Origin: Blastococcus sp. TF02A-30
GTDB taxonomy: Bacteria; Actinomycetota; Actinomycetes; Mycobacteriales; Geodermatophilaceae
Direction: 5' to 3'
Assembly (NCBI RefSeq): GCF_003319185.1
Contig: NZ_QOHJ01000002.1
Span: 186,001-250,000 of the forward strand
Length of the DNA stretch: 64,000 nt
Under the pieces are notes generated by a model, which had not been told where the DNA came from, ran no database searches, and saw nothing but the letters and a program-made list of their open reading frames with translations. The position numbers and the translations under genes were made by a program. This document shows positions 1 through 64,000 of the stretch, piece after piece (position 1 is the stretch's first letter; every line of letters begins with the position of its first letter).

Positions 1-136
1 GCGCGGCGCCCTCGTCGGTCACGTTGCCGGTGGCCTGACTTCCCGGGTGGCGACCCGCCGGCGAGCGTGCGAGGCCTTGAAACGCCGCGCCGCGTCGCAC
101 ACTGAGCCGACGCGGCTTTCGGCTCGGAGGAGTTCC

Positions 137-844
137 ATGTACGACGCACGGCCCCAGGTGCCGGCTCCTGGCCCACGCGCGCCCAGGGCGGCGGGATGGT
201 TCAAGGGTGCCTGGTACTTCGCCATCACAGTGGTCTCTTTCGGTTTCCTCGCCGCGATCCCTTTTTGGCACGCGGCCAGCCGTCTAGGGCGGCGCGACCT
301 CCGTACCCTCGCCCTGACCTACACGCTGGCGGGGATCTATCTCGTCGTCATCTTTTCCGTAACTCCCCGGAATGCAGACGGCACGACGGCGAATGAGACG
401 CTCAGCGTGATCGGTGGCCTCAGCGCCTTTTTCATCCTGATCGTCGGTTGCCTGCACCTCCGCCCGCTGCGCCGTCAAGTCTATGGCGGGGGGCGAGTAG
501 TACTCGCCCACGACGATCCCGTGGTGGCCCGCGCGCTCGAGGCGCGCTCTCGACGACAGGAGACGCGGCGTCTGCTCGCTCGTGAACCCGCCCTTCGGCG
601 CGAGCTCGGCATCGGGCGCCCCGACCTGAACCGCGGTTACGACGACGGAGGTCTGATCGACCTCAACACCGCACCCGCCCGTGTCATCGCCACGGTCTGC
701 GGCATCGAATTGCCCCATGCCGAGGCGATCGTCGCCGGGCGCAGGACCCGCGGCGGCACGTACTTCAACATCGGCGAGGTGCTCGTCGATGTCCCGCTCC
801 CGCCGCACGTCCAGGACGAGCTGCGCGAACGCGCCGTCTTCTGA
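137..844 (+). CDS. Membrane protein with C-terminal helix-hairpin-helix domain
   Basis: Predicted 235-residue protein. Two or three hydrophobic segments lie near residues 25-45, 60-76 and 90-107. A charged helix (about 120-160) follows, then a ComEA-like helix-hairpin-helix (about 172-235) with the hallmark IDLNTAPARVIATVCGIELP. Such domains usually bind DNA non-specifically or act as protein-interaction modules; here the domain would face the cytoplasm. The ATG at 137 is chosen because a GGAGGAG lies just upstream; the frame is open further upstream but without a ribosome site. It probably forms an operon with the PASTA gene 28 bases downstream. The precise role is unknown. Confidence 0.75.
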   Translation: MYDARPQVPAPGPRAPRAAGWFKGAWYFAITVVSFGFLAAIPFWHAASRLGRRDLRTLALTYTLAGIYLVVIFSVTPRNADGTTANETLSVIGGLSAFFILIVGCLHLRPLRRQVYGGGRVVLAHDDPVVARALEARSRRQETRRLLAREPALRRELGIGRPDLNRGYDDGGLIDLNTAPARVIATVCGIELPHAEAIVAGRRTRGGTYFNIGEVLVDVPLPPHVQDELRERAVF

Positions 845-872
845 CCACCCACCAACGCACACGGGGATCCAC

Positions 873-1412
873 GTGACTTCACCGCCGTACGACCCGATCG
901 GCTTCGGCGACGGGCCTCCGCCGCGACCGTTCTACCGCCAGCCCTGGTTCGTCGTGATCGCAGGACTCATCGCCATCGCGCTCCTCGTCCTGGTGGCCGG
1001 GGGCGACTCCGACGACGGGTTTGAGGCGAGTGCGGCCACCGCCACGACGAGTTCCTCGGCGTCGACCCGGCCGTCGGCCGCGCCGACGTCTACGGCGGAG
1101 AGCTCGTCGCCCGCTCCGACGCCGGCAGCCTCAACGTCCGCGGTTCCGACGTCGTCGGCTCCAGTGACGCCCGCGGTGGACTTCGCGATGCCGGACGTGG
1201 TGGGCATGGATCTGCAGTCGGCGCAGGACCTGATCCAGACCTACGGGGTCTTCCTCAGCGTCTCCCATGACGTGAGGGGCTCCCGCAACCAGGTCGTGGA
1301 CTCGAACTGGATCGTCTGCGACCAGAACGTCCCGTCGGGCCAGCGGGTCACCGGCGACGTCGAGGGCTTGATTGACCTCGGTGTCGTGAAGCGCGGGGAG
1401 TCTTGCCCCTGA
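873..1412 (+). CDS. Single-pass membrane protein with PASTA-like domain
   Basis: Predicted 179-residue protein from a GTG start. A short proline-rich cytoplasmic head precedes one membrane helix (about residues 25-45). A long Ser/Thr/Pro/Ala linker (about 50-105) follows, then an extracytoplasmic PASTA-like domain beginning MPDVVGMDLQSAQDLI. PASTA domains bind peptidoglycan fragments or beta-lactams in PknB kinases and penicillin-binding proteins. Here no kinase or transpeptidase domain is attached, so it may be a cell-wall sensor or a secreted anchor. It sits directly after the HhH membrane gene and before a strong hairpin terminator. The start is supported by position and by the membrane segment that follows. 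Confidence 0.75.
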   Translation: MTSPPYDPIGFGDGPPPRPFYRQPWFVVIAGLIAIALLVLVAGGDSDDGFEASAATATTSSSASTRPSAAPTSTAESSSPAPTPAASTSAVPTSSAPVTPAVDFAMPDVVGMDLQSAQDLIQTYGVFLSVSHDVRGSRNQVVDSNWIVCDQNVPSGQRVTGDVEGLIDLGVVKRGESCP

Positions 1413-1494
1413 GCGACCGGCGGTGTCGCCTGAGCCACAGGATGACGAGTCGCCAAGTCGACATCTCGACCCCATTCGCCCCGCTCGTCCCACC

Positions 1495-1525
1495 CGCCCG
1501 GGACGCCTCTCCAGCGTCCCGGGCG
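1495..1525 (+). terminator. Hairpin terminator after the HhH-PASTA gene pair
   Basis: Perfect 12-base inverted repeat (1495-1506 and 1514-1525, arm CGCCCGGGACGC) with a 7-base loop, 80 bases after the PASTA stop. There is no T-run, as is usual for such GC-rich actinobacterial terminators. Confidence 0.6.
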
Positions 1526-1554
1526 GACGGCAGTCCGCTTCGTACGGTTGTTAC

Positions 1555-1728
1555 GTGGCCAAGCACTTCGTCGATGAGACCGCTGAGTTCAAGATGCCCC
1601 GTCCCGGGCGGCACGCCGCCGCCGACACCGGCGAGCTGGACCTGACCCAGCGCTTCGACCCCGGCTTCCGCCGGCAGCGCCCCGCCGTCCCCGCCCCGCA
1701 GCCGACCCGGGACGCCGACCACCGCTGA
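1555..1728 (+). CDS. Small hypothetical protein (57 aa)
   Basis: A GTG-started frame (VAKHFVDETAEFKMPRPGRH...) giving 57 residues, hydrophilic, with a Pro/Arg-rich tail. It follows a terminator, so it would have its own promoter. No clear ribosome site precedes it, which fits a leaderless transcript or a false call. No family is recognised. Its non-random amino-acid composition (ETAEF, TGELDLTQRF) argues for real coding. Confidence 0.4.
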   Translation: MAKHFVDETAEFKMPRPGRHAAADTGELDLTQRFDPGFRRQRPAVPAPQPTRDADHR

Positions 1729-1888
1729 CCTCCGCCGCCGGGAGCGCCACCCTGCCGCCCCGCCGCTACCCGCTGCGACGCCGCGCGCGCCGCGGTGGGA
1801 AAGCGGGCGGAAAGGGGTGCCCGCGCCCGTCCTCCGCCTGACAGGTTGCTCCGCGTTCTCGGGGGACCTCGACGCGGAGGAGAGACGC

Positions 1889-3007
1889 ATGCGGCACCAC
1901 AGGAAGGCCGCGGGAGCGGCTGCGGCACTGGCGCTGATCGCCGTCCCGGCGACGGCGAGCGCGCACGACGGGTACCACGGCGGGGAACCGATCACCACGG
2001 TCGCCGGCGGCCTCGACGGGCCCCGGCAGCTCAGCGACTACCGGCACCACAAGCTGCTGGTCGCCGAGTCCGACTCCGGGGAGGTCTCGTCGGTCGACGT
2101 GCGCACCGGCGAGGTCCGCACCCTCCTCAGCGGCCTGGGCAACGCGCAGGGCGTGGACAGCAAGCGCGGCTGGATCTACGTCGCGGTGGGTGAGTCCGGC
2201 CCGCCGCCCGAGGATGGCGCGGCCCCGGCGGCACCGCCGCCCGGCACACCGAGCCAGGTGCTGATCGAGGCCACCCCGGACGGGACGGTGCACCGCACCT
2301 TCGACCTGCTGCAGTACGAGCTGGACCACAACCCCGACGGCCAGCTCCAGTTCGTCGACGGGGAGCCGGTCGACACGCTGTCCAACCCGTTCTCCGTCCT
2401 CGTCCAGCGGCACCGGGTGCTCGTCGCCGACGCCGGGGCCAACGCCGTCCTCTCTGTCGACCGGCACACCGGCGAGATCAGCACGTTCTTCGTGCCGCCG
2501 ACGGTCACCGACGTCGAGGGCTGCGCGGATGCGCCGAACAACCCCGGCACCGTCGGCTGCGACCCCGTGCCGACCGAGATCACCGAGGGGCCCGACGGCC
2601 TGATCTACCTGGGCACGCTCGGCGCCGAGGTGCCGGGAGCGGGCCGGGTGTACGTCCTCGACCAGCACGGCAAGAAGGTCGACGTCATCACCGGGCTGAC
2701 CTCGGTCACCGGCGTCGCGGTCGGCGACCACGGCGAGGTCTACGCCTCCGACGTGATCGAGGGCGCGCCGCCCATGGGCGACGCCCCGCCGCCGCCCGGG
2801 TTCGACCCGGCCACCGTCGGCGAGGTGACCCGCATCGCGCCCGACGGGATGCGGACCACCGCCCAGGTCACCATGCCCTCCGGCCTCGAGGTCCAGCACG
2901 GCGAGCTGTACGCCTCCGCCTGGAGCATCGCCGGCTTCCTCGGCCTCGAGGGCCGCGGTGAGGTGCAGCGGATCGGCGCCGGCGCCTTCACGGCCCCGGT
3001 GAGCTGA
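1889..3007 (+). CDS. Secreted ScyD/ScyE family protein
   Basis: Predicted 372 residues. An N-terminal signal peptide (basic MRHHRK, then an Ala-rich core ending ATASA, about residues 1-26) precedes a beta-propeller-like region. Repeated short motifs include GLDGPRQLS, GNAQGVDSKRGWIYVAVGES and EITEGPDGLIYLG. The family is named after cyanobacterial scytonemin-cluster genes, but members are common in actinobacteria, where their substrate is unknown; it acts outside the membrane. The ATG at 1889 has a GGAGG 8 bases upstream. A strong terminator follows, so it appears monocistronic. Confidence 0.75.
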   Translation: MRHHRKAAGAAAALALIAVPATASAHDGYHGGEPITTVAGGLDGPRQLSDYRHHKLLVAESDSGEVSSVDVRTGEVRTLLSGLGNAQGVDSKRGWIYVAVGESGPPPEDGAAPAAPPPGTPSQVLIEATPDGTVHRTFDLLQYELDHNPDGQLQFVDGEPVDTLSNPFSVLVQRHRVLVADAGANAVLSVDRHTGEISTFFVPPTVTDVEGCADAPNNPGTVGCDPVPTEITEGPDGLIYLGTLGAEVPGAGRVYVLDQHGKKVDVITGLTSVTGVAVGDHGEVYASDVIEGAPPMGDAPPPPGFDPATVGEVTRIAPDGMRTTAQVTMPSGLEVQHGELYASAWSIAGFLGLEGRGEVQRIGAGAFTAPVS

Positions 3008-3015
3008 CGCACCCT

Positions 3016-3053
3016 GCGGCGGTCGGTGCGCCACCCGGCGCGCCGACCGCCGC
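3016..3053 (+). terminator. Hairpin terminator after the ScyD-like gene
   Basis: 16-base inverted repeat (3016-3031 with 3038-3053) containing one G-T pair and a 6-base loop, beginning 9 bases after the stop codon. No T-tract. Confidence 0.6.
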
Positions 3054-3130
3054 GGGGCTGGTGGTGGGGAGCACCGGCTCCTAGGCTCGGCCCGTCCGAG
3101 CGGGGGACACCCACTCCCAGGGACGCCGCC

Positions 3131-4834
3131 ATGAGCTTCCCCCTGCTGATCGCCGTCGACGACGACGCCGCGCTCCTCGCCGACGTCGAGCGGGAGCTGC
3201 GCAACCGCTACTCGGCCGACTACCGGGTCTGCGCGCTCGGCTCCGCCGCCGAGGCCCGCGCCACGCTGGCCCGGCTGGCCGCGGACTGCGAGGACGTCGC
3301 CCTGGTGCTCGCCGCCGAGCAGCTGGACGGCGCACCCGGCACCGAGCTGCTCGCCGACGTCCCGGCGCTGTTCCCCGACGCCGTCCGCGTGCTGCTCATC
3401 GGCTGGGGCCACCTCGGCGACCCGCCCACCGGCGACGCGATCTTCGACGCCATCGCCGGCGGCCGCACCGACCAGTACCTCGTCCGGCCCGCACCGCCGC
3501 CGGACGAGCAGTTCCACCAGGCGGTGTCCAGCTTCCTGCTCTCCTGGGCCGAGGAGCGCCGCCGCGCCCCGCACACCATCGAGGTGGTGGGGGAGGAGTG
3601 GGCCGGGCGGGCCTACGAGCTGCGCGAGGTGCTCGGGCGCTGCGCCATGCCGCACCGGTTCTGCCTGGCCACCAGCGACGAGGGCCGCGCCATCCTCGCC
3701 GGCACCGGCGAGCGCCGGCTGCCGATGGTCGTGATGCCCAGCGGCACGGTCCTGGAGAACCCCACCGACGCCGACATCGCCCGCGCCTCCGGCACCGCGA
3801 TCGACCCCTCCGGCGAGCACTACGACCTGGTCATCGTCGGCTGCGGCCCGGCCGGCCTCTCCGCCGGCGTCTACGGCGCCTCCGAGGGGCTGCGCACCGT
3901 CGTCATCGACTCCGGCAGCATCGGCGGCCAGGCGACGTCGAGCTCCTCCATCCGCAACTACCTCGGCTTCCCGCGCGGCCTCACCGGCGCCGAGCTCGCC
4001 CGCCGCGCCTACCAGCAGGCCTGGGTGTTCGGCGCCCGGTTCGGGTTCATGCAGGAGGTCGCCCACCTCGAGCAGGGGCCCGACGGGATCGTCGTCTCGC
4101 TGCACACCGGGGGCCTGGTCGTCGCCCGCGCCGTCGTCCTCGCCACCGGCGCCGCCTACCGCCGGCTCGGCGTCCCGGCGCTGGAGGAGCTGCACGGCGC
4201 CGGCGTGTTCTACGGGGCCGCGGCGTCCGAGGCCCCGCTGGTCGCCGGCAAGGACGTCTACCTCGTCGGCGGCGCCAACTCCGCCGGGCAGGCCGCGCTG
4301 CACCTCGCCCGCTACGCGAATCGGGTCACGCTCGTCGTCCGCGCCGCGACGCTGGCCGCCGGGATGTCGCACTACCTGGTCCGCCAGGTGGAGCAGGCGC
4401 CCGGCATCGAGGTGCGCACCGGCACCGAGGTCGTCGACGGCGGCGGCGACGGCCGGCTCGAGCAGCTCGTCCTCCGCGACCGGGCGAGCGGGACGACGGA
4501 GACCGTGGCCGCGGACGCGCTGTTCCTCATGATCGGCGCCCGCCCGCACACCGGCTGGCTGCCGCCCACTGTCGAGCGGGACGACGGCGGCTTCGTCCGC
4601 ACCGGCGCCGACCTCAGCGACGCCGCCCGCGCCGCGTTCGGCCGGGACCCGCTGCCCCTGGAGACCAGCCTCCCCGGGGTGCTCGCCGCCGGCGACGTGC
4701 GGCGCGGCTCGGTCAAGCGGGTCGCCTCGGCCGTCGGCGAGGGGTCGATCGCGATCCAGCAGGTGCACCGCCTGCTGGCGGCCGAGCGGCCGGTCAGCGC
4801 GCTCGGGGCCGGAGGCGTCCCAGCGCCGCGGTGA
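3131..4834 (+). CDS. Fused pseudo-receiver / thioredoxin-reductase-like flavoprotein
   Basis: 567 residues. Residues about 4-135 look like a response-regulator receiver (acidic AVDDD start), but the phospho-acceptor position reads VLAAEQ instead of VLADQ and the switch lysine is Arg (YLVRP), so it is probably not phosphorylated. Residues about 150-220 resemble a glutaredoxin-like linker without CxxC. Residues about 235-560 form an FAD/NAD(P)H pyridine-nucleotide reductase with GCGPAGLSAG, VLATGA, VGGANSAGQAA and AAGDVRRGS. The redox-active CxxC of true thioredoxin reductases is absent (GVFYGAAASEA). Known as the fused response regulator/thioredoxin-disulfide reductase family; the electron acceptor is unknown. 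Its 3' end overlaps the convergent next gene by 41 bases. Confidence 0.8.
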   Translation: MSFPLLIAVDDDAALLADVERELRNRYSADYRVCALGSAAEARATLARLAADCEDVALVLAAEQLDGAPGTELLADVPALFPDAVRVLLIGWGHLGDPPTGDAIFDAIAGGRTDQYLVRPAPPPDEQFHQAVSSFLLSWAEERRRAPHTIEVVGEEWAGRAYELREVLGRCAMPHRFCLATSDEGRAILAGTGERRLPMVVMPSGTVLENPTDADIARASGTAIDPSGEHYDLVIVGCGPAGLSAGVYGASEGLRTVVIDSGSIGGQATSSSSIRNYLGFPRGLTGAELARRAYQQAWVFGARFGFMQEVAHLEQGPDGIVVSLHTGGLVVARAVVLATGAAYRRLGVPALEELHGAGVFYGAAASEAPLVAGKDVYLVGGANSAGQAALHLARYANRVTLVVRAATLAAGMSHYLVRQVEQAPGIEVRTGTEVVDGGGDGRLEQLVLRDRASGTTETVAADALFLMIGARPHTGWLPPTVERDDGGFVRTGADLSDAARAAFGRDPLPLETSLPGVLAAGDVRRGSVKRVASAVGEGSIAIQQVHRLLAAERPVSALGAGGVPAPR

Positions 4835-5849
4835 AGCTCTCGTTCCACAGCCCGAGGTGCGGCCAGCGCTCGGCGACGTGCGCCGTCGCTTCCTCCACCG
4901 ACATCCCCTCCTCGCGCACCAGCCAGCCGCGCAGCACCAGCCCGGTCCGCGACGCGCCGCCGTGGCAGTGCACCAGCAGCCGGTGGCCCTCCGCGCGCAG
5001 CGCCGCCATGTCGTCCAGGACGTCGGCGAGCACGACGTCGAGGTCGGCGTTGTGCTCGTTGTCGGCGATGTAGGCCATCCGGTGCACCGGATGCGGGAAC
5101 GGCTCGCCCAGCCGGCACAGCGAGATGACGGCGAAGTCCTCGTCGCTGTACCGGGCACCGTCCAGGTTCCCGGCCCAGATGCCCGGCAGCACCTCCGCCG
5201 GGCCGATCCGGGGGATCACGCCGGGGTCGTAGTTCTGCTGCACCCCGCTGTCCAGCGCGGCGGCCAGTTGCTGCAGGTCGGGCAGCCGCCAGGTGCGGTC
5301 GCCGACCCGCCCGTGGACGGCGGACGCCCACCGGCTGGGGATCCCGCCCATGCCGAACACCGCACCCGCCAGCCCACCGGCGAGCGCGGCCGTGGCCGAC
5401 GTGTCCCCGCCGAGGTCGATCGCCCCACGCAGCACCGCGGCGAAGTCGCGGCCCGCGCGCAGCGCCGCGACCGCCCGGGCCGGCGCGGGTTCGGGGGACG
5501 CGGCGGCCGCCAGCGGGTCCTCGCCGTCCAGCGCCCGCCGCACCATCTCGGCGAAGGCGCCCTCGCCCGCACCCGTCCGGGCGGAGCGGATCGCGGCGGC
5601 GATGGTCCCCGGGCCGTCGGGGCTGCCGCCCGCGAGCAGCTGCTCGGCCTCGCGCAGCGCCGTCCGCGTGACGTCGGTGAACTCACCCGGCGCCAGCGCG
5701 TCCGTACCGCACATCTCGGTGCGCGAGCCGCGGGCCGGCGTGGGGAAGCGGGCCGAGAAGCGGCCGGGCGCGCCGGCGAAAGGCGCGCCGAGCGCGTCGC
5801 CGACGGCCGCGCCGACCAGGGCCCCGGCCGCGCGGGAGGAGCGGTGCAT
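4794..5849 (-). CDS. ADP-ribosylglycohydrolase-like / dual-specificity phosphatase fusion
   Basis: 351 residues. The N-terminal 190 residues match an ADP-ribosylglycohydrolase fold (GALVGAAVGDALGAPFAG; GGDTSATAALAGG at 147). The fold is shortened and metal-binding motifs are altered: TDDT becomes TDVT (58-61) and GGDTD becomes GGDTS. Residues about 210-351 are a dual-specificity/tyrosine phosphatase with the intact HCHGGASRTG P-loop (Cys295, Arg301) and a plausible general acid Asp263. It may dephosphorylate and/or recognise ADP-ribosylated substrates; the hydrolase half may only bind. An in-frame GTG at 5861 is an alternative start. The 3' end overlaps the convergent flavoprotein gene. Confidence 0.8.
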   Translation of the reverse strand: MHRSSRAAGALVGAAVGDALGAPFAGAPGRFSARFPTPARGSRTEMCGTDALAPGEFTDVTRTALREAEQLLAGGSPDGPGTIAAAIRSARTGAGEGAFAEMVRRALDGEDPLAAAASPEPAPARAVAALRAGRDFAAVLRGAIDLGGDTSATAALAGGLAGAVFGMGGIPSRWASAVHGRVGDRTWRLPDLQQLAAALDSGVQQNYDPGVIPRIGPAEVLPGIWAGNLDGARYSDEDFAVISLCRLGEPFPHPVHRMAYIADNEHNADLDVVLADVLDDMAALRAEGHRLLVHCHGGASRTGLVLRGWLVREEGMSVEEATAHVAERWPHLGLWNESFTAALGRLRPRAR

Positions 5850-5961
5850 GCGCGGGATCACACCGGCATCCTCCGCCACGGCGCTCAAGCACCGCCGCCG
5901 GCGGGCCGACGTACTGGAGGTGAGCAGGTCTGCGACGTCCGGGGTGGCGTCGACGCGCCTC

Positions 5962-6942
5962 ATGGCGCGCACCCTGGCCACCTTCTTCGCCTTCGGCGGC
6001 GTCGCCGGCCTCGCGGTCGTCTCCGGTCTCGAGGCCGGGCGTCCGCAGAGCGTCCTCGCGGTCCTGTGCCTGGTCGCGCTGGTGGCGGGCGCCGTCGTCG
6101 GCCGGTGGGGACCGTCCTGGCCCCGGGGCTCCTTCCACGCCACCGTCGGCGCCGCGGCCGCGATGATCGTCACCGCCGTCCTGCTCGCGCCCGACCCGGT
6201 CACCTCGCTGGCCGCGGCGGTGCTCATCTCGTTCGTCGTCGTCGACGCGCACTTCTTCTTCACCTCACGGCAGGCGCTGGCCCACCTCGTGCTCGCGGTC
6301 GCCGGCGTCACCGTCGCGCTCGTGCTGTCCGACGTGCGGCTGGGGGTCGCGGTCGGGCTCGACCTGGTGCTCACCGGCATCGGCCTCGTCATCCGCCGGC
6401 TGGTCCTCCTGGCCGCCACGGCCAGCCGGGACCCGCTCACCGGGCTGCGCAACCGGCGCGGCTTCGACGACGCGCTGCTCGAGGCGATGACCACCGCAGC
6501 CCGCACCGGCGAGCCGCTCTCGGCCGCCCTGCTCGACCTCGACCACTTCAAGGCGGTCAACGACACCGAGGGCCACGAGGCCGGCGACCGGCTGCTGTGC
6601 CGGGTCGCGGACGCCTGGCCGGCCGAGCTGCCCTCCGGCGCGGTGCTCGCCCGGCACGGCGGCGATGAGTTCTCCCTCGTCCTCCCGGGGACCGCGGGCC
6701 CCGACGCCCTCGCGCTGGTGCGCCGGGTGCTCGACCGGCACCCCGGGCTGGCGCTGTCCTGCGGCGTCGCCGAGCACAGCAGCGGCGAGACCGCCTCCCA
6801 GCTCATGCGCCGCACCGACCGGGCCCTCTACGGCGCCAAGGCCGCCGGCCGTGGCCGGGCGGAGCTCGACGCCGTCGAGAGCCCGGCCGGCCGGGCGGCC
6901 CCGGGCGTCGTCGGTCAGGCGACCCGGCGCGCGGTGTTGTAG
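5962..6942 (+). CDS. Membrane-bound GGDEF diguanylate cyclase
   Basis: 326 residues. About six hydrophobic segments span residues 5-150, forming a membrane sensor of unknown ligand. A GGDEF domain follows (DPLTGLRNRRGF; LLDLDHFKAVNDTEGH; RHGGDEFSLVLPG, with GGDEF at 233-237). The active-site motif is intact, so it should make c-di-GMP from two GTP. There is no RxxD inhibitory site five residues before GGDEF and no EAL domain. The start is uncertain: the ATG at 5962 lacks a good ribosome site, and GTG codons at 5944 or 5920 are alternatives. It converges on and overlaps the NlpC/P60 gene by 28 bases. Confidence 0.8.
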   Translation: MARTLATFFAFGGVAGLAVVSGLEAGRPQSVLAVLCLVALVAGAVVGRWGPSWPRGSFHATVGAAAAMIVTAVLLAPDPVTSLAAAVLISFVVVDAHFFFTSRQALAHLVLAVAGVTVALVLSDVRLGVAVGLDLVLTGIGLVIRRLVLLAATASRDPLTGLRNRRGFDDALLEAMTTAARTGEPLSAALLDLDHFKAVNDTEGHEAGDRLLCRVADAWPAELPSGAVLARHGGDEFSLVLPGTAGPDALALVRRVLDRHPGLALSCGVAEHSSGETASQLMRRTDRALYGAKAAGRGRAELDAVESPAGRAAPGVVGQATRRAVL

Positions 6943-7433
6943 CCCCACATCGAGTCGACCGGCACGACGGCCACCGGCTTGCCGTAGGTGGAGGAGTGCA
7001 CCATCTGCCCGTTGCCGATGTACATGCCGACGTGGCCGATCGGGCTGTAGAAGAAGATCAGGTCACCGGGCTGCAGGTGCGCCCGGTCGACGTGCACGCC
7101 GGCGGTGGCCTGCGCGCGCGAGGTGCGGGGGAGGTTGATCCCGGCCGCCTGGTAGGCCGACCAGGTCAGCCCCGAGCAGTCGTAGCCGCCGGGGCCGGTG
7201 CCGCCCCACACGTACGGCTTGCCCTGCTGGGACAGCGCCCGGTCGACGGCGGTCTGCGCGGCGGCGTTCGTCGCGGCGACGGGTGCCGCGGCCACGGATG
7301 CCGCGGCGGGCGCGGCGCCCGCGTCGGCCGAGGCGGCCACCGGGGTGAGCGCGATGCCGGCCCCGGTGAGGACGGCGAGCGCCGCCCCGCGGACGGACCG
7401 GCGGGTGGGCGTGGACGTGCGCGTGCTCGTCAT
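6915..7433 (-). CDS. Secreted NlpC/P60 peptidoglycan endopeptidase
   Basis: 172 residues. A signal peptide (twin-Arg-like RRSVRG, hydrophobic core, ASA/DA cleavage near residue 37) is followed by an Ala-rich linker and a single NlpC/P60 domain (about 60-172). The catalytic set is visible: Cys86 in YDCSGL, His134 in IGHVGMYIG and His146 in MVHSS. It should cut D-Glu to mDAP bonds in wall stem peptides outside the membrane. It is short, with no LysM or SH3 wall-binding domain. Its leader carries a c-di-AMP riboswitch, as for many actinobacterial wall hydrolases. The ATG is preceded by AGGAGC. Confidence 0.9.
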   Translation of the reverse strand: MTSTRTSTPTRRSVRGAALAVLTGAGIALTPVAASADAGAAPAAASVAAAPVAATNAAAQTAVDRALSQQGKPYVWGGTGPGGYDCSGLTWSAYQAAGINLPRTSRAQATAGVHVDRAHLQPGDLIFFYSPIGHVGMYIGNGQMVHSSTYGKPVAVVPVDSMWGYNTARRVA

Positions 7434-7458
7434 GGACGAGGTGCTCCTGTTCTCCTCG

Positions 7459-7590
7459 ACCGCCTACCGGGTTAGCTGTCGGGTTCGGGCGGGGAACTCG
7501 CCCGGCGCGACGCACGGTCGCGCTTCACCCCAGTCCTGCGGTGGGTCCCCGGTCCGGGTACCGGCGGTCGCCGGTGCCCGGTTCGGCGGT
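7459..7590 (-). promoter_or_regulatory. ydaO/yuaA-type cyclic di-AMP riboswitch
   Basis: Read on the minus strand, this leader contains the conserved blocks GGGGACCCACC, TGGGGTGAAGC and the near-invariant 3' block CCCGAACCCGACAGCTAACC followed by CGGTAGGC. The outer P1 helix is formed by ACCGCC (7585-7590) and GGCGGT (7459-7464). The element ends 26 bases before the NlpC/P60 start codon. Known members bind c-di-AMP and usually switch off wall-hydrolase (NlpC/P60, Rpf) or osmolyte-transport genes when the nucleotide is abundant. The outer boundaries are my estimate from the P1 pairing. Confidence 0.93.
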
Positions 7591-7948
7591 GTCCGACGGG
7601 GTGCCACCGAAGGCGGTGACGACGAGGCCCCGACCGGACCGCGACGACCGTAGGACCGTTCCCGGCGCCCCGCTGGGGAGCCGATCGACCCGCCCCGGAC
7701 GTCGTCGCCCCGCCGCTGCGAGGCGAATCGCCGCGCCCACCACGACAAGACGCAGGAGCGCGGGACGACCGGTGACAGGTAGGTGCACGCAGGGCGATCG
7801 CCGGCTCACTGCGCCGCCGCGGCGTGGCGGAACGCAGCGTCGACCACCCGTGCCCGCGTGCCGCGCCGATCACCCGGACGAGGAACCCGGGGGTTGATCC
7901 GGCCGTCATGGGGGCAAGCAGGTCAGCAAGCAACTCGAGGAGGACGAC
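7591..7948. other. Gene-free stretch upstream of the riboswitch
   Basis: With the riboswitch this makes the only gene-free gap over 300 bases. I see no supported gene, repeat or RNA here. It should hold the minus-strand promoter for the riboswitch transcript (a TACGGT of the TANNNT type lies near 7666-7671 on the minus strand) and the promoter of the small gene at 7949. All longer frames across it have shadow-type composition. Confidence 0.4.
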
Positions 7949-8095
7949 ATGGCAGGAATGCTGCGCAAGCTCGCGATGTCCGGGATCGCCGCCAAGGTGA
8001 TCTCCGAGGCCCGCAAGCCGCAGAACCAGGCGAAGATCAAGAAGGCGATCGCGGACTTCCAGAAGAGCCGGCAGGGCAAGAGCCCCCGGCGCTGA
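7949..8095 (+). CDS. Small basic hypothetical protein (48 aa)
   Basis: Too short for routine ORF cut-offs but well supported: a strong CGAGGAGGA lies 6 bases before the ATG. The product (MAGMLRKLAMSGIAAKVISE...) is an amphipathic, Lys/Arg-rich helix with a basic tail ending GKSPRR. A hairpin terminator follows immediately, so it is a complete monocistronic unit. There are no cysteines and no membrane segment. The function is unknown; nucleic-acid or membrane-surface binding would fit the charge. Confidence 0.7.
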   Translation: MAGMLRKLAMSGIAAKVISEARKPQNQAKIKKAIADFQKSRQGKSPRR

Positions 8096-8109
8096 CGGAC
8101 CGCACGACG

Positions 8110-8140
8110 GTGCCCCTCCCCGGCCACGGGCGAGGGGCAC
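8110..8140 (+). terminator. Hairpin terminator after the 48-aa gene
   Basis: Arms GTGCCCCTC (8110-8118) and GAGGGGCAC (8132-8140) with additional inner CCC/GGG pairing, 15 bases after the stop codon. Confidence 0.55.
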
Positions 8141-8221
8141 TGCCGTGTGCGGACCGAAGTCCCTCCCGCGGCACGGGCCGGGCACCTAGCGTCGGGCACC
8201 CCCGGACAAGGCGGTGAACCC

Positions 8222-8755
8222 ATGACGCGAGCCCTCGTCGTCTACGAGTCCCTCTTCGGCGACGCGCGGCAGATCGCGCTCGCGATCGCCGACGGCCTGG
8301 CGTCGACCATGCCCGTCGACGTCGTCGCCGCGGGTGACGCCCCGTCGGAGGTGGACGCCGACGTCGCGCTGCTCGTCGTCGGCGGACCCAACCACGCGAT
8401 GTCGATGCCGCGGCCGTCCACCCGCGCCGACGCCGCCGCGAAGCAGGGGGCCGACGTCGCCGACCCGGCGTACGGCCTGCACGAGTGGCTGGACGACGTC
8501 CGGCTGCCGCGGGGCGTCCGCGCCGCCGCGTACGACACCCGGATGAGCCACCCGAAGCTCCTCGTCAAGCTCGACCACGCGTCGAGGACCGAGGAGAAGC
8601 TGCTGCAGCAGCACGGCGCGGAGCTCGCCGCCCCGGCCGAGCACTTCACCGTCCAGGACGCGAAGGGCCCGCTCGTCGACGGCGAGGAGGACCGCGCCCG
8701 GCGCTGGGGGCAGGCGCTGGCACAGCTCCTCGGCGCCCGCGCCCCGCACGCCTGA
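8222..8755 (+). CDS. Flavodoxin-family protein
   Basis: 177 residues with a flavodoxin fold. The FMN phosphate loop is seen at the N terminus (VVYESLFGDARQIALAIADG, Ser/Asp in place of the usual TxTGxT), followed by LLVVGGPNHAMSMPRPSTR and AYDTRM. Such short flavodoxins carry electrons for cytoplasmic reductases. Here the partner is not evident, and the noncanonical phosphate loop leaves open that it binds FMN weakly. The ATG at 8222 follows an AAGGCGG ribosome site and the preceding terminator. It looks monocistronic. Confidence 0.75.
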   Translation: MTRALVVYESLFGDARQIALAIADGLASTMPVDVVAAGDAPSEVDADVALLVVGGPNHAMSMPRPSTRADAAAKQGADVADPAYGLHEWLDDVRLPRGVRAAAYDTRMSHPKLLVKLDHASRTEEKLLQQHGAELAAPAEHFTVQDAKGPLVDGEEDRARRWGQALAQLLGARAPHA

Positions 8756-8795
8756 CCGGGTCACGACCGGACGGCGGTCGGCCGATAACGGCACC

Positions 8796-9842
8796 GTGAC
8801 GAGCCGTCGGACGACCCGCGCACTCGGAGCGATCGCGGCCGTCGCCGCGCTCGCGCTCACCACCGCGTGCGGCCCGAAGGCCGCGGAGCCGGTCGCGGCG
8901 GAGTCCAGCACGCCCGCCCCGCCGCCTCCGCCGCCGACGTTCCCGTGGCCGCTCACCGGTGTGGAGACGACGGCCCCGGTGCAGCGCCCGGCGCTCGCGG
9001 TGAAGATCGAGAACTCGGTCGACTCCCGCCCGCAGACCGGCCTGAACCAGGCGGACATGGTGTGGGAGGAGGTCGTCGAGGGCGGCATCACCCGCTTCGT
9101 CGCCGTCTTCCACTCGCAGCTGCCGCCGGAGATCGGCCCGATCCGGTCCGTCCGCCCGATGGACCCGCCGATCGCCGCCCCGCTGCGCGGCCTGTTCGCC
9201 TTCTCCGGCGGGCAGGGACCGTTCGTGCAGGCGGTCAAGGACGCCGGGCTGCAGGTGATCAGCCACGACGCCGGCGCCCCGGGCTTCTACCGCAAGACCG
9301 GCCGCTACGCCCCGCACAACGTCTACGCGAACCCGGCCGACTTCCTCGCCCAGGCCGACGCGAACCACAGCGCCGACCCGCTCGAGCAGTTCCACCTGGC
9401 CGACGCCGCCGAGCAGCCCAGTGCGCTGGCGGCCGGCGTCCCCACCGGCACGCTCACCCTCAAGCTCTCCGGCGTCAGCCACCCGGTGTGGACCTGGAGC
9501 GCGCCCGACGCGGCCTGGCTGCGGGCCGAGGGCAGCACGCCGGCCACCGACTCCGACGGCGCCCGGCTCCGGGCGACCAACGTCGTCGTCCTGCGGGTCG
9601 ACGTCGTCAACACGCGGTTCAGCGACCCGGCCGGCAACCCGGTGCCGGAGACGGCGGTGGTCGGCACCGGCGAGGCGCTGGTCGCCACCGGCGGGCAGAC
9701 GATCGCCGCCACCTGGTCGAAGGCGTCCGAGAGCGAGCCGGTCGTGCTCACCGACGTCAACGGCGGGCCGGTGCTGCTCGGCGCGGGGAACACCTGGGTG
9801 GAGCTGGTGCCGAAGCGCACCGGCGCGGTGATGCCCGGCTGA
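8796..9842 (+). CDS. DUF3048-domain lipoprotein
   Basis: 348 residues from a GTG start. A signal sequence with lipobox LTTAC (Cys near residue 26) predicts a lipid-anchored exported protein. A short Pro-rich linker follows, then a DUF3048 domain (YerB-like): RPALAVKIENSVDSRPQTGL, ADMVWEEVVEGGITRFVAVF, GPIRSVRPMD. The family is widespread in Gram-positive bacteria as envelope lipoproteins of unknown biochemical role. It lies 40 bases after the flavodoxin gene, and the dehydrogenase gene follows after 32 bases, so the three could be co-transcribed. Confidence 0.8.
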   Translation: MTSRRTTRALGAIAAVAALALTTACGPKAAEPVAAESSTPAPPPPPPTFPWPLTGVETTAPVQRPALAVKIENSVDSRPQTGLNQADMVWEEVVEGGITRFVAVFHSQLPPEIGPIRSVRPMDPPIAAPLRGLFAFSGGQGPFVQAVKDAGLQVISHDAGAPGFYRKTGRYAPHNVYANPADFLAQADANHSADPLEQFHLADAAEQPSALAAGVPTGTLTLKLSGVSHPVWTWSAPDAAWLRAEGSTPATDSDGARLRATNVVVLRVDVVNTRFSDPAGNPVPETAVVGTGEALVATGGQTIAATWSKASESEPVVLTDVNGGPVLLGAGNTWVELVPKRTGAVMPG

Positions 9843-9874
9843 CACGAGCCGCGGCGGGGGAGTAGACCTCACCC

Positions 9875-10825
9875 ATGCGGATCGCCGTCCTCGACGACTA
9901 CCAGTCCGTCGCCGCCGAGTACTGCGACTGGTCGCGGGTGCCCGGGCCGGTCGAGGTGGTCGAGTTCCACGACCACGTCGCCGACCCCGAGGCGCTCGCC
10001 CGCCGGCTGCAGCCGTTCGACGCCATCATCGCGATGCGCGAGCGCACCGACTTCCGCCGGCCGCTGCTGGAGTCGCTGCCGAACCTGAAGCTGCTGGTCA
10101 CCACCGGCATGCGGAACAAGTCGATCGACGTCGCGGCCGCCGTCGAGCGCGGCATCACCGTGTGCGGCACCGGATCGGTCGGCCCGGCCACCGCCGAGAT
10201 GACCTGGGCGCTGATCCTGGCCGTCGCCCGCTCGATCCCGAGCGAGGACGCCTCGGTCCGCTCCGGCGGCTGGCAGCACACGGTCGGCCTGGACCTGCAC
10301 GGCGCGCGGCTCGGCGTGATCGGGCTGGGCCGGCTCGGGAGCCAGGTCGCGCGGATCGGGCAGGCGTTCGGGATGGACGTCGTCGCCTGGAGCCAGAACC
10401 TCACCGACGAGCGCGCCGCCGAGGTCGGGGTGCGCCGGGTGGAGCGCGACGAGCTGTTCGCGACGTCCGACGTCGTCACCATCCACCTGCTGCTGTCCAA
10501 GCGGACCCGCGGGCTGATCACCGCCGACGACCTGGCGCTGCTGAAGCACACCGCCGTCCTGGTCAACACCAGCCGCGGGCCGATCGTCGACCAGGCCGCG
10601 CTGCTCGACGTCCTGCACGACGGGCGGATCGGCGGTGCCGGGCTGGACGTCTTCGACGTCGAGCCGCTGCCCGCCGGGCACCCGCTGCGGTCGGCGCCGC
10701 GCACGGTGCTGACCCCGCACCTGGGCTACGTCACCCGGAACACCTACGAGGTCTACTACCGCGACGCGGTCGACGACGTCGCGGCGTTCGTGGCCGGCTC
10801 GCCGGTGCGGGTCCTCGAGGGGTAG
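9875..10825 (+). CDS. D-2-hydroxyacid dehydrogenase family protein
   Basis: 316 residues, typical length for the D-isomer 2-hydroxyacid dehydrogenases, cytoplasmic. The NAD-binding GLGRLG glycine loop lies near residue 150. The catalytic triad can be assigned from VNTSRGPIVD (Arg near 234), FDVEPL (Glu near 266) and LTPHLGY (His near 282). It should interconvert a 2-keto acid and a D-2-hydroxy acid with NAD(P)H; substrate specificity cannot be told from sequence. The ATG has GGGGGAG upstream. A long palindrome follows the stop codon by 5 bases and probably terminates it. Confidence 0.85.
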   Translation: MRIAVLDDYQSVAAEYCDWSRVPGPVEVVEFHDHVADPEALARRLQPFDAIIAMRERTDFRRPLLESLPNLKLLVTTGMRNKSIDVAAAVERGITVCGTGSVGPATAEMTWALILAVARSIPSEDASVRSGGWQHTVGLDLHGARLGVIGLGRLGSQVARIGQAFGMDVVAWSQNLTDERAAEVGVRRVERDELFATSDVVTIHLLLSKRTRGLITADDLALLKHTAVLVNTSRGPIVDQAALLDVLHDGRIGGAGLDVFDVEPLPAGHPLRSAPRTVLTPHLGYVTRNTYEVYYRDAVDDVAAFVAGSPVRVLEG

Positions 10826-10830
10826 GTCCG

Positions 10831-10879
10831 CGCGCAGTTGTGCTCTGCCCCGTGGAGCGGGGCAGAGCACAACTGCGCG
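10831..10879. repeat. Long palindrome, copy 1 (bidirectional terminator or REP-like)
   Basis: Perfect 22-base arms (10831-10852 and 10858-10879) around a TGGAG loop, placed between two convergent genes. The 18-base core arm CAGTTGTGCTCTGCCCCG is repeated exactly at 17818-17835, also between convergent genes. The symmetry makes it a good bidirectional terminator; the identical core at two unrelated loci also suggests a dispersed palindromic repeat family. Confidence 0.75.
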
Positions 10880-10888
10880 GGAGAGCAC

Positions 10889-11692
10889 TCAGCCGGCGTC
10901 GCGCCGCAGGAGTCGCCACCCGCCGGCGGCCAGGGCGAGGCCCGCCCACCCGACCACTAGTGCCGCCGCGTGGCCGAGGGACATGTCCATCGGCTCGTCC
11001 AGCAGCAGCCGGACCGCACCGGTGCCCGGCAGCCACTCGGCCAGGTCGGCCAGCCACTGCACCCCGAACGACTGGAACAGGAACGGCAGCACCAGTTGCA
11101 GCAGGAAGACGGTGGCCAGCGCTCCCGCCGTGGACCGCAGCAGTAGCCCCGCGCCCACGGCCATCACGGCACCGGCGGCGAGCACCGCGGCGATCCGCGC
11201 CAGGCTGCCGGCGCCGTCCTCGACCGGAAGGGTCAGGTCCGGGTCGATGAGCAGCGCGACGACGTCGGCGGTGAGCGCCAGCGCGACACCGACGACGGTC
11301 ACCACGATGGCGGGGACGGCGATCCGCGCGGCGAGCAGCACCCCGCGGCGCGGCGTCCAGGACAGCGTCGGGCCGATCGCGCCGCTGGCGTACTCGGAGG
11401 TGACCGCGAGCAGCGCCAGCACGAGCAGCGCGAACTGGCCGAGCAGCACGCCGTACTCGCCGGCGAACGTCGACACGATCGGGTTCGCCGCGGTCGCCGT
11501 CCCCTCGGCGTCGTCGGCCGCGGCGATGGCGCCGAGCCCGACGATCGTCACCGTGGCGGCGACCAGGCACCACCAGGTCGTCCGCACGGTGCGCAGCCGC
11601 ACCCACTCCGCGCCGGCCGCGCGGGACAGCACCGTCGTGGTGCCCGGCTCCGTGGACCGGGCCGGCTGCCGGACCGCCGTCGCCGCGGTCAT
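10889..11692 (-). CDS. ABC transporter permease (ABC-2 type)
   Basis: 267 residues. An N-terminal cytoplasmic segment (SRAAGAEWVRLRTVRTTWW) is typical of ABC-2 permeases, followed by six predicted membrane helices (about 43-65, 83-105, 123-145, 165-190, 195-212, 240-258). It forms the channel partner of the ATPase encoded just upstream; their genes overlap by ATGA (11689-11692), a sign of tight translational coupling. The substrate is unknown. The divergent sensor kinase/regulator pair suggests a stress- or drug-responsive exporter. Confidence 0.85.
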   Translation of the reverse strand: MTAATAVRQPARSTEPGTTTVLSRAAGAEWVRLRTVRTTWWCLVAATVTIVGLGAIAAADDAEGTATAANPIVSTFAGEYGVLLGQFALLVLALLAVTSEYASGAIGPTLSWTPRRGVLLAARIAVPAIVVTVVGVALALTADVVALLIDPDLTLPVEDGAGSLARIAAVLAAGAVMAVGAGLLLRSTAGALATVFLLQLVLPFLFQSFGVQWLADLAEWLPGTGAVRLLLDEPMDMSLGHAAALVVGWAGLALAAGGWRLLRRDAG

Positions 11693-12621
11693 CGCCGTGC
11701 TCCGACGAGGTCGGGCGCGGACACCTTGTACTGCACGCTGTCGCCGGTCAGGTCGAGGTAGACCTCCTCGAGCGAGGAGTGCTCCTCGGCCAGCCGGTGC
11801 ACCGACGCGCCCACCTCGAGCGCGACGTCGCCGACCGTCTCCGCGGGCGCCCCCTCGACCAGCAGCTCGCCGCCGTCGGTCGGGTGCACGCGGAAGCCCC
11901 GGCGCAGCAGCGCGCCGGCCAGGTCATCGAGGGCCGGCGTCCGCACCCGCACCTTCGCGTGCGCGTGCCGGCCGCGCAGCACCTCGGCGATCGGGGCGTC
12001 GGCGATCAGCCGGCCACGGCCGATGATCACCAGGTGGTCGGCGGTCTGCTCCATCTCGCTCATCAGGTGGCTGGAGAGCAGCACCGTCCGGCCCTCGTCG
12101 GCCAGCCGGCGCACCAGCCCGCGGACCCACCGGACGCCGTCGAGGTCCAGCCCGTTCATCGGCTCGTCGAACAGCAGGACGGCGGGGTCGCCGAGCAGCG
12201 CGCCCGCGATGCCGAGCCGCTGCCGCATGCCGAGGGAGTAGCCCTTGACCCGGCGCTTGGCCGCGGACCCGAGCCCCACCTGGTCGATCACCTCGTCGAC
12301 CCGGCGGGAGGGGAGGCCCTGGCTGCGGGCGGCCACCCGCAGGTGGTCGCGCCCGGAGCGGCCGGGGTGCACCGCCTGGGCGTCGAGCAGGGCGCCGGCC
12401 GCGCGCAGCGGCTCGCCGAGCCGGGCGAACGGCCGGCCGCCGACCAGGGCGGAACCGGCGGTCGGCCGGTCGAGCCCGAGCACCATGCGCATCGTGGTGG
12501 ACTTGCCCGCGCCGTTCGGCCCGAGGAAGCCGGTCACCTTGCCCGGCTGGACATCGAAGGTCAGGTCGTCGACGGCGCGCACCGCGCCGTAGGTCTTGGT
12601 CAGCCCGCGCACCTCGATCAT
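11689..12621 (-). CDS. ABC transporter ATP-binding protein
   Basis: 310 residues. Walker A GPNGAGKST, a variant signature YSLGMRQRL in place of LSGGQ, Walker B VLLFDEPMNGLD and the switch His in SSHLMSEM are all present. A C-terminal extension of about 90 residues is typical of DrrA/CcmA-type exporters. It energises the permease whose gene overlaps its stop. The ATG at 12621 begins the conserved MIEVRGLTKTYG; the long upstream open frame is a shadow. A 162-base divergent region separates it from the histidine kinase gene. Confidence 0.9.
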   Translation of the reverse strand: MIEVRGLTKTYGAVRAVDDLTFDVQPGKVTGFLGPNGAGKSTTMRMVLGLDRPTAGSALVGGRPFARLGEPLRAAGALLDAQAVHPGRSGRDHLRVAARSQGLPSRRVDEVIDQVGLGSAAKRRVKGYSLGMRQRLGIAGALLGDPAVLLFDEPMNGLDLDGVRWVRGLVRRLADEGRTVLLSSHLMSEMEQTADHLVIIGRGRLIADAPIAEVLRGRHAHAKVRVRTPALDDLAGALLRRGFRVHPTDGGELLVEGAPAETVGDVALEVGASVHRLAEEHSSLEEVYLDLTGDSVQYKVSAPDLVGARR

Positions 12622-12783
12622 GCCGGGCTCCGGAACAGGGATGAGGTCATGGCAGCGAGCGTTCCGGGAACCGGGGTGCCGGCGGATCACCCTGCAGCGC
12701 CGACCTGGGTCCCCCGCGCGGGGGAGGGGCGGAGCACGCCGTGGGGGGAATCGCCCGGAGCCCCGGCGCGACAGGATCGACCC

Positions 12784-14067
12784 GTGCCCTCCACGACGTT
12801 CCCCCGCTCCGGGCCCGAGATCGGCGCCGCGTTGCACGCGGTCTTCGCGACCGCCGTCGGCCCCGGCTGGCCCGGCCGGCTGCTGTACGGGCTGGCGAGC
12901 GTGCCGGCCGGCGCGCTCGGCCTCGCGTTGTACGTCGCGCTGCTCGGCTCGGTGGTGGCCGTCATCTACGGCGTCGGCCTGCTGCTCGTCCTGCTCGTGC
13001 TGGCGACCATCCGCGGCTTCGCCGGGGTGGAGCGGGGCCTGGCGCGCATCCTGCTGGGCGTCGAGATCCCGGCCGGCGAGCAGGTGCGGCGCCAGTCCGG
13101 CCTGGTGCTCAAGGTGCGCCGGCTGGTGGCCTCGGCCGGCACCTGGCGGGCGGTCGGCTGGGTGGGCGCCCGCGTGCTGCTGGGCGTGGCCACGCTCGCC
13201 GTCCTCTTCTTCGCCACGATCATCTGCGTCGCGCTGCGCGTCACCATCACCTGGAACGTGGTGAACGCGCTGCCGCTGCTCGGGCTGATGGCGCTGACCG
13301 TGCTCGGCGGCCTGCTGCTGCTCGACGCGATCGTGCGGGTGGCCACCTCGGTGGCGCCGCGACTGCTCGGGCCCGGCGCCGAGCAGCAGATCGCCGCGCT
13401 GCAGCACAGCAGCCGCCGCCTCGCCGACCGCAACCGGCTGGCCCGCGACCTGCACGACACCATCGGGCACGCGCTCACCGCGAGCCTGCTCCAGGCCACC
13501 GCCGCCCGGCGCACCCTCACGCCGGCCGACGACCGGCCGGTGCAGCCCGACTTCGCCCGGCAGGCGCTCCAGCACATCGAGACCAACACCCGCACCGCGC
13601 TGGCCGAGCTCGACCGCGTGCTCACCGTGCTGCGCGCCGAGGAGGACGGCCGCGACCCCGCCCCGTTCGCGGCGCCGTCCCTCGGCGACCTCGACGAGCT
13701 GCTCGAGGGGCTGCGCGACGGCGGCCTGCCGGTCGCCCTGACCGCCGACGTCGACGCCGACGGCGTGCCCGCGGACGTCCAGGAGCTGGCCTACCGCGTC
13801 GTGCAGGAGGGGACGACGAACGTGCTCCGGCACGCGGGCACCCCGCTGACCGTCGCCCAGGTGCTGCGCGCCGGCGGCACCCTCGTCGTCCGCGTGCACA
13901 ACGAGCCGCCCACCCTGCTCGACAGCCGGCCCGGTCCCGGCGGCGGGCGCGGGCTGGCCGGTCTCCGCGAGCGGGCCGCCGCGCTCGGCGGCACGCTGCA
14001 CGCCGGGCCGACGCCGTCCGGCGGGTTCGAGCTGACCGTCACCCTGCCGCTGGACGGTGCCGCGTGA
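12784..14067 (+). CDS. Sensor histidine kinase with putative-sensor membrane domain
   Basis: 427 residues from GTG. Residues about 10-200 carry four membrane helices in two hairpins, as in the Putative_Sensor family. A HisKA_3 dimerisation helix follows ([20 protein letters not shown]; phospho-acceptor His224), then a HATPase domain ([16 protein letters not shown]-box; [17 protein letters not shown]-box). It should autophosphorylate and pass phosphate to the NarL-type regulator whose gene overlaps by GTGA. Position opposite an ABC exporter suggests that it controls it, probably in response to membrane or antibiotic stress. Confidence 0.88.
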
Positions 14068-14711
14068 CCCTGCGGCTGCTCCTCGTCGACGACGACGTGC
14101 TCGTGCGGTCGGGGCTGCGGGTGATCCTGGAGAGCGAGCCCGACCTCACCGTGGTCGGCGACGCCGGCACCGGGCGGGAGGCGCTGGAGGTCGCGTCGCG
14201 CACCGACCCCGACGTCGTCCTCATGGACGTGCGCATGCCCGACATGGACGGCATCGCGGCCACCGCCGAGCTGGTCGCCCGCGATCCGCTGCGGCCGCGG
14301 GTGCTGGTGCTGACCACCTTCGAGGACGACGACTACCTGTTCCGCTCGCTGCAGGCCGGTGCCAGCGGGTTCGCGCTCAAGCGCTCGGACCCCGACGAGC
14401 TGGTCGACGCCATCCGGGTGGTCGCCCGCGGCACGTCGCTGGTGCTGCCCGACCTCACCCGGCGGCTCATCGCCAGCCACGCGCCGTCGCGGGCGAGGGG
14501 GAGCGCCGCCCTGCCGGAGCTGACCGGCCGAGAGGCGGACGTGCTGCGGCTGGTGGCCGGCGGGCTGTCGAACGCCGAGATCGCCACCGAGCTGTTCCTG
14601 TCCCGCGAGACGGTGAAGACGCACGTCAGCAGCGTGCTGCTCAAGCTCGGCGCCCGGGACCGCACGCAGGCGGTCATCGCCGCCTACGAGAGCGGGTTCA
14701 TGACCGCCTGA
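14064..14711 (+). CDS. NarL/LuxR-family response regulator
   Basis: 215 residues. The receiver domain (about 3-120) has the acidic pair DDD at 9-11, phospho-acceptor Asp55 ([10 protein letters not shown]), the conserved Thr in LTTFEDDDY and the switch Lys in FALKRSD. A LuxR helix-turn-helix lies at the C terminus ([20 protein letters not shown], then [20 protein letters not shown]). It is the partner of the kinase gene that overlaps its GTG start (14064-14067) and probably acts on the divergent ABC promoter. Confidence 0.92.
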
Positions 14712-14714
14712 GGG

Positions 14715-15155
14715 TCAGCGGGGGTCGAGCAGCCGGAGCTTCGGCGGGGTGGGGCCCGGGTCGAGCTGCTTCTCCAGCGTCACGCGGTGCCGGCCGTCGT
14801 CGGACTGGACGAACTGCAGCCGGTCGACCAGCGCCCGCATGAGCACCAGGCCGCGGCCGCCGCCGTCGTGCATCGGGGCCGGGTCGTCCTCGGCCGACTG
14901 GAGGTCGAACCCCTGGCCGTCGTCGAGGACGCTGATCGAGCACAGCTTGTCGTCGACGTGGATGTCGACCTGGTACTCCTCGTGCTCCCCGGCGTGGTTG
15001 ACGACGTTCGCGCACGCCTCGGTGAGCGCCAGGGCGAGCTCCTCGATCGTCGGCGTGGGCACCCGCAGGTGCTCCAGCGTCTGGCGCAGCAGGCCGCGCA
15101 TCAACGGCACGCTGCCTGCGTCCGGTGGTAGCCGCACGCTGAACGCGATCTTCAC
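14715..15155 (-). CDS. RsbW-like anti-sigma factor / ATP-binding serine kinase
   Basis: 146 residues with a HATPase_c_2 (GHKL) fold: N-box ELALALTEACANVVNHA, G1 box LDDGQGFD and G2 box GGGRGLVLMRALVD. In partner switching such proteins bind a sigma factor and phosphorylate a STAS antagonist on serine. It is divergent from the STAS gene (73 bases apart) and next to a phytochrome-PP2C phosphatase, giving three of the four expected components. No sigma factor of the SigB/SigF type lies within the window, so the target is elsewhere or this controls something else. Confidence 0.85.
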   Translation of the reverse strand: MKIAFSVRLPPDAGSVPLMRGLLRQTLEHLRVPTPTIEELALALTEACANVVNHAGEHEEYQVDIHVDDKLCSISVLDDGQGFDLQSAEDDPAPMHDGGGRGLVLMRALVDRLQFVQSDDGRHRVTLEKQLDPGPTPPKLRLLDPR

Positions 15156-15227
15156 TCAGCTCACCTCCTTCGACACCGGTGCCCTACCCTCGACGAGGAA
15201 AACCGACGAGGTGAGAGGAGGCGGACG

Positions 15228-15593
15228 GTGCATTTCGACGTGGAGCGGCGGACGGTCGCCGGCCGCTCGGTGCTCACCGTACGGGGTGAGCTCGACCTGG
15301 CGACGGCGCCACAGCTGCGCGACGCCGTCGAGGAGGCCCTGGCCGGGTCGGCGCGCGACGTCGTCGTCGACCTGACGCCCACGGCGTTCCTCGACTCCAG
15401 CGGCGCCCGGACGCTGATCAGCGTGGCCCGGACCGCGGTGGGCGCCGGCGCCGTGCTGCACGTCGTCGCCCCCACGGCGAACACGGCCGTGCGGCTGACC
15501 ATCGACCTGCTCGACCTGGGTGCCTACGTCCCGGTCGTGGGGTCCGTCGGCGAGATCCCGACGGGCATCGCCGGTCGCGACGCCGGCACGTAA
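15228..15593 (+). CDS. STAS-domain anti-sigma factor antagonist
   Basis: 121 residues, a single STAS domain. RGELDLATAPQLRDAVEEA and DLTPTAFLDSSGARTLISV identify the family; by comparison with RsbV and SpoIIAA the phosphorylated residue should be Ser57 (DSSGA). When unphosphorylated it binds the RsbW-type kinase and frees the sigma factor. The GTG start is preceded by GAGGAGGCGG. The phytochrome-phosphatase gene begins 11 bases after its stop, so the two are very likely one transcript and the phosphatase is the natural candidate to dephosphorylate this protein. Confidence 0.88.
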   Translation: MHFDVERRTVAGRSVLTVRGELDLATAPQLRDAVEEALAGSARDVVVDLTPTAFLDSSGARTLISVARTAVGAGAVLHVVAPTANTAVRLTIDLLDLGAYVPVVGSVGEIPTGIAGRDAGT

Positions 15594-15603
15594 CGTCGCC
15601 GCG

Positions 15604-17802
15604 GTGACGACGTCGCCCGCCGCCGGTAGCCGCCTCGACGAGGAAGCGCTGGTGCGCTGCGCCGACGAGCCGATCGCCGTCCCCGGTGCGATCCAGCCGC
15701 ACGGGGTGCTGCTCGCCGTCACCGAGCCCGAGCTCGCCGTCGTCGTCTCGTCCACGAACGCCGCGGAGCTCTTCGGCGGGCCGGTCGCGTCGCTGCCGGA
15801 CGTCCTGACCGACGACGACCTCACCCGGCTGCGCGAGGGGCTGGCCGGTGACCTGGCCGAGGTGAACCCGCTGCGGATGACCGTGCGCGGGGCCGAGGTC
15901 GACCTGGTCCTGCACCGCGCCGACGGGCTGCTGCTCACCGAGTGGGAGCCGGTCGCCGGCGCGGAGCAGGCCGGCGCGGCCTGGCACCGGCGGCTGCCGA
16001 CCGTGCTGCAGCGGCTGTCGGCCGCGACCACGCTGGAGGAGCTCGGCGCGACGCTGGCCCGCGACGTGCGCTCGGTGACCGGCTTCGACCGGGTGATGGT
16101 CTACCGCTTCGACCCCGAGTGGAACGGCGAGGTGATCGCCGAGGCCCGGCGCGAGGACCTCGAGCCGTTCCTCGGGCTGCGCTACCCGGCCAGCGACATC
16201 CCCGCCCAGGCCCGCGCGCTGTACACGACCAACTGGATGCGGATCATCCCCGACGCCGGCTACACCCGGGTGCCGTTGGACCCCCCGCTGCACGACGGCC
16301 GGCCGCTGGACCTCTCCGGGTCGATGCTGCGCAGCGTCTCGCCGGTGCACCTGGAGTACCTGGCCAACATGGGCGTCGTCTCGTCGATGTCGGTGTCGCT
16401 GATCGACCGCGGCAAGCTCTGGGGGCTCATCTCCTGCCACCACTACGCCGGCCCGCACCGGCCCTCGTACTCCGACCGGGTCGCCGCGGAGTTCCTCGGC
16501 CGGACCGCCTCGCTGCTGCTGCACACGCTGGTGGCCGAGGGGGAGCGGGAGGGCGTCGTCGCGGTCGCGTCGCGCGCGGCCGAGCTGTCCGCGTCCGTCG
16601 GCGCGGCCCCGCGGGCGCTGGCGGCCGCGCTCACCGGCGAGGACGTCACCGCGCTCGACCTGGTGCCGGCGGCCGGCGCGGCGGTGCGGATCAACGGCCA
16701 GCTGCGCCTGCTGGGCGCCACGCCGCCGGCCGATCGGGTGCCCGGTCTCGTGGCGTCGCTGCTCGCGGCCGGGATTTCGACCACCGACGCCGCCTCGACC
16801 GTGGTGCCGGAGGCCGCCGACCTGGTGGACACCGCCGCGGGCGTGCTCGCCGTCCCCATCGGTGGCGACGACTTCCTCGCCTGGTTCCGGCCGGAGACGC
16901 TGCGCGAGGTCACCTGGGGCGGCAACCCGTACACCTCCAAGGTGGCGCAGACCGACGCCGGCCCGCGGCTGAGCCCGCGCCGGTCGTTCGACGCGTGGAG
17001 CGAGACGGTGCGCGGGACGTCGCAGCCGTGGCGCGAGCACGAGGTTGCGGCGGCGCGGTCGCTGGCCGCGCACGTGGCGGCCGCCGCGCTGAACCGGGCG
17101 TCGGAGGACAACCGGCTGGCCGGCGCGCTGCAGCGCACCCTGCTGCTGGAGGAGCTGCCGAAGGTGCCCGGCGTCGACCTGGCGGCACGGTACCTGCCGT
17201 CGCAGGAGGACGTCGTCGGCGGCGACTGGTACGACCTCGTGCCGCTGCCGGGCGGTCGGCTGGCGGTCGTGGTGGGCGACGTCGCCGGGCACGGCCTGTC
17301 CGCGGCGGCGGTGACCGCGCAGCTCCGGCACGCGCTGCGCGCGCACCTGCTGCGCGCCGGTGGCCCGGCGGCCGCGCTGAGCGGGCTGAACGAGGTGACC
17401 AGCGCGCTGCTGCCGGGGGAGATGGCGACGGTCGTGGTGGCCGAGCTGGACCCGGCGAGCGGGGACGTCGTCCTCGCCAGCGCGGGGCACCTGCCGGTGC
17501 TGCACGTGACGGCGGACGGCGCGGACTACGTGATGGGCGGCCGCGGCCCGGCGCTGGGGGTGCTGGACACGCCGTCCTATCAGGAGGAGCGGCTGACGCT
17601 GGCCGGCGACGACCGGCTGCTGCTGTTCAGCGACGGCCTGGTGGAGCGCGGCCGCGGCGGCCTGCCGGTGGGGCTGCAGCAGCTCAAGGACGCCGTCGGC
17701 GGGTCGCCGGCCGACGCAGACGCGCTGCTGGACGCGGTGCTGACCGCGATGGCCCCACCGACCACCGACGACGTCACGCTGCTGGCGGTCGCCCGAACCT
17801 GA
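15604..17802 (+). CDS. Bacteriophytochrome-SpoIIE phosphatase fusion
   Basis: 732 residues from GTG. The photosensory core is complete: PAS with the biliverdin-binding Cys19 just before the IQPHG lasso motif, GAF with YPASDIPAQARALY (near 193) and SCHHYAGP (near 278), and PHY with the tongue motifs WGGNP and PRRSF (near 458). The output is a PP2C/SpoIIE Ser phosphatase (about 510-732) with GGDWYD, GDVAGHG and TTDDVTLL. There is no histidine kinase domain. Red/far-red light should therefore tune dephosphorylation of a phospho-STAS protein, most simply the one encoded directly upstream. Biliverdin would have to come from a heme oxygenase encoded elsewhere. Confidence 0.9.
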   Translation: MTTSPAAGSRLDEEALVRCADEPIAVPGAIQPHGVLLAVTEPELAVVVSSTNAAELFGGPVASLPDVLTDDDLTRLREGLAGDLAEVNPLRMTVRGAEVDLVLHRADGLLLTEWEPVAGAEQAGAAWHRRLPTVLQRLSAATTLEELGATLARDVRSVTGFDRVMVYRFDPEWNGEVIAEARREDLEPFLGLRYPASDIPAQARALYTTNWMRIIPDAGYTRVPLDPPLHDGRPLDLSGSMLRSVSPVHLEYLANMGVVSSMSVSLIDRGKLWGLISCHHYAGPHRPSYSDRVAAEFLGRTASLLLHTLVAEGEREGVVAVASRAAELSASVGAAPRALAAALTGEDVTALDLVPAAGAAVRINGQLRLLGATPPADRVPGLVASLLAAGISTTDAASTVVPEAADLVDTAAGVLAVPIGGDDFLAWFRPETLREVTWGGNPYTSKVAQTDAGPRLSPRRSFDAWSETVRGTSQPWREHEVAAARSLAAHVAAAALNRASEDNRLAGALQRTLLLEELPKVPGVDLAARYLPSQEDVVGGDWYDLVPLPGGRLAVVVGDVAGHGLSAAAVTAQLRHALRAHLLRAGGPAAALSGLNEVTSALLPGEMATVVVAELDPASGDVVLASAGHLPVLHVTADGADYVMGGRGPALGVLDTPSYQEERLTLAGDDRLLLFSDGLVERGRGGLPVGLQQLKDAVGGSPADADALLDAVLTAMAPPTTDDVTLLAVART

Positions 17803-17816
17803 CAGGTACCCCGAGG

Positions 17817-17859
17817 ACAGTTGTGCTCTGCCCCGCCAGGCGGGGCAGAGCACAACTGT
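17817..17859. repeat. Long palindrome, copy 2 (bidirectional terminator or REP-like)
   Basis: 19-base perfect arms (17817-17835 and 17841-17859) around a CCAGG loop, located 14 bases after the phytochrome stop and 57 bases from the end of the convergent gene. The 18-base core arm is identical to copy 1 at 10831-10879; only the loop and flanks differ. Confidence 0.75.
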
Positions 17860-17916
17860 GCTGGGCTCGCCCGGTCCAGCGCTGGAGACGGCGCCCGCCC
17901 CTGAGCCGTCGGCGGC

Positions 17917-19437
17917 TCAGGACCCGAGGGGGTTCGCCACCTCCGGCGGGCGCAACCGCTTCCCCACCTCCGTCGACAGCGCGACGGCCAGGCGCACCGC
18001 GTAGGAGTCGAGGGCGGCCGGGGTCATGGGCACCGGCACCCGCAGCGTCGCCTCGCCACCCCGGACCATCGTGCGCGTCCACGCCGAGCGGAGCGTCGTC
18101 AGCGTCAGGGCATCGGTGCGCTCGTGGTCGGCCGTGCCCGGCAGCCACTGGTCGGTGAAGGACCAGAACGCCGGCCGGAGTTGCGACCGGTAGGCCTCGG
18201 CCAGGGGGCCGGTCCCGCGCAACGGCACCCGGGCGTCGTGCAGCAGCGGGCGGTACCCCAGGCGCCCGTGCATGGCCGTGGCGAACGCCCGTCCCCGCGG
18301 ATCCGTGCCGTCCCTGCGGTAACTCCGCGCCGCGCGCTCCAGCACGGCGGTCACCGGCGTCCACCCGAGGGCAGCGCAGATGTCGTCGGCGCACCGGGCC
18401 GCGTCGTCGAGGTCAGCCGCCGGGCGGACGGCGTCCCCCAGCGCGTTCCAGATCTCCACCACCCGGCCTACCGGGTGCAGCTCGCGCAGGTCGACGCCGC
18501 GGCGGTCGAGCCGGTGGATCGGCAGGCACGGCGGGTTGAGCGCGACGTCGCAGGCCGCCAGGTGGGTGGCCAGCAGGCTCGCCGTGGTCAGCCCCGGGTA
18601 CGTCCGGCGGGTCCGCTCGAGCAGGAGGTACAGCTCGATCTCCTCGCCGCCCTCGATGCCGGCACCACCGTCGAGCACCGGGCGCAGGGTCTCCTCGTCG
18701 TCGGGATAGGCCTCGATCGCCAGCGCGGCCGACTCCATGACGCCGGCGACCGTGTAGGCGTAGGCGCTCGGCAGCGCGACCAGCAGCGCCTCGAACGCCT
18801 CCGGCGTGGGCCGGACCGGCTCCGACGCCAGCGCGAGGACGAACTCCTGCGGCCAGCGGCTCCCGCGGCGCTCGTACAGCTCCAGGATGCCGAGCTGCAG
18901 CCGCGACCAGCGCTGCTCCCAGGTGGTCGCCACGACGGGGAAGGCCATCGCCGCGCGCAGGTGCGCCCGGGGCGTGCCGGCGAGCTCCATGGCCATGGCC
19001 TCGGCCAGCTGCCACCCCTGGAGCAGCCCGGTCAGGACCGGGTCCCCGTGGTCGGGGTCGGCACCCACGGTGGGCAGGTACTCCAGCAACGGGAGCTCGA
19101 TGGGCAGCCCGGCGTCGACCAGCCAGCGCAGCATGCGGGTGACGTGGTCGTCCTGCACCGACCGCAGGAGCCACGCGTAGTAGCCGACCGTGGTGCCGAG
19201 GGCCTGGCCGGTGTGCGCCAGCTCGTGCACGTAGGTGGCGACGACCTCGTCGTAGGGGCCGTCGGGTTCCTGCCGCGCCAGGGCCGCGAGCAGGTCGGCC
19301 TGGGTGCAGTCCATCGTGAGGGTCAGCGTCGTGTGGTCGAGGAAGCCGGTGAACCGGTCGGGATCGGTGGCCGTGGTGGGCGGGTGCACCGGCTGCGGAG
19401 CGCGGGGATCGCGGCGCGCCGGGCCGGGAACGGTCAC
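17917..19437 (-). CDS. Uncharacterised protein with HExxH zinc-protease motif
   Basis: 506 residues from a GTG start that overlaps the trypco2 stop (GTGA). Near residues 71-75 is HELAH, preceded by ATYV and followed by TGQALGTT; this is the zincin metallopeptidase signature (His71, Glu72, His75). A third zinc ligand cannot be fixed; His99 or an acidic residue just before it is possible. The rest is mostly predicted alpha-helical without membrane segments, so it should be cytoplasmic. I do not recognise a named family. Its coupling to a trypco2 gene, normally a trypsin partner, suggests that it supplies the protease of a conflict system. Function is inferred. Confidence 0.6.
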   Translation of the reverse strand: MTVPGPARRDPRAPQPVHPPTTATDPDRFTGFLDHTTLTLTMDCTQADLLAALARQEPDGPYDEVVATYVHELAHTGQALGTTVGYYAWLLRSVQDDHVTRMLRWLVDAGLPIELPLLEYLPTVGADPDHGDPVLTGLLQGWQLAEAMAMELAGTPRAHLRAAMAFPVVATTWEQRWSRLQLGILELYERRGSRWPQEFVLALASEPVRPTPEAFEALLVALPSAYAYTVAGVMESAALAIEAYPDDEETLRPVLDGGAGIEGGEEIELYLLLERTRRTYPGLTTASLLATHLAACDVALNPPCLPIHRLDRRGVDLRELHPVGRVVEIWNALGDAVRPAADLDDAARCADDICAALGWTPVTAVLERAARSYRRDGTDPRGRAFATAMHGRLGYRPLLHDARVPLRGTGPLAEAYRSQLRPAFWSFTDQWLPGTADHERTDALTLTTLRSAWTRTMVRGGEATLRVPVPMTPAALDSYAVRLAVALSTEVGKRLRPPEVANPLGS

Positions 19438-19808
19438 CGGCCCCGGCGGCGCAGGCGCGGCCGGACCGGCAGCGCGTCGTCGTAGTCCAACCGGTACCGC
19501 TCCGGCGCCTCGGGACCGGCCTCGTCCGGCGCTGCCGGTGGCGCTGCTCCGGCAGCCACGAGCCGGAGCGTCATCCGCTGGGTGCGCTCGTCGCCGCGGT
19601 CGGCCTGCCCGCCGACGCTGACCACCTTGAGGTCTATGCCGGCCTGGCCCTGCCGCGAGCGGGAGACGACGAAGGACAGCTCGATCTCCAGCTCGGCCAC
19701 CTCGAACACGGGCCGGAGCCCGGCAGCGGTGCGTTCGCGCTCCGAGTCGAGGAGGTCGACGCTGAGCCGCTGGATGAGCTGCTTGACCGAGACGTCGTCG
19801 TCGTCCAT
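19434..19808 (-). CDS. Trypco2-family protein (trypsin-co-occurring domain 2)
   Basis: 124 residues. Residues about 5-90 match the trypco2 pattern: a leading helix (VSVKQLIQRLSVDLLDSE), then GLRPVFEVAELEIELSFVVS, AGIDLKVVSVGG and a closing strand TQRMTLRLV. The Pro/Ala/Arg-rich tail is probably disordered. Trypco2 domains are known from predicted NTP-dependent conflict systems, where they accompany trypsin-like proteases; their own activity is unknown. Here the downstream overlapping gene encodes an HExxH protein instead, and a giant helicase gene ends 73 bases upstream. The ATG at 19808 is chosen because the conserved domain begins at once (MDDDDVSVKQL). Confidence 0.75.
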   Translation of the reverse strand: MDDDDVSVKQLIQRLSVDLLDSERERTAAGLRPVFEVAELEIELSFVVSRSRQGQAGIDLKVVSVGGQADRGDERTQRMTLRLVAAGAAPPAAPDEAGPEAPERYRLDYDDALPVRPRLRRRGR

Positions 19809-19881
19809 GACCGCGCTCCTGCCGTCGCCGCACCCGATGGTTCTCGCGGGCGCGGCGGCGGGCAAGACCCGCGCGCGCGGC

Positions 19882-22800
19882 TCAGACGGTCAGCAGGCCG
19901 TTCGGCTGCTCGGTGAGCGTGCCGCGGTCCAGCGCCAGCTGGAGCGCCTTCTCCAGGACCGGCGTGGCCGCGGCGGTCCGCCGCTTCACGCCGAACACCG
20001 CCGCGGCCTGGGTGAGCAGCTCCTCGCGGGCCATCCCGGCCGACGCGCGGCACAGCGCCACCATCGCGTTCGCGATCTCCTCCGGCGCCACGTGGTCGAT
20101 CGGCCGGTCGGTCGCGGAGACCTGCCGCCGGAAGCCCGCGTAGGTCTCCGAGGTGACACCCTCGGGCCACAGGTAGTCGCCGTCCACCGCCGAGGGCGGC
20201 AGCAGCGACAGCAGCATCTGCTTGCGCGCCTCGGTCGAGCGGTTCAGCCCGAACGCGCCCACGGTCAGCTTGGCCAGCCGGTCGACGTGGATCGGTCCCT
20301 CGGCCTTGACGCCCGCGGCGAGGACCCGGCGCACCACGCGCGCGGCCTTCGACGCGGGCAGCTCGTCGAGCACCGACTTCTCACCGGCGGTCTTCGGGAT
20401 CCACGGCACGAACGGCTGCTCGCCGTCCATCGGCGCCGGTCCGGCCGGCTTGCGCACCACGGGCCTCGCCGGCTTGGGCTTGGCAGCGGGGGCAGGCGCG
20501 GGAGCGCTGACCGCCGCGGTCACCGACGAGCGCAGCGCGGCGACGCCCTTGAACGACTCCTGCGCCGCCGTCGGCAGCTGGATCGGCTCGGCCACCGGAG
20601 CGGCGGCCACCACCGGTGCGGCCTCGACGGCGGCCACCAGCCGGTCGACCACCGGGGCGGGGTCCAGCAGCCACGAGGGCAGCCACACCCGCTCGACCAC
20701 CGGCCAGCGCAGCATCTCGCCGAGCACCTCGACCGGCAGCCCGTCGCGGTCGCCGACCGTGCCGCGGCGCGCCCACGACGGCCCGTCCAGCAGCACCGCC
20801 ATCACCGGCGTCTCGGGGTCGGCCGGGCGGGAGACGGAGATGTCCACCCGGAACTCCGACAGCCCGACGTCGGTCCGCACCACCAGGCCGCGCTCCCGGA
20901 GGGAGGCGGCGATCTGCTCCCGGTGCCGGTCCACGACCGCCGCCGAGCGGGGCGAGCGGGGGAGGACGTCGGTGCCCTGCTCGGCCATGTCCAGGTAGGC
21001 GCGCAGGTGCTTGATGCCGACCGACGAGGTCTCCTCGGCACGCAGCTGGTCCGGGTCGAACGAGGAGAAGACGACGACCTGGCGGCGGGCGCGGGTGATC
21101 GCCACGTTCAGCCGGCGCTCGCCGCCCACCCGGTTGAGCGGCCCGAAGTTCAGCGGCAGCGTGCCGTCCTCGCGCGGCGAGAAGCCGGTCGAGAAGAAGA
21201 CGACGTCGCGCTCGTCGCCCTGCACGTTCTCCAGGTTCTTGACGAACAGGCCCTCGCCGTCGGTGCGGTCCAGCGCCGCGGCCAGCCGGTCGTCGTCGGC
21301 GTCGCGCAGCAGGGCCTCGATGTAGGCCCGCTGCTGGGCGTTGAAGGTGACCACGCCGATCGACGGGACGGCGTCGGCGCCCTCCCACTTCGGGATCGCG
21401 TCGAACCGCCGCCGGATCTCGGCCACGATCGCCCGGGCCTCGATCGGGTTGGTGCGCAGCAGCCGCCCGGCACCCGAGCGGTGGAACGTGCCGGGCACCC
21501 GCATCAGCGAGACACCGCGGCCGTCCGGCTCCGACGACGCCCGCCCGTGGGTGGGCGCCGGGAACGACGACAGCCGGTTCTCGTAGTACTGCGCGTTGGA
21601 GAACGCGATCAGCGACTCGTCCTGGCTGCGGTAGTGCCACGACAGCCACTGCCGCGGCACCCGCGCCTGCACGCACTCGCTGAGGATCGACTCCTCGTCC
21701 TCGACCGCGGTGTCCACCTCGACCGACTCGTCGGTGGAGGTCGTCGGCTCGAGGAACGACGTCGGCGGCAGCTGCTTGGAGTCGCCGACGACGACCGCGG
21801 CCTTCGCCCGGCCCAGCGCGCCGACGGCGTCGGCCACGCGGATCTGCGACGCCTCGTCGAACACGACCAGGTCGAACTGGTCGGCCGCGGCCGGGAAGAA
21901 GCGGGCCACCGAGTCCGGTGACACCAGCACGCACGGCATCACCGCGGTGATCAGCTCGCCGTACTGCGCCAGCAGCTGGCGCACACCCAGCCCGCGGCGC
22001 TGCTTGGCCAGCTCGCGCTGCAGCGCGCCGACCTGGCCGGCGCCCGAGGCGGCGTCGAACGGGCGGGCGGCCAGCACCGACGCCGGCAGCGCCGCGGTCA
22101 GGTGCTCGCGCACCGCCTTCGACGCCGCGGTGAACCGGGCGATCGCCTTCTCGTGCGCGCCCTCGTCGAACAGGTCCAGGCCGGTGGCGTCCAGCCGCTC
22201 GGCGACCGACGCCTCGGCCAGCCCGCGGTCCAAGGCGCGCACGGCGTCGTCGGCCGCGATCGCGCCGGTGACCAGCAGCCGGCGGGCGTCGAACAGCCCG
22301 GCGAAGCGCAGCGGCTCCAGGGTGTCGAGGAAGGAGACCCAGCGGCGCAGCGACACCAGCACCGAGTCCATCCCGCGCTCGGGCCGGGTCATCGACCAGC
22401 GCAGCACGAAGCCGTCGTCCCCGGCCCAGGCGGCGACCTGGTCGTCGCTGCTGCGGCAGACCTCGATCAGCCCGCGCAGCCCGTCCCGCAGCCGGGCGAC
22501 GGCGGCCGCGGCCTCGGGGCCGGCCGGCATGCCGGCGACGATCAGCTTGCGCAGCGCCACGTGGAAGGACGTCGACCCGTCGACGGCGATCCCGGCCAGC
22601 CGCAGCCACTCGACCTGGCGCTCCGGCAGCCGCGGGTCGGTGAACGGGTTCCAGCCCTCGGGCACGGTCAGCCCCGGGACGGCGTCGATGCGGGCGGCCA
22701 TCTGCTGCACCGCGGTCTGCACCCGCCACAGCGACTCGACCAGCGCCGGGACGTCCTTCGGCTTCACCTTGGCGTCGGGGCGCAGGTACGGGGCGAGCTG

Positions 22801-25782
22801 GTCGCGCACCGCGATCAGCCGGCGCCGGCGACCCCACCACGACGAGGCGGCGGCGGTCTGCGCGGCCACGTAGATGTCGGCCAGCGGGAGGCTCAGCACC
22901 TCGGGCGCGACCAGGTCCATGCCGGGGTGGCGGAAGGCGAGGAAGGCGGCGACCTCGCCGATCAGCGCGCCGGTGGTCGCCGTCCAGCGGTGCCCGAAGG
23001 TGTCGTCGAGGACGTCGAGGCCCACCGGCGGCCCGCTGAGCAGGTGCACCAGCGCGTCGAGGTCGCCCGGCGTGCGGGCGTGCCGCAGCACCCCGGCCAG
23101 CTCGGCGAGCCCACCCACCCCGCGCACCGCGGCGTCGAGCTCGGCGGCGGCCAGCTGGGTGGCGGGCAGGTCGATGGTGGGCGAGTCGACGAACGCCCAC
23201 GGGTGGCGCAGCGACGGTCGGGTGAGGTCGGCGATGTCGGGCAGCAGCGCCAGCGCGCGGCGCACCTGCAGCAGCACCTCGGCCGGGGCGTTGGCCACGA
23301 ACGGCAGCGGGATCGGCAGCGCCGCGACCTCGGTGCCGGCGGTCAGCTCCGCCGTCCGCGCGGTGTACAGCGACAGGCCGGCCGAGTTCTCCTGGTGCAG
23401 CCGGTCGGCGTAGCGGGCCAGCATCCGGCGGGCCGAGCGCAGCGTCTCGTCGTCGGCGGCCAGGCCCTGCTCGTCGACGGCCACCGCGTGCTCCAGCGCC
23501 AGCCGGATCTGCGCGCGCACCGTCGAGGCGCGGGAGCCCTTGTCGTGCAGGTCGAGGGCGAACATGCCCATGCCGACCGCGTCCAGCCGCCGGGCGACGA
23601 CGTCGAGCGCGGCGCGCTTCTCGGCGACGAACAGCACCCGCTTGCCGTCGGCGATCGCGCGGGTGAGCAGGTTGGTGATGGTCTGCGACTTGCCGGTGCC
23701 GGGCGGGCCCTCGAGCACGAACGTCCGGCCGGCGCCGGCCTCGGCGATGGCGCGCAGCTGCGACGCGTCGGCCGGCACGGGGACCTGCGCGGCCAGCTCG
23801 TCCAGGTCGACGAACGCGCCGGACCCGATCGCGGGGTCGCGGAACGGCTCGTTCGGCTCCTCGATCAGGTGCGCGACCAGCGGGTTCTGGGCGAAGTCGG
23901 CCCAGTTCTCGTCCAGGTCCTTCCACAGCCGGAACTTGGCGAACTGCAGGATCGCCAGGTCCGCCGTCGCCTCGACCCGGTAGGGCAGCCCGTGCCCGAC
24001 GAGCGCGACCCGCACAGCCTCCAGCGACGCCTCGAGGTCGAGGGCCTCGGCGCCGTCGGCCAGCGTCGGGACGGTCAGCCCGTGCACCTGCCGCAGCTTC
24101 TCCAGCAGGCAGTAGTTCGGCGTGCTGGCGCCCGACTCGTCCAGGGTCAGCCGGTAGGTGCCGGTGCGGCCGACCGGGGTGAGCACCACGGGGACGAGCA
24201 CCAGCGGCGAGCGCAGCGGGCGGCCGTCGAGCTCCCACACCAGCGAGCCCAGCGCGAGGTAGAGGTTGTTGGCGCCGGTCTCCTCCTGCACCGTCTTCGC
24301 CCGGTAGGCGAGGTTGCGCAGGCGGGGCAGGTAGCCGCCGGAGGTGACGTCGGCGTGCACCTCGCGGCGCTCGACGAGCAGCTCGGCCAGCTGGTCGGCG
24401 GGCAGCTCGCCGGCGCTGGTCAGCCCGCGCTCGGTCTGCACGGCGGCGAGCTTGTCGCCGGGCAGCAGGGTGATCGGGGTGCCGTCCTGCACGAACCGCT
24501 CGAGCACCGGCAGCGAGGTGCCGGGCACGGTGAGCGCGAGGCCGGAGCGCTCGGTGTAGTTGATCAGCCGGTTGCGCAGGCTGAGGTCGAGCAGCGCGTT
24601 CTTCCACTGCTGCACGCGTGCCGGCGCCTCGGGGCGGTTCGACGCCGTCGTCGTCGCCTCGGGGAGGACGGGCGCGCTGTGCTCGGCCGGCCGGTACTCG
24701 ACGACGTGCAGCACCCCGGCCTCGTCGCGGGCGCGGGCCGGCAGCGGCACGATCCCGTCGCGGCGGGCGCGGTGCACGTCGGTGACGCCGAGGACCTTCT
24801 CCAGGTCGCCGGTCAGCCAGCCGTCGTAGGCCGGGCGGTGCAGGTCGGCGCCGGCCTCACCCGCGCTCGTGAGCAGCGTCGTCTCGACCAGGCCGATCAG
24901 CCCGAGGTCGACCAGGTTGACCAGCGCGGCGGCGTCGGTGGTCGCGGCGGACTCGGCGCTGCGCTCCTCCCGCCAGTAGCCCAGGAACGCGTGGCCTTCC
25001 GCCAGCCAGAGCAGCGGCCGGATCCCGGCCTGCTCCACGGCGGCGGCGAGGACGACGACCAGGTCCAGCGGGGTGCCGACCCGCCAGGTGAGGACGTCGC
25101 CCGGCGAACGGACCTGCTGGCCCAGGTCGGACCAGCTGACCGGCGGCTCGCTGTAGCGGATGCCGCGGCCGCGCAGCGTCTCGGCGAGCGCGGCCACCAC
25201 CTCGTCCACCCGCTCGGCGGTGGCCGAGTAGCCGACCAGCGCGCCGCTGCCGGTGCGCTCCTCGAGCAGCGTCGCGGCGTCGGACACCAGCGCGGTGACG
25301 GCCGGATGGTTGGGCTGCACGTGCGCGGCGAGCATCTCCAGCGCCAGCGGCAGGGGAGTGGCCAGCCACTGGTTGGCCGCCAGCACCTGCACGCTGCTGC
25401 TCGCCTCGCCGACGACCTGCTTGCCGTCGGGGCCGTCGGCGATCACCTCGACGTCGATGACGCCGGGGCGCTGCTCTTCGACGTGCAGCATCGCCGCCGG
25501 GTCCATGACCAGGCCGACGTCGGTGAGCACGGTGGTACGGCCGGCGTCGACGTCGGCGAGCAGCTCGACGGCCTGCGCGATCGGCCCCTCGGCGTCGCGG
25601 ACCGACAGCCGCACGACGGCGCCGCGCAGCGTGGTGTCGCTGGTCAGCGCCAGGCGGGAGACGACCGGGAGGCGGTTGTGCGCGAGCGCGTAGCTCAGCA
25701 CCGGGGTCGACGTGAGGTCGATGGAGACCGCCGCCCGCGGCGCCACGGCGTCGCGGAGGTCCAGATCGGCAGTGCTCTCCAT
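19882..25782 (-). CDS. DUF4011/DUF3320 superfamily-1 helicase with restriction-endonuclease-like domain
   Basis: 1966 residues. In order: an N-terminal beta-rich region and a degenerate transglutaminase-like part (about 100-300), DUF4011 (about 385-440; WKNALLDLSLRNRLINY), an SF1 helicase core split by a long insertion (Walker A EGPPGTGKS near 692; Walker B VVFDEASQ near 1308; GDSKQLPPTSF; VQGDERDVVFFS; LNVAITRARR near 1564), an MTES_1575-type endonuclease-like domain (about 1630-1720), and DUF3320 plus winged-helix segments to the end. It probably unwinds nucleic acid with ATP. In the nuclease part the usual IECDG reads VLLDG, so cleavage is doubtful. Such proteins are seen as stand-alone genes and in defence neighbourhoods. 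Confidence 0.85.
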   Translation of the reverse strand: MESTADLDLRDAVAPRAAVSIDLTSTPVLSYALAHNRLPVVSRLALTSDTTLRGAVVRLSVRDAEGPIAQAVELLADVDAGRTTVLTDVGLVMDPAAMLHVEEQRPGVIDVEVIADGPDGKQVVGEASSSVQVLAANQWLATPLPLALEMLAAHVQPNHPAVTALVSDAATLLEERTGSGALVGYSATAERVDEVVAALAETLRGRGIRYSEPPVSWSDLGQQVRSPGDVLTWRVGTPLDLVVVLAAAVEQAGIRPLLWLAEGHAFLGYWREERSAESAATTDAAALVNLVDLGLIGLVETTLLTSAGEAGADLHRPAYDGWLTGDLEKVLGVTDVHRARRDGIVPLPARARDEAGVLHVVEYRPAEHSAPVLPEATTTASNRPEAPARVQQWKNALLDLSLRNRLINYTERSGLALTVPGTSLPVLERFVQDGTPITLLPGDKLAAVQTERGLTSAGELPADQLAELLVERREVHADVTSGGYLPRLRNLAYRAKTVQEETGANNLYLALGSLVWELDGRPLRSPLVLVPVVLTPVGRTGTYRLTLDESGASTPNYCLLEKLRQVHGLTVPTLADGAEALDLEASLEAVRVALVGHGLPYRVEATADLAILQFAKFRLWKDLDENWADFAQNPLVAHLIEEPNEPFRDPAIGSGAFVDLDELAAQVPVPADASQLRAIAEAGAGRTFVLEGPPGTGKSQTITNLLTRAIADGKRVLFVAEKRAALDVVARRLDAVGMGMFALDLHDKGSRASTVRAQIRLALEHAVAVDEQGLAADDETLRSARRMLARYADRLHQENSAGLSLYTARTAELTAGTEVAALPIPLPFVANAPAEVLLQVRRALALLPDIADLTRPSLRHPWAFVDSPTIDLPATQLAAAELDAAVRGVGGLAELAGVLRHARTPGDLDALVHLLSGPPVGLDVLDDTFGHRWTATTGALIGEVAAFLAFRHPGMDLVAPEVLSLPLADIYVAAQTAAASSWWGRRRRLIAVRDQLAPYLRPDAKVKPKDVPALVESLWRVQTAVQQMAARIDAVPGLTVPEGWNPFTDPRLPERQVEWLRLAGIAVDGSTSFHVALRKLIVAGMPAGPEAAAAVARLRDGLRGLIEVCRSSDDQVAAWAGDDGFVLRWSMTRPERGMDSVLVSLRRWVSFLDTLEPLRFAGLFDARRLLVTGAIAADDAVRALDRGLAEASVAERLDATGLDLFDEGAHEKAIARFTAASKAVREHLTAALPASVLAARPFDAASGAGQVGALQRELAKQRRGLGVRQLLAQYGELITAVMPCVLVSPDSVARFFPAAADQFDLVVFDEASQIRVADAVGALGRAKAAVVVGDSKQLPPTSFLEPTTSTDESVEVDTAVEDEESILSECVQARVPRQWLSWHYRSQDESLIAFSNAQYYENRLSSFPAPTHGRASSEPDGRGVSLMRVPGTFHRSGAGRLLRTNPIEARAIVAEIRRRFDAIPKWEGADAVPSIGVVTFNAQQRAYIEALLRDADDDRLAAALDRTDGEGLFVKNLENVQGDERDVVFFSTGFSPREDGTLPLNFGPLNRVGGERRLNVAITRARRQVVVFSSFDPDQLRAEETSSVGIKHLRAYLDMAEQGTDVLPRSPRSAAVVDRHREQIAASLRERGLVVRTDVGLSEFRVDISVSRPADPETPVMAVLLDGPSWARRGTVGDRDGLPVEVLGEMLRWPVVERVWLPSWLLDPAPVVDRLVAAVEAAPVVAAAPVAEPIQLPTAAQESFKGVAALRSSVTAAVSAPAPAPAAKPKPARPVVRKPAGPAPMDGEQPFVPWIPKTAGEKSVLDELPASKAARVVRRVLAAGVKAEGPIHVDRLAKLTVGAFGLNRSTEARKQMLLSLLPPSAVDGDYLWPEGVTSETYAGFRRQVSATDRPIDHVAPEEIANAMVALCRASAGMAREELLTQAAAVFGVKRRTAAATPVLEKALQLALDRGTLTEQPNGLLTV

Positions 25783-25979
25783 GTCACCTGTCTACCGGTT
25801 GGTACGGATCGGTCCCCTCATGCTCCCCGACGGGTGGGGCGGGTGTGACACCTGCGTCCGTTCGTTGCCGCGGATCACACGAGGGATGAGCCGCAACGGT
25901 GCCGTGCCGCGTGGTCGCTGCCGATTCCGCGGGTGCGCGGCCGACGATGAGGCCGTCGTTCCGTCGTGGGGAGAGGTTC

Positions 25980-27311
25980 ATGGTCGCGGTCCTGGTCGTC
26001 GTCTGCCTGGTGGTGGGGATCGGGATGCTCATCGCGCTCCTCCGGTCGATCCGCTCGACCAACCGGACGCCGGCCTCCCGCCCGGCGGTGCCGGCTCCGC
26101 GTCCGGCCGGCGGGGCCGTGTCGCGTCCCGTCGTCCCGCTGGACGACGACGCCACCGCCCGCTTCGACGTCACCCCGGTGGACCTGCCGCGGCAGCCGCT
26201 GGAGTTCGCCGCACCCGGTCAGGCCGGCCGGCTGTTCAGCTACGGCGGCGACGTCGCCGGGCACGTGCTGCCCGGGCCGTACGCGATCGTCGACGTCGAG
26301 ACCACCGGCTTCTCGCCTGCTGGCGGCGACCGCGTCGTCGAGGTGGCGATCGCCCGGGTCGACGCCTCCGGCCGCATCGAGGACGAGTACGCCACGCTGG
26401 TGCACCCGGGCCGCGACGTCGGCCCGGTGTTCGTGCACGGCATCTCCAACACCGACATCCGCGACGCGCCGCGGTTCGAGGAGATCGCCGGCGAGCTGCT
26501 CGCCCGCATGGAGGGCGCCGTCGTCGTCGCGCACAACGCCGCGTTCGAGGACCGCTTTCTCGCAGCGGAGTTCGCCCGCGCCGGCGTGCTGCCGCCGATG
26601 AGCCCGGCGCTGTGCACGCTCTGGCTGGCCCGCCGCACGCTGCGCGCGCCCAACCACAAGCTGACGACGCTGGCCCGCTACGCCGGGATCCCGACCGTCG
26701 ACGCGCACGCGGCCCTCGGCGACGTCCGGACCGTGGCGGCGCTGCTGCCGCACATGCTGCGCGCCGTCGGCCGGCCGCTGCAGTACCCGGTCGGCTTCCG
26801 CCGGATGCCGCAGCTGCCGCGGGAGGTCCGGCCGCTGACCCGCGCCGTCGAGCTGCGGCGGGGGAGCGAGGGGTGGATGGCGTCGCTGATGGCGCGGCTG
26901 CCGCTCTCGGCCGCCGACCCCCGCGACGGCGACGCGCAGCGCTACCTCGAGTCGCTGGCGATCGCGCTCGAGGACGGGCGGATCGTGGGCACCGAGGCGC
27001 GCGAGCTGGCCCGCCTGGCGGGGTCGGCCGGGCTGGGCGCCGCCCAGGTGGCCGAGCTGCACCGGCAGTTCCTCGAGTCGCTGCGCGAGCTGGCGCTGGA
27101 GGACGACATCCTCACCGCGGCCGAGATCCGCAAGCTGCGGACCGCCGCGCAGGCCGTGGGGCTGCCCGACCACTTCGCCGACCTCAAGCCCACCTCGCCG
27201 CAGGACCTGCTGGCCGCCGGGCGCATCCCGGGCGCACGGCCGGCGATCTGCGAGCACTGCTTCGGGACCGGCCACTTCCGCGCCACCTGCCCCGAGCTGT
27301 CCACCGTCTGA
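25980..27311 (+). CDS. Membrane-anchored DEDDh exonuclease with TerB-like domain and CCHC zinc knuckle
   Basis: 443 residues. An N-terminal membrane helix (about 2-22) and Pro-rich linker lead into a DnaQ-like 3'-5' exonuclease (about 98-255). All five catalytic residues are assignable: Asp105 and Glu107 (IVDVETTGF), Asp191 (HNAAFEDRF), His243 and Asp248 (DAHAALGDVRT). A helical region about 305-400 resembles TerB-type domains. The C terminus is an exact CX2CX4HX4C zinc knuckle (Cys424, Cys427, His432, Cys437). It would degrade DNA or RNA at the inner face of the membrane. The ATG follows GGGGAGAGG and is divergent from the giant helicase gene by 197 bases. Confidence 0.8.
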   Translation: MVAVLVVVCLVVGIGMLIALLRSIRSTNRTPASRPAVPAPRPAGGAVSRPVVPLDDDATARFDVTPVDLPRQPLEFAAPGQAGRLFSYGGDVAGHVLPGPYAIVDVETTGFSPAGGDRVVEVAIARVDASGRIEDEYATLVHPGRDVGPVFVHGISNTDIRDAPRFEEIAGELLARMEGAVVVAHNAAFEDRFLAAEFARAGVLPPMSPALCTLWLARRTLRAPNHKLTTLARYAGIPTVDAHAALGDVRTVAALLPHMLRAVGRPLQYPVGFRRMPQLPREVRPLTRAVELRRGSEGWMASLMARLPLSAADPRDGDAQRYLESLAIALEDGRIVGTEARELARLAGSAGLGAAQVAELHRQFLESLRELALEDDILTAAEIRKLRTAAQAVGLPDHFADLKPTSPQDLLAAGRIPGARPAICEHCFGTGHFRATCPELSTV

Positions 27312-27372
27312 TCCGGTTCCGCGTCCGGCGGCCCGGTGCGACGATGTGCTTCCCCGATCCCCGGGAGGTGGG

Positions 27373-27825
27373 ATGACGCACGCGCCCGACCTGCGGGCGG
27401 CCGACGCCGACCGGCAGACCGCTGCCGACCGGCTGCGCGCCGCGCACGACGAGGGCCGGCTGGACCTGGCCGAGTACGACCGGCGGCTGGCCGAGGCCTA
27501 CTCGGCGGTGACCTACGGGGACCTCGACCGGCTGTTCGTGGACCTGCCGGCGACGCGACCGGCTGCTGCGCCCGTGGCTGGGGTGCCCACGCAGTGGGTG
27601 CCGTCGGTGGACGAGGTCGTGCGCTCGACAGCGGGGGTGCCGCTGGCGCTGAAGATCCTCTGGACGATCTGGGCCAGCGTGGTGGCCGTCAACGTCACCG
27701 TCTGGCTGCTCGTGAGCCTCGGCAATGGCGAGGCGACCTACTTCTGGCCGATGTGGCTGGCCGTCCCGGGGACCGTCCTGGCCATCGGCACCGGCATCAC
27801 GATGGTGGTTCGCAACCGCGACTGA
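27373..27825 (+). CDS. DUF1707 membrane protein
   Basis: 150 residues. The N-terminal DUF1707 (SHOCT-like) segment reads RAADADRQTAADRLRAAHDE and LDLAEYDRRLAEAYSAVTYG, a motif common at the start of actinobacterial membrane proteins of unknown role. A Pro-rich hinge and two membrane helices (about 94-115 and 122-145) follow. The start at 27373 is fixed by GGGAGGTGG just upstream. It is 61 bases after the exonuclease stop and could be co-transcribed, but no functional link is evident. Confidence 0.85.
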   Translation: MTHAPDLRAADADRQTAADRLRAAHDEGRLDLAEYDRRLAEAYSAVTYGDLDRLFVDLPATRPAAAPVAGVPTQWVPSVDEVVRSTAGVPLALKILWTIWASVVAVNVTVWLLVSLGNGEATYFWPMWLAVPGTVLAIGTGITMVVRNRD

Positions 27826-27908
27826 GGTGGCCCTGTCAAGGGGTCTGCGCGATCCGTGGACAGGCTGCTGACCTGGGGAAACGTCGGGCGTCATGTCGCA
27901 TCTGCGGG

Positions 27909-27914
27909 TAGACT
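27909..27914 (+). promoter_or_regulatory. -10 element for a leaderless transcript of the DUF222-HNH gene
   Basis: TAGACT fits the actinobacterial TANNNT -10 hexamer and lies exactly 6 bases before the ATG at 27921, so transcription should begin at or next to the A of the start codon. No ribosome site is present, consistent with leaderless translation. The -35 region is not recognisable. Confidence 0.6.
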
Positions 27915-27930
27915 TCGCACATGTGTTCGA
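27915..27930 (+). promoter_or_regulatory. LexA (SOS) box overlapping the start codon
   Basis: TCGCACATGTGTTCGA matches the actinobacterial SOS box TCGAAC-N4-GTTCGA with one mismatch (C for A at 27918). It covers the predicted transcription start and the ATG, so bound LexA would block initiation; DNA damage should induce the gene. LexA boxes in front of 13E12/DUF222 genes are known in mycobacteria. Confidence 0.75.
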
Positions 27931-29159
27931 CCGTCTGTGCGACTCCCGTGGAGTGCCTGACCGGCGCTCTGGATGCGCTGGCCGCTGAGGGTTCGGGCGA
28001 GCTGCCCGGCCCGGTGTTGCTGGACCGGGAGTCGTTGCTGCTGCGGTCGGTCAACCGGCTGAACACGGAGCTGGCGCGCACCACCCGCCGCTGCGAGGTC
28101 GCCGGGGCCGGCGAGCACGACGGCAAGGCGACGATGGCGTCCTGGCTGCGCGGGCACGCGCGGCTGCCGGCCGGTGCGGCGAACCAGCTGGTGAAGGCGG
28201 GCCGGGCGCTGGAACAGCTCCCGGCGGTTGCTGGGGCAGCGTCGGCGGGTGCGCTGCCGGTGGAGGCGCTGGCGGCGGTGGCGCCGGTGGTGGAACCGGG
28301 CAATCTCGCCGCCGCGGCCGAGCAGGGCGTGGACGTCGGTGAGGTGGACCGGTTGCTCGCGGGGGTGGCGGCCACCCGGCCGCACGCCGAGGTGCGGCAG
28401 GTGGTCGCGCACTACCTGGCCAGGCTGGACCCCGACGGGCCGGAGCCCGACCCGACCGAGTCCCGGCGGCTGGCCTGGTCGCGGCACGACGACGGCAGCA
28501 TCGCCGGCCGGTTCGAGCTGGACGCGGTCGGCGGGGAGAAGCTGATCGCCGCGGTCGAGGCGATCCTGCAGGCCTCCCGCCCGGCCGGGGACACCCGCAG
28601 CCGGTCCCAGCGGCAGGCCGACGCGCTGGTGCAGCTGTGCGACAACGCGCTGGCCTCGGCCACGCTGCCGGTGCTGCGCACCCGCAAACCCCAGGTCGCG
28701 GTCACCGTGCCGCTCGCGGACCTGGTCGACCCCGCCGTCGGGCAGGGCGCGGGGCGCACCGGGTTCGGGGCGGTGATCTCCGCGGCCAAGGCCCGCTGGC
28801 TGGCCTGCGACGGGCAGGTCACCCGGATCGTGCTCGGCCCGGACTCCCAACCCCTGGACCTGGGTCGGGAGCAGCGGGTCGCCCCGCCCGGGCTGCGCCG
28901 GGCGGTGGAGCAGCGCGACGGGCACTGCGTGTTCGCCGGCTGCGACGCCCCGTCGTGGTGGTGCGACGTGCACCACCTCTTCGAATGGCTCTTCGGCGGC
29001 GAGACCACCCTGGAGAACTCCGGGCTGCTGTGCGAACGGCACCACACCAAGGTCCACCACGGGTTCCGGATCGAACGAGATCCCGCCGGCCGATGGCACA
29101 CCTACCGCCCCGACGGCACCGAGATCCTCATCGGCGAACCCTTCCTCGTCCTGGCCTGA
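27921..29159 (+). CDS. DUF222 (13E12-repeat) HNH endonuclease
   Basis: 412 residues. DUF222 occupies about 30-300 (LLRSVNRLNTELARTTRRCE; SWLRGHARLPAGAANQLV), and a C-terminal HNH nuclease domain about 320-395 carries GHCVFAGCDAP, CDVHHLFEW, NSGLLCERHHTKVHH. Cys and His residues for zinc and the catalytic His are intact. The family is multi-copy in high-GC actinobacteria; proposed roles are mobile-element-like DNA cleavage or repair, none proven. The SOS box and leaderless promoter make it damage-inducible. The 3' end is complete and is followed by a strong terminator. Confidence 0.9.
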   Translation: MCSTVCATPVECLTGALDALAAEGSGELPGPVLLDRESLLLRSVNRLNTELARTTRRCEVAGAGEHDGKATMASWLRGHARLPAGAANQLVKAGRALEQLPAVAGAASAGALPVEALAAVAPVVEPGNLAAAAEQGVDVGEVDRLLAGVAATRPHAEVRQVVAHYLARLDPDGPEPDPTESRRLAWSRHDDGSIAGRFELDAVGGEKLIAAVEAILQASRPAGDTRSRSQRQADALVQLCDNALASATLPVLRTRKPQVAVTVPLADLVDPAVGQGAGRTGFGAVISAAKARWLACDGQVTRIVLGPDSQPLDLGREQRVAPPGLRRAVEQRDGHCVFAGCDAPSWWCDVHHLFEWLFGGETTLENSGLLCERHHTKVHHGFRIERDPAGRWHTYRPDGTEILIGEPFLVLA

Positions 29160-29187
29160 CGGCGGCTGGACCGTCGTCGCACGCCCC

Positions 29188-29228
29188 GCGCCGGGGCAGG
29201 CGTCCTGGACGGACGCCCGCCCCGGCGC
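29188..29228 (+). terminator. Hairpin terminator after the DUF222-HNH gene
   Basis: 18-base arms (29188-29205 and 29211-29228, beginning GCGCCGGGGC) with one mismatch and a 5-base loop, 28 bases after the stop codon. Confidence 0.65.
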
Positions 29229-29262
29229 GCCCGCGTGCGGGTCGCCGCGGTAGAAGTGCTGC

Positions 29263-30057
29263 ATGGGTGAACCGGTGCGGCACGAGTCGGGTCTGGTCGT
29301 CGAGGACCGCGGGCACCTGCGCCTGCTCACCCTCGACCGCCCCGAGCGGCGCAACGCGCTCTCCTCCGAGCTGCAGGCCGACCTGGTCGAGGCCCTGCTG
29401 GACGCCGCGGAGGGCGGGCAGGTGCGCGCCATCGTGCTCACCGGCAACGGCCCCGCGTTCTGCGCCGGCTTCGACCTCAAGGAGATCCGCGAGCAGGACC
29501 AGCGGGGCGAGCGCTTCCGGCCGCCGATGAACCGGCCCACCCGCTCGCTGTTCGAGGTGGTCACCGAGACGCCGGTGCCGATCGTCGCGGCGCTCAACGG
29601 TCCCGCCGTCGCCGGCGGGTTCGAGCTGGCGCTGGCCTGCGACCTGCGGGTGGCCTCGCCGGACGTCCAGCTGGGCCTGCCCGAGGCGAAGATCGGCATG
29701 GGCGCCAACTTCGGCTCCGTCGTCCTGCCCAAGCGCATCCCCATGGGCATCGCCATGGAGCTGCTCCTCACCGGCGAGTACGTCACCGCCGAGGACGCCG
29801 CCCGCTGGGGGCTGGTCAATCGCCTCGTGGCCCGCGACGAGGTGGTGCCCACGGCGGTCGCGCTCGCCGAGCAGATCGCCGCCAACGCCCCGATCAGCGT
29901 CCGGCGGATGAAGGAGACCGCGGTCAAGGGTCTCGAGCTCCCGCTCTGGCAGGCGCTCCGGCTCGACGTCGGCCCCAACCCCTACCTCAGCGAGGACCGC
30001 AAGGAGGGCATCGCCGCCCGGCTGGAGAAGCGCGCGCCGGTGTGGCGCGGCCGCTGA
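29263..30057 (+). CDS. Enoyl-CoA hydratase/isomerase family protein
   Basis: 264 residues, standard crotonase length. Oxyanion-hole regions NGPAFCAGFDLKEI and NGPAVAGGFELALACD are present, as are the two Glu residues expected for hydratases (GGFELA; LGLPEAKIGMG). It probably hydrates trans-2-enoyl-CoA in fatty-acid or side-chain degradation in the cytoplasm; crotonases vary, so isomerase or hydrolase activity is possible. No beta-oxidation genes adjoin it. The ATG at 29263 opens after a terminator, so it has its own promoter. Confidence 0.88.
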   Translation: MGEPVRHESGLVVEDRGHLRLLTLDRPERRNALSSELQADLVEALLDAAEGGQVRAIVLTGNGPAFCAGFDLKEIREQDQRGERFRPPMNRPTRSLFEVVTETPVPIVAALNGPAVAGGFELALACDLRVASPDVQLGLPEAKIGMGANFGSVVLPKRIPMGIAMELLLTGEYVTAEDAARWGLVNRLVARDEVVPTAVALAEQIAANAPISVRRMKETAVKGLELPLWQALRLDVGPNPYLSEDRKEGIAARLEKRAPVWRGR

Positions 30058-30132
30058 TCAGGGCAGCTGGGCACTCCCGCACGGCGGCGTCCGGTGCCAC
30101 GATCGGGACCAGGACCCCTGGGAGGAGCAGCC

Positions 30133-30747
30133 ATGAGCACGCCCGAGCCCCCGTTCCCCGCACCGCCGCCACCGCCGCGCGACGACGCGACCGCGCAGCA
30201 GCCGACCTCCCCGCCGCCCCCGCCGCCGGCCTACGGGCAGCACCAGCAGCAGTACGGCCAGGGCCAGCAGTACGGGCAGCCCGGCCAACCGCCGGGGTAC
30301 GGGTCGCCGTCGGGCTACGCCGGCCAGCCGATGCCGGGCGTCCCGGCGTGGGCGCAGCAGGCGCAGCCCACCCGCCAGCCGGGGCGCATGCGCCCCACGG
30401 GCATGACGATCCTGCTGGTCATCGTCACCCTCGGGATCTGGGCGTTCGTGTACTACTACCAGACCCACGAGGAGCTGAAGCGGCACAGCGGCGAGGGCCT
30501 GGGCGGCGTCCTCGCCCTCGTCATCGCGATCATCTTCGGCGTCGTCTCGCCGTTCCTGCTGAGCAACGAGGTCGGCCAGCTCTACGCCCGCCGCGGTCAG
30601 CAGCCGCCGGTCAGCGCCCTCACCGGGTTGTGGTTCTTCCCCGGTGTCTTCATCCTCGTCGGACCGTTCATCTGGTTCGTGAAGACCAACAACGCGCTCA
30701 ACGAGTACTGGCGCAGCGTCGGCGTCACCGAGACCACGCTCGTCTGA
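30133..30747 (+). CDS. DUF4234 membrane protein with Pro/Gln-rich N terminus
   Basis: 204 residues. The first 85 or so are a low-complexity Pro/Gln/Gly/Tyr segment (PPPPPAYGQHQQQYGQGQQY) that is probably disordered. DUF4234 follows with three membrane helices (about 94-112, 125-147, 168-187) and conserved FVYYYQTHEELKRHSGEG between helices. The ATG has GGGAGGAG upstream. The function is unknown; such Pro/Gln tails occur in actinobacterial septal or envelope proteins. It converges with the next gene with 9 bases between stops. Confidence 0.8.
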   Translation: MSTPEPPFPAPPPPPRDDATAQQPTSPPPPPPAYGQHQQQYGQGQQYGQPGQPPGYGSPSGYAGQPMPGVPAWAQQAQPTRQPGRMRPTGMTILLVIVTLGIWAFVYYYQTHEELKRHSGEGLGGVLALVIAIIFGVVSPFLLSNEVGQLYARRGQQPPVSALTGLWFFPGVFILVGPFIWFVKTNNALNEYWRSVGVTETTLV

Positions 30748-30756
30748 CCGCGCGGC

Positions 30757-31641
30757 TCAGCGGAACCGCTGCTCGAGCTCCTGCACCTCCGGGAGCCCGA
30801 TCAGGTCGGTGAACTCCCCGAACGTCGGGACGTCGTCCAGCGCCGGGACGCCGTCCTTCTTCAGCGTGCCCAGCAGTGTCCGCATGCCCGCGGTCGCCGC
30901 CAGCAGCGTGCCGATCGGGTAGATGACCAGCGAGAAACCGAGCTCGGTGATCCGCTCGTAGGACAGCCCCGGCGTCTTGCCGCCCTCGGCCCAGTTGAAC
31001 AGCAGGGGAGCGGTGCCGCGCAGCTCCTCGGCCACCCGCGCGATGTCGTCCTCCGACGTCGGCGCCTCGACGAACAGCACGTCTGCGCCGGCGTCGGCGA
31101 AGGCGCGTGCCCGGGCGATGGCGTCGTCCACACCGGAGACGGCGACCGCGTCGGTGCGCGCGATGACCAGCAGGTCGGGGTCGCGGCGCGCGGCCACGGC
31201 GGCGCGGATCTTCCCGCACATCTCCTCGGTGGGGATCACCTGCTTGCCGGACATGTGCCCGCACTTCTTCGGCGAGACCTGGTCCTCCAGCTGCAGCGCG
31301 GCCACGCCGGCCTGCTCGTACAGCTGCACGGTGCGGACGACGTTGATCGCGTTGCCGTAGCCGGTGTCGGCGTCGGCGATCACCGGGACGTCGACGGCGG
31401 CGACGATCCGCCGCGCGTTGTCGACCATCTCCGACCCGGTCAGCAGCCCCACGTCGGGGCGGCCGATGAGCGAGGCCGTCGTCCCGAAGCCGGTCATGTA
31501 GACCGCCCCGAACCCGGCCTGCTCGACCAGGCGGGCGGACAGCGCGTCGTACGCCCCGGGTGCGATCAGCGGCTCCGGGCCGCTCAGCAGCTCGCGCAGC
31601 CGGGCCCGCGGTGCCCGTGCGTTGCTCAGCAGATCCGCCAC
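30757..31641 (-). CDS. Isocitrate lyase/PEP mutase family protein
   Basis: 294 residues. The family signature is intact: metal-binding DADTGYGN (Asp90, Asp92) and the catalytic loop PKKCGH (Cys127), with IARTDAV and VEAPTSEDDI. KKCGH indicates a C-C lyase of the methylisocitrate, oxaloacetate or dimethylmalate type rather than a phosphonate mutase. The GTG at 31641 is preceded by GAGGGGG; an in-frame GTG at 31668 is an alternative. It is divergent from a GntR-hydantoinase operon with shared operator-like sites, so it probably acts in the same catabolic pathway. Confidence 0.82.
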   Translation of the reverse strand: MADLLSNARAPRARLRELLSGPEPLIAPGAYDALSARLVEQAGFGAVYMTGFGTTASLIGRPDVGLLTGSEMVDNARRIVAAVDVPVIADADTGYGNAINVVRTVQLYEQAGVAALQLEDQVSPKKCGHMSGKQVIPTEEMCGKIRAAVAARRDPDLLVIARTDAVAVSGVDDAIARARAFADAGADVLFVEAPTSEDDIARVAEELRGTAPLLFNWAEGGKTPGLSYERITELGFSLVIYPIGTLLAATAGMRTLLGTLKKDGVPALDDVPTFGEFTDLIGLPEVQELEQRFR

Positions 31642-31654
31642 GTCGGCCCCCTCG

Positions 31655-31727
31655 TTGTATGCAGTCACACGGAATTTACGGCCAGGCGATGCTTCTCGGA
31701 ACCCGGCGGCCCTAGGTTTGCACACAA
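31655..31727. promoter_or_regulatory. Paired GntR-type operator half-palindromes in a divergent promoter region
   Basis: TTGTATGCA (31655-31663, plus strand) and TTGTGTGCAA (minus strand of 31718-31727) are nearly the same element in opposite orientation. They lie just upstream of the lyase and gntR starts respectively. The shape fits FadR/FCD-type GntR operators. The adjacent GntR protein is the obvious candidate to bind both and control the two divergent units. Confidence 0.5.
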
Positions 31728-31747
31728 TTTCCGAGGGGGTGTGACCG

Positions 31748-32452
31748 GTGACACGACCCACGACGTCCGCCGAGCGGGCGCTGCACGAGCTGCGCGAGCT
31801 GATCCTCGCCGCCGAGCTCGCCCCCGGCGCGCGGCTCGGCGAGGTGGAGCTGGCCGAGCGGCTCGGGGTCAGCCGGACGCCGGTCCGCGAGGCGCTCACC
31901 CGGCTGGCCGCCGAGGGCCTGGTCGAGATCACCCCGAACCGCGGCGCGCGGGTCGCCACCTGGACCGTCGCCGAGCTGGAGGGCGTCTTCGACCTCCGGC
32001 TCTCCCTGGAGCCGCAGCTGACCGGGTTCGCCGTCCCGAACGCGGGCGAGCGGGACGTGGCGGAGCTCGACGACCTGGCGCACCGGATGCTCGCCGTCGG
32101 CACCCCCGGCCCGGAGCAGGACCTCGACGCCCTCGTCCCGCTCAACCGCGTCTTCCACGACCGGCTGGTCGCCCTCGCCGGGCACCCGACCCTGGCCGCG
32201 GCGCTGGCGGCCGCCATCCACCCGCCGATCGTCCGGCGCAACTTCCACGCCTACGACCCCGAGTCGCTGCGCCGCAGCCTCGCCCACCACCTCGAGATGG
32301 TCGCCGCCCTGCGCGCCCGCGACCCGGGGTGGGCCCGCGCGGTGATGACCGCGCACATCTGCAACGCCCGCGCCGTCATGGTCCGGGCCGCGACCGCACA
32401 GGCAGCCCGCGCAGCGACCAGTCCGCACCCCCAGGAAGAGGAGGCCTCATGA
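31748..32452 (+). CDS. GntR-family transcriptional regulator (FCD domain)
   Basis: 234 residues from GTG. A winged helix-turn-helix (about 8-72; ELAERLGVSRTPVREALTRL, EITPNRGARVATWT) precedes an FCD ligand-binding domain (about 85-215; DLRLSLEPQL, NRVFHDRLVALAGH, SLAHHLEMVAAL) with His/Asp positions suited to metal-dependent organic-acid binding. As the first gene of the hydantoinase operon (its stop overlaps hyuA by ATGA) it should be a substrate-responsive repressor of this operon and of the divergent lyase. Confidence 0.88.
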   Translation: MTRPTTSAERALHELRELILAAELAPGARLGEVELAERLGVSRTPVREALTRLAAEGLVEITPNRGARVATWTVAELEGVFDLRLSLEPQLTGFAVPNAGERDVAELDDLAHRMLAVGTPGPEQDLDALVPLNRVFHDRLVALAGHPTLAAALAAAIHPPIVRRNFHAYDPESLRRSLAHHLEMVAALRARDPGWARAVMTAHICNARAVMVRAATAQAARAATSPHPQEEEAS

Positions 32453-34512
32453 GCTACCGGCTCGGAGTCGACGTCGGAGGCACGTTCACCGACGTCCTGC
32501 TGGTGGAGGAGGGCACCGGCAGCACCTGGCGCTACAAGACCGCCTCCACCCCGGCCGACCAGGCCGTCGGCGTGCTCCACGGCATCGAGCAGGTCTGCGC
32601 CGAGGCGGGCATCGAGCTCGCCGAGGTCGCGCAGGTGCTGCACGGCACCACGGTCGCGACCAACGCGATCCTCGAGGGCAAGGGCGCACGGGTCGGGCTG
32701 GTCACCACCAAGGGCTTCCGCCAGGTGCTGCAGATCGCCCGCTCCTTCGTCCCCGGCGGGCTGGCCGGCTGGATCATCTGGCCCAAGCCCGAGCCGCTGG
32801 CCGCGCTGGAGAACACCGTCGAGATCGACGAGCGGATCGCCAGCGACGGCTCCGTGGTCCGCGAGCTGGACGAGGACGACGTCCGCGCCCAGCTGGCGAA
32901 ACTGCAGAGCGCCGGCATCCAGGCCCTGGCGGTCAGCCTGATCAACTCCTTCGCCGACCCCGCGCACGAGAAGCGGGTCGCCGAGATCGCCGCAGAGCTG
33001 CTCCCCGGCATCCCGGTGTCGCTCTCCTCCGACGTGCTGCCCGAGCTGCGCGAGTACGAGCGCACCCTCACCACGGTGGCCAACGGCTACGTGCAGCCGC
33101 AGGTGAAGAAGTACGTGCAGAACCTCGCCGGGCAGCTGGCCGAGGGCGGCGTCGCCGGCGAGCTGGCCATCCTGCGCAGCGACGGCGGGCTCTCCTCGGC
33201 CGACACGGCCATCGACGCCCCGGTCAGCCTGCTGCTGTCCGGCCCCGCGGGCGGGGTGACCGGCGCTGTGTGGGCCGCCGAGCAGGCCGGGCACCGCGAC
33301 GTCATCACCTTCGACATGGGCGGCACCTCGACCGACGTGGGCCTGGTGCAGGACCTGAACCCGCGGATCGGGCGGGAGACCAAGGTCGGTGACCTCGTCG
33401 TCCGCTCGTCCAGCGTCGACGTCCGCACCGTCGGTGCTGGCGGCGGCTCGATCGCGCACGTGCCCGAGCTGACCCGCGCGCTGCGCGTCGGCCCGCAGTC
33501 CGCCGGCGCCGACCCGGGCCCGGCCGCCTACGGCAGCGGCGGGGTCGAGCCCACCGTCACCGACGCCAACGTCGTCCTCGGCTACCTGCCGACGACGCTG
33601 GCCGGCGGCGAGATCTCGCTGGACGTCGAGGCCGCCCGCGCCGCGGTGGGCAAGGTGGCGGAGGCGATGGGGCTGGACTCGGTCGAGGCCGCGGCCGCCG
33701 GGATCATCGACATCGTCAACGAGAACATGCTCGGCGGCGTCCGGCTGGTCTCGGTGCAGCAGGGCTTCGACCCGCGCGACTTCGCGTTGGTCGCCTTCGG
33801 GGGCGCCGGCCCGCTGCACGCCAACGCGCTCGGCAGGCTGACCGGTGCCTGGCCGGTGATCGTCCCGCCCGCGCCCGGCATCCTCAACGCCCTGGGCGAC
33901 GCGACCACCAGCCGGCGCGACGAGTCCGCCCGCACCGTGCTGCGGCGGTTCGGCGAGCTGTCGGGGAGCGACGTCGTCGAGATCCTGCGCGGGCTCGCCG
34001 CGGACGCCGGCCGGCGGCTCACCGAGCAGGGGCTGGCGCCCGAGCAGCAGACCACCGGCTACCAGGTCGACGTCCGCTACCACGGCCAGGGCTTCGAGAT
34101 CCCGGTCGACGTCGACCCCGCCTGGCTCGACGACCCCGGCACCGCCCTGGACGCCGTGGCGCGCACCTTCGACGCCGAGCACGAGCGGCTGTTCAGCTTC
34201 CTGCTCGACGTCGACCACGAGATCGTCAACGCCCGCGCCACGGTCACCGGCCCCAAGCCGGACGTCGCGCCGGTGACGCTGCCGGAGGGGGACGGCGACC
34301 CGGCCGGCGCCCTCGTGCAGGAGCACACGATCTACGTCGGCGGCGAGCACGTGCCGGCCGGCGTCTACGACCGGGCGAAGCTGCGCGCCGGTGACGTGGT
34401 GACCGGTCCCGCGATCGTCACCGAGATGGACTCCACCACCCTCGTCCTGCCCGGCCACGTGGCCACCGTGCACCCGGCGGGCAGCCTGCTGATCACCCCC
34501 GTGGAGGGCTGA
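32449..34512 (+). CDS. hyuA: Hydantoinase/oxoprolinase subunit A (N-methylhydantoinase A-like)
   Basis: 687 residues. An actin-like ATPase fold is evident: N-terminal GVDVGGTFTDVLLVEE phosphate loop, HGTTVATNAILEGKGA, a second phosphate motif ITFDMGGTSTDVGLV, and VGAGGGSIAHV. The family couples ATP hydrolysis to ring opening of hydantoins, oxoproline or lactams together with the B subunit encoded next. The ATG overlaps the gntR stop, and hyuB begins 4 bases after its stop. With an N-carbamoylsarcosine amidase-like gene downstream, N-methylhydantoin is the likeliest substrate. Related enzymes include caprolactamase and acetophenone carboxylase. Confidence 0.88.
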   Translation: MSYRLGVDVGGTFTDVLLVEEGTGSTWRYKTASTPADQAVGVLHGIEQVCAEAGIELAEVAQVLHGTTVATNAILEGKGARVGLVTTKGFRQVLQIARSFVPGGLAGWIIWPKPEPLAALENTVEIDERIASDGSVVRELDEDDVRAQLAKLQSAGIQALAVSLINSFADPAHEKRVAEIAAELLPGIPVSLSSDVLPELREYERTLTTVANGYVQPQVKKYVQNLAGQLAEGGVAGELAILRSDGGLSSADTAIDAPVSLLLSGPAGGVTGAVWAAEQAGHRDVITFDMGGTSTDVGLVQDLNPRIGRETKVGDLVVRSSSVDVRTVGAGGGSIAHVPELTRALRVGPQSAGADPGPAAYGSGGVEPTVTDANVVLGYLPTTLAGGEISLDVEAARAAVGKVAEAMGLDSVEAAAAGIIDIVNENMLGGVRLVSVQQGFDPRDFALVAFGGAGPLHANALGRLTGAWPVIVPPAPGILNALGDATTSRRDESARTVLRRFGELSGSDVVEILRGLAADAGRRLTEQGLAPEQQTTGYQVDVRYHGQGFEIPVDVDPAWLDDPGTALDAVARTFDAEHERLFSFLLDVDHEIVNARATVTGPKPDVAPVTLPEGDGDPAGALVQEHTIYVGGEHVPAGVYDRAKLRAGDVVTGPAIVTEMDSTTLVLPGHVATVHPAGSLLITPVEG

Positions 34513-34515
34513 GAC

Positions 34516-36390
34516 ATGGCGACGATCGTCGAGACCGCGACCGGCACCGTCGAGAAGGTGGAGGTCGACCCGGTCACCCTCGACCTCATCGAGAACGGGC
34601 TGCGCAACGCCCGCTACGAGATGGACGAGGTGCTCTTCCGGACGGCGCTGAGCCCGGGCATCCGCGAGCAGCACGACGAGTTCCCGCTGATCGGCGACCC
34701 CGAGGGGAAGATGGTCGTCGGCCAGTTCGGCCTCTCCATCCCCGACTTCCTCGAGGGCTTCGCCGACACGATCGAGGAGGGCGACGTCCTGCTGACGTCG
34801 GACCCGTACTCGTGCGGCGCCGCGATCAGCCACGCCAACGACTGGCTGGTCGTCGTGCCGATCTTCCACGAGGGCCGGGTCGTGGGCTGGTCGTCGATGT
34901 TCGGGCACATGTCCGACGTCGGTGGGAAGACGCCGTCGTCGATGCCGACGGACGCGACCACGATCTTCGAGGAGGGCGTGGTCATCCCGCCCTTCAAGCT
35001 CTACCGCAAGGGCGTGCTCAACGACGACGCGCTGCGCATCGTGCTCAACCAGGTGCGCAAGCCGGACTGGAACCGGGCCGACCTCAACGGGCTGGTGGCC
35101 GCCTGCCGCACCGCCGCCCGCCGGGTCGTGGAGATGTGCGAGCGGTTCGGCACCGGCACCTACCTGTCGGCGCTCGACGCGCTGCTGCAGCGCAACTACG
35201 ACGCCATGAAGGTGCTGCTGTCGGTCGTGTTCGAGGAGGGGCGCACCCTCTCGTTCACCGACTACATCTGCGACGACGGCGTGGGCTACGGGCCCTACGA
35301 GCTGAAGATGTCGCTGACCCGCACCGGCGACAAGGTGCACATCGACTTCACCGGCTCCTCGCCGCAGGCGGTCGGGCCGATCAACTACTTCATCAACGAG
35401 AACCTGACCCGGATGTTCTTCGGGATCTACATGATCACCGTGGCCGATCCGCAGATCCTCTGGAACGACGGCTTCTACCCGCTGGTCGACGTCACGATCC
35501 CGGAGGGCTCGTACTGGCGGCCGAAGTTCCCGGCCGCGCTCAACGGCCGCAACCACGGCATCGGCCGGGTCTTCGACCTGTTCGGCGGGCTGCTCGGCCA
35601 GACCAACCCGGCGCTGCTCAACGCGGCCGGGTTCTCGTCCTCGCCGCACTTCATGTACTCCGGCAACTACTCGTCGGGGGAGCGGAAGGGCGAGTGGTTC
35701 CAGCTGTACTCGATCGGCTTCGGCGGCATCCCCGGCCGGCCGCTGGGCGACGGGCCGGACGGGCACTCGCTGTGGCCGAGCTTCACCAACATCCCGTGCG
35801 AGTACCTGGAGTCCTACTACCCGCTGCGGATCGAGCAGTGGGTGACCGTGCCCGACACCGGCGGCGCCGGTCTGCACCGCGGCGGCAACGGCGTCGACGT
35901 CACCTACGTCTTCGAGGAGCCGGGCACCATCGCCATCCACGACGACCGCTGGCTCACCTACCCGTGGGGCGTCAACGGCGGGCAGCCGGGCACCCGCGGC
36001 ACCAAGTGGCTGGAGCGCGCCGACGGCACCCGCCAGGTGCTGCCCAGCAAGTGCCACGACGTGCCGGTGCAGCCCGGTGACGTCCTGCACTTCGTCACCT
36101 GGGGCGGCGGCGGCTGGGGCGACCCGCTGGAGCGCGACCCCGCCCTGGTCGGGCTGGAGGTGCGCCGTGGGCTGGTCACCGCCGAGGGCGCCCGCCGGTA
36201 CGGCGTGGTCGTCGACGAGGCCGGCACGGTGGACGACGAGGCGACCCGGCAGCTGCGCGAGCAGCTGCGCGCCGACCGCCCGGCCGAGCTGCCGGTGTTC
36301 GACATGGGCCCGCCGATCGAGGAGCTGCTGGCCCGGTGCGAGGAGGAGACCGGACTGCCCGCGCCGAAGCGCCCGGTGTGGGCCGGATGA
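34516..36390 (+). CDS. hyuB: Hydantoinase/oxoprolinase subunit B (N-methylhydantoinase B-like)
   Basis: 624 residues, usual for HyuB-type subunits. Conserved stretches include RYEMDEVLFRTALSPGIREQ, DPYSCGAAISHANDWLVVVP, GHMSDVGGKTP, DFTGSSPQAVGPINY and a glycine-rich end WGGGGWGDPLERDP. It holds the hydrolytic site for the ring opened after HyuA-dependent phosphorylation. It is preceded by hyuA with 4 bases between and overlaps the hydrolase gene by ATGA, so the four genes from gntR form one operon. Sequence alone does not separate hydantoin, lactam or carboxylase relatives. Confidence 0.88.
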   Translation: MATIVETATGTVEKVEVDPVTLDLIENGLRNARYEMDEVLFRTALSPGIREQHDEFPLIGDPEGKMVVGQFGLSIPDFLEGFADTIEEGDVLLTSDPYSCGAAISHANDWLVVVPIFHEGRVVGWSSMFGHMSDVGGKTPSSMPTDATTIFEEGVVIPPFKLYRKGVLNDDALRIVLNQVRKPDWNRADLNGLVAACRTAARRVVEMCERFGTGTYLSALDALLQRNYDAMKVLLSVVFEEGRTLSFTDYICDDGVGYGPYELKMSLTRTGDKVHIDFTGSSPQAVGPINYFINENLTRMFFGIYMITVADPQILWNDGFYPLVDVTIPEGSYWRPKFPAALNGRNHGIGRVFDLFGGLLGQTNPALLNAAGFSSSPHFMYSGNYSSGERKGEWFQLYSIGFGGIPGRPLGDGPDGHSLWPSFTNIPCEYLESYYPLRIEQWVTVPDTGGAGLHRGGNGVDVTYVFEEPGTIAIHDDRWLTYPWGVNGGQPGTRGTKWLERADGTRQVLPSKCHDVPVQPGDVLHFVTWGGGGWGDPLERDPALVGLEVRRGLVTAEGARRYGVVVDEAGTVDDEATRQLREQLRADRPAELPVFDMGPPIEELLARCEEETGLPAPKRPVWAG

Positions 36391-37010
36391 GCGAGCCGGA
36401 ACCGGCGCCCGGGCCGCACGGGTCCGCCTTCTCCGGCCGGGTCGGCTGGGGGAGGCGGCCCGCGGTCCTCGTCATCGACCTGGTCCGCGCCTACACCGAG
36501 CCGGAGGGCCCGTTCGCCCTGCCGGAGCCGGCGACGGCGGTCGCGGCGGTCACCTCCCTGGTGGACGCCGCCCGGGCGGGCGGTCACCCGGTGCTGTGGA
36601 CCGGCGTCCGGTACACCGCGGACCTCTCCGACGGCGGGCTGTTCGTCCGCAAGGTGCCCGCGCTGGCCGCCTTCGCCGAGGGGGCGCCGGGCGACTGGGG
36701 CGGGTTCGCGGTGCAGCCGGCGCCCGGGGAGCCGGTGCTGCTCAAGCAGTACGCGTCGGCGTTCTTCGGCACCCCGCTGGCCAGCACGCTGCGCACGCTG
36801 GGCGTCGACACCCTGGTTCTCGGTGGGGTGTCGACGTCGGGCTGCGTGCGGGCCACGGCGATGGACGCGCTCAACTCCGGGTTCCGGCCGCAGGTGGTGC
36901 GGGAGGCCTGCGCCGACCGCACGCCGCAGCTGCACGAGGCGAACCTGGCCGACCTCGACGCCAAGTACGCCGACGTCGTCTCCCTCGCCGAGGCGCTGCC
37001 GCACCTCTGA
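36387..37010 (+). CDS. Cysteine hydrolase, N-carbamoylsarcosine amidase-like
   Basis: 207 residues, isochorismatase-like fold. The Asp-Lys-Cys triad is visible: Asp in VLVIDLVRAYTEPEGPF, Lys in VLLKQYASAFFGT and Cys in GVSTSGCVRATAMDALN. The N-terminal motif IDLVRAYTEP is close to that of N-carbamoylsarcosine amidohydrolase, which yields sarcosine, CO2 and ammonia. This completes a plausible N-methylhydantoin to sarcosine route with HyuAB. The ATG overlaps the hyuB stop. No creatinine deaminase or sarcosine oxidase gene is in the window. Confidence 0.85.
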   Translation: MSEPEPAPGPHGSAFSGRVGWGRRPAVLVIDLVRAYTEPEGPFALPEPATAVAAVTSLVDAARAGGHPVLWTGVRYTADLSDGGLFVRKVPALAAFAEGAPGDWGGFAVQPAPGEPVLLKQYASAFFGTPLASTLRTLGVDTLVLGGVSTSGCVRATAMDALNSGFRPQVVREACADRTPQLHEANLADLDAKYADVVSLAEALPHL

Positions 37011-37022
37011 CAGGCTGACCGG

Positions 37023-37487
37023 GTGGCCAGGACGAGCGCGGGGATCCTGCTGCACCGGCGCGGCCCGGGCGGCACCGAGGTGCTGCTCGGGCACATGGGC
37101 GGCCCGTTCTGGGCGCGCAAGGACGACGGCGCCTGGTCGATCCCCAAGGGCGAGCACGGCCCCGACGAGGAACCGCTGGCCGTGGCGCACCGCGAGTTCG
37201 AGGAGGAACTCGGCTCGCCCGTTCCGGCGGGCGACCTCGTGCCGCTGGGGGAGGTGCGCGCCTCGGGCAAGGTGCTCCGCATCTGGGCCGGCGAGGGCGA
37301 CCTGGACGCCGCGGCCTGCGTGAGCAACACCTTCGAGCTGGAGTGGCCGCCGCGGTCCGGGCGGGTCCAGGAGTTCCCCGAGATCGACCGGGCCGCCTGG
37401 TTCGGCCTCGAGGAGGCCTGCACCAAGCTGGTCAAGGGCCAGCTGCCGTTCCTGGACCGGCTGCGGGACGTGCTCGGCCGGGCCTGA
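37023..37487 (+). CDS. NUDIX hydrolase
   Basis: 154 residues from GTG. A complete Nudix box fits GX5EX7REUXEEXGU: the Gly of GEHGPD starts it and REFEEELGS ends it (about residues 40-62). The N terminus (SAGILLHRRG, LLGHMGGPFWARKDDGAWSI) resembles the NADH-pyrophosphatase/MutT-like proteins seen as stand-alone genes in actinobacteria. The substrate is unknown, a nucleoside diphosphate derivative. It begins 12 bases after the hydrolase stop, so it may be read through from the hydantoin operon although its role looks general. Confidence 0.85.
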   Translation: MARTSAGILLHRRGPGGTEVLLGHMGGPFWARKDDGAWSIPKGEHGPDEEPLAVAHREFEEELGSPVPAGDLVPLGEVRASGKVLRIWAGEGDLDAAACVSNTFELEWPPRSGRVQEFPEIDRAAWFGLEEACTKLVKGQLPFLDRLRDVLGRA

Positions 37488-37623
37488 GCGCCGGCCCGGT
37501 CATCTGCATGACGGTTCGATGACAGGTCGTCCCACCGAGCCGGAACCGGCCCGCTACGGCGATCCGGGCTGCCAGTGTCACGCCCTGTCAGCACGTCGTC
37601 ACCATGTCCTCGGGGAGGCACCC

Positions 37624-37839
37624 ATGTCCTGTGCGCACTGCGGCGCGGTCGAGCAGCGCGGCCGGTTCTGCGTCGGTTGCGGGAAGCGCATGCCGCCCTC
37701 GCTCGCCCCGGTCCGCGCCGTCCGGCTGGCCCCGCGCCCGCCGTACGAGATCACCGACGACATGACCCAGCCGGTCCTGCGCTTCCGCGTCACCCCGCGC
37801 CGTCCCGGCCCGCGCGAGTCGGTCCCGACGGCGGTCTGA
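37624..37839 (+). CDS. Small zinc-ribbon protein (71 aa)
   Basis: 71 residues starting MSCAHCGAVEQRGRFCVGCGKRM, a CxxC-x10-CxxC zinc ribbon, followed by a basic Pro/Arg-rich tail. The ATG at 37624 is preferred because GGGGAGG lies 5 bases upstream; an ATG at 37519 would add 35 residues without a ribosome site. Probably a nucleic-acid or protein-binding accessory factor; no specific family is recognised. A GC-rich hairpin follows its stop. Confidence 0.65.
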   Translation: MSCAHCGAVEQRGRFCVGCGKRMPPSLAPVRAVRLAPRPPYEITDDMTQPVLRFRVTPRRPGPRESVPTAV

Positions 37840-37847
37840 GGCGCGTG

Positions 37848-37882
37848 CGGCGTCCCCGGGGCAACGGCGCCCCGGGACGCCG
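37848..37882 (+). terminator. Hairpin terminator after the zinc-ribbon gene
   Basis: Arms CGGCGTCCCCGGGGC (37848-37862) and GCCCCGGGACGCCG (37869-37882) pair with a single bulged C, 8 bases after the stop. Confidence 0.5.
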
Positions 37883-38054
37883 CCGTTCCGCGTGACCCGT
37901 CTCACTGCTAGCAATCCGCTTGCTGGAGTTAGCACTCCGTGGATCCGGGGCACCCCTCTGATGTCAGCAGAAGGACCCCGCTGCCCCCAGCCCCCGCACG
38001 CTCGGGCTGGGTCCCTGCACCGGGGCCACTCGACCACCGGAGTGTTTTCCCGTC

Positions 38055-39026
38055 ATGACCCACACGTCCAAGATCCAGAACCAGCTGCGCGCTCTCGTCC
38101 TGCTCACGCAGACCGAGGAGCAGGTCGCGCGGACGCGGATCTCCCAGGCCCGCACCGACGCCGTCCGCCGCGAGCTCACCCAGAACGCCGACAACGCCGC
38201 CGCGCGCTCCTTCGAGATCACCGAGGCGCTGCGCTCGGTGGGTGGCGTGCCCGACGTCGTCACCCCCGCCATCGGCCGGCTGCAGGCGGTCCTCAAGGCC
38301 ACCTTCGAGCAGGCCGCGCCGATCGAGGAGGCGCTGCTCACCGACCTCCAGCTCGAGCACCAGCTGCTCGACCGCGCCACCTACCTCAAGGTGCTGGCCG
38401 AGAAGGCCGGCGAGACCAAGGTCCAGCGCCTGGCCGAGAAGCTGATCGGCGCCCACGAGGCGACCGTCGAGTGGCTGACCGTCGTCCTGGCCGAGGAGGC
38501 CCTCGGCGGCCCGGCCGCGCTGGTGGCCACCCCGCTGCAGAAGGTCGCCGGCACCGTCGCCCGCGCCGCGGGCGCGCCCGTGCGCTTCGTGCACAACACG
38601 GTGAACACCGCCGTCGAGACCGTGCAGCACGCCGGTGAGGAGACCACCGAGCGCTTCGGCGCCGTGGCCGACCGCGCCGCCGCGCTGACCGGTGCCGTCC
38701 GCGAGACGCTGACCGTGAGCCGGGCCGCCGGCCTGCGCCGCGCCGAGCGGATCGCCCGGCGGGAGGGCAACAAGGACGCCGCCGACGTCGCCAAGGCCGC
38801 CCGCGAGGAGCTCGGCGACGTCACCGCCGACGAGCTGCCGATCAAGGGCTACGACTCGCTGGCCGTGAACGACGCGGTCAAGGCGATCAAGCAGCTGGAC
38901 ACGCCGCACGACATCAACGTGATCATCCGCTACGAGGAGACCCACAAGAACCGGTCGAACGTGGCCAGCGCCGCGCAGACCCGCCTGGCCGACCTGGCCA
39001 AGGAGGCCGTGGGCGTCTCGAGCTGA
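38055..39026 (+). CDS. Ferritin-like helical protein with C-terminal small helical domain
   Basis: 323 residues. Residues about 1-150 form a long-helix bundle of ferritin-like type (EEQVARTRISQARTDAVRRE; APIEEALLTDLQLEHQLLDR; GAHEATVEWLTVVL). A basic, Ala-rich central helix region (about 165-250) follows. The last 65 residues (LPIKGYDSLAVNDAVKAIKQ, then YEETHKNRSNVASAA) resemble a small helical module found at the ends of many actinobacterial proteins. Clear di-iron ligands are not evident. It may be structural or stress-related. The start is in the conserved MTHTSKIQNQL; a strong terminator follows. Confidence 0.65.
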   Translation: MTHTSKIQNQLRALVLLTQTEEQVARTRISQARTDAVRRELTQNADNAAARSFEITEALRSVGGVPDVVTPAIGRLQAVLKATFEQAAPIEEALLTDLQLEHQLLDRATYLKVLAEKAGETKVQRLAEKLIGAHEATVEWLTVVLAEEALGGPAALVATPLQKVAGTVARAAGAPVRFVHNTVNTAVETVQHAGEETTERFGAVADRAAALTGAVRETLTVSRAAGLRRAERIARREGNKDAADVAKAAREELGDVTADELPIKGYDSLAVNDAVKAIKQLDTPHDINVIIRYEETHKNRSNVASAAQTRLADLAKEAVGVSS

Positions 39027-39035
39027 CGCCATCCA

Positions 39036-39090
39036 CGCGCACGAGGGCCCGCATCCCCGCCCGGGGGTGCGGGCCCTCGCGCGTGCGCGC
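39036..39090 (+). terminator. Strong hairpin terminator
   Basis: The arm GAGGGCCCGCA (39043-39053) and its complement (39068-39078) form the core, extended inward by CCCC/GGGG and outward by GCGCAC/GTGCGC. It begins about 10 bases after the stop of the ferritin-like gene. Confidence 0.7.
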
Positions 39091-39169
39091 CGTGAGGTGA
39101 CCACCCCGATGGCGTGACATGCGTCCCGGGCCGTTTGGCGCGCCGACGCGGCGGGGGACACCCTCGGGC

Positions 39170-39583
39170 ATGAGCATCACCCCCGAGGCGCTGGAGGCGG
39201 AGTTCTCGCTCCCCACGGCCGCCACCCGCCTGGACTTCCTGAGCCGCCGCGACGACGGCGCCACCACCCTCAACACCGTGCAGGACACCGACGACGACTC
39301 CTGGGCCGCGTCGCTCAAGGACGCGCCGATGCAGCTCGACGTCGCCGAGTCGCTGGAGCTGCTGGCCCTGGGCGAGGTCGTGGCCCGCAAGGCGCACGAC
39401 AGCCGGATCATCGGCATCCGCGCGGCGCTGCGCGGCGGGGCCGGCTGGGAGCAGATCGGCGCCGCGCTGGGCACCTCGCCGCAGGCCGCGTACGACACCT
39501 ACGTCGCGTCGCTCTCCGACCAGCTCGACGCCGACGCCGCCGCCTCGGCCCGTGAGCTGGCCGGCGCCCGGCCCGGCAGCTGA
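39170..39583 (+). CDS. Hypothetical protein with helix-turn-helix-like segment
   Basis: 137 residues. The middle and C-terminal part (ESLELLALGEVVARKAHDSR, then GAGWEQIGAALGTSPQAAYDTYV) resembles the small actinobacterial helix-turn-helix proteins in which a conserved WEQIGAALG helix precedes a recognition-like helix. The N-terminal 40 residues are acidic. It could be a DNA-binding regulator without a ligand domain; no target is evident. The ATG at 39170 has a weak GGGGGA upstream. It converges on the DUF427 gene with 13 bases between stops. Confidence 0.65.
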   Translation: MSITPEALEAEFSLPTAATRLDFLSRRDDGATTLNTVQDTDDDSWAASLKDAPMQLDVAESLELLALGEVVARKAHDSRIIGIRAALRGGAGWEQIGAALGTSPQAAYDTYVASLSDQLDADAAASARELAGARPGS

Positions 39584-39596
39584 GCCGGCGCGGGGG

Positions 39597-39878
39597 TCAG
39601 CGGACCTCGACGCCCTTCCAGAAGGCGACCCGGCCGGTGATCTCGCGGGCGGCGTCCTTCGGTTCCGGGTAGAACCAGGCGGCGTCGCGGTTGACCGCGC
39701 CGTCCACCTCGAGGCTGAAGTACGAGGCGGTGCCCTTCCAGGGGCACACGGTGTGCGTGTCCGAGGGGCGCAGGACGTCGTCGCGCACCGCCTCGCGCGG
39801 GAAGTAGGCGTTGCCCTCGACGGTGACGATGTCGTCGGACTCGGCGATGACGGTGCCGTTCCAGGTGGCCGTGGTCAT
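39597..39878 (-). CDS. DUF427 domain protein
   Basis: 93 residues, a complete DUF427 domain: TATWNGTVIAESDDIVTVEG, YFPREAV, HTVCPWKGTASYFSLEVDG, AAWFYPEP and VAFWKGVEV. DUF427 proteins are small beta-rich cytoplasmic proteins of unknown activity, widespread in actinobacteria and proteobacteria. The ATG at 39878 begins the conserved domain. It is preceded on the same strand by the Cys-rich gene 29 bases upstream. Confidence 0.88.
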   Translation of the reverse strand: MTTATWNGTVIAESDDIVTVEGNAYFPREAVRDDVLRPSDTHTVCPWKGTASYFSLEVDGAVNRDAAWFYPEPKDAAREITGRVAFWKGVEVR

Positions 39879-39907
39879 GGCCCGATCGTCTCCCGTCACC
39901 GCCGCCG

Positions 39908-40255
39908 CTACCAGCGCAGCGGCTGGATGGACCGCGACTGCGCCGTCCGGCAGGGGCGGCAGTGGCCCCAGCTGACGATCTGCACAGGCGTGGCCGGGCC
40001 GCCGCACTCGGGGCACTCCTGCGGTCCCTCCGCGTCGGCGCGGGCCGCGGCGAGCTGCGCGCTGCGCTGCTCGTGGATGGACTCGTCGCCCCGGCAGGGG
40101 CAGCCGAGGTGGGCTTCGGCGCATCGTCCGTGCTGAGCGGGAACGGGGTGCCTCCTGGGGACGGTCGCGGCGAATGCCGTGGTTCCCGACGGTACCGCTG
40201 CGCACGCCGGTCGCGGCACCCCCGCGCGAGGAGTGGGACCCGACCGGGTGGGCAT
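39908..40255 (-). CDS. Cys-rich hypothetical protein, possible zinc ribbon
   Basis: Up to 115 residues; the start is uncertain. The C-terminal half is persuasive: CPCRG, then CPECGGPATPVQIVSWGHCRPC, two paired-cysteine knuckles typical of a zinc ribbon. The N-terminal third (before about residue 40) looks non-coding in composition, so the true start may lie inside, near 40150, where an AGGAGG occurs but no ATG/GTG follows in frame. No family is named. It may be co-transcribed with the DUF427 gene. Confidence 0.4.
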   Translation of the reverse strand: MPTRSGPTPRAGVPRPACAAVPSGTTAFAATVPRRHPVPAQHGRCAEAHLGCPCRGDESIHEQRSAQLAAARADAEGPQECPECGGPATPVQIVSWGHCRPCRTAQSRSIQPLRW

Positions 40256-40296
40256 GACACGACAGGTCCCACCCGCGTCCGGCCGCAGGAGGTCGC

Positions 40297-40464
40297 ATGC
40301 ACCCCTCGTCCAGCCCTCCGCCCGACGACGAGCCCGATCACCCGACCGGGATGTCGTCCGGGGCCGGCCGGAAGCGCGGCCGGCTGCTCATCCCCGCGGT
40401 GTTCATCGCGGTCATCGTGCTGGTCTTCCTGTTCATCGTGCTGGTGAGCCAGATCGGCCGCTGA
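40297..40464 (+). CDS. Small single-pass membrane protein (55 aa)
   Basis: 55 residues with a strong GCAGGAGG 5 bases before the ATG. A Pro/Asp-rich N terminus (MHPSSSPPPDDEPDHPTGMS) and basic GRKRGR lead into one membrane helix (about 31-50) ending VSQIGR at the stop. The charge pattern places the N terminus in the cytoplasm. No family is recognised; it is too short for common ORF cut-offs. It converges with the thioesterase gene 13 bases later. Confidence 0.65.
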   Translation: MHPSSSPPPDDEPDHPTGMSSGAGRKRGRLLIPAVFIAVIVLVFLFIVLVSQIGR

Positions 40465-40477
40465 CCGCCGCCCGTTC

Positions 40478-40861
40478 TCAGCGGTGCAGCAGGGCGAACG
40501 TGGCGACGGCGTGCGCGACGGCCGTGCCGTCCTGCTCGACGTCGGCCTCGCACACCGTGAGGTGCTCGCCCTTCGTCCGCACCCGGGCGGTCACCTCGAC
40601 GGCGCCTGGCTTGCCCGGCCGGAGGTAGGTCACCGTCAGCTGGCTGGTGGCGGGCACGTCGCCGTCCCCGGTCGCGGTGCGCACCGCCGTCCCCATCGCG
40701 GTGTCGACGAGGGTGGCCAGCACGCCGCCGTGCAGCGTGCCCGCCGGGTTGAGGTGCTCCTCCCGGGCCTCGAACCGGATGCGGGCCGACCCGTCGTCGG
40801 CCTCCTGCACCTCCGCGCCCAGTCGTCCCGCGAACCCACCTGCTGCCCCGTCGTCTGCCAT
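40478..40861 (-). CDS. PaaI-family hotdog thioesterase
   Basis: 127 residues, a single hotdog domain. The signature NPAGTLHGGVLATLVDTAMG is complete, with the Asn, HGG oxyanion region and the catalytic Asp of the helix, followed by TSQLTVTYLRPG. It should hydrolyse acyl-CoA or aryl-CoA thioesters in the cytoplasm as a tetramer. Upstream in-frame ATG is possible at 40942 but adds a non-homologous Gly/Pro-rich segment; the ATG at 40861 begins at the usual distance from the domain. No CoA-linked pathway genes adjoin it. Confidence 0.85.
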   Translation of the reverse strand: MADDGAAGGFAGRLGAEVQEADDGSARIRFEAREEHLNPAGTLHGGVLATLVDTAMGTAVRTATGDGDVPATSQLTVTYLRPGKPGAVEVTARVRTKGEHLTVCEADVEQDGTAVAHAVATFALLHR

Positions 40862-40967
40862 GGGGCTGGCCCTACCCGGTCCGGGAGCGGCTACCCGGCC
40901 GTCGCACCCCGTCGAGGCCGAGCCCGCCCACCCGGCCGGCACCTCTCATCTTTGGCACGCTCGGCGG

Positions 40968-41855
40968 GTGGCGTGGATCGACTGGCCGGTGACGGCGCTG
41001 GGCGTGGCCGTCGTCCTCGTGGCACTGCGGGACATCTTCCACACGCTGTGGCACCCCAGCGGGCGGGGCACGATCAGCACGCGGGTCATGGCCTCGGTGT
41101 GGCGGCTGGCCCGCTGGCGCCGGGACCGGGGTTCCGGTGGGGTGCTGAGCGGGCCCGTCGCCGTGGCCGCCGTCATCGGGGTCTGGGTGGCCCTCCTGGT
41201 GGGCGGCGGTGCGCTCGTCTACGCACCGCACCTCCCGGAGGGCTTCCAGTTCCAGAGCGGCCTCGACGTCACCGCGCGCAGCGATGTCCTCGACGCCGTG
41301 TACCTGTCCAGCGTCACCCTCGCCACGCTCGGCTTCGGCGACGTCGTCCCGGTCGCCGGGTGGCTGCGGATCGCCGTGCCCGTGCAGGCGCTGATCGGCT
41401 TCGGGCTGCTCACCGCCTCGGTCACCTGGGTGCTGCAGCTCTACCCCGCCCTGCTCCGGCGCCGCACGCTCGCGGTGCGGCTGGCCCAGCTGCGCACCGT
41501 CTCGCCCGAGGAGCTGCTGCACGACCCGGGTTCGGCCGCGGCGGCGGTCCTCCACGAGCTCGCTGCCGGCCTCGCCCAGGCCCGGGTCGACCTGACCCAG
41601 TACACCGAGACGTTCTACTTCCGCGACGGCGACGAGGAGGCGGCGCTGCCCGCGATGATCTCCGTCGCCGGGTCGCTGGCGGCCGCCGGGTCGGCGGCCC
41701 CGCGGTCCGACGTCCGGGTCGCGGCCGCCGTCCTGCGCGGGTCCATCGACGACTTCGCCCGCGTGCTCGACGAGCAGTTCCTCCACGACGGCGGATCCAC
41801 CGCCGACGTCCTGCTGGCCTACGGGCGGGCGCACCACTACGCGCGGTCGAGCTGA
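40968..41855 (+). CDS. Two-pore-helix potassium channel-like protein
   Basis: 295 residues from GTG. A first membrane helix (about 5-22), a second (about 62-85), then a pore loop with filter TLATLGFGD (Thr-Leu-Gly-Phe-Gly-Asp) and an inner helix (about 128-150) make an ion-channel 2-type module. A C-terminal cytoplasmic region of about 140 residues lacks a recognisable RCK/TrkA domain. It should pass potassium, since TxGFGD is a K-selective filter variant. The regulation signal is unknown. It appears monocistronic. Confidence 0.82.
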   Translation: MAWIDWPVTALGVAVVLVALRDIFHTLWHPSGRGTISTRVMASVWRLARWRRDRGSGGVLSGPVAVAAVIGVWVALLVGGGALVYAPHLPEGFQFQSGLDVTARSDVLDAVYLSSVTLATLGFGDVVPVAGWLRIAVPVQALIGFGLLTASVTWVLQLYPALLRRRTLAVRLAQLRTVSPEELLHDPGSAAAAVLHELAAGLAQARVDLTQYTETFYFRDGDEEAALPAMISVAGSLAAAGSAAPRSDVRVAAAVLRGSIDDFARVLDEQFLHDGGSTADVLLAYGRAHHYARSS

Positions 41856-41901
41856 GGACCGGGTGGGCGTCCGGGGGCCCGAAGAAAAACTTCACCGGTC
41901 G

Positions 41902-41928
41902 TGTCGATTCCGGTCCGGTCCGTTCGAC
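41902..41928 (+). promoter_or_regulatory. Predicted ECF42-dependent promoter
   Basis: TGTCGA (41902-41907) and CGAC (41925-41928) are separated by 17 bases, matching the -35 TGTCGA and -10 CG[A/T]C elements known for ECF42 sigma factors. It lies 69 bases before the DGPF gene, whose operon encodes an ECF42 protein, so autoregulation is expected. Confidence 0.65.
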
Positions 41929-41997
41929 GGAAAGGTAGAGCGGGACCTGAGCCGGTCACGAGGACCGGCCACCGCTCGCACGAACCGGGAGAACCCG

Positions 41998-42423
41998 ATG
42001 CGCTTCATGGTGATCGTCAAGGCCGACCAGGACACCGAGAACGGCGTCATGCCCACCGAGCAGCAGCTCGCCGAGATGGGCGCCTACAACGAGGAGCTGG
42101 TCAAGGCCGGCGTCATGCTGGCCGGCGAGGGGCTGCACCCGAGCTCCAAGGGGGCCCGCGTCCGGTTCGACGCCGAGGGCGGGTCGACGGTCGTCGACGG
42201 GCCGTTCGCCGAGACCAAGGAGCTGGTGGCCGGCTTCTGGCTGCTCGAGGTCTCCTCGCGCGAGGAGTGCGTCGAGTGGATCAAGAAGGCGCCGTTCCGC
42301 GACACCGAGATCGAGATCCGCCAGGTCTTCAGCGACGACGACTTCGGCGACGCGCTGACCCCGGAGCTGCGCGAGAAGGAGGAGCAGATGCGGGAGGCCG
42401 TCGCCGCCCGCAACGGCTCCTGA
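41998..42423 (+). CDS. YciI-related DGPF-domain protein
   Basis: 141 residues. It begins MRFMVIVKADQDTENGVMPT and carries the namesake VVDGPFAETKELVAGFWLLEV. DGPF proteins have a ferredoxin-like fold and accompany ECF42 sigma factors almost universally; their activity is unknown. The downstream sigma gene starts at the last base of its stop codon (TGATG), so translation is coupled. Predicted cytoplasmic. Expression should be driven from the TGTCGA-type promoter just upstream. Confidence 0.9.
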   Translation: MRFMVIVKADQDTENGVMPTEQQLAEMGAYNEELVKAGVMLAGEGLHPSSKGARVRFDAEGGSTVVDGPFAETKELVAGFWLLEVSSREECVEWIKKAPFRDTEIEIRQVFSDDDFGDALTPELREKEEQMREAVAARNGS

Positions 42424-43721
42424 TGACCGACGCCGGGACGGCGTCGGCGACCGCGGACCTGCACCGCGTCGTCGACGCCGTCTGGCGCATGGAGTCCGCC
42501 CGGATCGTCGGTGCGCTCACCCGGGTCACCGGCGACGTCGGGCTGGCCGAGGAGCTCGCGCAGGACGCGCTGGTCGCGGCGCTCGAGCAGTGGCCGGACA
42601 GCGGGGTGCCGGCCAAGCCGGGCGCCTGGCTGATGGCGACGGCGAAGCACCGGGCGGTCGACGCGTTCCGCCGGGCGGAGAACCTGCGCCGCAAGACCGA
42701 GGTGCTCGGTCGCGAGCTGGTCGAGGCCGAGGAGCCGGACTGGGCCGCGCAGCTCGACGAGGTGGTCGAGGACGACGTGCTGCGGCTGGTCTTCATCTCC
42801 TGCCACCCGGTGCTGTCCCGCGAGGCCCGGGTGGCGCTGACCCTGCGCCTGGTCGGTGGCCTGGGCACCGCCGAGATCGCCCGCGCCTTCCTGGTGCCCG
42901 AGCCGACGCTGGCCCAGCGGATCGTGCGCGCCAAGCGCACCCTCTCCGCGGCCAGGGTGCCCTTCGAGATGCCCACCGGCGCGGACTTCACCGCGCGGCT
43001 GGGTTCGGTGCTCGAGGTGGTGTACCTGGTGTTCAACGAGGGCTACTCGGCCACCGCGGGGGAGGACCTGACCCGGCCCGCGCTGTGCCAGGAGGCCATG
43101 CGGCTCGGCCGGATCCTGGCCGGGCTGGTGCCGGGGGAGTCCGAGGTGCACGGGCTCGTGTCGCTCTTGGAGGTGCAGGCATCGCGGCTGGCCGCCCGGC
43201 TGGGTCCCGACGGCGCGGCGGTGACCCTGGCCGAGCAGGACCGCAGCCGCTGGGACCGGGTGCTGGTCAACCGCGGGCTGGCCGCGCTCGACCGCGCGGA
43301 GGCCACCGCTCAGGGGGCGCTGGGCCCGTACGCGCTGCAGGCCGCGATCGCCGCCTGCCACGCGCGGGCCCGCAGCGTCGAGGACACCGACTGGCCGCGG
43401 ATCGCCGCGCTGTACGAGGCGCTGGCGCAGCTGACCGGGTCGCCGGTCGTCGAGCTGAACCGGGCGGTGGCGGTGTCGCGCGCCTACGGACCTGCGGCCG
43501 GGCTCGAGGTGGCCGACGCGCTCGTCGACGTCCCGGCACTGCGCGGGTACCACCTGCTGCCCGCCGTCCGCGGTGACCTGCTCGCGTCCCTCGGTCGCGG
43601 CGACGAGGCGCGCGCGGAGTTCGAGCGCGCGGCCGGCATGACCGGCAACGAGCGGGAGCGCGAGGTGCTGCTGCGCCGGGCGGGGGAGTGCGGCGGCCCG
43701 AAGCAGGTGCCGGCCGGCTGA
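42423..43721 (+). CDS. ECF sigma factor, ECF42 group, with C-terminal extension
   Basis: 432 residues, far longer than a normal ECF factor. Region 2 (RIVGALTRVTGDVGLAEELA, DALVAALEQWP, AWLMATAKHRAVDAFRR) and region 4 (LVGGLGTAEIARAFLVPEPT, AQRIVRAKRTL) occupy about 1-180. The remainder is a DUF6596/TPR-like extension of about 250 residues (VYLVFNEGYSAT; SPVVELNRAVAVSRAYGPAA), the hallmark of ECF42, which is needed for activity. There is no anti-sigma gene nearby, as usual for this group. It converges directly on the MarR gene with no bases between them. Confidence 0.92.
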   Translation: MTDAGTASATADLHRVVDAVWRMESARIVGALTRVTGDVGLAEELAQDALVAALEQWPDSGVPAKPGAWLMATAKHRAVDAFRRAENLRRKTEVLGRELVEAEEPDWAAQLDEVVEDDVLRLVFISCHPVLSREARVALTLRLVGGLGTAEIARAFLVPEPTLAQRIVRAKRTLSAARVPFEMPTGADFTARLGSVLEVVYLVFNEGYSATAGEDLTRPALCQEAMRLGRILAGLVPGESEVHGLVSLLEVQASRLAARLGPDGAAVTLAEQDRSRWDRVLVNRGLAALDRAEATAQGALGPYALQAAIAACHARARSVEDTDWPRIAALYEALAQLTGSPVVELNRAVAVSRAYGPAAGLEVADALVDVPALRGYHLLPAVRGDLLASLGRGDEARAEFERAAGMTGNEREREVLLRRAGECGGPKQVPAG

Positions 43722-44150
43722 TCAGTCCGGCCGGGAGTTCTCCTCCAGCTGGGCGAGGGTCCGGCGGAGCGCGGCGACGTCGGCGTCGCCGAGGCCGGCC
43801 CGCAGCCGGCCGTCGAAGGCCGCGGCGGTGCGGCGCAGCCGGAGGAACAGCTGCCGGCCGGATTCCGTCACGGACACCTGGTGGGCCCGCCGGTTGCCCG
43901 GATCGCGCTCGCGGACGACCAGCCCGGCCCGCTCCAGCGCGTCCAGGTGGTGGGTGAGCGTGGGCTGCCGGACGCCGACCGCCTCGGCCAGCTCGGCCTG
44001 GGTGCGGTGCTCGCCGCCGTCCAGCGCGAGCAGCACCCGCCAGGTGGGTCCGGAGCCGCCGGCCGCGGCCAGGGCGTCCTCGAACGCCCGGCTCAACTCC
44101 TTGGCCGTGCGGGCGAGGAAGAGGTGGAGGAAGTCGTCCGCAGCCTGCAC
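43722..44150 (-). CDS. MarR-family transcriptional regulator
   Basis: 142 residues from GTG. The winged helix-turn-helix is typical: TQAELAEAVGVRQPTLTHHL, LERAGLVVRERDPGNRRAHQ (wing with Asp and Arg), then VSVTESGRQLF. Dimerisation helices lie at both ends. The two tandem TTAG-N4-CTAA palindromes directly upstream of its start are probable autoregulatory operators. The effector and other targets are unknown; the gene is not next to an obvious efflux pump on its strand. Confidence 0.9.
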   Translation of the reverse strand: MQAADDFLHLFLARTAKELSRAFEDALAAAGGSGPTWRVLLALDGGEHRTQAELAEAVGVRQPTLTHHLDALERAGLVVRERDPGNRRAHQVSVTESGRQLFLRLRRTAAAFDGRLRAGLGDADVAALRRTLAQLEENSRPD

Positions 44151-44159
44151 GAGCTCAGC

Positions 44160-44189
44160 TTAGGCGGCTAACCGTTAGGCATCTAACGG
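44160..44189. promoter_or_regulatory. Tandem MarR-type operator palindromes
   Basis: TTAGGCGGCTAA (44160-44171) and CCGTTAGGCATCTAACGG (44172-44189, perfect 7-base arms around GCAT) share the core TTAG-N4-CTAA and are centred 15 bases apart. They begin 10 bases upstream of the marR GTG, in the position where autorepression would act. Confidence 0.65.
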
Positions 44190-44287
44190 AATGGCGGGCG
44201 CGCGTCGACCGCGCGGTATCGCAGCCGGGTGCGCGGTCGACGGCGTGCTCGGCCGCCGTACCGCGAGGTCGACGACGCCCGGCGAGG

Positions 44288-44593
44288 TCAGGGCAGCCGG
44301 GTGAGGAGCGTCCGGGCCAGCTCGAGCAGCGCCGGCGTTCCGGTGCCGTCGTCCGCGGCGGCACGCAGCACCGCGGCCAGGGGTGCCGCGACGGCGGGGG
44401 AGAGCGCGGTGATCCACGCCGCGGAGGCCGCCCGCGCCTCGGCCACGTGCTCGGTGCCGCCGTCGGCACGGGCGGCGATCACCTCGGGGCGCGAGGCGAG
44501 CAGCCCGCCCAGCCGCCAGTTCCCCGGCGTGGTGCGCGCGGCCAGGGCGGTGAGCCGGTCGGCCGCCTCGCGGAGCAGCTCGGCGTCGCTCAC
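44288..44593 (-). CDS. Hypothetical protein (101 aa)
   Basis: 101 residues from GTG, overlapping the upstream GNAT stop by GTGA, which strongly suggests coupled translation. The product is helical and Ala/Leu-rich (SDAELLREAADRLTALAART, PALLELARTLLTRLP) with a central TPGNWRLGG and no membrane segment. No family is recognised. The TTPGNW motif resembles short actinobacterial proteins of unknown role. Confidence 0.65.
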   Translation of the reverse strand: MSDAELLREAADRLTALAARTTPGNWRLGGLLASRPEVIAARADGGTEHVAEARAASAAWITALSPAVAAPLAAVLRAAADDGTGTPALLELARTLLTRLP

Positions 44594-45039
44594 GCGGCGG
44601 TGGGTTCGCGGCGCATCGGGACGTGCGGGATGCCGTCCTCGTCGTAGCCGGGCCCGCTCCGGCGGAAGCCGAACCGCTCGTACCAGCCCTCCAGGTGCGC
44701 CTGGGCGCCCAGCGTCAGCGGGACGTCGCCGTAATCGGCGATGCCCTGCTCGATGAGCCGCGCGGCCAGCCCCCGCCCCCGGAACCGGACGTCGGTGGCG
44801 ACCCGGCCGATCGCCCTGCTGGCCCCGTTGTCGAGCACCCGGATGGTGGCCGCGACCTCGCCATCCACGTCGAACCACAGGTGCTCGGTGGCCGGCTCCA
44901 CGTCCCGCCCGTCGAGCTCCGGGTAGGGGCACTCCTGCTCGACGACGAAGACGTCGACCCGCAGCCGGCACAGCGCGTAGACCTCGAACGGGGTGAGGTC
45001 GGCGAAGGGCGCGCGGCGCAGGACGGGCTCGGAGGGCAT
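44590..45039 (-). CDS. GNAT-family N-acetyltransferase (ElaA-like)
   Basis: 149 residues. ElaA-type features are present: the N-terminal EVYALCRLRVDVFVVEQECP, a central ATIRVLDNG and the acetyl-CoA loop RVATDVRFRGRGLAARLIEQ, then GWYERFGFRRSG. It would transfer acetyl from acetyl-CoA to an unknown amine in the cytoplasm. The start ATG at 45039 lies 45 bases from the divergent arr gene, so they share a short promoter region. It is coupled to the hypothetical gene downstream. Confidence 0.85.
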   Translation of the reverse strand: MPSEPVLRRAPFADLTPFEVYALCRLRVDVFVVEQECPYPELDGRDVEPATEHLWFDVDGEVAATIRVLDNGASRAIGRVATDVRFRGRGLAARLIEQGIADYGDVPLTLGAQAHLEGWYERFGFRRSGPGYDEDGIPHVPMRREPTAA

Positions 45040-45083
45040 GCGACCTTTGTAGCCGAGGCCCGGTCCGCCCTACGGTCGGGGCG

Positions 45084-45545
45084 ATGGAGGAGACCGGTGG
45101 CACCCGCGAGCCCGTGACCCTCGAGAACTGCGCCGACGTCCGTGGGCCCTTCTTCCACGGGACGAAGGCGGTGCTCGCCGTCGGCGACGAGCTCGTCCCC
45201 GGCCGGGGGTCCAACTTCGCGGCCGGCCGGGTGATGAACCACGTCTACTTCACCGCGCTCGTGGACACCGCCGCCTGGGGAGCCGAGCTGGCCACGGCCC
45301 TCGCCGGGGACGACGACCGGGGGCGCATCTACGAGGTGGAGCCGCTCGGCCCGTTCGAGGACGACCCGAACGTGACCGACCAGCGGTTCCCCGGCAACCC
45401 CACGCAGTCCTACCGCACCCGCTCCCCTCTGCGCGTCGTCGCCGAGGTCGAGGACTGGGAGGGGCACCCGCCCGAGGTCGTGCAGGCGATGCTCGACAGC
45501 CTCGCCCGGCTCCGGGCGGAGGGGCGCGACGTCATCCTCGACTGA
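45084..45545 (+). CDS. arr: Rifamycin ADP-ribosyltransferase
   Basis: 153 residues, slightly longer than typical Arr. The family pattern is complete: GPFFHGTKAVL (His25), PGRGSNF, NHVYFTALVDTAAWGAELA (Tyr55), RIYEVEPLGPFEDDPNVTDQ (Asp in EDD), FPGNPTQSYRT and VAEVEDWEGH. Arr transfers ADP-ribose from NAD to the C23 hydroxyl of rifampin and inactivates it. Orthologues are frequent chromosomal genes in mycobacteria and related actinobacteria, so intrinsic low-level rifamycin resistance is likely rather than recent transfer. There is no mobile element nearby. Confidence 0.93.
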   Translation: MEETGGTREPVTLENCADVRGPFFHGTKAVLAVGDELVPGRGSNFAAGRVMNHVYFTALVDTAAWGAELATALAGDDDRGRIYEVEPLGPFEDDPNVTDQRFPGNPTQSYRTRSPLRVVAEVEDWEGHPPEVVQAMLDSLARLRAEGRDVILD

Positions 45546-45551
45546 GGTCGC

Positions 45552-46400
45552 TCAGTCCCGGTTGCCGTACCGGCGCATGGTGAGCGGGCCCAGCACCGCC
45601 ACCAGCAGCGCCGCCCAGGCGAACACCATGAGCACGTCGCCGCCGGCCGCCTCGCCGTGCATCAGCCCGCGCACCGCCGTCACCAGGTGGGAGACGGGGT
45701 TGACGTCGACGAAGGCCTGCAGCCAGCCGGGCATCGTCGAGGGGTCGACGAAGATGTTGCTGCCGAAGGTCAGCGGCGTGATGACCAGCATGCTCCAGCC
45801 CATGACCGCGTTCGGCGTCCGCAGCCGCAGCGCCAGGAACGTCCAGATCCAGCCGAGCGCGAAGGCGAACACGAGCAGCAGGCCGACCGCGGCCAGGACG
45901 CCCAGCGCGCCGCCGTCCGGCCGGAAGCCGAGCAGCATGCCGAGGGTGATGATCACCGCCGAGGCGAGGGTGAACCGCAGGACGTCGCCGAGCAGCGCTC
46001 CCACCAGGGCCGAGGGCCGCCACACCGGCAGCGAGCGGATGCGGTCGAAGACGCCCTTCTCGATGTCGGTGTTCAGCGCGACGCCGGTGTACATCGTGAT
46101 CATCAGGATGCTCTGCACCAGGATGCCCGGCAGGAAGAACTGGATGTAGGCGTCGACCGTGCCGGCGAGGGCGCCGCCGAAGAGCAACGTGAAGATCAGC
46201 GTCATCATCACCGGGAAGGCGGTGACGTCGAACAGCTGCTCGGGCACGTGCTTGATCCGCAGCAGCGTCCGCCAGCCGAAGGTGGCCGAGGCGGCCAGCG
46301 GTCCCTGCGGCTTCGGCCGCGCGCCGGCGACCAGGGCTTCGTGGACGGCGGCGGTGTCGGGCACCCAGGTGCCGGTGGCCGGGGTCTGGACGGCGGTCAT
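45552..46400 (-). CDS. ABC-2 type drug exporter permease (DrrB-like)
   Basis: 282 residues. A long cytoplasmic N terminus (to about 45) precedes six membrane helices, with motifs typical of DrrB/ABC-2 permeases: [53 protein letters not shown] and a final [17 protein letters not shown]. It forms the membrane part of an exporter with the ATPase encoded upstream; the genes overlap by ATGA. The substrate is unknown; daunorubicin-type transporters handle amphipathic drugs or lipids. Confidence 0.88.
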
Positions 46401-47407
46401 GCCTGGTCCTCCTGCGCGGGGGCGGTGCCGGTCGCGTGGCCGGTCAGGGCGAGGAACACCTCGTCGAGGCTGGGCTGGCCCAGCGCGTACTGCGCCAGGC
46501 CGATCTGCGCGTCCTCCAGGGCGGTGAGCGCCCGGGCGACGGGGCCGGCGTCCGCGACCGTGGCGACGAGCCCGGCGGGGTCGCCCTGCTCGTGCACCTC
46601 GACGCCGAGGACCCGCTGGAGCAGGTCGCGGGCCGCCGCGCGCTGCTCCGGCCGGCGCACCCGCACGTGCAGCGAGCCGGTGCCGACGGAGGCCTTCAGC
46701 TCCCCGGGCGAGCCCTCCGCGACGACCGTGCCGGTGTCGATGACCGAGATCCGGTCGGCCAGCTGGTCGGCCTCGTCCAGGTACTGCGTGGTGAGCAGCA
46801 CCGTCGTCCCGCCGCGGACCAGCGCCCGGACCACCTCCCAGACCTGGTTGCGGCTGCGCGGGTCCAGCCCGGTCGTCGGCTCGTCGAGGAAGATCAGGTC
46901 GGGCCGGACGACGATGCTCGCGGCGATGTCGATCCGCCGCCGCATGCCGCCGGAGTACTTCTTCACCTGCTTGCCGGCGGCCTCGGTCAGCCCGAACGCG
47001 TCGAGCACCTGCTCGGCCCGCGCCCGGCCCTCCGCCCGGGGGTAGCCGAGCAGCCGGGCCAGCAGGCGCAGGTTCTCGTCGCCGGTGAGGTCCTCGTCGA
47101 GCGAGGCGAACTGGCCGGTGAGGCTCACCCGGGCGCGGACCGCGTCGGCCTCGTGCACCACGTCGTGGCCGAAGACCCGCGCCGTGCCGGCGTCGGGCCG
47201 GATCAGGGTGGCCAGCACCCGGATGGTCGTGGTCTTCCCGGCCCCGTTGGGACCGAGGAAGCCGTGCACCCCGCCGCGCGGGATGAGCAGGTCGACGCCG
47301 TCGACCGCCCGGGTCGTGCCGAAGTGCTTGACCAGCCCGTGGGTCTCGATCGCCGGGCCGTCGTCCCGGTCCGGTCCCCGCACCGGTGCGTCCGCCGCGA
47401 TGGTCAC
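46397..47407 (-). CDS. Daunorubicin-resistance (DrrA) family ABC ATPase
   Basis: 336 residues from GTG. Walker [17 protein letters not shown]-loop [14 protein letters not shown], signature [12 protein letters not shown], Walker [17 protein letters not shown] and switch-region [14 protein letters not shown] define a DrrA-type ATPase with the C-terminal DrrA extension ending [17 protein letters not shown]. It powers the DrrB-like permease whose gene overlaps its stop. A terminator-like hairpin lies in the 84 bases that separate it from the DUF6328 gene upstream. Confidence 0.92.
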
Positions 47408-47421
47408 CCGTCCGCCTCTCG

Positions 47422-47451
47422 CTCCCGACGGCCGGGAGCGGCCGTCGGGAG
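47422..47451 (-). terminator. Hairpin between the DUF6328 and DrrA genes
   Basis: Perfect 12-base arms (CTCCCGACGGCC at 47422-47433 and its complement at 47440-47451) with a 6-base loop. It lies 41 bases past the DUF6328 stop and 15 bases before the drrA-like start, so it can terminate the upstream gene or attenuate the exporter operon. Confidence 0.55.
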
Positions 47452-47491
47452 GTACGACGACGCCGCGCTGCGGAACTCATCGGGTCCCGGG

Positions 47492-47974
47492 TCAGTCCTC
47501 CGGCCGCACCTGCTCCTTGCGGGCCCGCTGCCACAGCGGGACCGCCAGCCACCACCAGGCCAGCAGCGCGCCGAGGACCCCGGCCGTGACCCACGCCTGG
47601 GTGCGGTTGAACAGGATGTCGACGACGAGCAGCAGCGCCGAGCAGATGGCCACCGCGAGCGCGAGCAGCCCCGCGGCCGCCGACCGGTTGCTGCGCTGCA
47701 GGAGGTTCTCCTTGTCGCGCTGCCGGAACAGCAGCCGGTGCTGCGCGGCCGGGGCGATGAGCAGGGCGGTGGCGACCGCGGCGGCCACCAGCGCCACGAA
47801 GTAGACGTCGCGCTGGAAGTCCGTCACCCGGTCCACGTTCTGCGAGAACGGGACGACGAGGAGGAAGGCGAAGAGGAACTGCACGCCCGGCAGCGCCACC
47901 CGCAGCTCGTTGAGCAGCTCCATCAGCTCGCGGTTGATCCGCTCCTGGCGGCTCTCCCGGTGATCGTCGGCCAC
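47492..47974 (-). CDS. DUF6328 family membrane protein
   Basis: 160 residues from GTG. A charged N-terminal helix (ERINRELMELLNELRVALPG) is followed by four membrane helices (about 30-48, 65-85, 105-125, 132-150). The motifs VQFLFAFLLVVPFSQNVDRV and QHRLLFRQRDKENL are typical of this actinobacterial family of unknown function. The GTG at 47974 is preceded by GGGAGG with a 5-base spacing. It appears monocistronic, with the hairpin behind it. Confidence 0.82.
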   Translation of the reverse strand: MADDHRESRQERINRELMELLNELRVALPGVQFLFAFLLVVPFSQNVDRVTDFQRDVYFVALVAAAVATALLIAPAAQHRLLFRQRDKENLLQRSNRSAAAGLLALAVAICSALLLVVDILFNRTQAWVTAGVLGALLAWWWLAVPLWQRARKEQVRPED

Positions 47975-48100
47975 GTCCACCTCCCTGGCCCGGGCGTCCC
48001 GGACGTCGGGTGCCCATGCTGCGGGAACAGACGCGTGAACAGCGGACGACGCCACGCGAAAGGGTGAGGGAGCCGGCGCCGGGCGGGGTAGGGGAGGGGC

Positions 48101-48322
48101 ATGTCGATGTCGAGCCCGTTGGAACCGCACCTCGGCCAGCCAGACGAGGGGATCCCCGCCGCCGACCCCGGAGCGGGTGCGCCCCCGCCGGCCGAGGGCT
48201 TCGGCGTCGGCGGGGAGGAGCCCGACCACCCGGAGGACCGGCCGCCCGCGGACGCCGGTGGCGACCACGCCGATCCGCCCGACGACCCGCCGTTCCGGAC
48301 GCCGGACCCGCACGACCTCTAG
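48101..48322 (+). CDS. Small acidic Pro/Gly-rich hypothetical protein (73 aa)
   Basis: 73 residues, strongly acidic and rich in Pro, Gly and Asp (EEPDHPEDRPPADAGGD), so probably disordered. A GGGGAGGGG directly before the ATG is a good ribosome site. There is no domain or membrane segment. It converges on the next gene with 13 bases between stops. Family unknown. Confidence 0.55.
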   Translation: MSMSSPLEPHLGQPDEGIPAADPGAGAPPPAEGFGVGGEEPDHPEDRPPADAGGDHADPPDDPPFRTPDPHDL

Positions 48323-48335
48323 CGGACCCGGCGGC

Positions 48336-48803
48336 TCACAGGCCGAGCGCGGTGGTGGCCTGGTCGACGAGCTGGAAGTGGCCCACGGACCAGACGGCGA
48401 CGCCGGCCAGCGCCAGGCCTCCCACGGTCACCGCGACCGAGCTGGCCGGGTGCTGGCGGGCGTGCGCCCACGCGTCCTTCGCCTTGCGCTGGAACGTGGT
48501 GAAGAAGCGGCGGGCCCAGTCGAACTCGGTCGACCACACCCACAGGCCGAGCAGCACCGGCGGGATGGTGAGCGGGCCGGGCAGCACGGTCAGCGCGAGC
48601 CCGAGCGCGACGCACAGCAGCCCGACGGTGAACACGCCGATCCGCCAGGCGAGGACCACGCTGCGGTTGGCGTGCACGCGGGCGCGGAAGCTGCCGGGCA
48701 CCACCGGCCGCGGGGCACCGAGACCGTCGGTGCACTGGGCGCACCGGGTGGCGCCGGTCGCGTGGTCCTGCGAGGCCGCGGGGCGAGCGGCGGTCGTCGT
48801 CAT
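48336..48803 (-). CDS. PGPGW/TIGR02611-type membrane protein
   Basis: 155 residues. Three membrane helices are predicted: about 48-66, 70-90 and 123-142. The loop VLPGPLTIPPVLLGLWVWST, followed by EFDWARRFF, matches the PGPGW/TIGR02611 family of actinobacterial membrane proteins of unknown function. The N terminus carries a CAQC pair. The ATG lies 62 bases from the stop of the DUF2277 gene upstream on the same strand. Confidence 0.8.
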   Translation of the reverse strand: MTTTAARPAASQDHATGATRCAQCTDGLGAPRPVVPGSFRARVHANRSVVLAWRIGVFTVGLLCVALGLALTVLPGPLTIPPVLLGLWVWSTEFDWARRFFTTFQRKAKDAWAHARQHPASSVAVTVGGLALAGVAVWSVGHFQLVDQATTALGL

Positions 48804-48865
48804 GACCGGTGCACTACCCCGGCGACCGCACCGCCATCCCCGTTGTGCGCAATCGATCCGCGCGG

Positions 48866-49135
48866 TCAGCTCGCGTAGCGGGCGGCGGAGCGCGCCCGCG
48901 CCTTGGCGGCCTCCACCTCGCGGTCCTTCGGCGGGGCGGTGGTCACCAGGGCGTCGAGCAGCCGGGCCGACGCCTCGGCGATCTCCTCGACCGCGCGGTC
49001 GAAGGCCTCGGCGTTGGCCCGGGACGGCTTCGTCGTCCCGCTGATCTTGCGGACGTACTGCAGGGCTGCGGCGCGGACCTCGTCGTCGGTCGCCGGCGGC
49101 TCGAAGTTCGACAGCGGTCGGATGTTCCGGCACAT
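48866..49135 (-). CDS. DUF2277 domain protein
   Basis: 89 residues, nearly all DUF2277: MCRNIRPLSNFEPPATDDEV, AALQYVRKISGTTKPSRANA, FDRAVEEIAEASARLLDALV. Members are small helical cytoplasmic proteins, often annotated as unknown, with the conserved start MCRNI. The basic C-terminal tail is specific to this copy. The gene is 16 bases downstream of the stop of the neighbouring membrane protein and is probably co-transcribed with it. Confidence 0.9.
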   Translation of the reverse strand: MCRNIRPLSNFEPPATDDEVRAAALQYVRKISGTTKPSRANAEAFDRAVEEIAEASARLLDALVTTAPPKDREVEAAKARARSAARYAS

Positions 49136-49151
49136 GCGCCGCAGCGTCCTC

Positions 49152-49808
49152 TCAGAAGCCCGCCCTGTCGACCTTGCGGTGGTAGCGGTCGCCGAGCTTG
49201 CCGCCCAGCACCGCGCCGGCCAGCGTGGCCAGCAGCACGGCGACCAGGGTGACCACGCCGGCCGTCGTCGCGTCGCCCTCGTCGACCGGGATGCGCGGCA
49301 GGTCGAGGTCCTCGAAGACGTTGTACTGGGCTCCGGCGATCACCCCGGCGACGGCCAGCGCGACCACCACGACCAGCCCGATCAGCCAGACCGCGACGCC
49401 CTGCCGGGCGCCGTCGAACCGGGACATCCGGCCGGCGACGTACCCGCCGGCCAGGTAGGCGAGGAACAGCACGACCAGCAGGCCGATCGCCCCGCCGAGG
49501 CCGAGCGTCTCGACCTGGTCGGCCGCCTCGTCGGCGGTGTCGACGCCCTGCGAGAGGCCGAGCGCGACACCGGCCGCGCCGAGCAGCGCCACGAGCAGCA
49601 CGGCGAGCCCGTTGGCCGAGAGCCAGCCGAAGAAGGCCGCGCCCCACTTGATCCCGCCGAAGCGGGTGTGCTGGGCGGCGACGGCGTCGCGGGCGGCGCC
49701 GCGGGTGGGCGACGCTCCCTCCCCGGGGGCCGGGCGGCCGACCGCAGGCTGGACGGCGGTCGCGGCCGGATCACGGCGATCGGGCAGGGTGGGGTCGGTG
49801 CCGGGCAT
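49152..49808 (-). CDS. Multi-pass membrane protein of unknown function
   Basis: 218 residues. A hydrophilic N terminus (about 1-50) is followed by four membrane helices (about 55-82, 100-125, 137-162, 183-205). The motif IKWGAAFFGWLSANGLAVLL and a Gly-rich LAYLAGGYVAGRMSRFDGAR-type hairpin recall YrzE/TIGR04086-like families, but I cannot assign one with certainty. It ends GDRYHRKVDRAGF. It leads a minus-strand run with the DUF2277 and PGPGW-type genes. Confidence 0.7.
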   Translation of the reverse strand: MPGTDPTLPDRRDPAATAVQPAVGRPAPGEGASPTRGAARDAVAAQHTRFGGIKWGAAFFGWLSANGLAVLLVALLGAAGVALGLSQGVDTADEAADQVETLGLGGAIGLLVVLFLAYLAGGYVAGRMSRFDGARQGVAVWLIGLVVVVALAVAGVIAGAQYNVFEDLDLPRIPVDEGDATTAGVVTLVAVLLATLAGAVLGGKLGDRYHRKVDRAGF

Positions 49809-49924
49809 GGTTGCCTCCTCGGTGCGGACGGATCCCCCGGGGCGGTGCCCGGGTGCGGTTCCCGGCCCTGACCTGGGCGAACCCCGGTGTCCCCCGGACG
49901 GGCGAACGACGGAGGCGAGGCGCG

Positions 49925-50326
49925 GTGGCGGTGCTGCTGGTGGACGCGGCCAACGTGGTCGGCGCCCGGCCCGACGGCTGGTGGCGCGACCGCGCCGGTG
50001 CCGCGGCCCGGCTGCTCGCCCGCCTGGCGGCGCTGCCCGGGACGACCCTGCCCGGTCCGGACGGCGGGCCGCTGCGCTGCGACGGCGTGGTGGCCGTGGT
50101 CGAGGGGCGGGCGCGCGACGTCCCGGACGTCGACGGGGTGCGCGTCGTGCGGGCCGCCGGGAGCGGGGACGACGCGCTGGTCCGGGTGGCCGGCGAGCTG
50201 GTCCAGGACGGCCCGGTCCTCGCCGTCACCGCCGACCGCGGGCTGCGCGCCCGGCTGCCGGGAGGCGTCGAGGTGGCCGGGCCCGGGTGGCTGCTGGCCC
50301 GGCTCGACGAGGTGGCGCCCGCATGA
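49925..50326 (+). CDS. NYN/PIN-like nuclease-fold protein
   Basis: 133 residues from GTG (GGAGG 8 bases upstream). The start AVLLVDAANVVGARPDGWWR has the acidic DAANVVG motif of NYN (YacP-like) RNases, and later DDALVRVAGELVQDG and VLAVTADRGLRARLP supply further acidic residues. It is therefore a probable metal-dependent nuclease of the PIN superfamily, acting on RNA, but short and untested. The overlapping antisense frames are shadows. A hairpin follows its stop. Confidence 0.75.
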   Translation: MAVLLVDAANVVGARPDGWWRDRAGAAARLLARLAALPGTTLPGPDGGPLRCDGVVAVVEGRARDVPDVDGVRVVRAAGSGDDALVRVAGELVQDGPVLAVTADRGLRARLPGGVEVAGPGWLLARLDEVAPA

Positions 50327-50356
50327 CCCGCCCGGCGGCCGGGTAGCCCGGGCGGG
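50327..50356 (+). terminator. Hairpin terminator after the NYN-like gene
   Basis: CCCGCCCGG (50327-50335) pairs with CCGGGCGGG (50348-50356) around a 12-base loop, starting directly after the stop codon. Confidence 0.45.
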
Positions 50357-50410
50357 ACGTCGAGCCGCGGCGGGGCGAGCAGGGCCCTCCCGCACGGAGG
50401 AGATCCACCC

Positions 50411-51307
50411 ATGCCCATCCCCGACGACGGCACGCCCCTGGCCGTCCTGGTCACCGGTGCGTCCAGCGGCATCGGCCGGGCGACCGCCCAGGAGCTCGCC
50501 GGTCGCGGCGCCCGGCTGGTGCTGGTCTCCCGCGGCCGCGAGTCGCTCGAGGAGGCCGCCGACGAGTGCCGGGCGGCCGGTGCCCTCGAGGTGGTCGTGT
50601 GCCCGGCCGACGTCCTCGAGGAGGACGCGCTGCGCGCCGCGGTGGGGACGGCGGTGGACCGGTTCGGCCGGCTCGACGTCGTCGTCCACGCCGCGCAGGT
50701 GATGGCCTACGGCACGATCGAGGAGGTGCCGCGGGAGGTCTACGAGACCGTCGTCGACACCGCCGTGCACGGCACCGCGAACCTGGCCCGCGTCGTCCTG
50801 CCGGTGTTCCGGAAGCAGGGGGCCGGCCACCTGGTCGTCGTCAACTCGCTGCTGGGCAACGTCGCCACCCCGCTGATGGGCAGCTACGTCACCGCCAAGT
50901 GGGGGCAGCTCGGCCTGGTCCGGACGCTCCAGCAGGAGGTCCGCGACGAGCCGGGGATCTCCATCTCCGTCGTCCAGCCCGGCGGGGTGAACACCCCGAT
51001 CTACAGCCAGGCGGCGTCCTGGACCGGCAGCACGGGGCGGCCGCCCCCGCCCACCTACTCGCCGTACCGCGTGGCGCGCCGCGTGCTCTCCACGCTGGAC
51101 CGGCCCCGCCGGGTGGTGCAGGCCGGGGTCCTCAACCACGTGGTCACCGCGGGCTTCCGGCTGCTGCCCGGGGTCTACGACGCGCTGGTCGGACCGCTGC
51201 TGCAGCGGATGGCCATCGCCGACGACGACGTGCCGCCGACCACCGGCAACGTCCTGGAGTCCCAGCCCGCGGGCAACGCCACCGAGGGGCGCTGGCGCAG
51301 CATCTGA
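50411..51307 (+). CDS. Short-chain dehydrogenase/reductase
   Basis: 298 residues. The classical SDR features are present: NAD(P)-binding TGASSGIG, a variant of the NNAG segment (VVVHAAQV), catalytic Ser in VVVNSLLGN and the Tyr-x3-Lys pair in GSYVTAKWG, then VQPGGVNTP. The C-terminal extension (about 225-298) with PYRVARRVLSTLDRPRR is common in SDRs of this type. Substrate unknown. The ATG at 50411 follows GGAGGAG. It converges on the next gene with 33 bases between. Confidence 0.88.
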   Translation: MPIPDDGTPLAVLVTGASSGIGRATAQELAGRGARLVLVSRGRESLEEAADECRAAGALEVVVCPADVLEEDALRAAVGTAVDRFGRLDVVVHAAQVMAYGTIEEVPREVYETVVDTAVHGTANLARVVLPVFRKQGAGHLVVVNSLLGNVATPLMGSYVTAKWGQLGLVRTLQQEVRDEPGISISVVQPGGVNTPIYSQAASWTGSTGRPPPPTYSPYRVARRVLSTLDRPRRVVQAGVLNHVVTAGFRLLPGVYDALVGPLLQRMAIADDDVPPTTGNVLESQPAGNATEGRWRSI

Positions 51308-51340
51308 GCCGCGCCGCGCCTTCCGGCGGCCGTCCCCGCG

Positions 51341-51889
51341 TCAGCGCGCCGCGACGCCTCGGGCCACCTCGCCGGCGCGCTGCTGCTCGCCGGCGTAGGA
51401 GCTGATCGCCACCAGCGTGCCGGTGAGCGCGGGGATCACCCACTGCAGCGTGTCCAGCTGCTGCTGCGCGGCGGCGACGTCGGCCTGGAGCGCCTTGGTC
51501 CGCTTGCTCGGCCGGGTGCCCGACCGGGAGGGCACCGAGCCGGCGGCCGAGACGCGCTGGCCGAGCACGCGGCTGTAGGCCGTGGCGCCGAGGGCGGCGG
51601 CGGTGACCAGGGTCTTGAGCGCCGACATGCCCGCGACCCCCTGCTGGGCGGCCACCCGCTGCTTGTTCGCCCGCAGCTGGCCCACGCTGCCCACGAGGTG
51701 CGCGCCGATCGCGACCGCGTTGACCGGCGTCCACCGGTCCCAGCCGGCGTTGGCGACGCGCCCGGTGGCCGCGTCGGTCCCCGCCTCGCCGGCGGCGGGG
51801 TTGAGGGCGACCGCGTTGGCCAGCGTGCCGCCGAACCAGGCGGACAGGCCGAGGTCGTGCAGCGTGCGGGAGAGCGTGTTCCGGGCCAT
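51341..51889 (-). CDS. Hypothetical membrane-associated protein
   Basis: 182 residues. The start MARNTLSRTLHDLGLSAWFG leads into two weakly hydrophobic stretches (about 12-32 and 57-70) and another near 88-104 and 150-168. The middle includes DRWTPVNAVAIGAHLVGSVG, a pattern I have seen only in actinobacterial unknowns. Cationic linkers separate the helices. The role is unknown. It is divergent from the ethanolamine operon by 137 bases. Confidence 0.65.
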   Translation of the reverse strand: MARNTLSRTLHDLGLSAWFGGTLANAVALNPAAGEAGTDAATGRVANAGWDRWTPVNAVAIGAHLVGSVGQLRANKQRVAAQQGVAGMSALKTLVTAAALGATAYSRVLGQRVSAAGSVPSRSGTRPSKRTKALQADVAAAQQQLDTLQWVIPALTGTLVAISSYAGEQQRAGEVARGVAAR

Positions 51890-52026
51890 GGGAGCTCCAG
51901 GTGCGCTGGGGGAGGGGGAGGTGCTCCTACCCGTCCCGGGGCGCTGCGTACCGGCCCGGTGAACTCCGTGTTCCAACACGTCGAGGCCCGTTGCGGTGCC
52001 GTCGCGGGCGGGTCCACGCTGCCGCC

Positions 52027-53484
52027 ATGACCGTCGACCCCACCGCCCGGCCCGCCCCCCACCACGCCGGCGTCGAGGCGGAGGTGGTCGACGCCGGCTA
52101 CCTGCGGAAGCGGGAGCTGCGCACCGGCACCGCCGGCTGGGTGCTGCTGGCCGGCCTCGGGGTGGCGGCGGTCATCTCCGGCGACTACGCCGGCTGGAAC
52201 TTCGGGCTGGCCGAGGGCGGGTTCGGCGGGCTGCTCGTCGCGCTCGTGCTCATGGCCGTCATGTACACCGCCATGGTGTTCGGGCTGGCCGAGCTGGGGT
52301 CGGCGCTGCCGACGGCGGGCGGCGGCTACACCTTCGCCCGGCGGGCGCTGGGTCCCTGGGGCGGGTACGCGACCGGGGTGGCGGTGCTCATCGAGTACGC
52401 CATCGCCCCGGCCGCGATCGCCACCTTCATCGGCGCCTACGTCGAGTCGCTCGGGCTGTTCGGCATCACCGACGGCTGGTGGGTGTACCTGGCCGCCTAC
52501 GCGCTGTTCATCGGCGTGCACCTCATGGGCGTCGGCGAGGCGCTCAAGGTGATGCTGGTGATCGCGGCGATCGCCGTCGCCGGGCTCGTCGTCTACCTGG
52601 TCGGCGCCGTCCCCGCGTTCGACTCCGCGAACCTGCTCGACATCGCGCCCACCGACGCCGCCGGCGCCTCGGACTTCCTCCCGCAGGGCTGGATGGGCAT
52701 CTGGGCGGCGTTCCCGTTCGCGATCTGGTTCTTCCTCGCCGTCGAGTGCGTCCCGCTGGCCTCGGAGGAGGCCCGCGACCCGGCCCGCGCGCTGCCCCGG
52801 GGCATCGTCGCGGCGATGGGCGTGCTCCTGGTCCTGGCCGTCCTCATGCTCGTGTTCACCGCCGGCGCCGGCGGCTCGGAGGCGATGTCGGCCAGCGGCA
52901 ACCCGCCGGTGGAGGCGCTCGAGGTCGCCGGGTCGTCCTCGGCGCTGACCGACGTCGTCAACTACGCGGGGCTGTTCGGGCTGGTCGCCAGCTTCTTCTC
53001 GATCATCTACGCCTACTCGCGGCAGACCTTCGCGCTCTCCCGCGCCGGCTACCTGCCGCGGGCCCTGTCGGTGACCAACGGCCGCAAGGCGCCGGTGCTG
53101 GCGCTGCTGGTCCCCGGCGCCATCGGATTCGTCCTGTCGCTGACCGGCGAGGGCGCGATGCTGCTCAACATGGCGGTGTTCGGCGCGACCGTCTCCTACG
53201 TGCTGATGATGGTCAGCCACGTCGTGCTGCGCCGCCGCGAGCCGGACCTGCACCGCCCGTACCGGACGCCGGGCGGGGTGGCGACGACGGGCACGGCGCT
53301 GGTGCTCGCGGCGGCGGCCGTCGTCGCCACGTTCCTGGTCGACGTCGAGGCGGCGCTGTGGACGCTGGCCGCCTACGCGCTGTTCCTCGGCTACTTCGCC
53401 CTCTACAGCCGGCACCACCTCGTCGCATCGGCGCCGGAGGAGGAGTTCGAGCTGCTGGCCGCCGCCGAGCGGGAGATGGAGTGA
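52027..53484 (+). CDS. eat: Ethanolamine permease, APC superfamily
   Basis: 485 residues. Twelve membrane helices are expected; the APC consensus is clear at GWVLLAGLGVAAVISGDYAGWNFGLAEGGF (helix 1 with an unwound GDYAGWN) and in EEARDPARALPRGIVAA. It imports ethanolamine by proton symport or exchange. The assignment rests on context: the GTG of eutB overlaps its stop. The ATG at 52027 has no strong ribosome site. The upstream region shows no cobalamin riboswitch. Confidence 0.85.
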   Translation: MTVDPTARPAPHHAGVEAEVVDAGYLRKRELRTGTAGWVLLAGLGVAAVISGDYAGWNFGLAEGGFGGLLVALVLMAVMYTAMVFGLAELGSALPTAGGGYTFARRALGPWGGYATGVAVLIEYAIAPAAIATFIGAYVESLGLFGITDGWWVYLAAYALFIGVHLMGVGEALKVMLVIAAIAVAGLVVYLVGAVPAFDSANLLDIAPTDAAGASDFLPQGWMGIWAAFPFAIWFFLAVECVPLASEEARDPARALPRGIVAAMGVLLVLAVLMLVFTAGAGGSEAMSASGNPPVEALEVAGSSSALTDVVNYAGLFGLVASFFSIIYAYSRQTFALSRAGYLPRALSVTNGRKAPVLALLVPGAIGFVLSLTGEGAMLLNMAVFGATVSYVLMMVSHVVLRRREPDLHRPYRTPGGVATTGTALVLAAAAVVATFLVDVEAALWTLAAYALFLGYFALYSRHHLVASAPEEEFELLAAAEREME

Positions 53485-54896
53485 CCGTCCGCCGCACCAC
53501 CCTCGGCGGGCACACCTACGAGTTCCCGTCGCTGGTCGAGCTGCTCGCCAAGGCCACCCCGGCGCGCTCGGGGGACGTGCTGGCCGGGTGCGCGGCGGGG
53601 TCGGCGGCCGAGCGGGTGGCGGCGCAGACCGTGCTCGCCGACCTCCCGCTGGCCACCTTCCTCGACGAGCAGGTGGTCGGCTACGACGAGGACGACGTCA
53701 CCCGCCTCATCGTCGACACCCACGACGCGGCCGCGTTCGCGCCGGTCGCATCGCTGACCGTGGGGGAGTTCCGCGACCGGCTGCTGGCCTGGGCGGCGGA
53801 CGGCGACGAGCCGGCGATCAGCGCCCTGGCGCCGGGGCTCACCCCGGAGATGGTCGCGGCGGTGTCGAAGCTGATGCGCAACGCCGACCTCATCGCCGTC
53901 GGGCGGCGGGCCCGGGTGGTGACCAGGCTGCGCTCCACGCTGGGGCTGCCGGGACGGCTGGCGTCGCGGCTGCAGCCCAACCACCCGACCGACGACCCGC
54001 TCGGCGTGACGGCCTCGGTGGTCGACGGGCTGCTGCAGGGGTCCGGTGATGCGGTCATCGGGATCAACCCGGCCACCGACTCGCCGGCGCAGACCGTCGC
54101 CCTGCTGGAGCTGCTCGACGCGGTCATCACCCGGTACGGCATCCCGACCCAGTCCTGCGTGCTCGCGCACGTCACCACGACGCTGCGCGCGCTGGAGCAG
54201 GGCGCACCGGTGGACCTGGTGTTCCAGTCGGTGGCCGGCACCCAGGAGGCCAACCGGGGATTCGGCGTCACGCTCGACCTGCTGGCCGAGGCGCGGGCCG
54301 GCGCGCTGGAGCTCGGGCGCGGCACGGTGGGGCGCAACGTCACCTACTTCGAGACCGGGCAGGGGTCGGCGCTGTCGGCCGGCGCGCACCTCGGCGTCGG
54401 CGGGCGGCCGGTCGACCAGCAGACGCTGGAGTGCCGCGCCTACGCCGTCGCCCGGCACTTCGAGCCGCTGCTGGTGAACACCGTCGTCGGTTTCATCGGC
54501 CCCGAGTACCTGTACGACGGCAAGCAGGTGATCCGGGCCGGGCTGGAGGACCACTTCTGCGGCAAGCTGCTCGGCCTGCCCATGGGGGTCGACGTCTGCT
54601 ACACGAACCACGCCGAGGTCGACGCCGACGACACCGACACGCTCACCGTGCTGCTCGCCGCCGCCGGGTGCTCGTTCGTCATCGCCGTCCCGGGGTCGGA
54701 CGACGTGATGCTGCACTACCAGTCGCTGTCCTTCTCCGACGTGCTGACCGCGCGGCAGGTGCTGGGGCTGCGCCCGGCGCCGGAGTTCGAGGAGTGGCTG
54801 GCCCGGATGGACCTGCTGGACGACGACGGCCGGGTGCGCGCGCTGGCGCCCGACGCACCGGCGGCGAAGGCGCTGCTCGCGGCGGCGCAGCCGTGA
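53481..54896 (+). CDS. eutB: Ethanolamine ammonia-lyase large subunit
   Basis: 471 residues from GTG. The EutB TIM-barrel is recognisable by INPATDSPAQTVALLELLDA, VFQSVAGTQEANRGFGVTLD, YFETGQGSALSAGAHLGVGG and GLPMGVDVCYTNHAEVDADD. With EutC it converts ethanolamine to acetaldehyde and ammonia using adenosylcobalamin by a radical mechanism in the cytoplasm. It overlaps the permease and eutC genes by GTGA on each side. Length and motifs are complete. Confidence 0.94.
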   Translation: MTVRRTTLGGHTYEFPSLVELLAKATPARSGDVLAGCAAGSAAERVAAQTVLADLPLATFLDEQVVGYDEDDVTRLIVDTHDAAAFAPVASLTVGEFRDRLLAWAADGDEPAISALAPGLTPEMVAAVSKLMRNADLIAVGRRARVVTRLRSTLGLPGRLASRLQPNHPTDDPLGVTASVVDGLLQGSGDAVIGINPATDSPAQTVALLELLDAVITRYGIPTQSCVLAHVTTTLRALEQGAPVDLVFQSVAGTQEANRGFGVTLDLLAEARAGALELGRGTVGRNVTYFETGQGSALSAGAHLGVGGRPVDQQTLECRAYAVARHFEPLLVNTVVGFIGPEYLYDGKQVIRAGLEDHFCGKLLGLPMGVDVCYTNHAEVDADDTDTLTVLLAAAGCSFVIAVPGSDDVMLHYQSLSFSDVLTARQVLGLRPAPEFEEWLARMDLLDDDGRVRALAPDAPAAKALLAAAQP

Positions 54897-55621
54897 CCGC
54901 GGTCGGGAACGACCCGTGGGCGGTGCTGCGCGCGGCGACCCGGGCGCGGGTGGCCCTCGGCCGCGCCGGCGACGGCCTGCCGACGGCCCGCGAGCTGGAG
55001 TTCCGGCTCGCGCACGCGGCCGCCCGCGACGCGGTGCACATGCCGTTCGAGCCGGACGTCGTGCGGGCCGCGCTCGGCGACCTCGACGTGCTGGAGGTGC
55101 GCTCGGCGGCCGCCGACCGGGCGGAGTACCTGCAGCGGCCGGACCTCGGGCGCCGGCCGGCGGAGGGGACGTCGCTGCCCCGGACCGGCGACGACCTCGC
55201 GGTGGTGCTCGCCGACGGTCTGTCCCCGCGGGCGGTGCACGAGCACGGGGCGGGGCTGGCGACCGCGCTGCTGGACCTGCTCGACGGGTGGTCGGTGGCG
55301 CCGGTCGTGCTCGCGCACCAGGCGCGGGTGGGCCTGGGTGACGCGATCGGCGCGGCGCTCGGCGTGCGGGCGGTCGTCGTGCTGATCGGCGAGCGGCCGG
55401 GCCTGTCGTCGGCCGACTCCCTCGGCGCCTACCTCACCTGGGACCCGAGGCCCGGGCGGGTGGACTCCGAGCGCAACTGCGTCTCCAACGTGCGGCCGCC
55501 GCACGGGCTGGGCTACGAGCAGGCGGCGCGGACGATCGCCGCGCTGCTGGCCGGCGCCCGGGCGCTGGGCGCGTCCGGGGTGGCGCTCAAGGACGAGGGA
55601 ACGGCGTTGCCGCCGGGTTAG
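54893..55621 (+). CDS. eutC: Ethanolamine ammonia-lyase small subunit
   Basis: 242 residues from GTG. EutC signatures include TRARVALGRAGDGLPTAREL, FRLAHAAARDAVHMPFEPDV, LVVVLADGLSPRAV-type and ERPGLSSADSLGAYLTWDPR with RNCVSNVRPPHGLGYEQAAR. It binds part of the cobalamin cofactor and completes the EutBC lyase. There is no reactivating factor EutA, no acetaldehyde dehydrogenase and no microcompartment genes nearby. Its TAG overlaps the TAA of the convergent phosphatase gene. Confidence 0.93.
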   Translation: MTAVGNDPWAVLRAATRARVALGRAGDGLPTARELEFRLAHAAARDAVHMPFEPDVVRAALGDLDVLEVRSAAADRAEYLQRPDLGRRPAEGTSLPRTGDDLAVVLADGLSPRAVHEHGAGLATALLDLLDGWSVAPVVLAHQARVGLGDAIGAALGVRAVVVLIGERPGLSSADSLGAYLTWDPRPGRVDSERNCVSNVRPPHGLGYEQAARTIAALLAGARALGASGVALKDEGTALPPG

Positions 55622-56928
55622 CTCCGGTCGCTGGTGGGTCGCGCCTCGGGGATGTCGGGGGAGAGCTCGTCGTCGTGCGGTGGCTGCTTCCACTCGACGA
55701 GCAGCAGCGACGCGTCGTCGCTGGTGCGGCCGCGGCGGGCGTCCACGAGCGCGTGCGAGAGCCGGCGGATCGTCTCCGGCGCCCGCAACCCGTCCGAGGC
55801 GCTCTGCTCGATGAGCTCGCGCAGCCGGTGCTCGCCGAACTGCTCGCCGCCGTCGAGGCGTTCCTCCACCACGCCGTCGGTGAAGAACAGCACCCGGTCG
55901 CCCGGCTCCAGCTGGACCTTCTCGACCCGCGGTTCGCGGTCGCCGAGCCCCAGCGGCCGGGTGGTCGGCCCGGTCAGCTCGTCCACCACCGTCCCGTGGC
56001 GCACGAGCAGGGCGGAGGGGTGCCCCGCGTTGACGTAGGTGAGGACTCCGTCGCGGGTGTCCAGCTGACCGACGTGGGCGGTGGCGAACCTGCCCGGGTA
56101 CGTGGTCGCGACGACCCGGTCCATCTCCGCGCACAGCTGCGCGAGCTCCACGCCGGCGCGCCGGCCGTGCCGGTAGGCGGCGGTCACGACCGTCGACATC
56201 GTGGCCGCCTCGAGCCCGTGGCCCATCGCGTCGAAGACGGCCAGGTGGAGCGTGTGGTGGTCGTAGGCGTAGTCGAAGCAGTCGCCGCCGACCTCGTAGG
56301 CCGGTTCGAGGATCCCGGCCAGGTCCAGCTCCGGCGTCTTCATCGACAGCGGGGGGAGGGTCTGCCACTGCAGCTGCGCGGCCAGGCTCATCGGCTGCGT
56401 GGTGCGGATCTGGGCGAAGGTGTCGGTGTACTCGTTCTTCGTGACGACGAGGTCGGCGACCAGCCCGGCCAGGCGCTGGGCCAGTCGCCGGTCGTGCTCG
56501 TTGACGCGGTCGAGGGTGAAGGACAGGACCCCGACCCGGTCGGATCCGTCCAGCATCGGGAGGTGCAGCCGGGTCCCGCCGTCGTCCTCGGTCTCGACCG
56601 GCTCCTCGGTGGCGAACGCCCGACCCGTCGCCGTGCCGTCGATCGGCAGCACCTCGGCGTGCAGCAGCGTCCCGCGCAACGGCTGCAGGGTGTGCTGGTC
56701 GTAGTCCTGCAGGTGGATCGACACCTTCCGGCAACCGATCGCCGTGAGCTCCTGGGCCACGAGCGGCCCGACGAGGCGCGGCGGGATCAGGTGCGCGCGG
56801 TCGAGCAGCGAGCCCAGGACGCGCTCGCCGAGGCTCTCCTCGCGGATCGCGGCGTCGTCGCGGTCGCGGAAGCCGATCGTGGGCGCCTGCTCCTCGCCCC
56901 GGTCGTCGGCGTGCTGGTCCTCGGCCAT
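55618..56928 (-). CDS. GAF-SpoIIE-type PP2C serine phosphatase
   Basis: 436 residues. The N-terminal half (about 40-190) is GAF-like (IPPRLVGPLVAQELTAIGCRKVSIHLQDYD; VGVLSFTLDRVNEHDRRLAQ). The C-terminal PP2C domain (about 205-420) has YEVGGDCFDYAYD, VFDAMGHGLEAATM, VNAGHPSALLV and GRTSDDASLLLVEW; metal-binding Asp residues are intact. It should dephosphorylate a STAS-type antagonist. It is a second such phosphatase besides the phytochrome fusion, but without an adjacent STAS or RsbW partner. The stimulus is unknown. Confidence 0.88.
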   Translation of the reverse strand: MAEDQHADDRGEEQAPTIGFRDRDDAAIREESLGERVLGSLLDRAHLIPPRLVGPLVAQELTAIGCRKVSIHLQDYDQHTLQPLRGTLLHAEVLPIDGTATGRAFATEEPVETEDDGGTRLHLPMLDGSDRVGVLSFTLDRVNEHDRRLAQRLAGLVADLVVTKNEYTDTFAQIRTTQPMSLAAQLQWQTLPPLSMKTPELDLAGILEPAYEVGGDCFDYAYDHHTLHLAVFDAMGHGLEAATMSTVVTAAYRHGRRAGVELAQLCAEMDRVVATTYPGRFATAHVGQLDTRDGVLTYVNAGHPSALLVRHGTVVDELTGPTTRPLGLGDREPRVEKVQLEPGDRVLFFTDGVVEERLDGGEQFGEHRLRELIEQSASDGLRAPETIRRLSHALVDARRGRTSDDASLLLVEWKQPPHDDELSPDIPEARPTSDRS

Positions 56929-57063
56929 GACCGGTGCATGCGCGGGGCGGGGGCGGGCGAAACGTGGCGCCGGTCGCGCGGCCACCCGCGCCGCGACCAC
57001 TGTTCCCGCGGAACCACGGGGTCTAGCGTCCGCTTCCTCGTCCGGGCCTGCGGGGGAGGCGCC

Positions 57064-59358
57064 GTGCCCACCTGGCTGAGGCACCTCGTGGGGGGAGCGG
57101 CGGTCCTTGCAGCCCTCGGGGCCGTCGGGTGGGCGGTGCTCCCCACGGGGCCGTCGGACTCCTCCGGTCCGCAGTTCTGCTTCGCACCGCCGCTCGCGCC
57201 CGAACCGCCGGTGGTCGGCGCCGGGGACGCGGACGCCGGGCTGCGGGAGGCGAACCGCCTGTCCGAGGCCGGTGAGCTGGGCCTCGCCGAGCGGTTGTAC
57301 GAGGCCGCGCTCGAGGGCGGGGACGTGCGGGCGGCTGCCGGTCTGGAGCACGTCGAGGCGCGGCGGGGGGCCGCGGAGCGGGTGGCGGCCTCGGCGCAGC
57401 GGCTGGCGCGGGCCGGCCTGGGTGACGACGCGGACGCCTGCTTCCAGAGCGCACTCGCGCTGGACCCGGCCAACGCCGCGGCACGCACCGGGCTGACACC
57501 CGACGAACGGGTGTTCCCCGCTCGGGCCGCCGACCGCTGGGACGCCTTCTACTCGCGGTGGCTCGGCCCCTCCTGGGCCTTCCTCGTACCGGCGCTCGGG
57601 GTCCTCGCCGTCCTGCTCGTCCTGGCCCGGCTCCTGACGCCCGTGGTCGCTCCGGGTGCCGCGCTCGCGTGGCCGGACGGGTTGCGCACGGCGGCGTGGT
57701 GGTCCGGGCTGGCCCTGGTCGTCATGGCCGTCGTGCGGGGGATCGCCCTCCTGGGCTGGCCGCCCGCCCGGGCGGACGGCATCGGTCAGGAGTGGCGGAC
57801 GCCCGTGGCCGCAGGGCTGGCCGCCCTCGTGCTCCTGACGGTCTGGCTCGGTGCCCACGCCCGCACCCTGCGCGATCTGGGCACCCGGGCCCAGCGGCTG
57901 GAGCTCCCGCGGGCCGCGGCCGGTTGGCTCGGGGGCGCCCTGTCGGTGCTCGGCCTCCTGGCGGTGGTGGCCCTCGGCCGCGCCCTTCCCGACGTGCCCG
58001 ACGAGGGGTGGCCGTGGGTCCTCAGCGCGGGGGTCGCCGCGCTGGGCGTCGCGCTGCTCGCCGTCGGGCGGGGGCACGCGCTGCGGCTGCACGTGGCGGT
58101 GCGTGCCGGGAACGCGGCCGACGCGGCCGGCACGTCCTACGTCCTCGCCCGTCTGCAGGACCTGGGGACCTCACCGCCCGAGGGGCTCAAGGCGCCCCAG
58201 CAGGTGGACGTCGTCGACCTCCCGGCCGAAGCGCTCAAAGGTCTGCCCGCGGGCAAGGTCGCCACGTTCCTCGCCTCGGCCGCCGGCCTGGTGCAGCCGT
58301 CCGTCCCCTGGCGCGCCACGGTGGAGGACCACGCGGACGGCTGGATGACGGTGACCGTGACGCGGAACGGCGCGGTGGTGCGGACGGCCATCGTCGACGG
58401 GGAGCGGTTCCGCAAGGATCCGACGCCGGAGAAGGCGGCCGCGGGCGGCGACGCCACCGCCGCGAAGACGCCGCCGCCGGACTCGCGCAACCGGCTGACG
58501 GCCGCGGCAGCGGTGATCCTCACCGAGGTGGCGGTCGGGCACCCACGACTGGAACGCGGGCTGTGCGGTGCCACGCAGTGGGACAGCGTCGCGGCGCACG
58601 TCGTCGCGACGCTGCCGGCCAACTCGTCCCCGGAGGACGAGGAGTTCCGACGTCGGCTCCAGGCGTTCGCGGTCCAGCGCGATCCGCGCAACGCACTGGC
58701 GCGCGCGGCGTACGTGCAGCGGCTGGGCGCGGGGGACGGAGGGCTGGACGGCTTCCGAGCGCAGGCGCGCCGGCTCGAGGACCTGCTCAAGGTCGTGGAG
58801 TGGCAGCGGCGCGACCCGTTCCGGGTGCACGGCTCGACGAACGGCGCGCCTCCTCCGGCGCGCACCGACGACGACGGCTACCTGCCGCTCCGGCTCAGGA
58901 TCACCCACTCCGCCGCCGCCGCCTGGCTGAACGCGGCGGCCAGCGACGGGGCGGAACCGGCCGACCTGGACGCAGCCAGGACGGCGGTTGCGTCCTTCGG
59001 GCGGTTGCTCGGCGCGTGCGGGCCCGAGGCGGGCGCCGACACCTTCGTCCAGGAGCTCAGCTCGGTCCACGACGAGCTGCAGGTGGCGCTGGCCGTGCTC
59101 CGACCGGGCCGGTGGTCGGAGGAGTTCCCGGGGACCGCGACCTGGTACCGCCCGCGGTCCCTCGAGGCCCTCTACGACCGGGCGTGCGCCCTGGCCGTGG
59201 AGGTGCGGAACCGGGAGCCGGGGAGCACGGGGAGCACGGCCCTGCAGGCGCTCGCCCAGGAGGACCTCCGACTCGCGGAGGGGCTGCCGCGCCTGCGGGC
59301 GCAGTCCGCGACCGACCCCTGGCTCCGCCGGCTGCCTCCCCGGAACGGGTCCGGCTGA
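57064..59358 (+). CDS. Large unrecognised membrane protein (764 aa)
   Basis: 764 residues from GTG, with GGGGGAGG upstream. An N-terminal membrane helix (about 7-27) precedes a TPR-like helical repeat region (about 55-145; RLSEAGELGLAERLYEAALE; DDADACFQSALALDPANAAA). Five or so membrane helices (about 172-335) follow and then a soluble C-terminal region of about 430 residues rich in Arg/Glu. No known domain is recognised in that part. It could be an envelope-spanning scaffold. There are no close functional neighbours; the gene is flanked by divergent and convergent units. Confidence 0.7.
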   Translation: MPTWLRHLVGGAAVLAALGAVGWAVLPTGPSDSSGPQFCFAPPLAPEPPVVGAGDADAGLREANRLSEAGELGLAERLYEAALEGGDVRAAAGLEHVEARRGAAERVAASAQRLARAGLGDDADACFQSALALDPANAAARTGLTPDERVFPARAADRWDAFYSRWLGPSWAFLVPALGVLAVLLVLARLLTPVVAPGAALAWPDGLRTAAWWSGLALVVMAVVRGIALLGWPPARADGIGQEWRTPVAAGLAALVLLTVWLGAHARTLRDLGTRAQRLELPRAAAGWLGGALSVLGLLAVVALGRALPDVPDEGWPWVLSAGVAALGVALLAVGRGHALRLHVAVRAGNAADAAGTSYVLARLQDLGTSPPEGLKAPQQVDVVDLPAEALKGLPAGKVATFLASAAGLVQPSVPWRATVEDHADGWMTVTVTRNGAVVRTAIVDGERFRKDPTPEKAAAGGDATAAKTPPPDSRNRLTAAAAVILTEVAVGHPRLERGLCGATQWDSVAAHVVATLPANSSPEDEEFRRRLQAFAVQRDPRNALARAAYVQRLGAGDGGLDGFRAQARRLEDLLKVVEWQRRDPFRVHGSTNGAPPPARTDDDGYLPLRLRITHSAAAAWLNAAASDGAEPADLDAARTAVASFGRLLGACGPEAGADTFVQELSSVHDELQVALAVLRPGRWSEEFPGTATWYRPRSLEALYDRACALAVEVRNREPGSTGSTALQALAQEDLRLAEGLPRLRAQSATDPWLRRLPPRNGSG

Positions 59359-59368
59359 GCCCTGCGCG

Positions 59369-59596
59369 TCAGCGCCGGCGGAGCACCCGGGCCAGGCGGT
59401 GGGTTCGGCCCGCGGTCAGCTCGGCGGCGGTCGCCGGCTCCGGCTCGGCGGCAGCCGCGGCGTGCCGCTCGTGCAGCCGGGCGCGCACGTCCTCGGGGGT
59501 CAGGGCTCGGCGCTGCCGCTCGTTGCGGGCCAGCACCGCCCCGGTCGCGGCGACACCGGCGAGGCCGGCCAGTCCGAGCAGCTTCCAGGGGCGCAC
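59369..59596 (-). CDS. Small membrane-anchored hypothetical protein (75 aa)
   Basis: 75 residues from GTG. One membrane helix (about 5-22; KLLGLAGLAGVAATGAVLAR) is followed by a charged tail with LTPEDVRARLHERHAAAAAE and ending RLARVLRRR. The start is 20 bases from the divergent hydrolase gene, so both transcripts may be leaderless or share a compact promoter. Family unknown. Confidence 0.6.
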   Translation of the reverse strand: MRPWKLLGLAGLAGVAATGAVLARNERQRRALTPEDVRARLHERHAAAAAEPEPATAAELTAGRTHRLARVLRRR

Positions 59597-59615
59597 GTCC
59601 GTAACGTAGCGCCCC

Positions 59616-60245
59616 GTGCCTGCGCTTTCGCTCGAGGACGCGGTGGAGCTGACCCGCACCGGTGACGTCTGGATCTTCCGCGGTGCCTCCGTGGCCGACC
59701 GGGCGATCCGTGCGCTGACCAACGCGCCGGTGAACCACGTCGGCATGGCGGTCGTGCTGGACGACCTGCCGCCGCTGCTCTGGCACGCCGAGCTCGGCCG
59801 CTCGCTGCCGGACGCGTGGACCGGTCAGCACCAGCGGGGCGTGCAGCTGCACGACCTGCGCGACGCCGTCCTCACCTGGCGGCAGCGGTACGGGCAGCGG
59901 GCCTGGCTGCGGCAGCTGGTCGGCCCCGCCGACCACGGGGGCGTGACCCCCGCGATGGAGGACGCCGTCCTGCGCACCGTCGCCCGGCTCGACGGCCGCC
60001 CGTTCCCGACGACCCGCGGCCTGGTGCGCGGCTGGGTCAACGGCCGGCTGCGGCGGCACACCCGCGCCGAGACGGTGTTCTGCGCCGAGCTGGTCGCCGC
60101 CACCTACACGGCGATGGGGCTGCTGCCGGGCGACCGGCCGCTCAACGCCTACGACCCCGGCAGCTTCTGGTCCGGCGACGACCTGGAGCTGCTGCAGGGC
60201 GCCCGGCTCGGCCCGGAGATCCCGGTCGAGGTCCCCGCGGCCTGA
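59616..60245 (+). CDS. Permuted papain-fold (YiiX/YaeF-like) hydrolase
   Basis: 209 residues from GTG. The permuted NlpC/P60 arrangement is suggested by an early His motif (APVNHVGMAVVLDD, near residue 43) and a late Cys motif (TVFCAELVAATYTAMGLLPG, near residue 156), the reverse of classical NlpC/P60 order. Such enzymes are thiol amidases or lipid/peptide hydrolases; the target is unknown. There is no signal peptide, so it should act in the cytoplasm. It converges with cydDC with 1 base between stops. Confidence 0.75.
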   Translation: MPALSLEDAVELTRTGDVWIFRGASVADRAIRALTNAPVNHVGMAVVLDDLPPLLWHAELGRSLPDAWTGQHQRGVQLHDLRDAVLTWRQRYGQRAWLRQLVGPADHGGVTPAMEDAVLRTVARLDGRPFPTTRGLVRGWVNGRLRRHTRAETVFCAELVAATYTAMGLLPGDRPLNAYDPGSFWSGDDLELLQGARLGPEIPVEVPAA

Positions 60246-60246
60246 G

Positions 60247-63200
60247 TCAGGCGGTCGCGCGCGCCGCCGTCTCGCCCAGATGCAGCACGGTGTCGCCGTC
60301 GCGCTCGACGTCGCCGTCGTGGGTCACGCAGACGACCACCCGGCCGGCCAGCGCGGTGCGCAGGTCCTCGACCAGCGCTCGCGCCGTCGGCGGGTCCAGG
60401 TGCGCGGTCGGCTCGTCGAGGAGGACGACGTCGCGGTCGGCCAGCAGCGCGCGGGCCGCGGCCAGCCGGCGGCGCTCGCCCCCGGACAGCGCGGTGCCCC
60501 CGGCGCCGACCTGGGTGTCGAGCCCCTCGGGCAGCGAGTCCAGCAGCCGACCGAGGCCGCAGGAGACGAGCGCCGTGGCCATCCGCAGCTCGCCGTCCGG
60601 TCCGCTCAGCGCGCCGCGCGGGGCGGCCGCCGCCAGGTTGGCCCGGATGCTCGAGGCGAACACGTGCGCCTCCTGCGGCAGCCAGGCCATCCGGCCGCGC
60701 ACCGCCTCGCCGGTCAGCCGCGCGGTGTCGACCCCGTCGAGCGCGTAGCGCCCGGCCCGTGGACGCAGCGCGGCCATGAGGACGGCGAGCAACGTCGACT
60801 TGCCGGTGCCCGACGGGCCGCGGACCACCAGCCAGCCGTCGCCGGCCCGCGCCGCCGCGGTCAGGTCGCGCAGCACGTCCGGGCCGCCCGGCCAGCCGGC
60901 GGTCAGGTCCTCGACGGCCAGCTCGCGCACCTCGGCGGGTGCCGGCAGCGGCTCGGCCGGCTCGGCGGGCAGGGGAGCGGTGAGGACGGCGTCCAGGCGG
61001 GCCTGCGCGTCGGCCAGCGCGCCCCGCCGCTGCAGGGCCGGCACCAGCCCGGCGAGGGGTTCCGACAGCGCCAGCGGGGCGAGCGCGAGCACGGCGAGCA
61101 CCGGACCGGCCAGGCCGTCGCGGGCGCCCACGGCCGTCGCCAGCACCGCGGCCAGGCCCGTGCCCAGCACGATCAGGCCGGTGCCGAGCGCCGCGGCGCG
61201 GGAACCGGTGCGGGCGAACGACGCCTGCCGGTCGGCAACCGCCGCCAGGTCACGGGCGGTGCGCGCGGCCAGCCCGTGGGCGCGGAGGTCGGCGGCGCCG
61301 TCCAGCGCGGTGCTCGTGGCCCGCAGCGCGTCGACCTGGAGCGTGCTCTCGGCGCGCGCGGCGCCGGCGTCCAGCCGGCGGTGGGTCCACCAGACCGCCG
61401 CGACGGTGGCGGCCAGCACCGCGGCCACCGTGCCGGCGACCACCGGGTCGAGGAGTGCGAGCGCGGCCACGGTGGCGGCGGGCACGGCGATCGCCACGAC
61501 CAGCGGCGGGCGCACCCGCACGGTGAGGTCCTGCACCACGCCGACGTCGCCGACCACGCGGGCCAGCGCGGCCCCGGGCGTCCGGTCCGCGGCCAGCCCC
61601 TGGGCGGCCAGCGCCCGCCACACCCGCACCCGCAGCGACGCGGCCATCCGGAGCGCGGCGTCGTGCGAGGCCAGCCGCTCCAGCCAGCGCAGCCCGGCGC
61701 GGCCGAGCCCGAAGAACCGCACGCCGACGATGGCGACCATCAGCGTGAGCACCGGGGGCATCTCCGCGGCGCGCACGATCAGCCAGCCGGACACGGCGGT
61801 CAGCGCCACTCCCGCACCGGAGGAGAGCGCGCCGATCAGGCCGGCGCGGGCCAGCGCACCGCGCTCGGGAGCCGGGTCGCCGACCTCCTTGACCGCCCCC
61901 TCCAGCTTTCGGTACCGAGAGCTCGAGGGAGCGGGGGTCTCGGCGGGGGTCTCGGCGGGGGCGGGTGCGGGTTCGGGCAGCTCGACGGTCCGGTCGCCCA
62001 GCGCGCCCAGCACCGGGTCGTGGGTGACGAGCAAGGTGGTGACCGTGCCGCGCAGACCCAGGAGCACCTCGGCGACCAGGGCACGGGCGTCGTCGTCCAG
62101 GTGCGCGGTCGGCTCGTCGAGCAGCAGGAGGCGGGCGCCGCGGCGGATGCGGACCAGTGCCCGCGCCAGCGCCACCCGCTGCAGCTGGCCGGGGGAGAGC
62201 GACTCCGGTTCCCGGCCGGCGAGGTCGGTGGCGCCCACCCGGGCCAGCGCCTCGACCACGAACGCCTCGCCGACGATCTCGTCGACGCCGGGCTCGGAGC
62301 CGGCGTGCCGGCGCAGCTCGTCGGCGACGGTCGCGCCCGTGGTGCGGGGGAACTGCGGCACCACCGCGACCGCGCCGGCCGGGACGCCGCGCACCGACCC
62401 GCCGTCGACGGCGTCCGGGCCGAGGAGGCCGGCCAGCGCGGCCAGCAGCGTCGACTTGCCCGATCCGCTGGCGCCGGTCAGCGTGACCATCTCGCCGGGG
62501 CGGACGTCGAGGTCGGTCGGGGGGAGCGCGGCGACCAGCCGGCCCGGGTAGCGGACCGTCAGGCCGCGGACGGCGACGTCGGCACCGCGCGGGTCGTCGT
62601 CGTCCGACCCCGCCGCGCGCCCGGGGACGGGGGCGGCGAGAACGGCACGGGCCTCGGCGGCGGCCAGCGCGGCGTCCTCGGCGGCGTGGTGCGCCGAGCC
62701 GAGCGCGCGCAGCGGGGCGAACGCCTCCGGGGCGAGCAGCAGCGCGGTGAGACCGAGGGCCAGCGACAGGTTCCCGTGCACCAGCCGCAGGCCTACGGTG
62801 ACCGCGACCAGCGCGACGGAGAGGGTGGCGATCAGCTCGAGCACCAGCGCGGAGAGGAAGGCGATCCGCAGCGTGGCCATCGTGCGGGTGCGGTGCGCCT
62901 GGCCGAGCCGGGCCAGCGCGGCGGCCTGGTCGGCGGCGCGGCCGAGGCCGACCAGCACCGGCAGTCCGCGGACGAGCTCGGCGACGTGTGCGGCGATCCG
63001 GTCGAGGGCCCGGGCCGAGTCGGCCGTGGCCACCTGGGTGTGCTTGCCGACCAGCACCATGAACACCGGCACCAGCGGCAGCGTGCAGGCGACCAGCACG
63101 GCCGAGAGCAGGTCGGTCGCGGCCAGCACGACCAGCAGCACCGGGGGGACGACGATCGTCTGGGCCAGCGCCGGCAGGTAGGTGGCCAGCGCCGGGCCCA

Positions 63201-63588
63201 GGTCGTGCAGCCGCGTGGTGGCCAGCACGGCGGCCGGGGCCGGACCTCCGGCGGCGGCGACCGCGGCGGGGGAGGCGGCCAGCCGGTCGAGCAGCGCGCG
63301 CCGGAGCCGGTCCTCGGCGCGGCGGGCGTCCCGGGCGGCGAGCACCTCGCCGGCGGTGCCGGCCGCGGCGCGCAGGGCGGCGCCGGCCGCGGCCAGCACG
63401 AGCGGGCCGCCGACCCCGCCGTCGGCCAGCCCGGCCCCCCGGGCGACCGCGTGGGCCAGGCCCGCGGCGAGCAGCACCAGGCCGGCGGCCTGGCCGAGCG
63501 CGGCCAGGCCGGCCCGGACCAGCGCCCCCGTCAGCCCCGGGACGCCGGCCAGCGCGCCGAGCGGCCCCCGTCCGGCGTCGGTGCTCAT
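60247..63588 (-). CDS. cydDC: Fused CydDC ABC transporter for cytochrome bd assembly
   Basis: 1113 residues, two half-transporters in one chain. CydD part (about 1-560): membrane domain, Walker A GASGSGKST, variant signature LSPGQLQRV, Walker B LLLLDEPTAHLD. A Pro/Glu linker (PAETPAETPAPSSS) leads to the CydC part (about 585-1113): GVALTAVSGWLIVRAAEMPP, Walker A GPSGTGKST, LSGGERRR, VLLDEPTAHLDPP. It exports reductant (cysteine/glutathione-like thiols) or handles heme, allowing heme insertion into cytochrome bd. Fusion is common in actinobacteria. Its ATG overlaps the cydB stop. Confidence 0.93.
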   Translation of the reverse strand: MSTDAGRGPLGALAGVPGLTGALVRAGLAALGQAAGLVLLAAGLAHAVARGAGLADGGVGGPLVLAAAGAALRAAAGTAGEVLAARDARRAEDRLRRALLDRLAASPAAVAAAGGPAPAAVLATTRLHDLGPALATYLPALAQTIVVPPVLLVVLAATDLLSAVLVACTLPLVPVFMVLVGKHTQVATADSARALDRIAAHVAELVRGLPVLVGLGRAADQAAALARLGQAHRTRTMATLRIAFLSALVLELIATLSVALVAVTVGLRLVHGNLSLALGLTALLLAPEAFAPLRALGSAHHAAEDAALAAAEARAVLAAPVPGRAAGSDDDDPRGADVAVRGLTVRYPGRLVAALPPTDLDVRPGEMVTLTGASGSGKSTLLAALAGLLGPDAVDGGSVRGVPAGAVAVVPQFPRTTGATVADELRRHAGSEPGVDEIVGEAFVVEALARVGATDLAGREPESLSPGQLQRVALARALVRIRRGARLLLLDEPTAHLDDDARALVAEVLLGLRGTVTTLLVTHDPVLGALGDRTVELPEPAPAPAETPAETPAPSSSRYRKLEGAVKEVGDPAPERGALARAGLIGALSSGAGVALTAVSGWLIVRAAEMPPVLTLMVAIVGVRFFGLGRAGLRWLERLASHDAALRMAASLRVRVWRALAAQGLAADRTPGAALARVVGDVGVVQDLTVRVRPPLVVAIAVPAATVAALALLDPVVAGTVAAVLAATVAAVWWTHRRLDAGAARAESTLQVDALRATSTALDGAADLRAHGLAARTARDLAAVADRQASFARTGSRAAALGTGLIVLGTGLAAVLATAVGARDGLAGPVLAVLALAPLALSEPLAGLVPALQRRGALADAQARLDAVLTAPLPAEPAEPLPAPAEVRELAVEDLTAGWPGGPDVLRDLTAAARAGDGWLVVRGPSGTGKSTLLAVLMAALRPRAGRYALDGVDTARLTGEAVRGRMAWLPQEAHVFASSIRANLAAAAPRGALSGPDGELRMATALVSCGLGRLLDSLPEGLDTQVGAGGTALSGGERRRLAAARALLADRDVVLLDEPTAHLDPPTARALVEDLRTALAGRVVVCVTHDGDVERDGDTVLHLGETAARATA

Positions 63589-64000
63589 GCCCGGGCGGCC
63601 TCGGCCGGCTGCTCGTGGACCGGCTCCGCGGTCAGCCGCTTGCGGAACACCCAGTAGGTCCACGCCTGGTAACCGAGCACGACCGGCAACCCTACGGCGG
63701 CCGCCCAGGTCATGACGGTCAGCGTGTAGTCGCTCACCGAGGCGTCGGTCACGGTCACGTCGAAGGCCGCGTCGATCGTCGAGGGGACGACGACGGGGTA
63801 GGCCGCCCCGAAGATCGTCGCCGCCGAGGCCACCAGCAGCACCGCCCACGCGGCGAACGCCGAGCCCTCGGCGTCGACCTTGATCCGCGCCCAGGCGACG
63901 ACCCCGGCCAGCGCCGCGATCAGCCACAGCACGCCGGTGACCGGGGTGCCGTAGCGCAGGTGCACCCAGCCGGCCCAGCCCAGCAGCGGCAGCGCGGCGA
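63585..64000 (-). CDS. cydB: Cytochrome bd oxidase subunit II, 3' part only
   Basis: C-terminal 138 or so residues of CydB; the gene continues past the right edge. Three membrane helices can be seen with the characteristic AAYPVVVPSTIDAAFDVTVT and NxxxLTVMTWAA-type segment (DYTLTVMTWAAAVGLPVVLG), then a basic tail YWVFRKRLTAEPVHEQ. Cytochrome bd is a high-affinity quinol oxidase in the membrane. The stop overlaps the cydDC start by ATGA, giving the usual cydA-B-DC order; cydA should lie beyond the window. Confidence 0.9.
   Translation of the reverse strand, partial: AALPLLGWAGWVHLRYGTPVTGVLWLIAALAGVVAWARIKVDAEGSAFAAWAVLLVASAATIFGAAYPVVVPSTIDAAFDVTVTDASVSDYTLTVMTWAAAVGLPVVLGYQAWTYWVFRKRLTAEPVHEQPAEAARA

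Follow-up and report, generated by a model that had tools for sequence, protein, structure and literature searches.

A trypco2 gene overlapping an orphan HExxH gene beside a resident ProA-family helicase in Blastococcus sp. TF02A-30

The window considered here is a stretch of 64,000 nucleotides from Blastococcus sp. TF02A-30 (contig NZ_QOHJ01000002.1, positions 186,001 to 250,000), in which a helicase gene, a small trypco2 gene and a gene for a 506-residue protein with an HExxH motif follow one another on the minus strand. The run ends opposite a convergent gene on the plus strand, and its features are as follows.

15520-17802, plus strand: flanking gene for a PAS_2-GAF-PHY-SpoIIE phosphatase (Pfam), at the left edge of the stretch that is absent in relatives
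17811-17865, no strand assigned: hairpin separating the HExxH gene from the phytochrome/SpoIIE gene that converges on it
17917-19437, minus strand: HExxH ORF of 506 residues, an orphan in the trypsin slot, with one HELAH
19213-19227, minus strand: HELAH codons, residues 71-75 of the 506-residue protein
19434-19808, minus strand: trypco2 gene of 124 residues, with Pfam PF19631 at residues 6-84
19809-19881, minus strand: spacer of 73 bases from the helicase stop to the trypco2 start
19882-25782, minus strand: helicase ORF of 1966 residues with an ATG start

The layout that had been predicted from the letters alone, with three minus-strand genes, a GTGA overlap, a 73-base spacer and a helicase of 1966 residues, agrees with the ORFs and their coordinates. 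The overlap is one of 4 bases, the GTG of the 506-residue gene and the TGA of trypco2 sharing GTGA. Third-position GC is high in the helicase (0.985), trypco2 (0.920) and HExxH (0.963) genes and the order of the codon positions is as expected of genes here, with values of 0.757/0.533/0.963 over the three positions of the 506-residue gene; on the strength of this codon-position GC all three ORFs are taken to be real genes. An opposite-strand ORF of 453 residues that runs over the trypco2 and HExxH genes was rejected, its third-position GC (0.775) being below that of its own first position. The frame of the HExxH gene stays open to 19833, which would give a protein of 638 residues; the added part has a non-coding profile (0.93/0.81/0.49), so the longer version was discarded and the 506-residue start kept. 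A Pfam scan of the neighbours, covering a part of the ORFs in the window, turned up sensor and signalling genes along with metabolic ones, and thus no classical defence island is seen among the ORFs scanned.

The helicase can be placed in a named family. Against the NCBIfam model NF058533, 'anti-phage protein ProA', it scores 1679.9 bits where the curated cut-off is 1500, and the match is full-length, taking in positions 1-1903 of the 1903 of the profile and residues 30-1934 of the 1966 of the protein; against the PADLOC model PDC-S37 it scores 905 bits. The order of Pfam domains is DUF4011 (residues 397-563, E 1.2e-31), AAA_11, AAA_12 and an MTES_1575 nuclease, followed by a weak DUF3320 below its cut-off. 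By profile the helicase is a ProA-family member, and protection against phage would be predicted from the family name; no publication introducing the name ProA turned up in the literature searched by names, domains and models. The DUF4011 anti-phage protein Hhe (NCBIfam NF042953) is similar in so far as its model partly matches the helicase and nuclease region, and membership of that family was rejected with a score of 567.5 bits against a cut-off of 2000. About 14-20 kb to the left of the window (G000:C17:166510-171936) there is a second ProA-like helicase match, which is more distant and scores below the cut-off.

Defence genes are usually sporadic. The likeness of the helicase to ProA and PDC-S37 consists in the whole-profile match over the NF058533 cut-off and the PDC-S37 score; the difference is that here the gene is both fixed and syntenic within the genus. 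It passes the NF058533 cut-off in all 22 other same-genus genomes and in 75 of the 108 genomes of the bacterial family, with some match in 103 of these and no match over the cut-off in 33, and among 14 named control genomes there were 7 weak matches, none of them over the cut-off. Synteny was compared in 20 of the 22 same-genus genomes, G010 being left out because it lies near a contig end and G019 to keep the set to 20. The helicase aligns end to end in all 20, at 83-86% DNA identity, an enoyl-CoA hydratase gene stands on its other side in 19, and the phosphatase block also aligns in 19, with the alignment ending at 17802-17809. The helicase is a resident gene whose location is shared by the same-genus genomes fetched, and from this conserved placement vertical inheritance may be inferred. 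Outside the genus its setting is less constant, since among 20 hand-picked loci from other genera the fetched stretch includes the phosphatase in 8, the hydratase in 6 and either of them in 10. Presence in every same-genus genome, in 75 of 108 genomes of the family and at a conserved place in 20 loci raises the question of another role: a ProA-named helicase in every same-genus genome examined suggests an innate defence that has become fixed or else a housekeeping function hidden by the name.

The ground between the helicase and the convergent phytochrome-phosphatase gene, which is where the trypco2 and HExxH genes are found, is a variable slot. Within the 20 same-genus loci no alignment of at least 120 bases at E 1e-10 reaches inside 17810-19867, and when the trypco2 and HExxH proteins were used as queries none of 40 helicase loci (the 20 same-genus loci and the 20 from other genera) gave a match, even with the complexity filter off and the threshold at E 0.01. 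The slot measures 410-4286 bases in the 19 loci where both flanks are present. Its content in the same-genus loci is a small gene of about 110 residues in 11 of 20 (L034, L036, L039-L042, L044, L045, L048, L050 and L052) and rtcB, behind the ProA helicase, in 5 of 20 (L033, L035, L043, L046 and L047); for the small gene of L045 Pfam gave nothing up to E 1. A comparable arrangement is the core defence hotspot cDHS1 of Pseudomonas aeruginosa, where, according to the available part of PMC10250203, a core DUF4011 gene flanks a variable slot. The two are alike in having a core DUF4011 gene by such a slot; by comparison with cDHS1 as described there the slot here is small, and in 16 of the 20 same-genus loci it is taken by the small gene or rtcB.

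Do the helicase and the two genes behind it belong together? The original prediction was of a single conflict module, in which the helicase would sense or process nucleic acid and the trypco2-HExxH pair would be the effector arm. The three genes do share a strand, with a spacer of 73 bases, and the family of the helicase is annotated as anti-phage. No terminator-like or sigma-70-like site was found in 17750-20100, and the spacer region 19809-19890 folds no better than shuffles (z-score -1.22), so that read-through from the helicase is possible; the common strand, short spacer and lack of a terminator would be compatible with co-transcription of helicase and pair. Set against the single module is the finding that the helicase is without the pair in 40 of the 40 loci examined, together with the fact that at least 16 of the 20 same-genus loci have other genes in the slot. 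With the gene fixed in the genus (22 of 22) and the pair missing at every other helicase locus examined (40 of 40), membership of the helicase in such a module is not supported, and a single three-gene system is decidedly improbable.

On the far side of the pair lies the hairpin at 17811-17865, an inverted repeat with 27-nt arms that are 93% complementary; the region 17800-17920 folds with a z-score of -5.69, and the hairpin could possibly act as a two-way terminator between the convergent genes. The repeat gives 12 matching pieces at 6 places in its own genome. Two of these six places, at which a hairpin of about 45-55 bases recurs, are in the window (17811-17865 and 10832-10881), and the element may be a dispersed terminator or a REP-like repeat.

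The trypco2 assignment of the middle gene is secure, with a match to PF19631 (E 7.4e-18, 65 bits) well over the gathering cut-off of 24.2, as had been foreseen. In an alignment with 12 others it is a divergent member of its family, and it has a tail past the domain (residues 85-124), as do many others. Trypco2 genes are sparse: in the family 6 of 108 genomes have them, in the class 40 of 394. Used as a query in a contig scan, this trypco2 protein gave no match, and another trypco2 likewise matched nothing among plasmids and phages. We know of no function shown for trypco2, and the adjoining trypsin is the main clue to it.

What stands behind trypco2 elsewhere was established from 59 other loci, made up of 7 of 8 family places and 52 of 56 class places after removal of the locus itself, the 56-position fragments G434:C13 and G434:C37 and the second piece of G435:C78; the set contains some partial matches, and the partner is the longest ORF picked automatically downstream. 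In 42 of the 59 that ORF has a Trypsin_2 match, and a trypsin-start motif lies within 1500 bases after trypco2 in 43 of 59 loci, against 0 of 260 control stretches. The other 17 picked neighbours have no Trypsin_2 match, partly because the automatic choice of ORF was wrong in some loci (L138, for instance). These counts agree with the premise that trypco2 domains go with trypsin-like proteases and with the original description, where the available text has trypco1 or trypco2 accompanying trypsin-like peptidases in VMAP systems (PMC7159879). One same-genus genome (L073) has three trypco2-trypsin tandems in a row. A trypco2 with the usual trypsin partner is also carried by a mobilizable Rhodococcus plasmid (L193, NZ_CP088977.1), between a MobF relaxase and an IS1634 transposase, a position which suggests that such cassettes can travel.

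At the present locus the resemblance to the VMAP-type pairs, as the accessible sections of PMC7159879 describe them, is that trypco2 directly precedes a large gene on the same strand; the difference is that the partner is not trypsin-like and has an HExxH motif. Pfam finds no trypsin in the 506-residue protein, a trypsin-start motif is lacking over the 1500 bases that follow this trypco2, and HExxH occurs in none of the 59 ORFs picked downstream of the other trypco2 genes. VMAP, vWA and MoxR genes are absent from the 14 window ORFs scanned. The earlier idea of the locus therefore divides: its protease slot is indeed filled by a different protein, with Trypsin_2 missing here and present in 42 of 59 loci elsewhere, while the inclusion of the helicase in the module finds no support. 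A non-trypsin neighbour has a precedent. At the retroelement locus treated in the available text of PMC10907252, trypco2 adjoins a target protein that has a caspase-like CHAT domain and a TIR domain, so that a neighbour other than trypsin is in itself nothing new for trypco2. That diversity-generating retroelement case shares with the present one the non-trypsin neighbour and differs, so far as it is described there, in the identity of the partner and the company of a retroelement. A trypsin slot filled by another protein is unusual, yet it has this parallel (PMC10907252, available text).

It could be argued that the trypco2 gene is a remnant, left by a trypco2-trypsin system that has lost its peptidase, and that the 506-residue gene behind it is unrelated. 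The sporadic occurrence of trypco2 (6 of 108 genomes), the trypsin partner in 42 of 59 loci and the lack of any HExxH partner in those 59 would all be in keeping with such a history. A remnant would, on the other hand, sit uneasily with a domain that is intact and has a coding profile, with the 4-base overlap between the two genes, and with the absence of any trypsin motif in the 1500 bases that follow, and we consider the remnant explanation unlikely.

The 506-residue protein itself has no match in PADLOC, NCBIfam, PHROGs or PDB, and a single sub-threshold row in Pfam; for NCBIfam neither it nor the trypco2 protein finds a family up to E 10. Relatives were sought in samples of 112 family, 394 class, 396 phylum and 397 order genomes, which overlap and come to 1299 genomes counted with repeats. 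The family and class samples returned its own genome only, the phylum sample (E 0.1) its own genome and scraps in 11 others of at most 17.2 bits, and the order sample (E 0.01) its own genome and scraps in 5 others of at most 23.5 bits. A tblastn comparison of these weak loci gave alignments for 6 of 12 in the phylum set and 3 of 5 in the order set, 9 of 17 altogether, and in the nine aligned loci HELAH is never opposite another HExxH. The best of the weak loci, L160 (E 7.9e-5), has a stop inside, and neither L160 nor L161 gave a match at E 1 in another tblastn run. No relatives appeared in plasmids, phages, viral contigs or genome contigs, where the contig scans first need exact short peptides, and a plasmid search at E 10 with a 150-residue part of the protein gave 4 rows, all of them chance. 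The trypco2-HExxH pair is a two-gene stretch of about 2 kb that is present, among the genomes searched, only in this one.

How much weight can be given to the motif? The protein has a single HELAH at residues 71-75, so the predicted numbering of its glutamate as Glu72 is right. By chance, 1.8% of 20,000 shuffled versions of the protein contain HExxH, and the motif is found in 5 of 384 coding-like ORFs of at least 150 residues from the window and the loci of 40 relatives, a background from which the filter excluded the 506-residue protein itself. With a chance level of 1-2%, the motif alone is no more than suggestive. The longer stretch HELAHTGQALGTTVG is presumably like the HExxHxxQxxxTxxG pattern of unnamed bacterial proteins, and a pattern of this type occurred in 0 of 20,000 shuffles, having been picked after the sequence was seen. 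Single-sequence structure models (pLDDT 37.1 and 46.6) are too poor to place a third ligand. HELAH may accordingly be an accident, and the protein a fast-evolving effector or regulator of unknown fold that is still paired with trypco2; the chance frequencies agree with this, as does the want of a profile over threshold and of an assignable third ligand. Two things weigh the other way, namely that the motif sits in a gene which replaces a peptidase and that the models, unreliable as they are, put it in a helix. An accidental motif is a real possibility that falls well short of probable. The protein may fairly be termed an orphan with a zincin-like motif, and as far as its letters go it should not be called a metalloprotease; that it is an active metallopeptidase we hold to be quite possible, at somewhat under an even chance.

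Zincin-type peptidases are already familiar from conflict loci. NCBIfam probably includes a model of the HExxH/MPTase FxSxx-type family. In the MPTase/FxSxx-COOH pairs, as the available text of PMC7159879 (section 24) presents them, a zincin-type peptidase gene is joined by a small gene, and by analogy the HExxH protein might process the trypco2 protein as the VMAP MPTase would its small precursor, by cleavage of the C-terminal tail. The tail ends acidic and then basic, though other trypco2 proteins have tails too. The present pair differs in that profiles do not match it and the ORFs scanned include no partner genes: even at E 10 NCBIfam recognises neither protein, and the 14 window ORFs that are free of VMAP, vWA and MoxR are free of radical-SAM genes as well. 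Peptide processing is a highly improbable explanation of the pair.

We favour a reading in which two separate things lie side by side, a resident ProA helicase and an independent trypco2 cassette with an unusual partner, and would give it about an even chance of being right as a whole. Its parts differ in strength. The helicase and the trypco2-HExxH cassette are very likely to be functionally separate, and the trypco2 and 506-residue proteins probably work together. The pair is treated as a unit on account of the 4-base overlap and the joint presence of its genes; a single genome cannot tell a selected unit from two genes that landed together.

Under the reading of a separate cassette beside a resident helicase, the cassette would work like other trypco2 systems. 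The trypco2 protein would be made just before its large partner, with probable translational coupling through the GTGA overlap, and would bind the partner and either silence it or couple it to a trigger. The 506-residue partner would then be the effector, most simply a zincin-type peptidase that acts through HELAH and stands in for the usual trypsin-like one. The helicase would probably act alone, translocating on and cutting foreign nucleic acid, and the cassette may borrow its transcript by read-through. The strongest version of this, in which a zinc metallopeptidase from a family not yet described has replaced the trypsin-like peptidase of a trypco2 cassette, is rather unlikely.

A trypco2 with another partner would suggest that the adaptor reads something besides the trypsin fold, and the CHAT/TIR neighbour in the available text of PMC10907252 points the same way. 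Should the metallopeptidase swap be true, trypco2 would serve as a general adaptor to effector peptidases that are unrelated to one another, and such cassettes would have a landing site in the slot next to core DUF4011 helicases. With its 506-residue partner, trypco2 forms a small two-gene system that is open to testing. A minor observation concerns rtcB, for which the match in the present genome (L196, G000:C28:239500-252500) is split into two pieces with about 9.5 kb between them. This interval contains a WapI-like immunity gene and a weak integrase-like match that stays under the Pfam cut-off, so rtcB may have been invaded by a mobile element.
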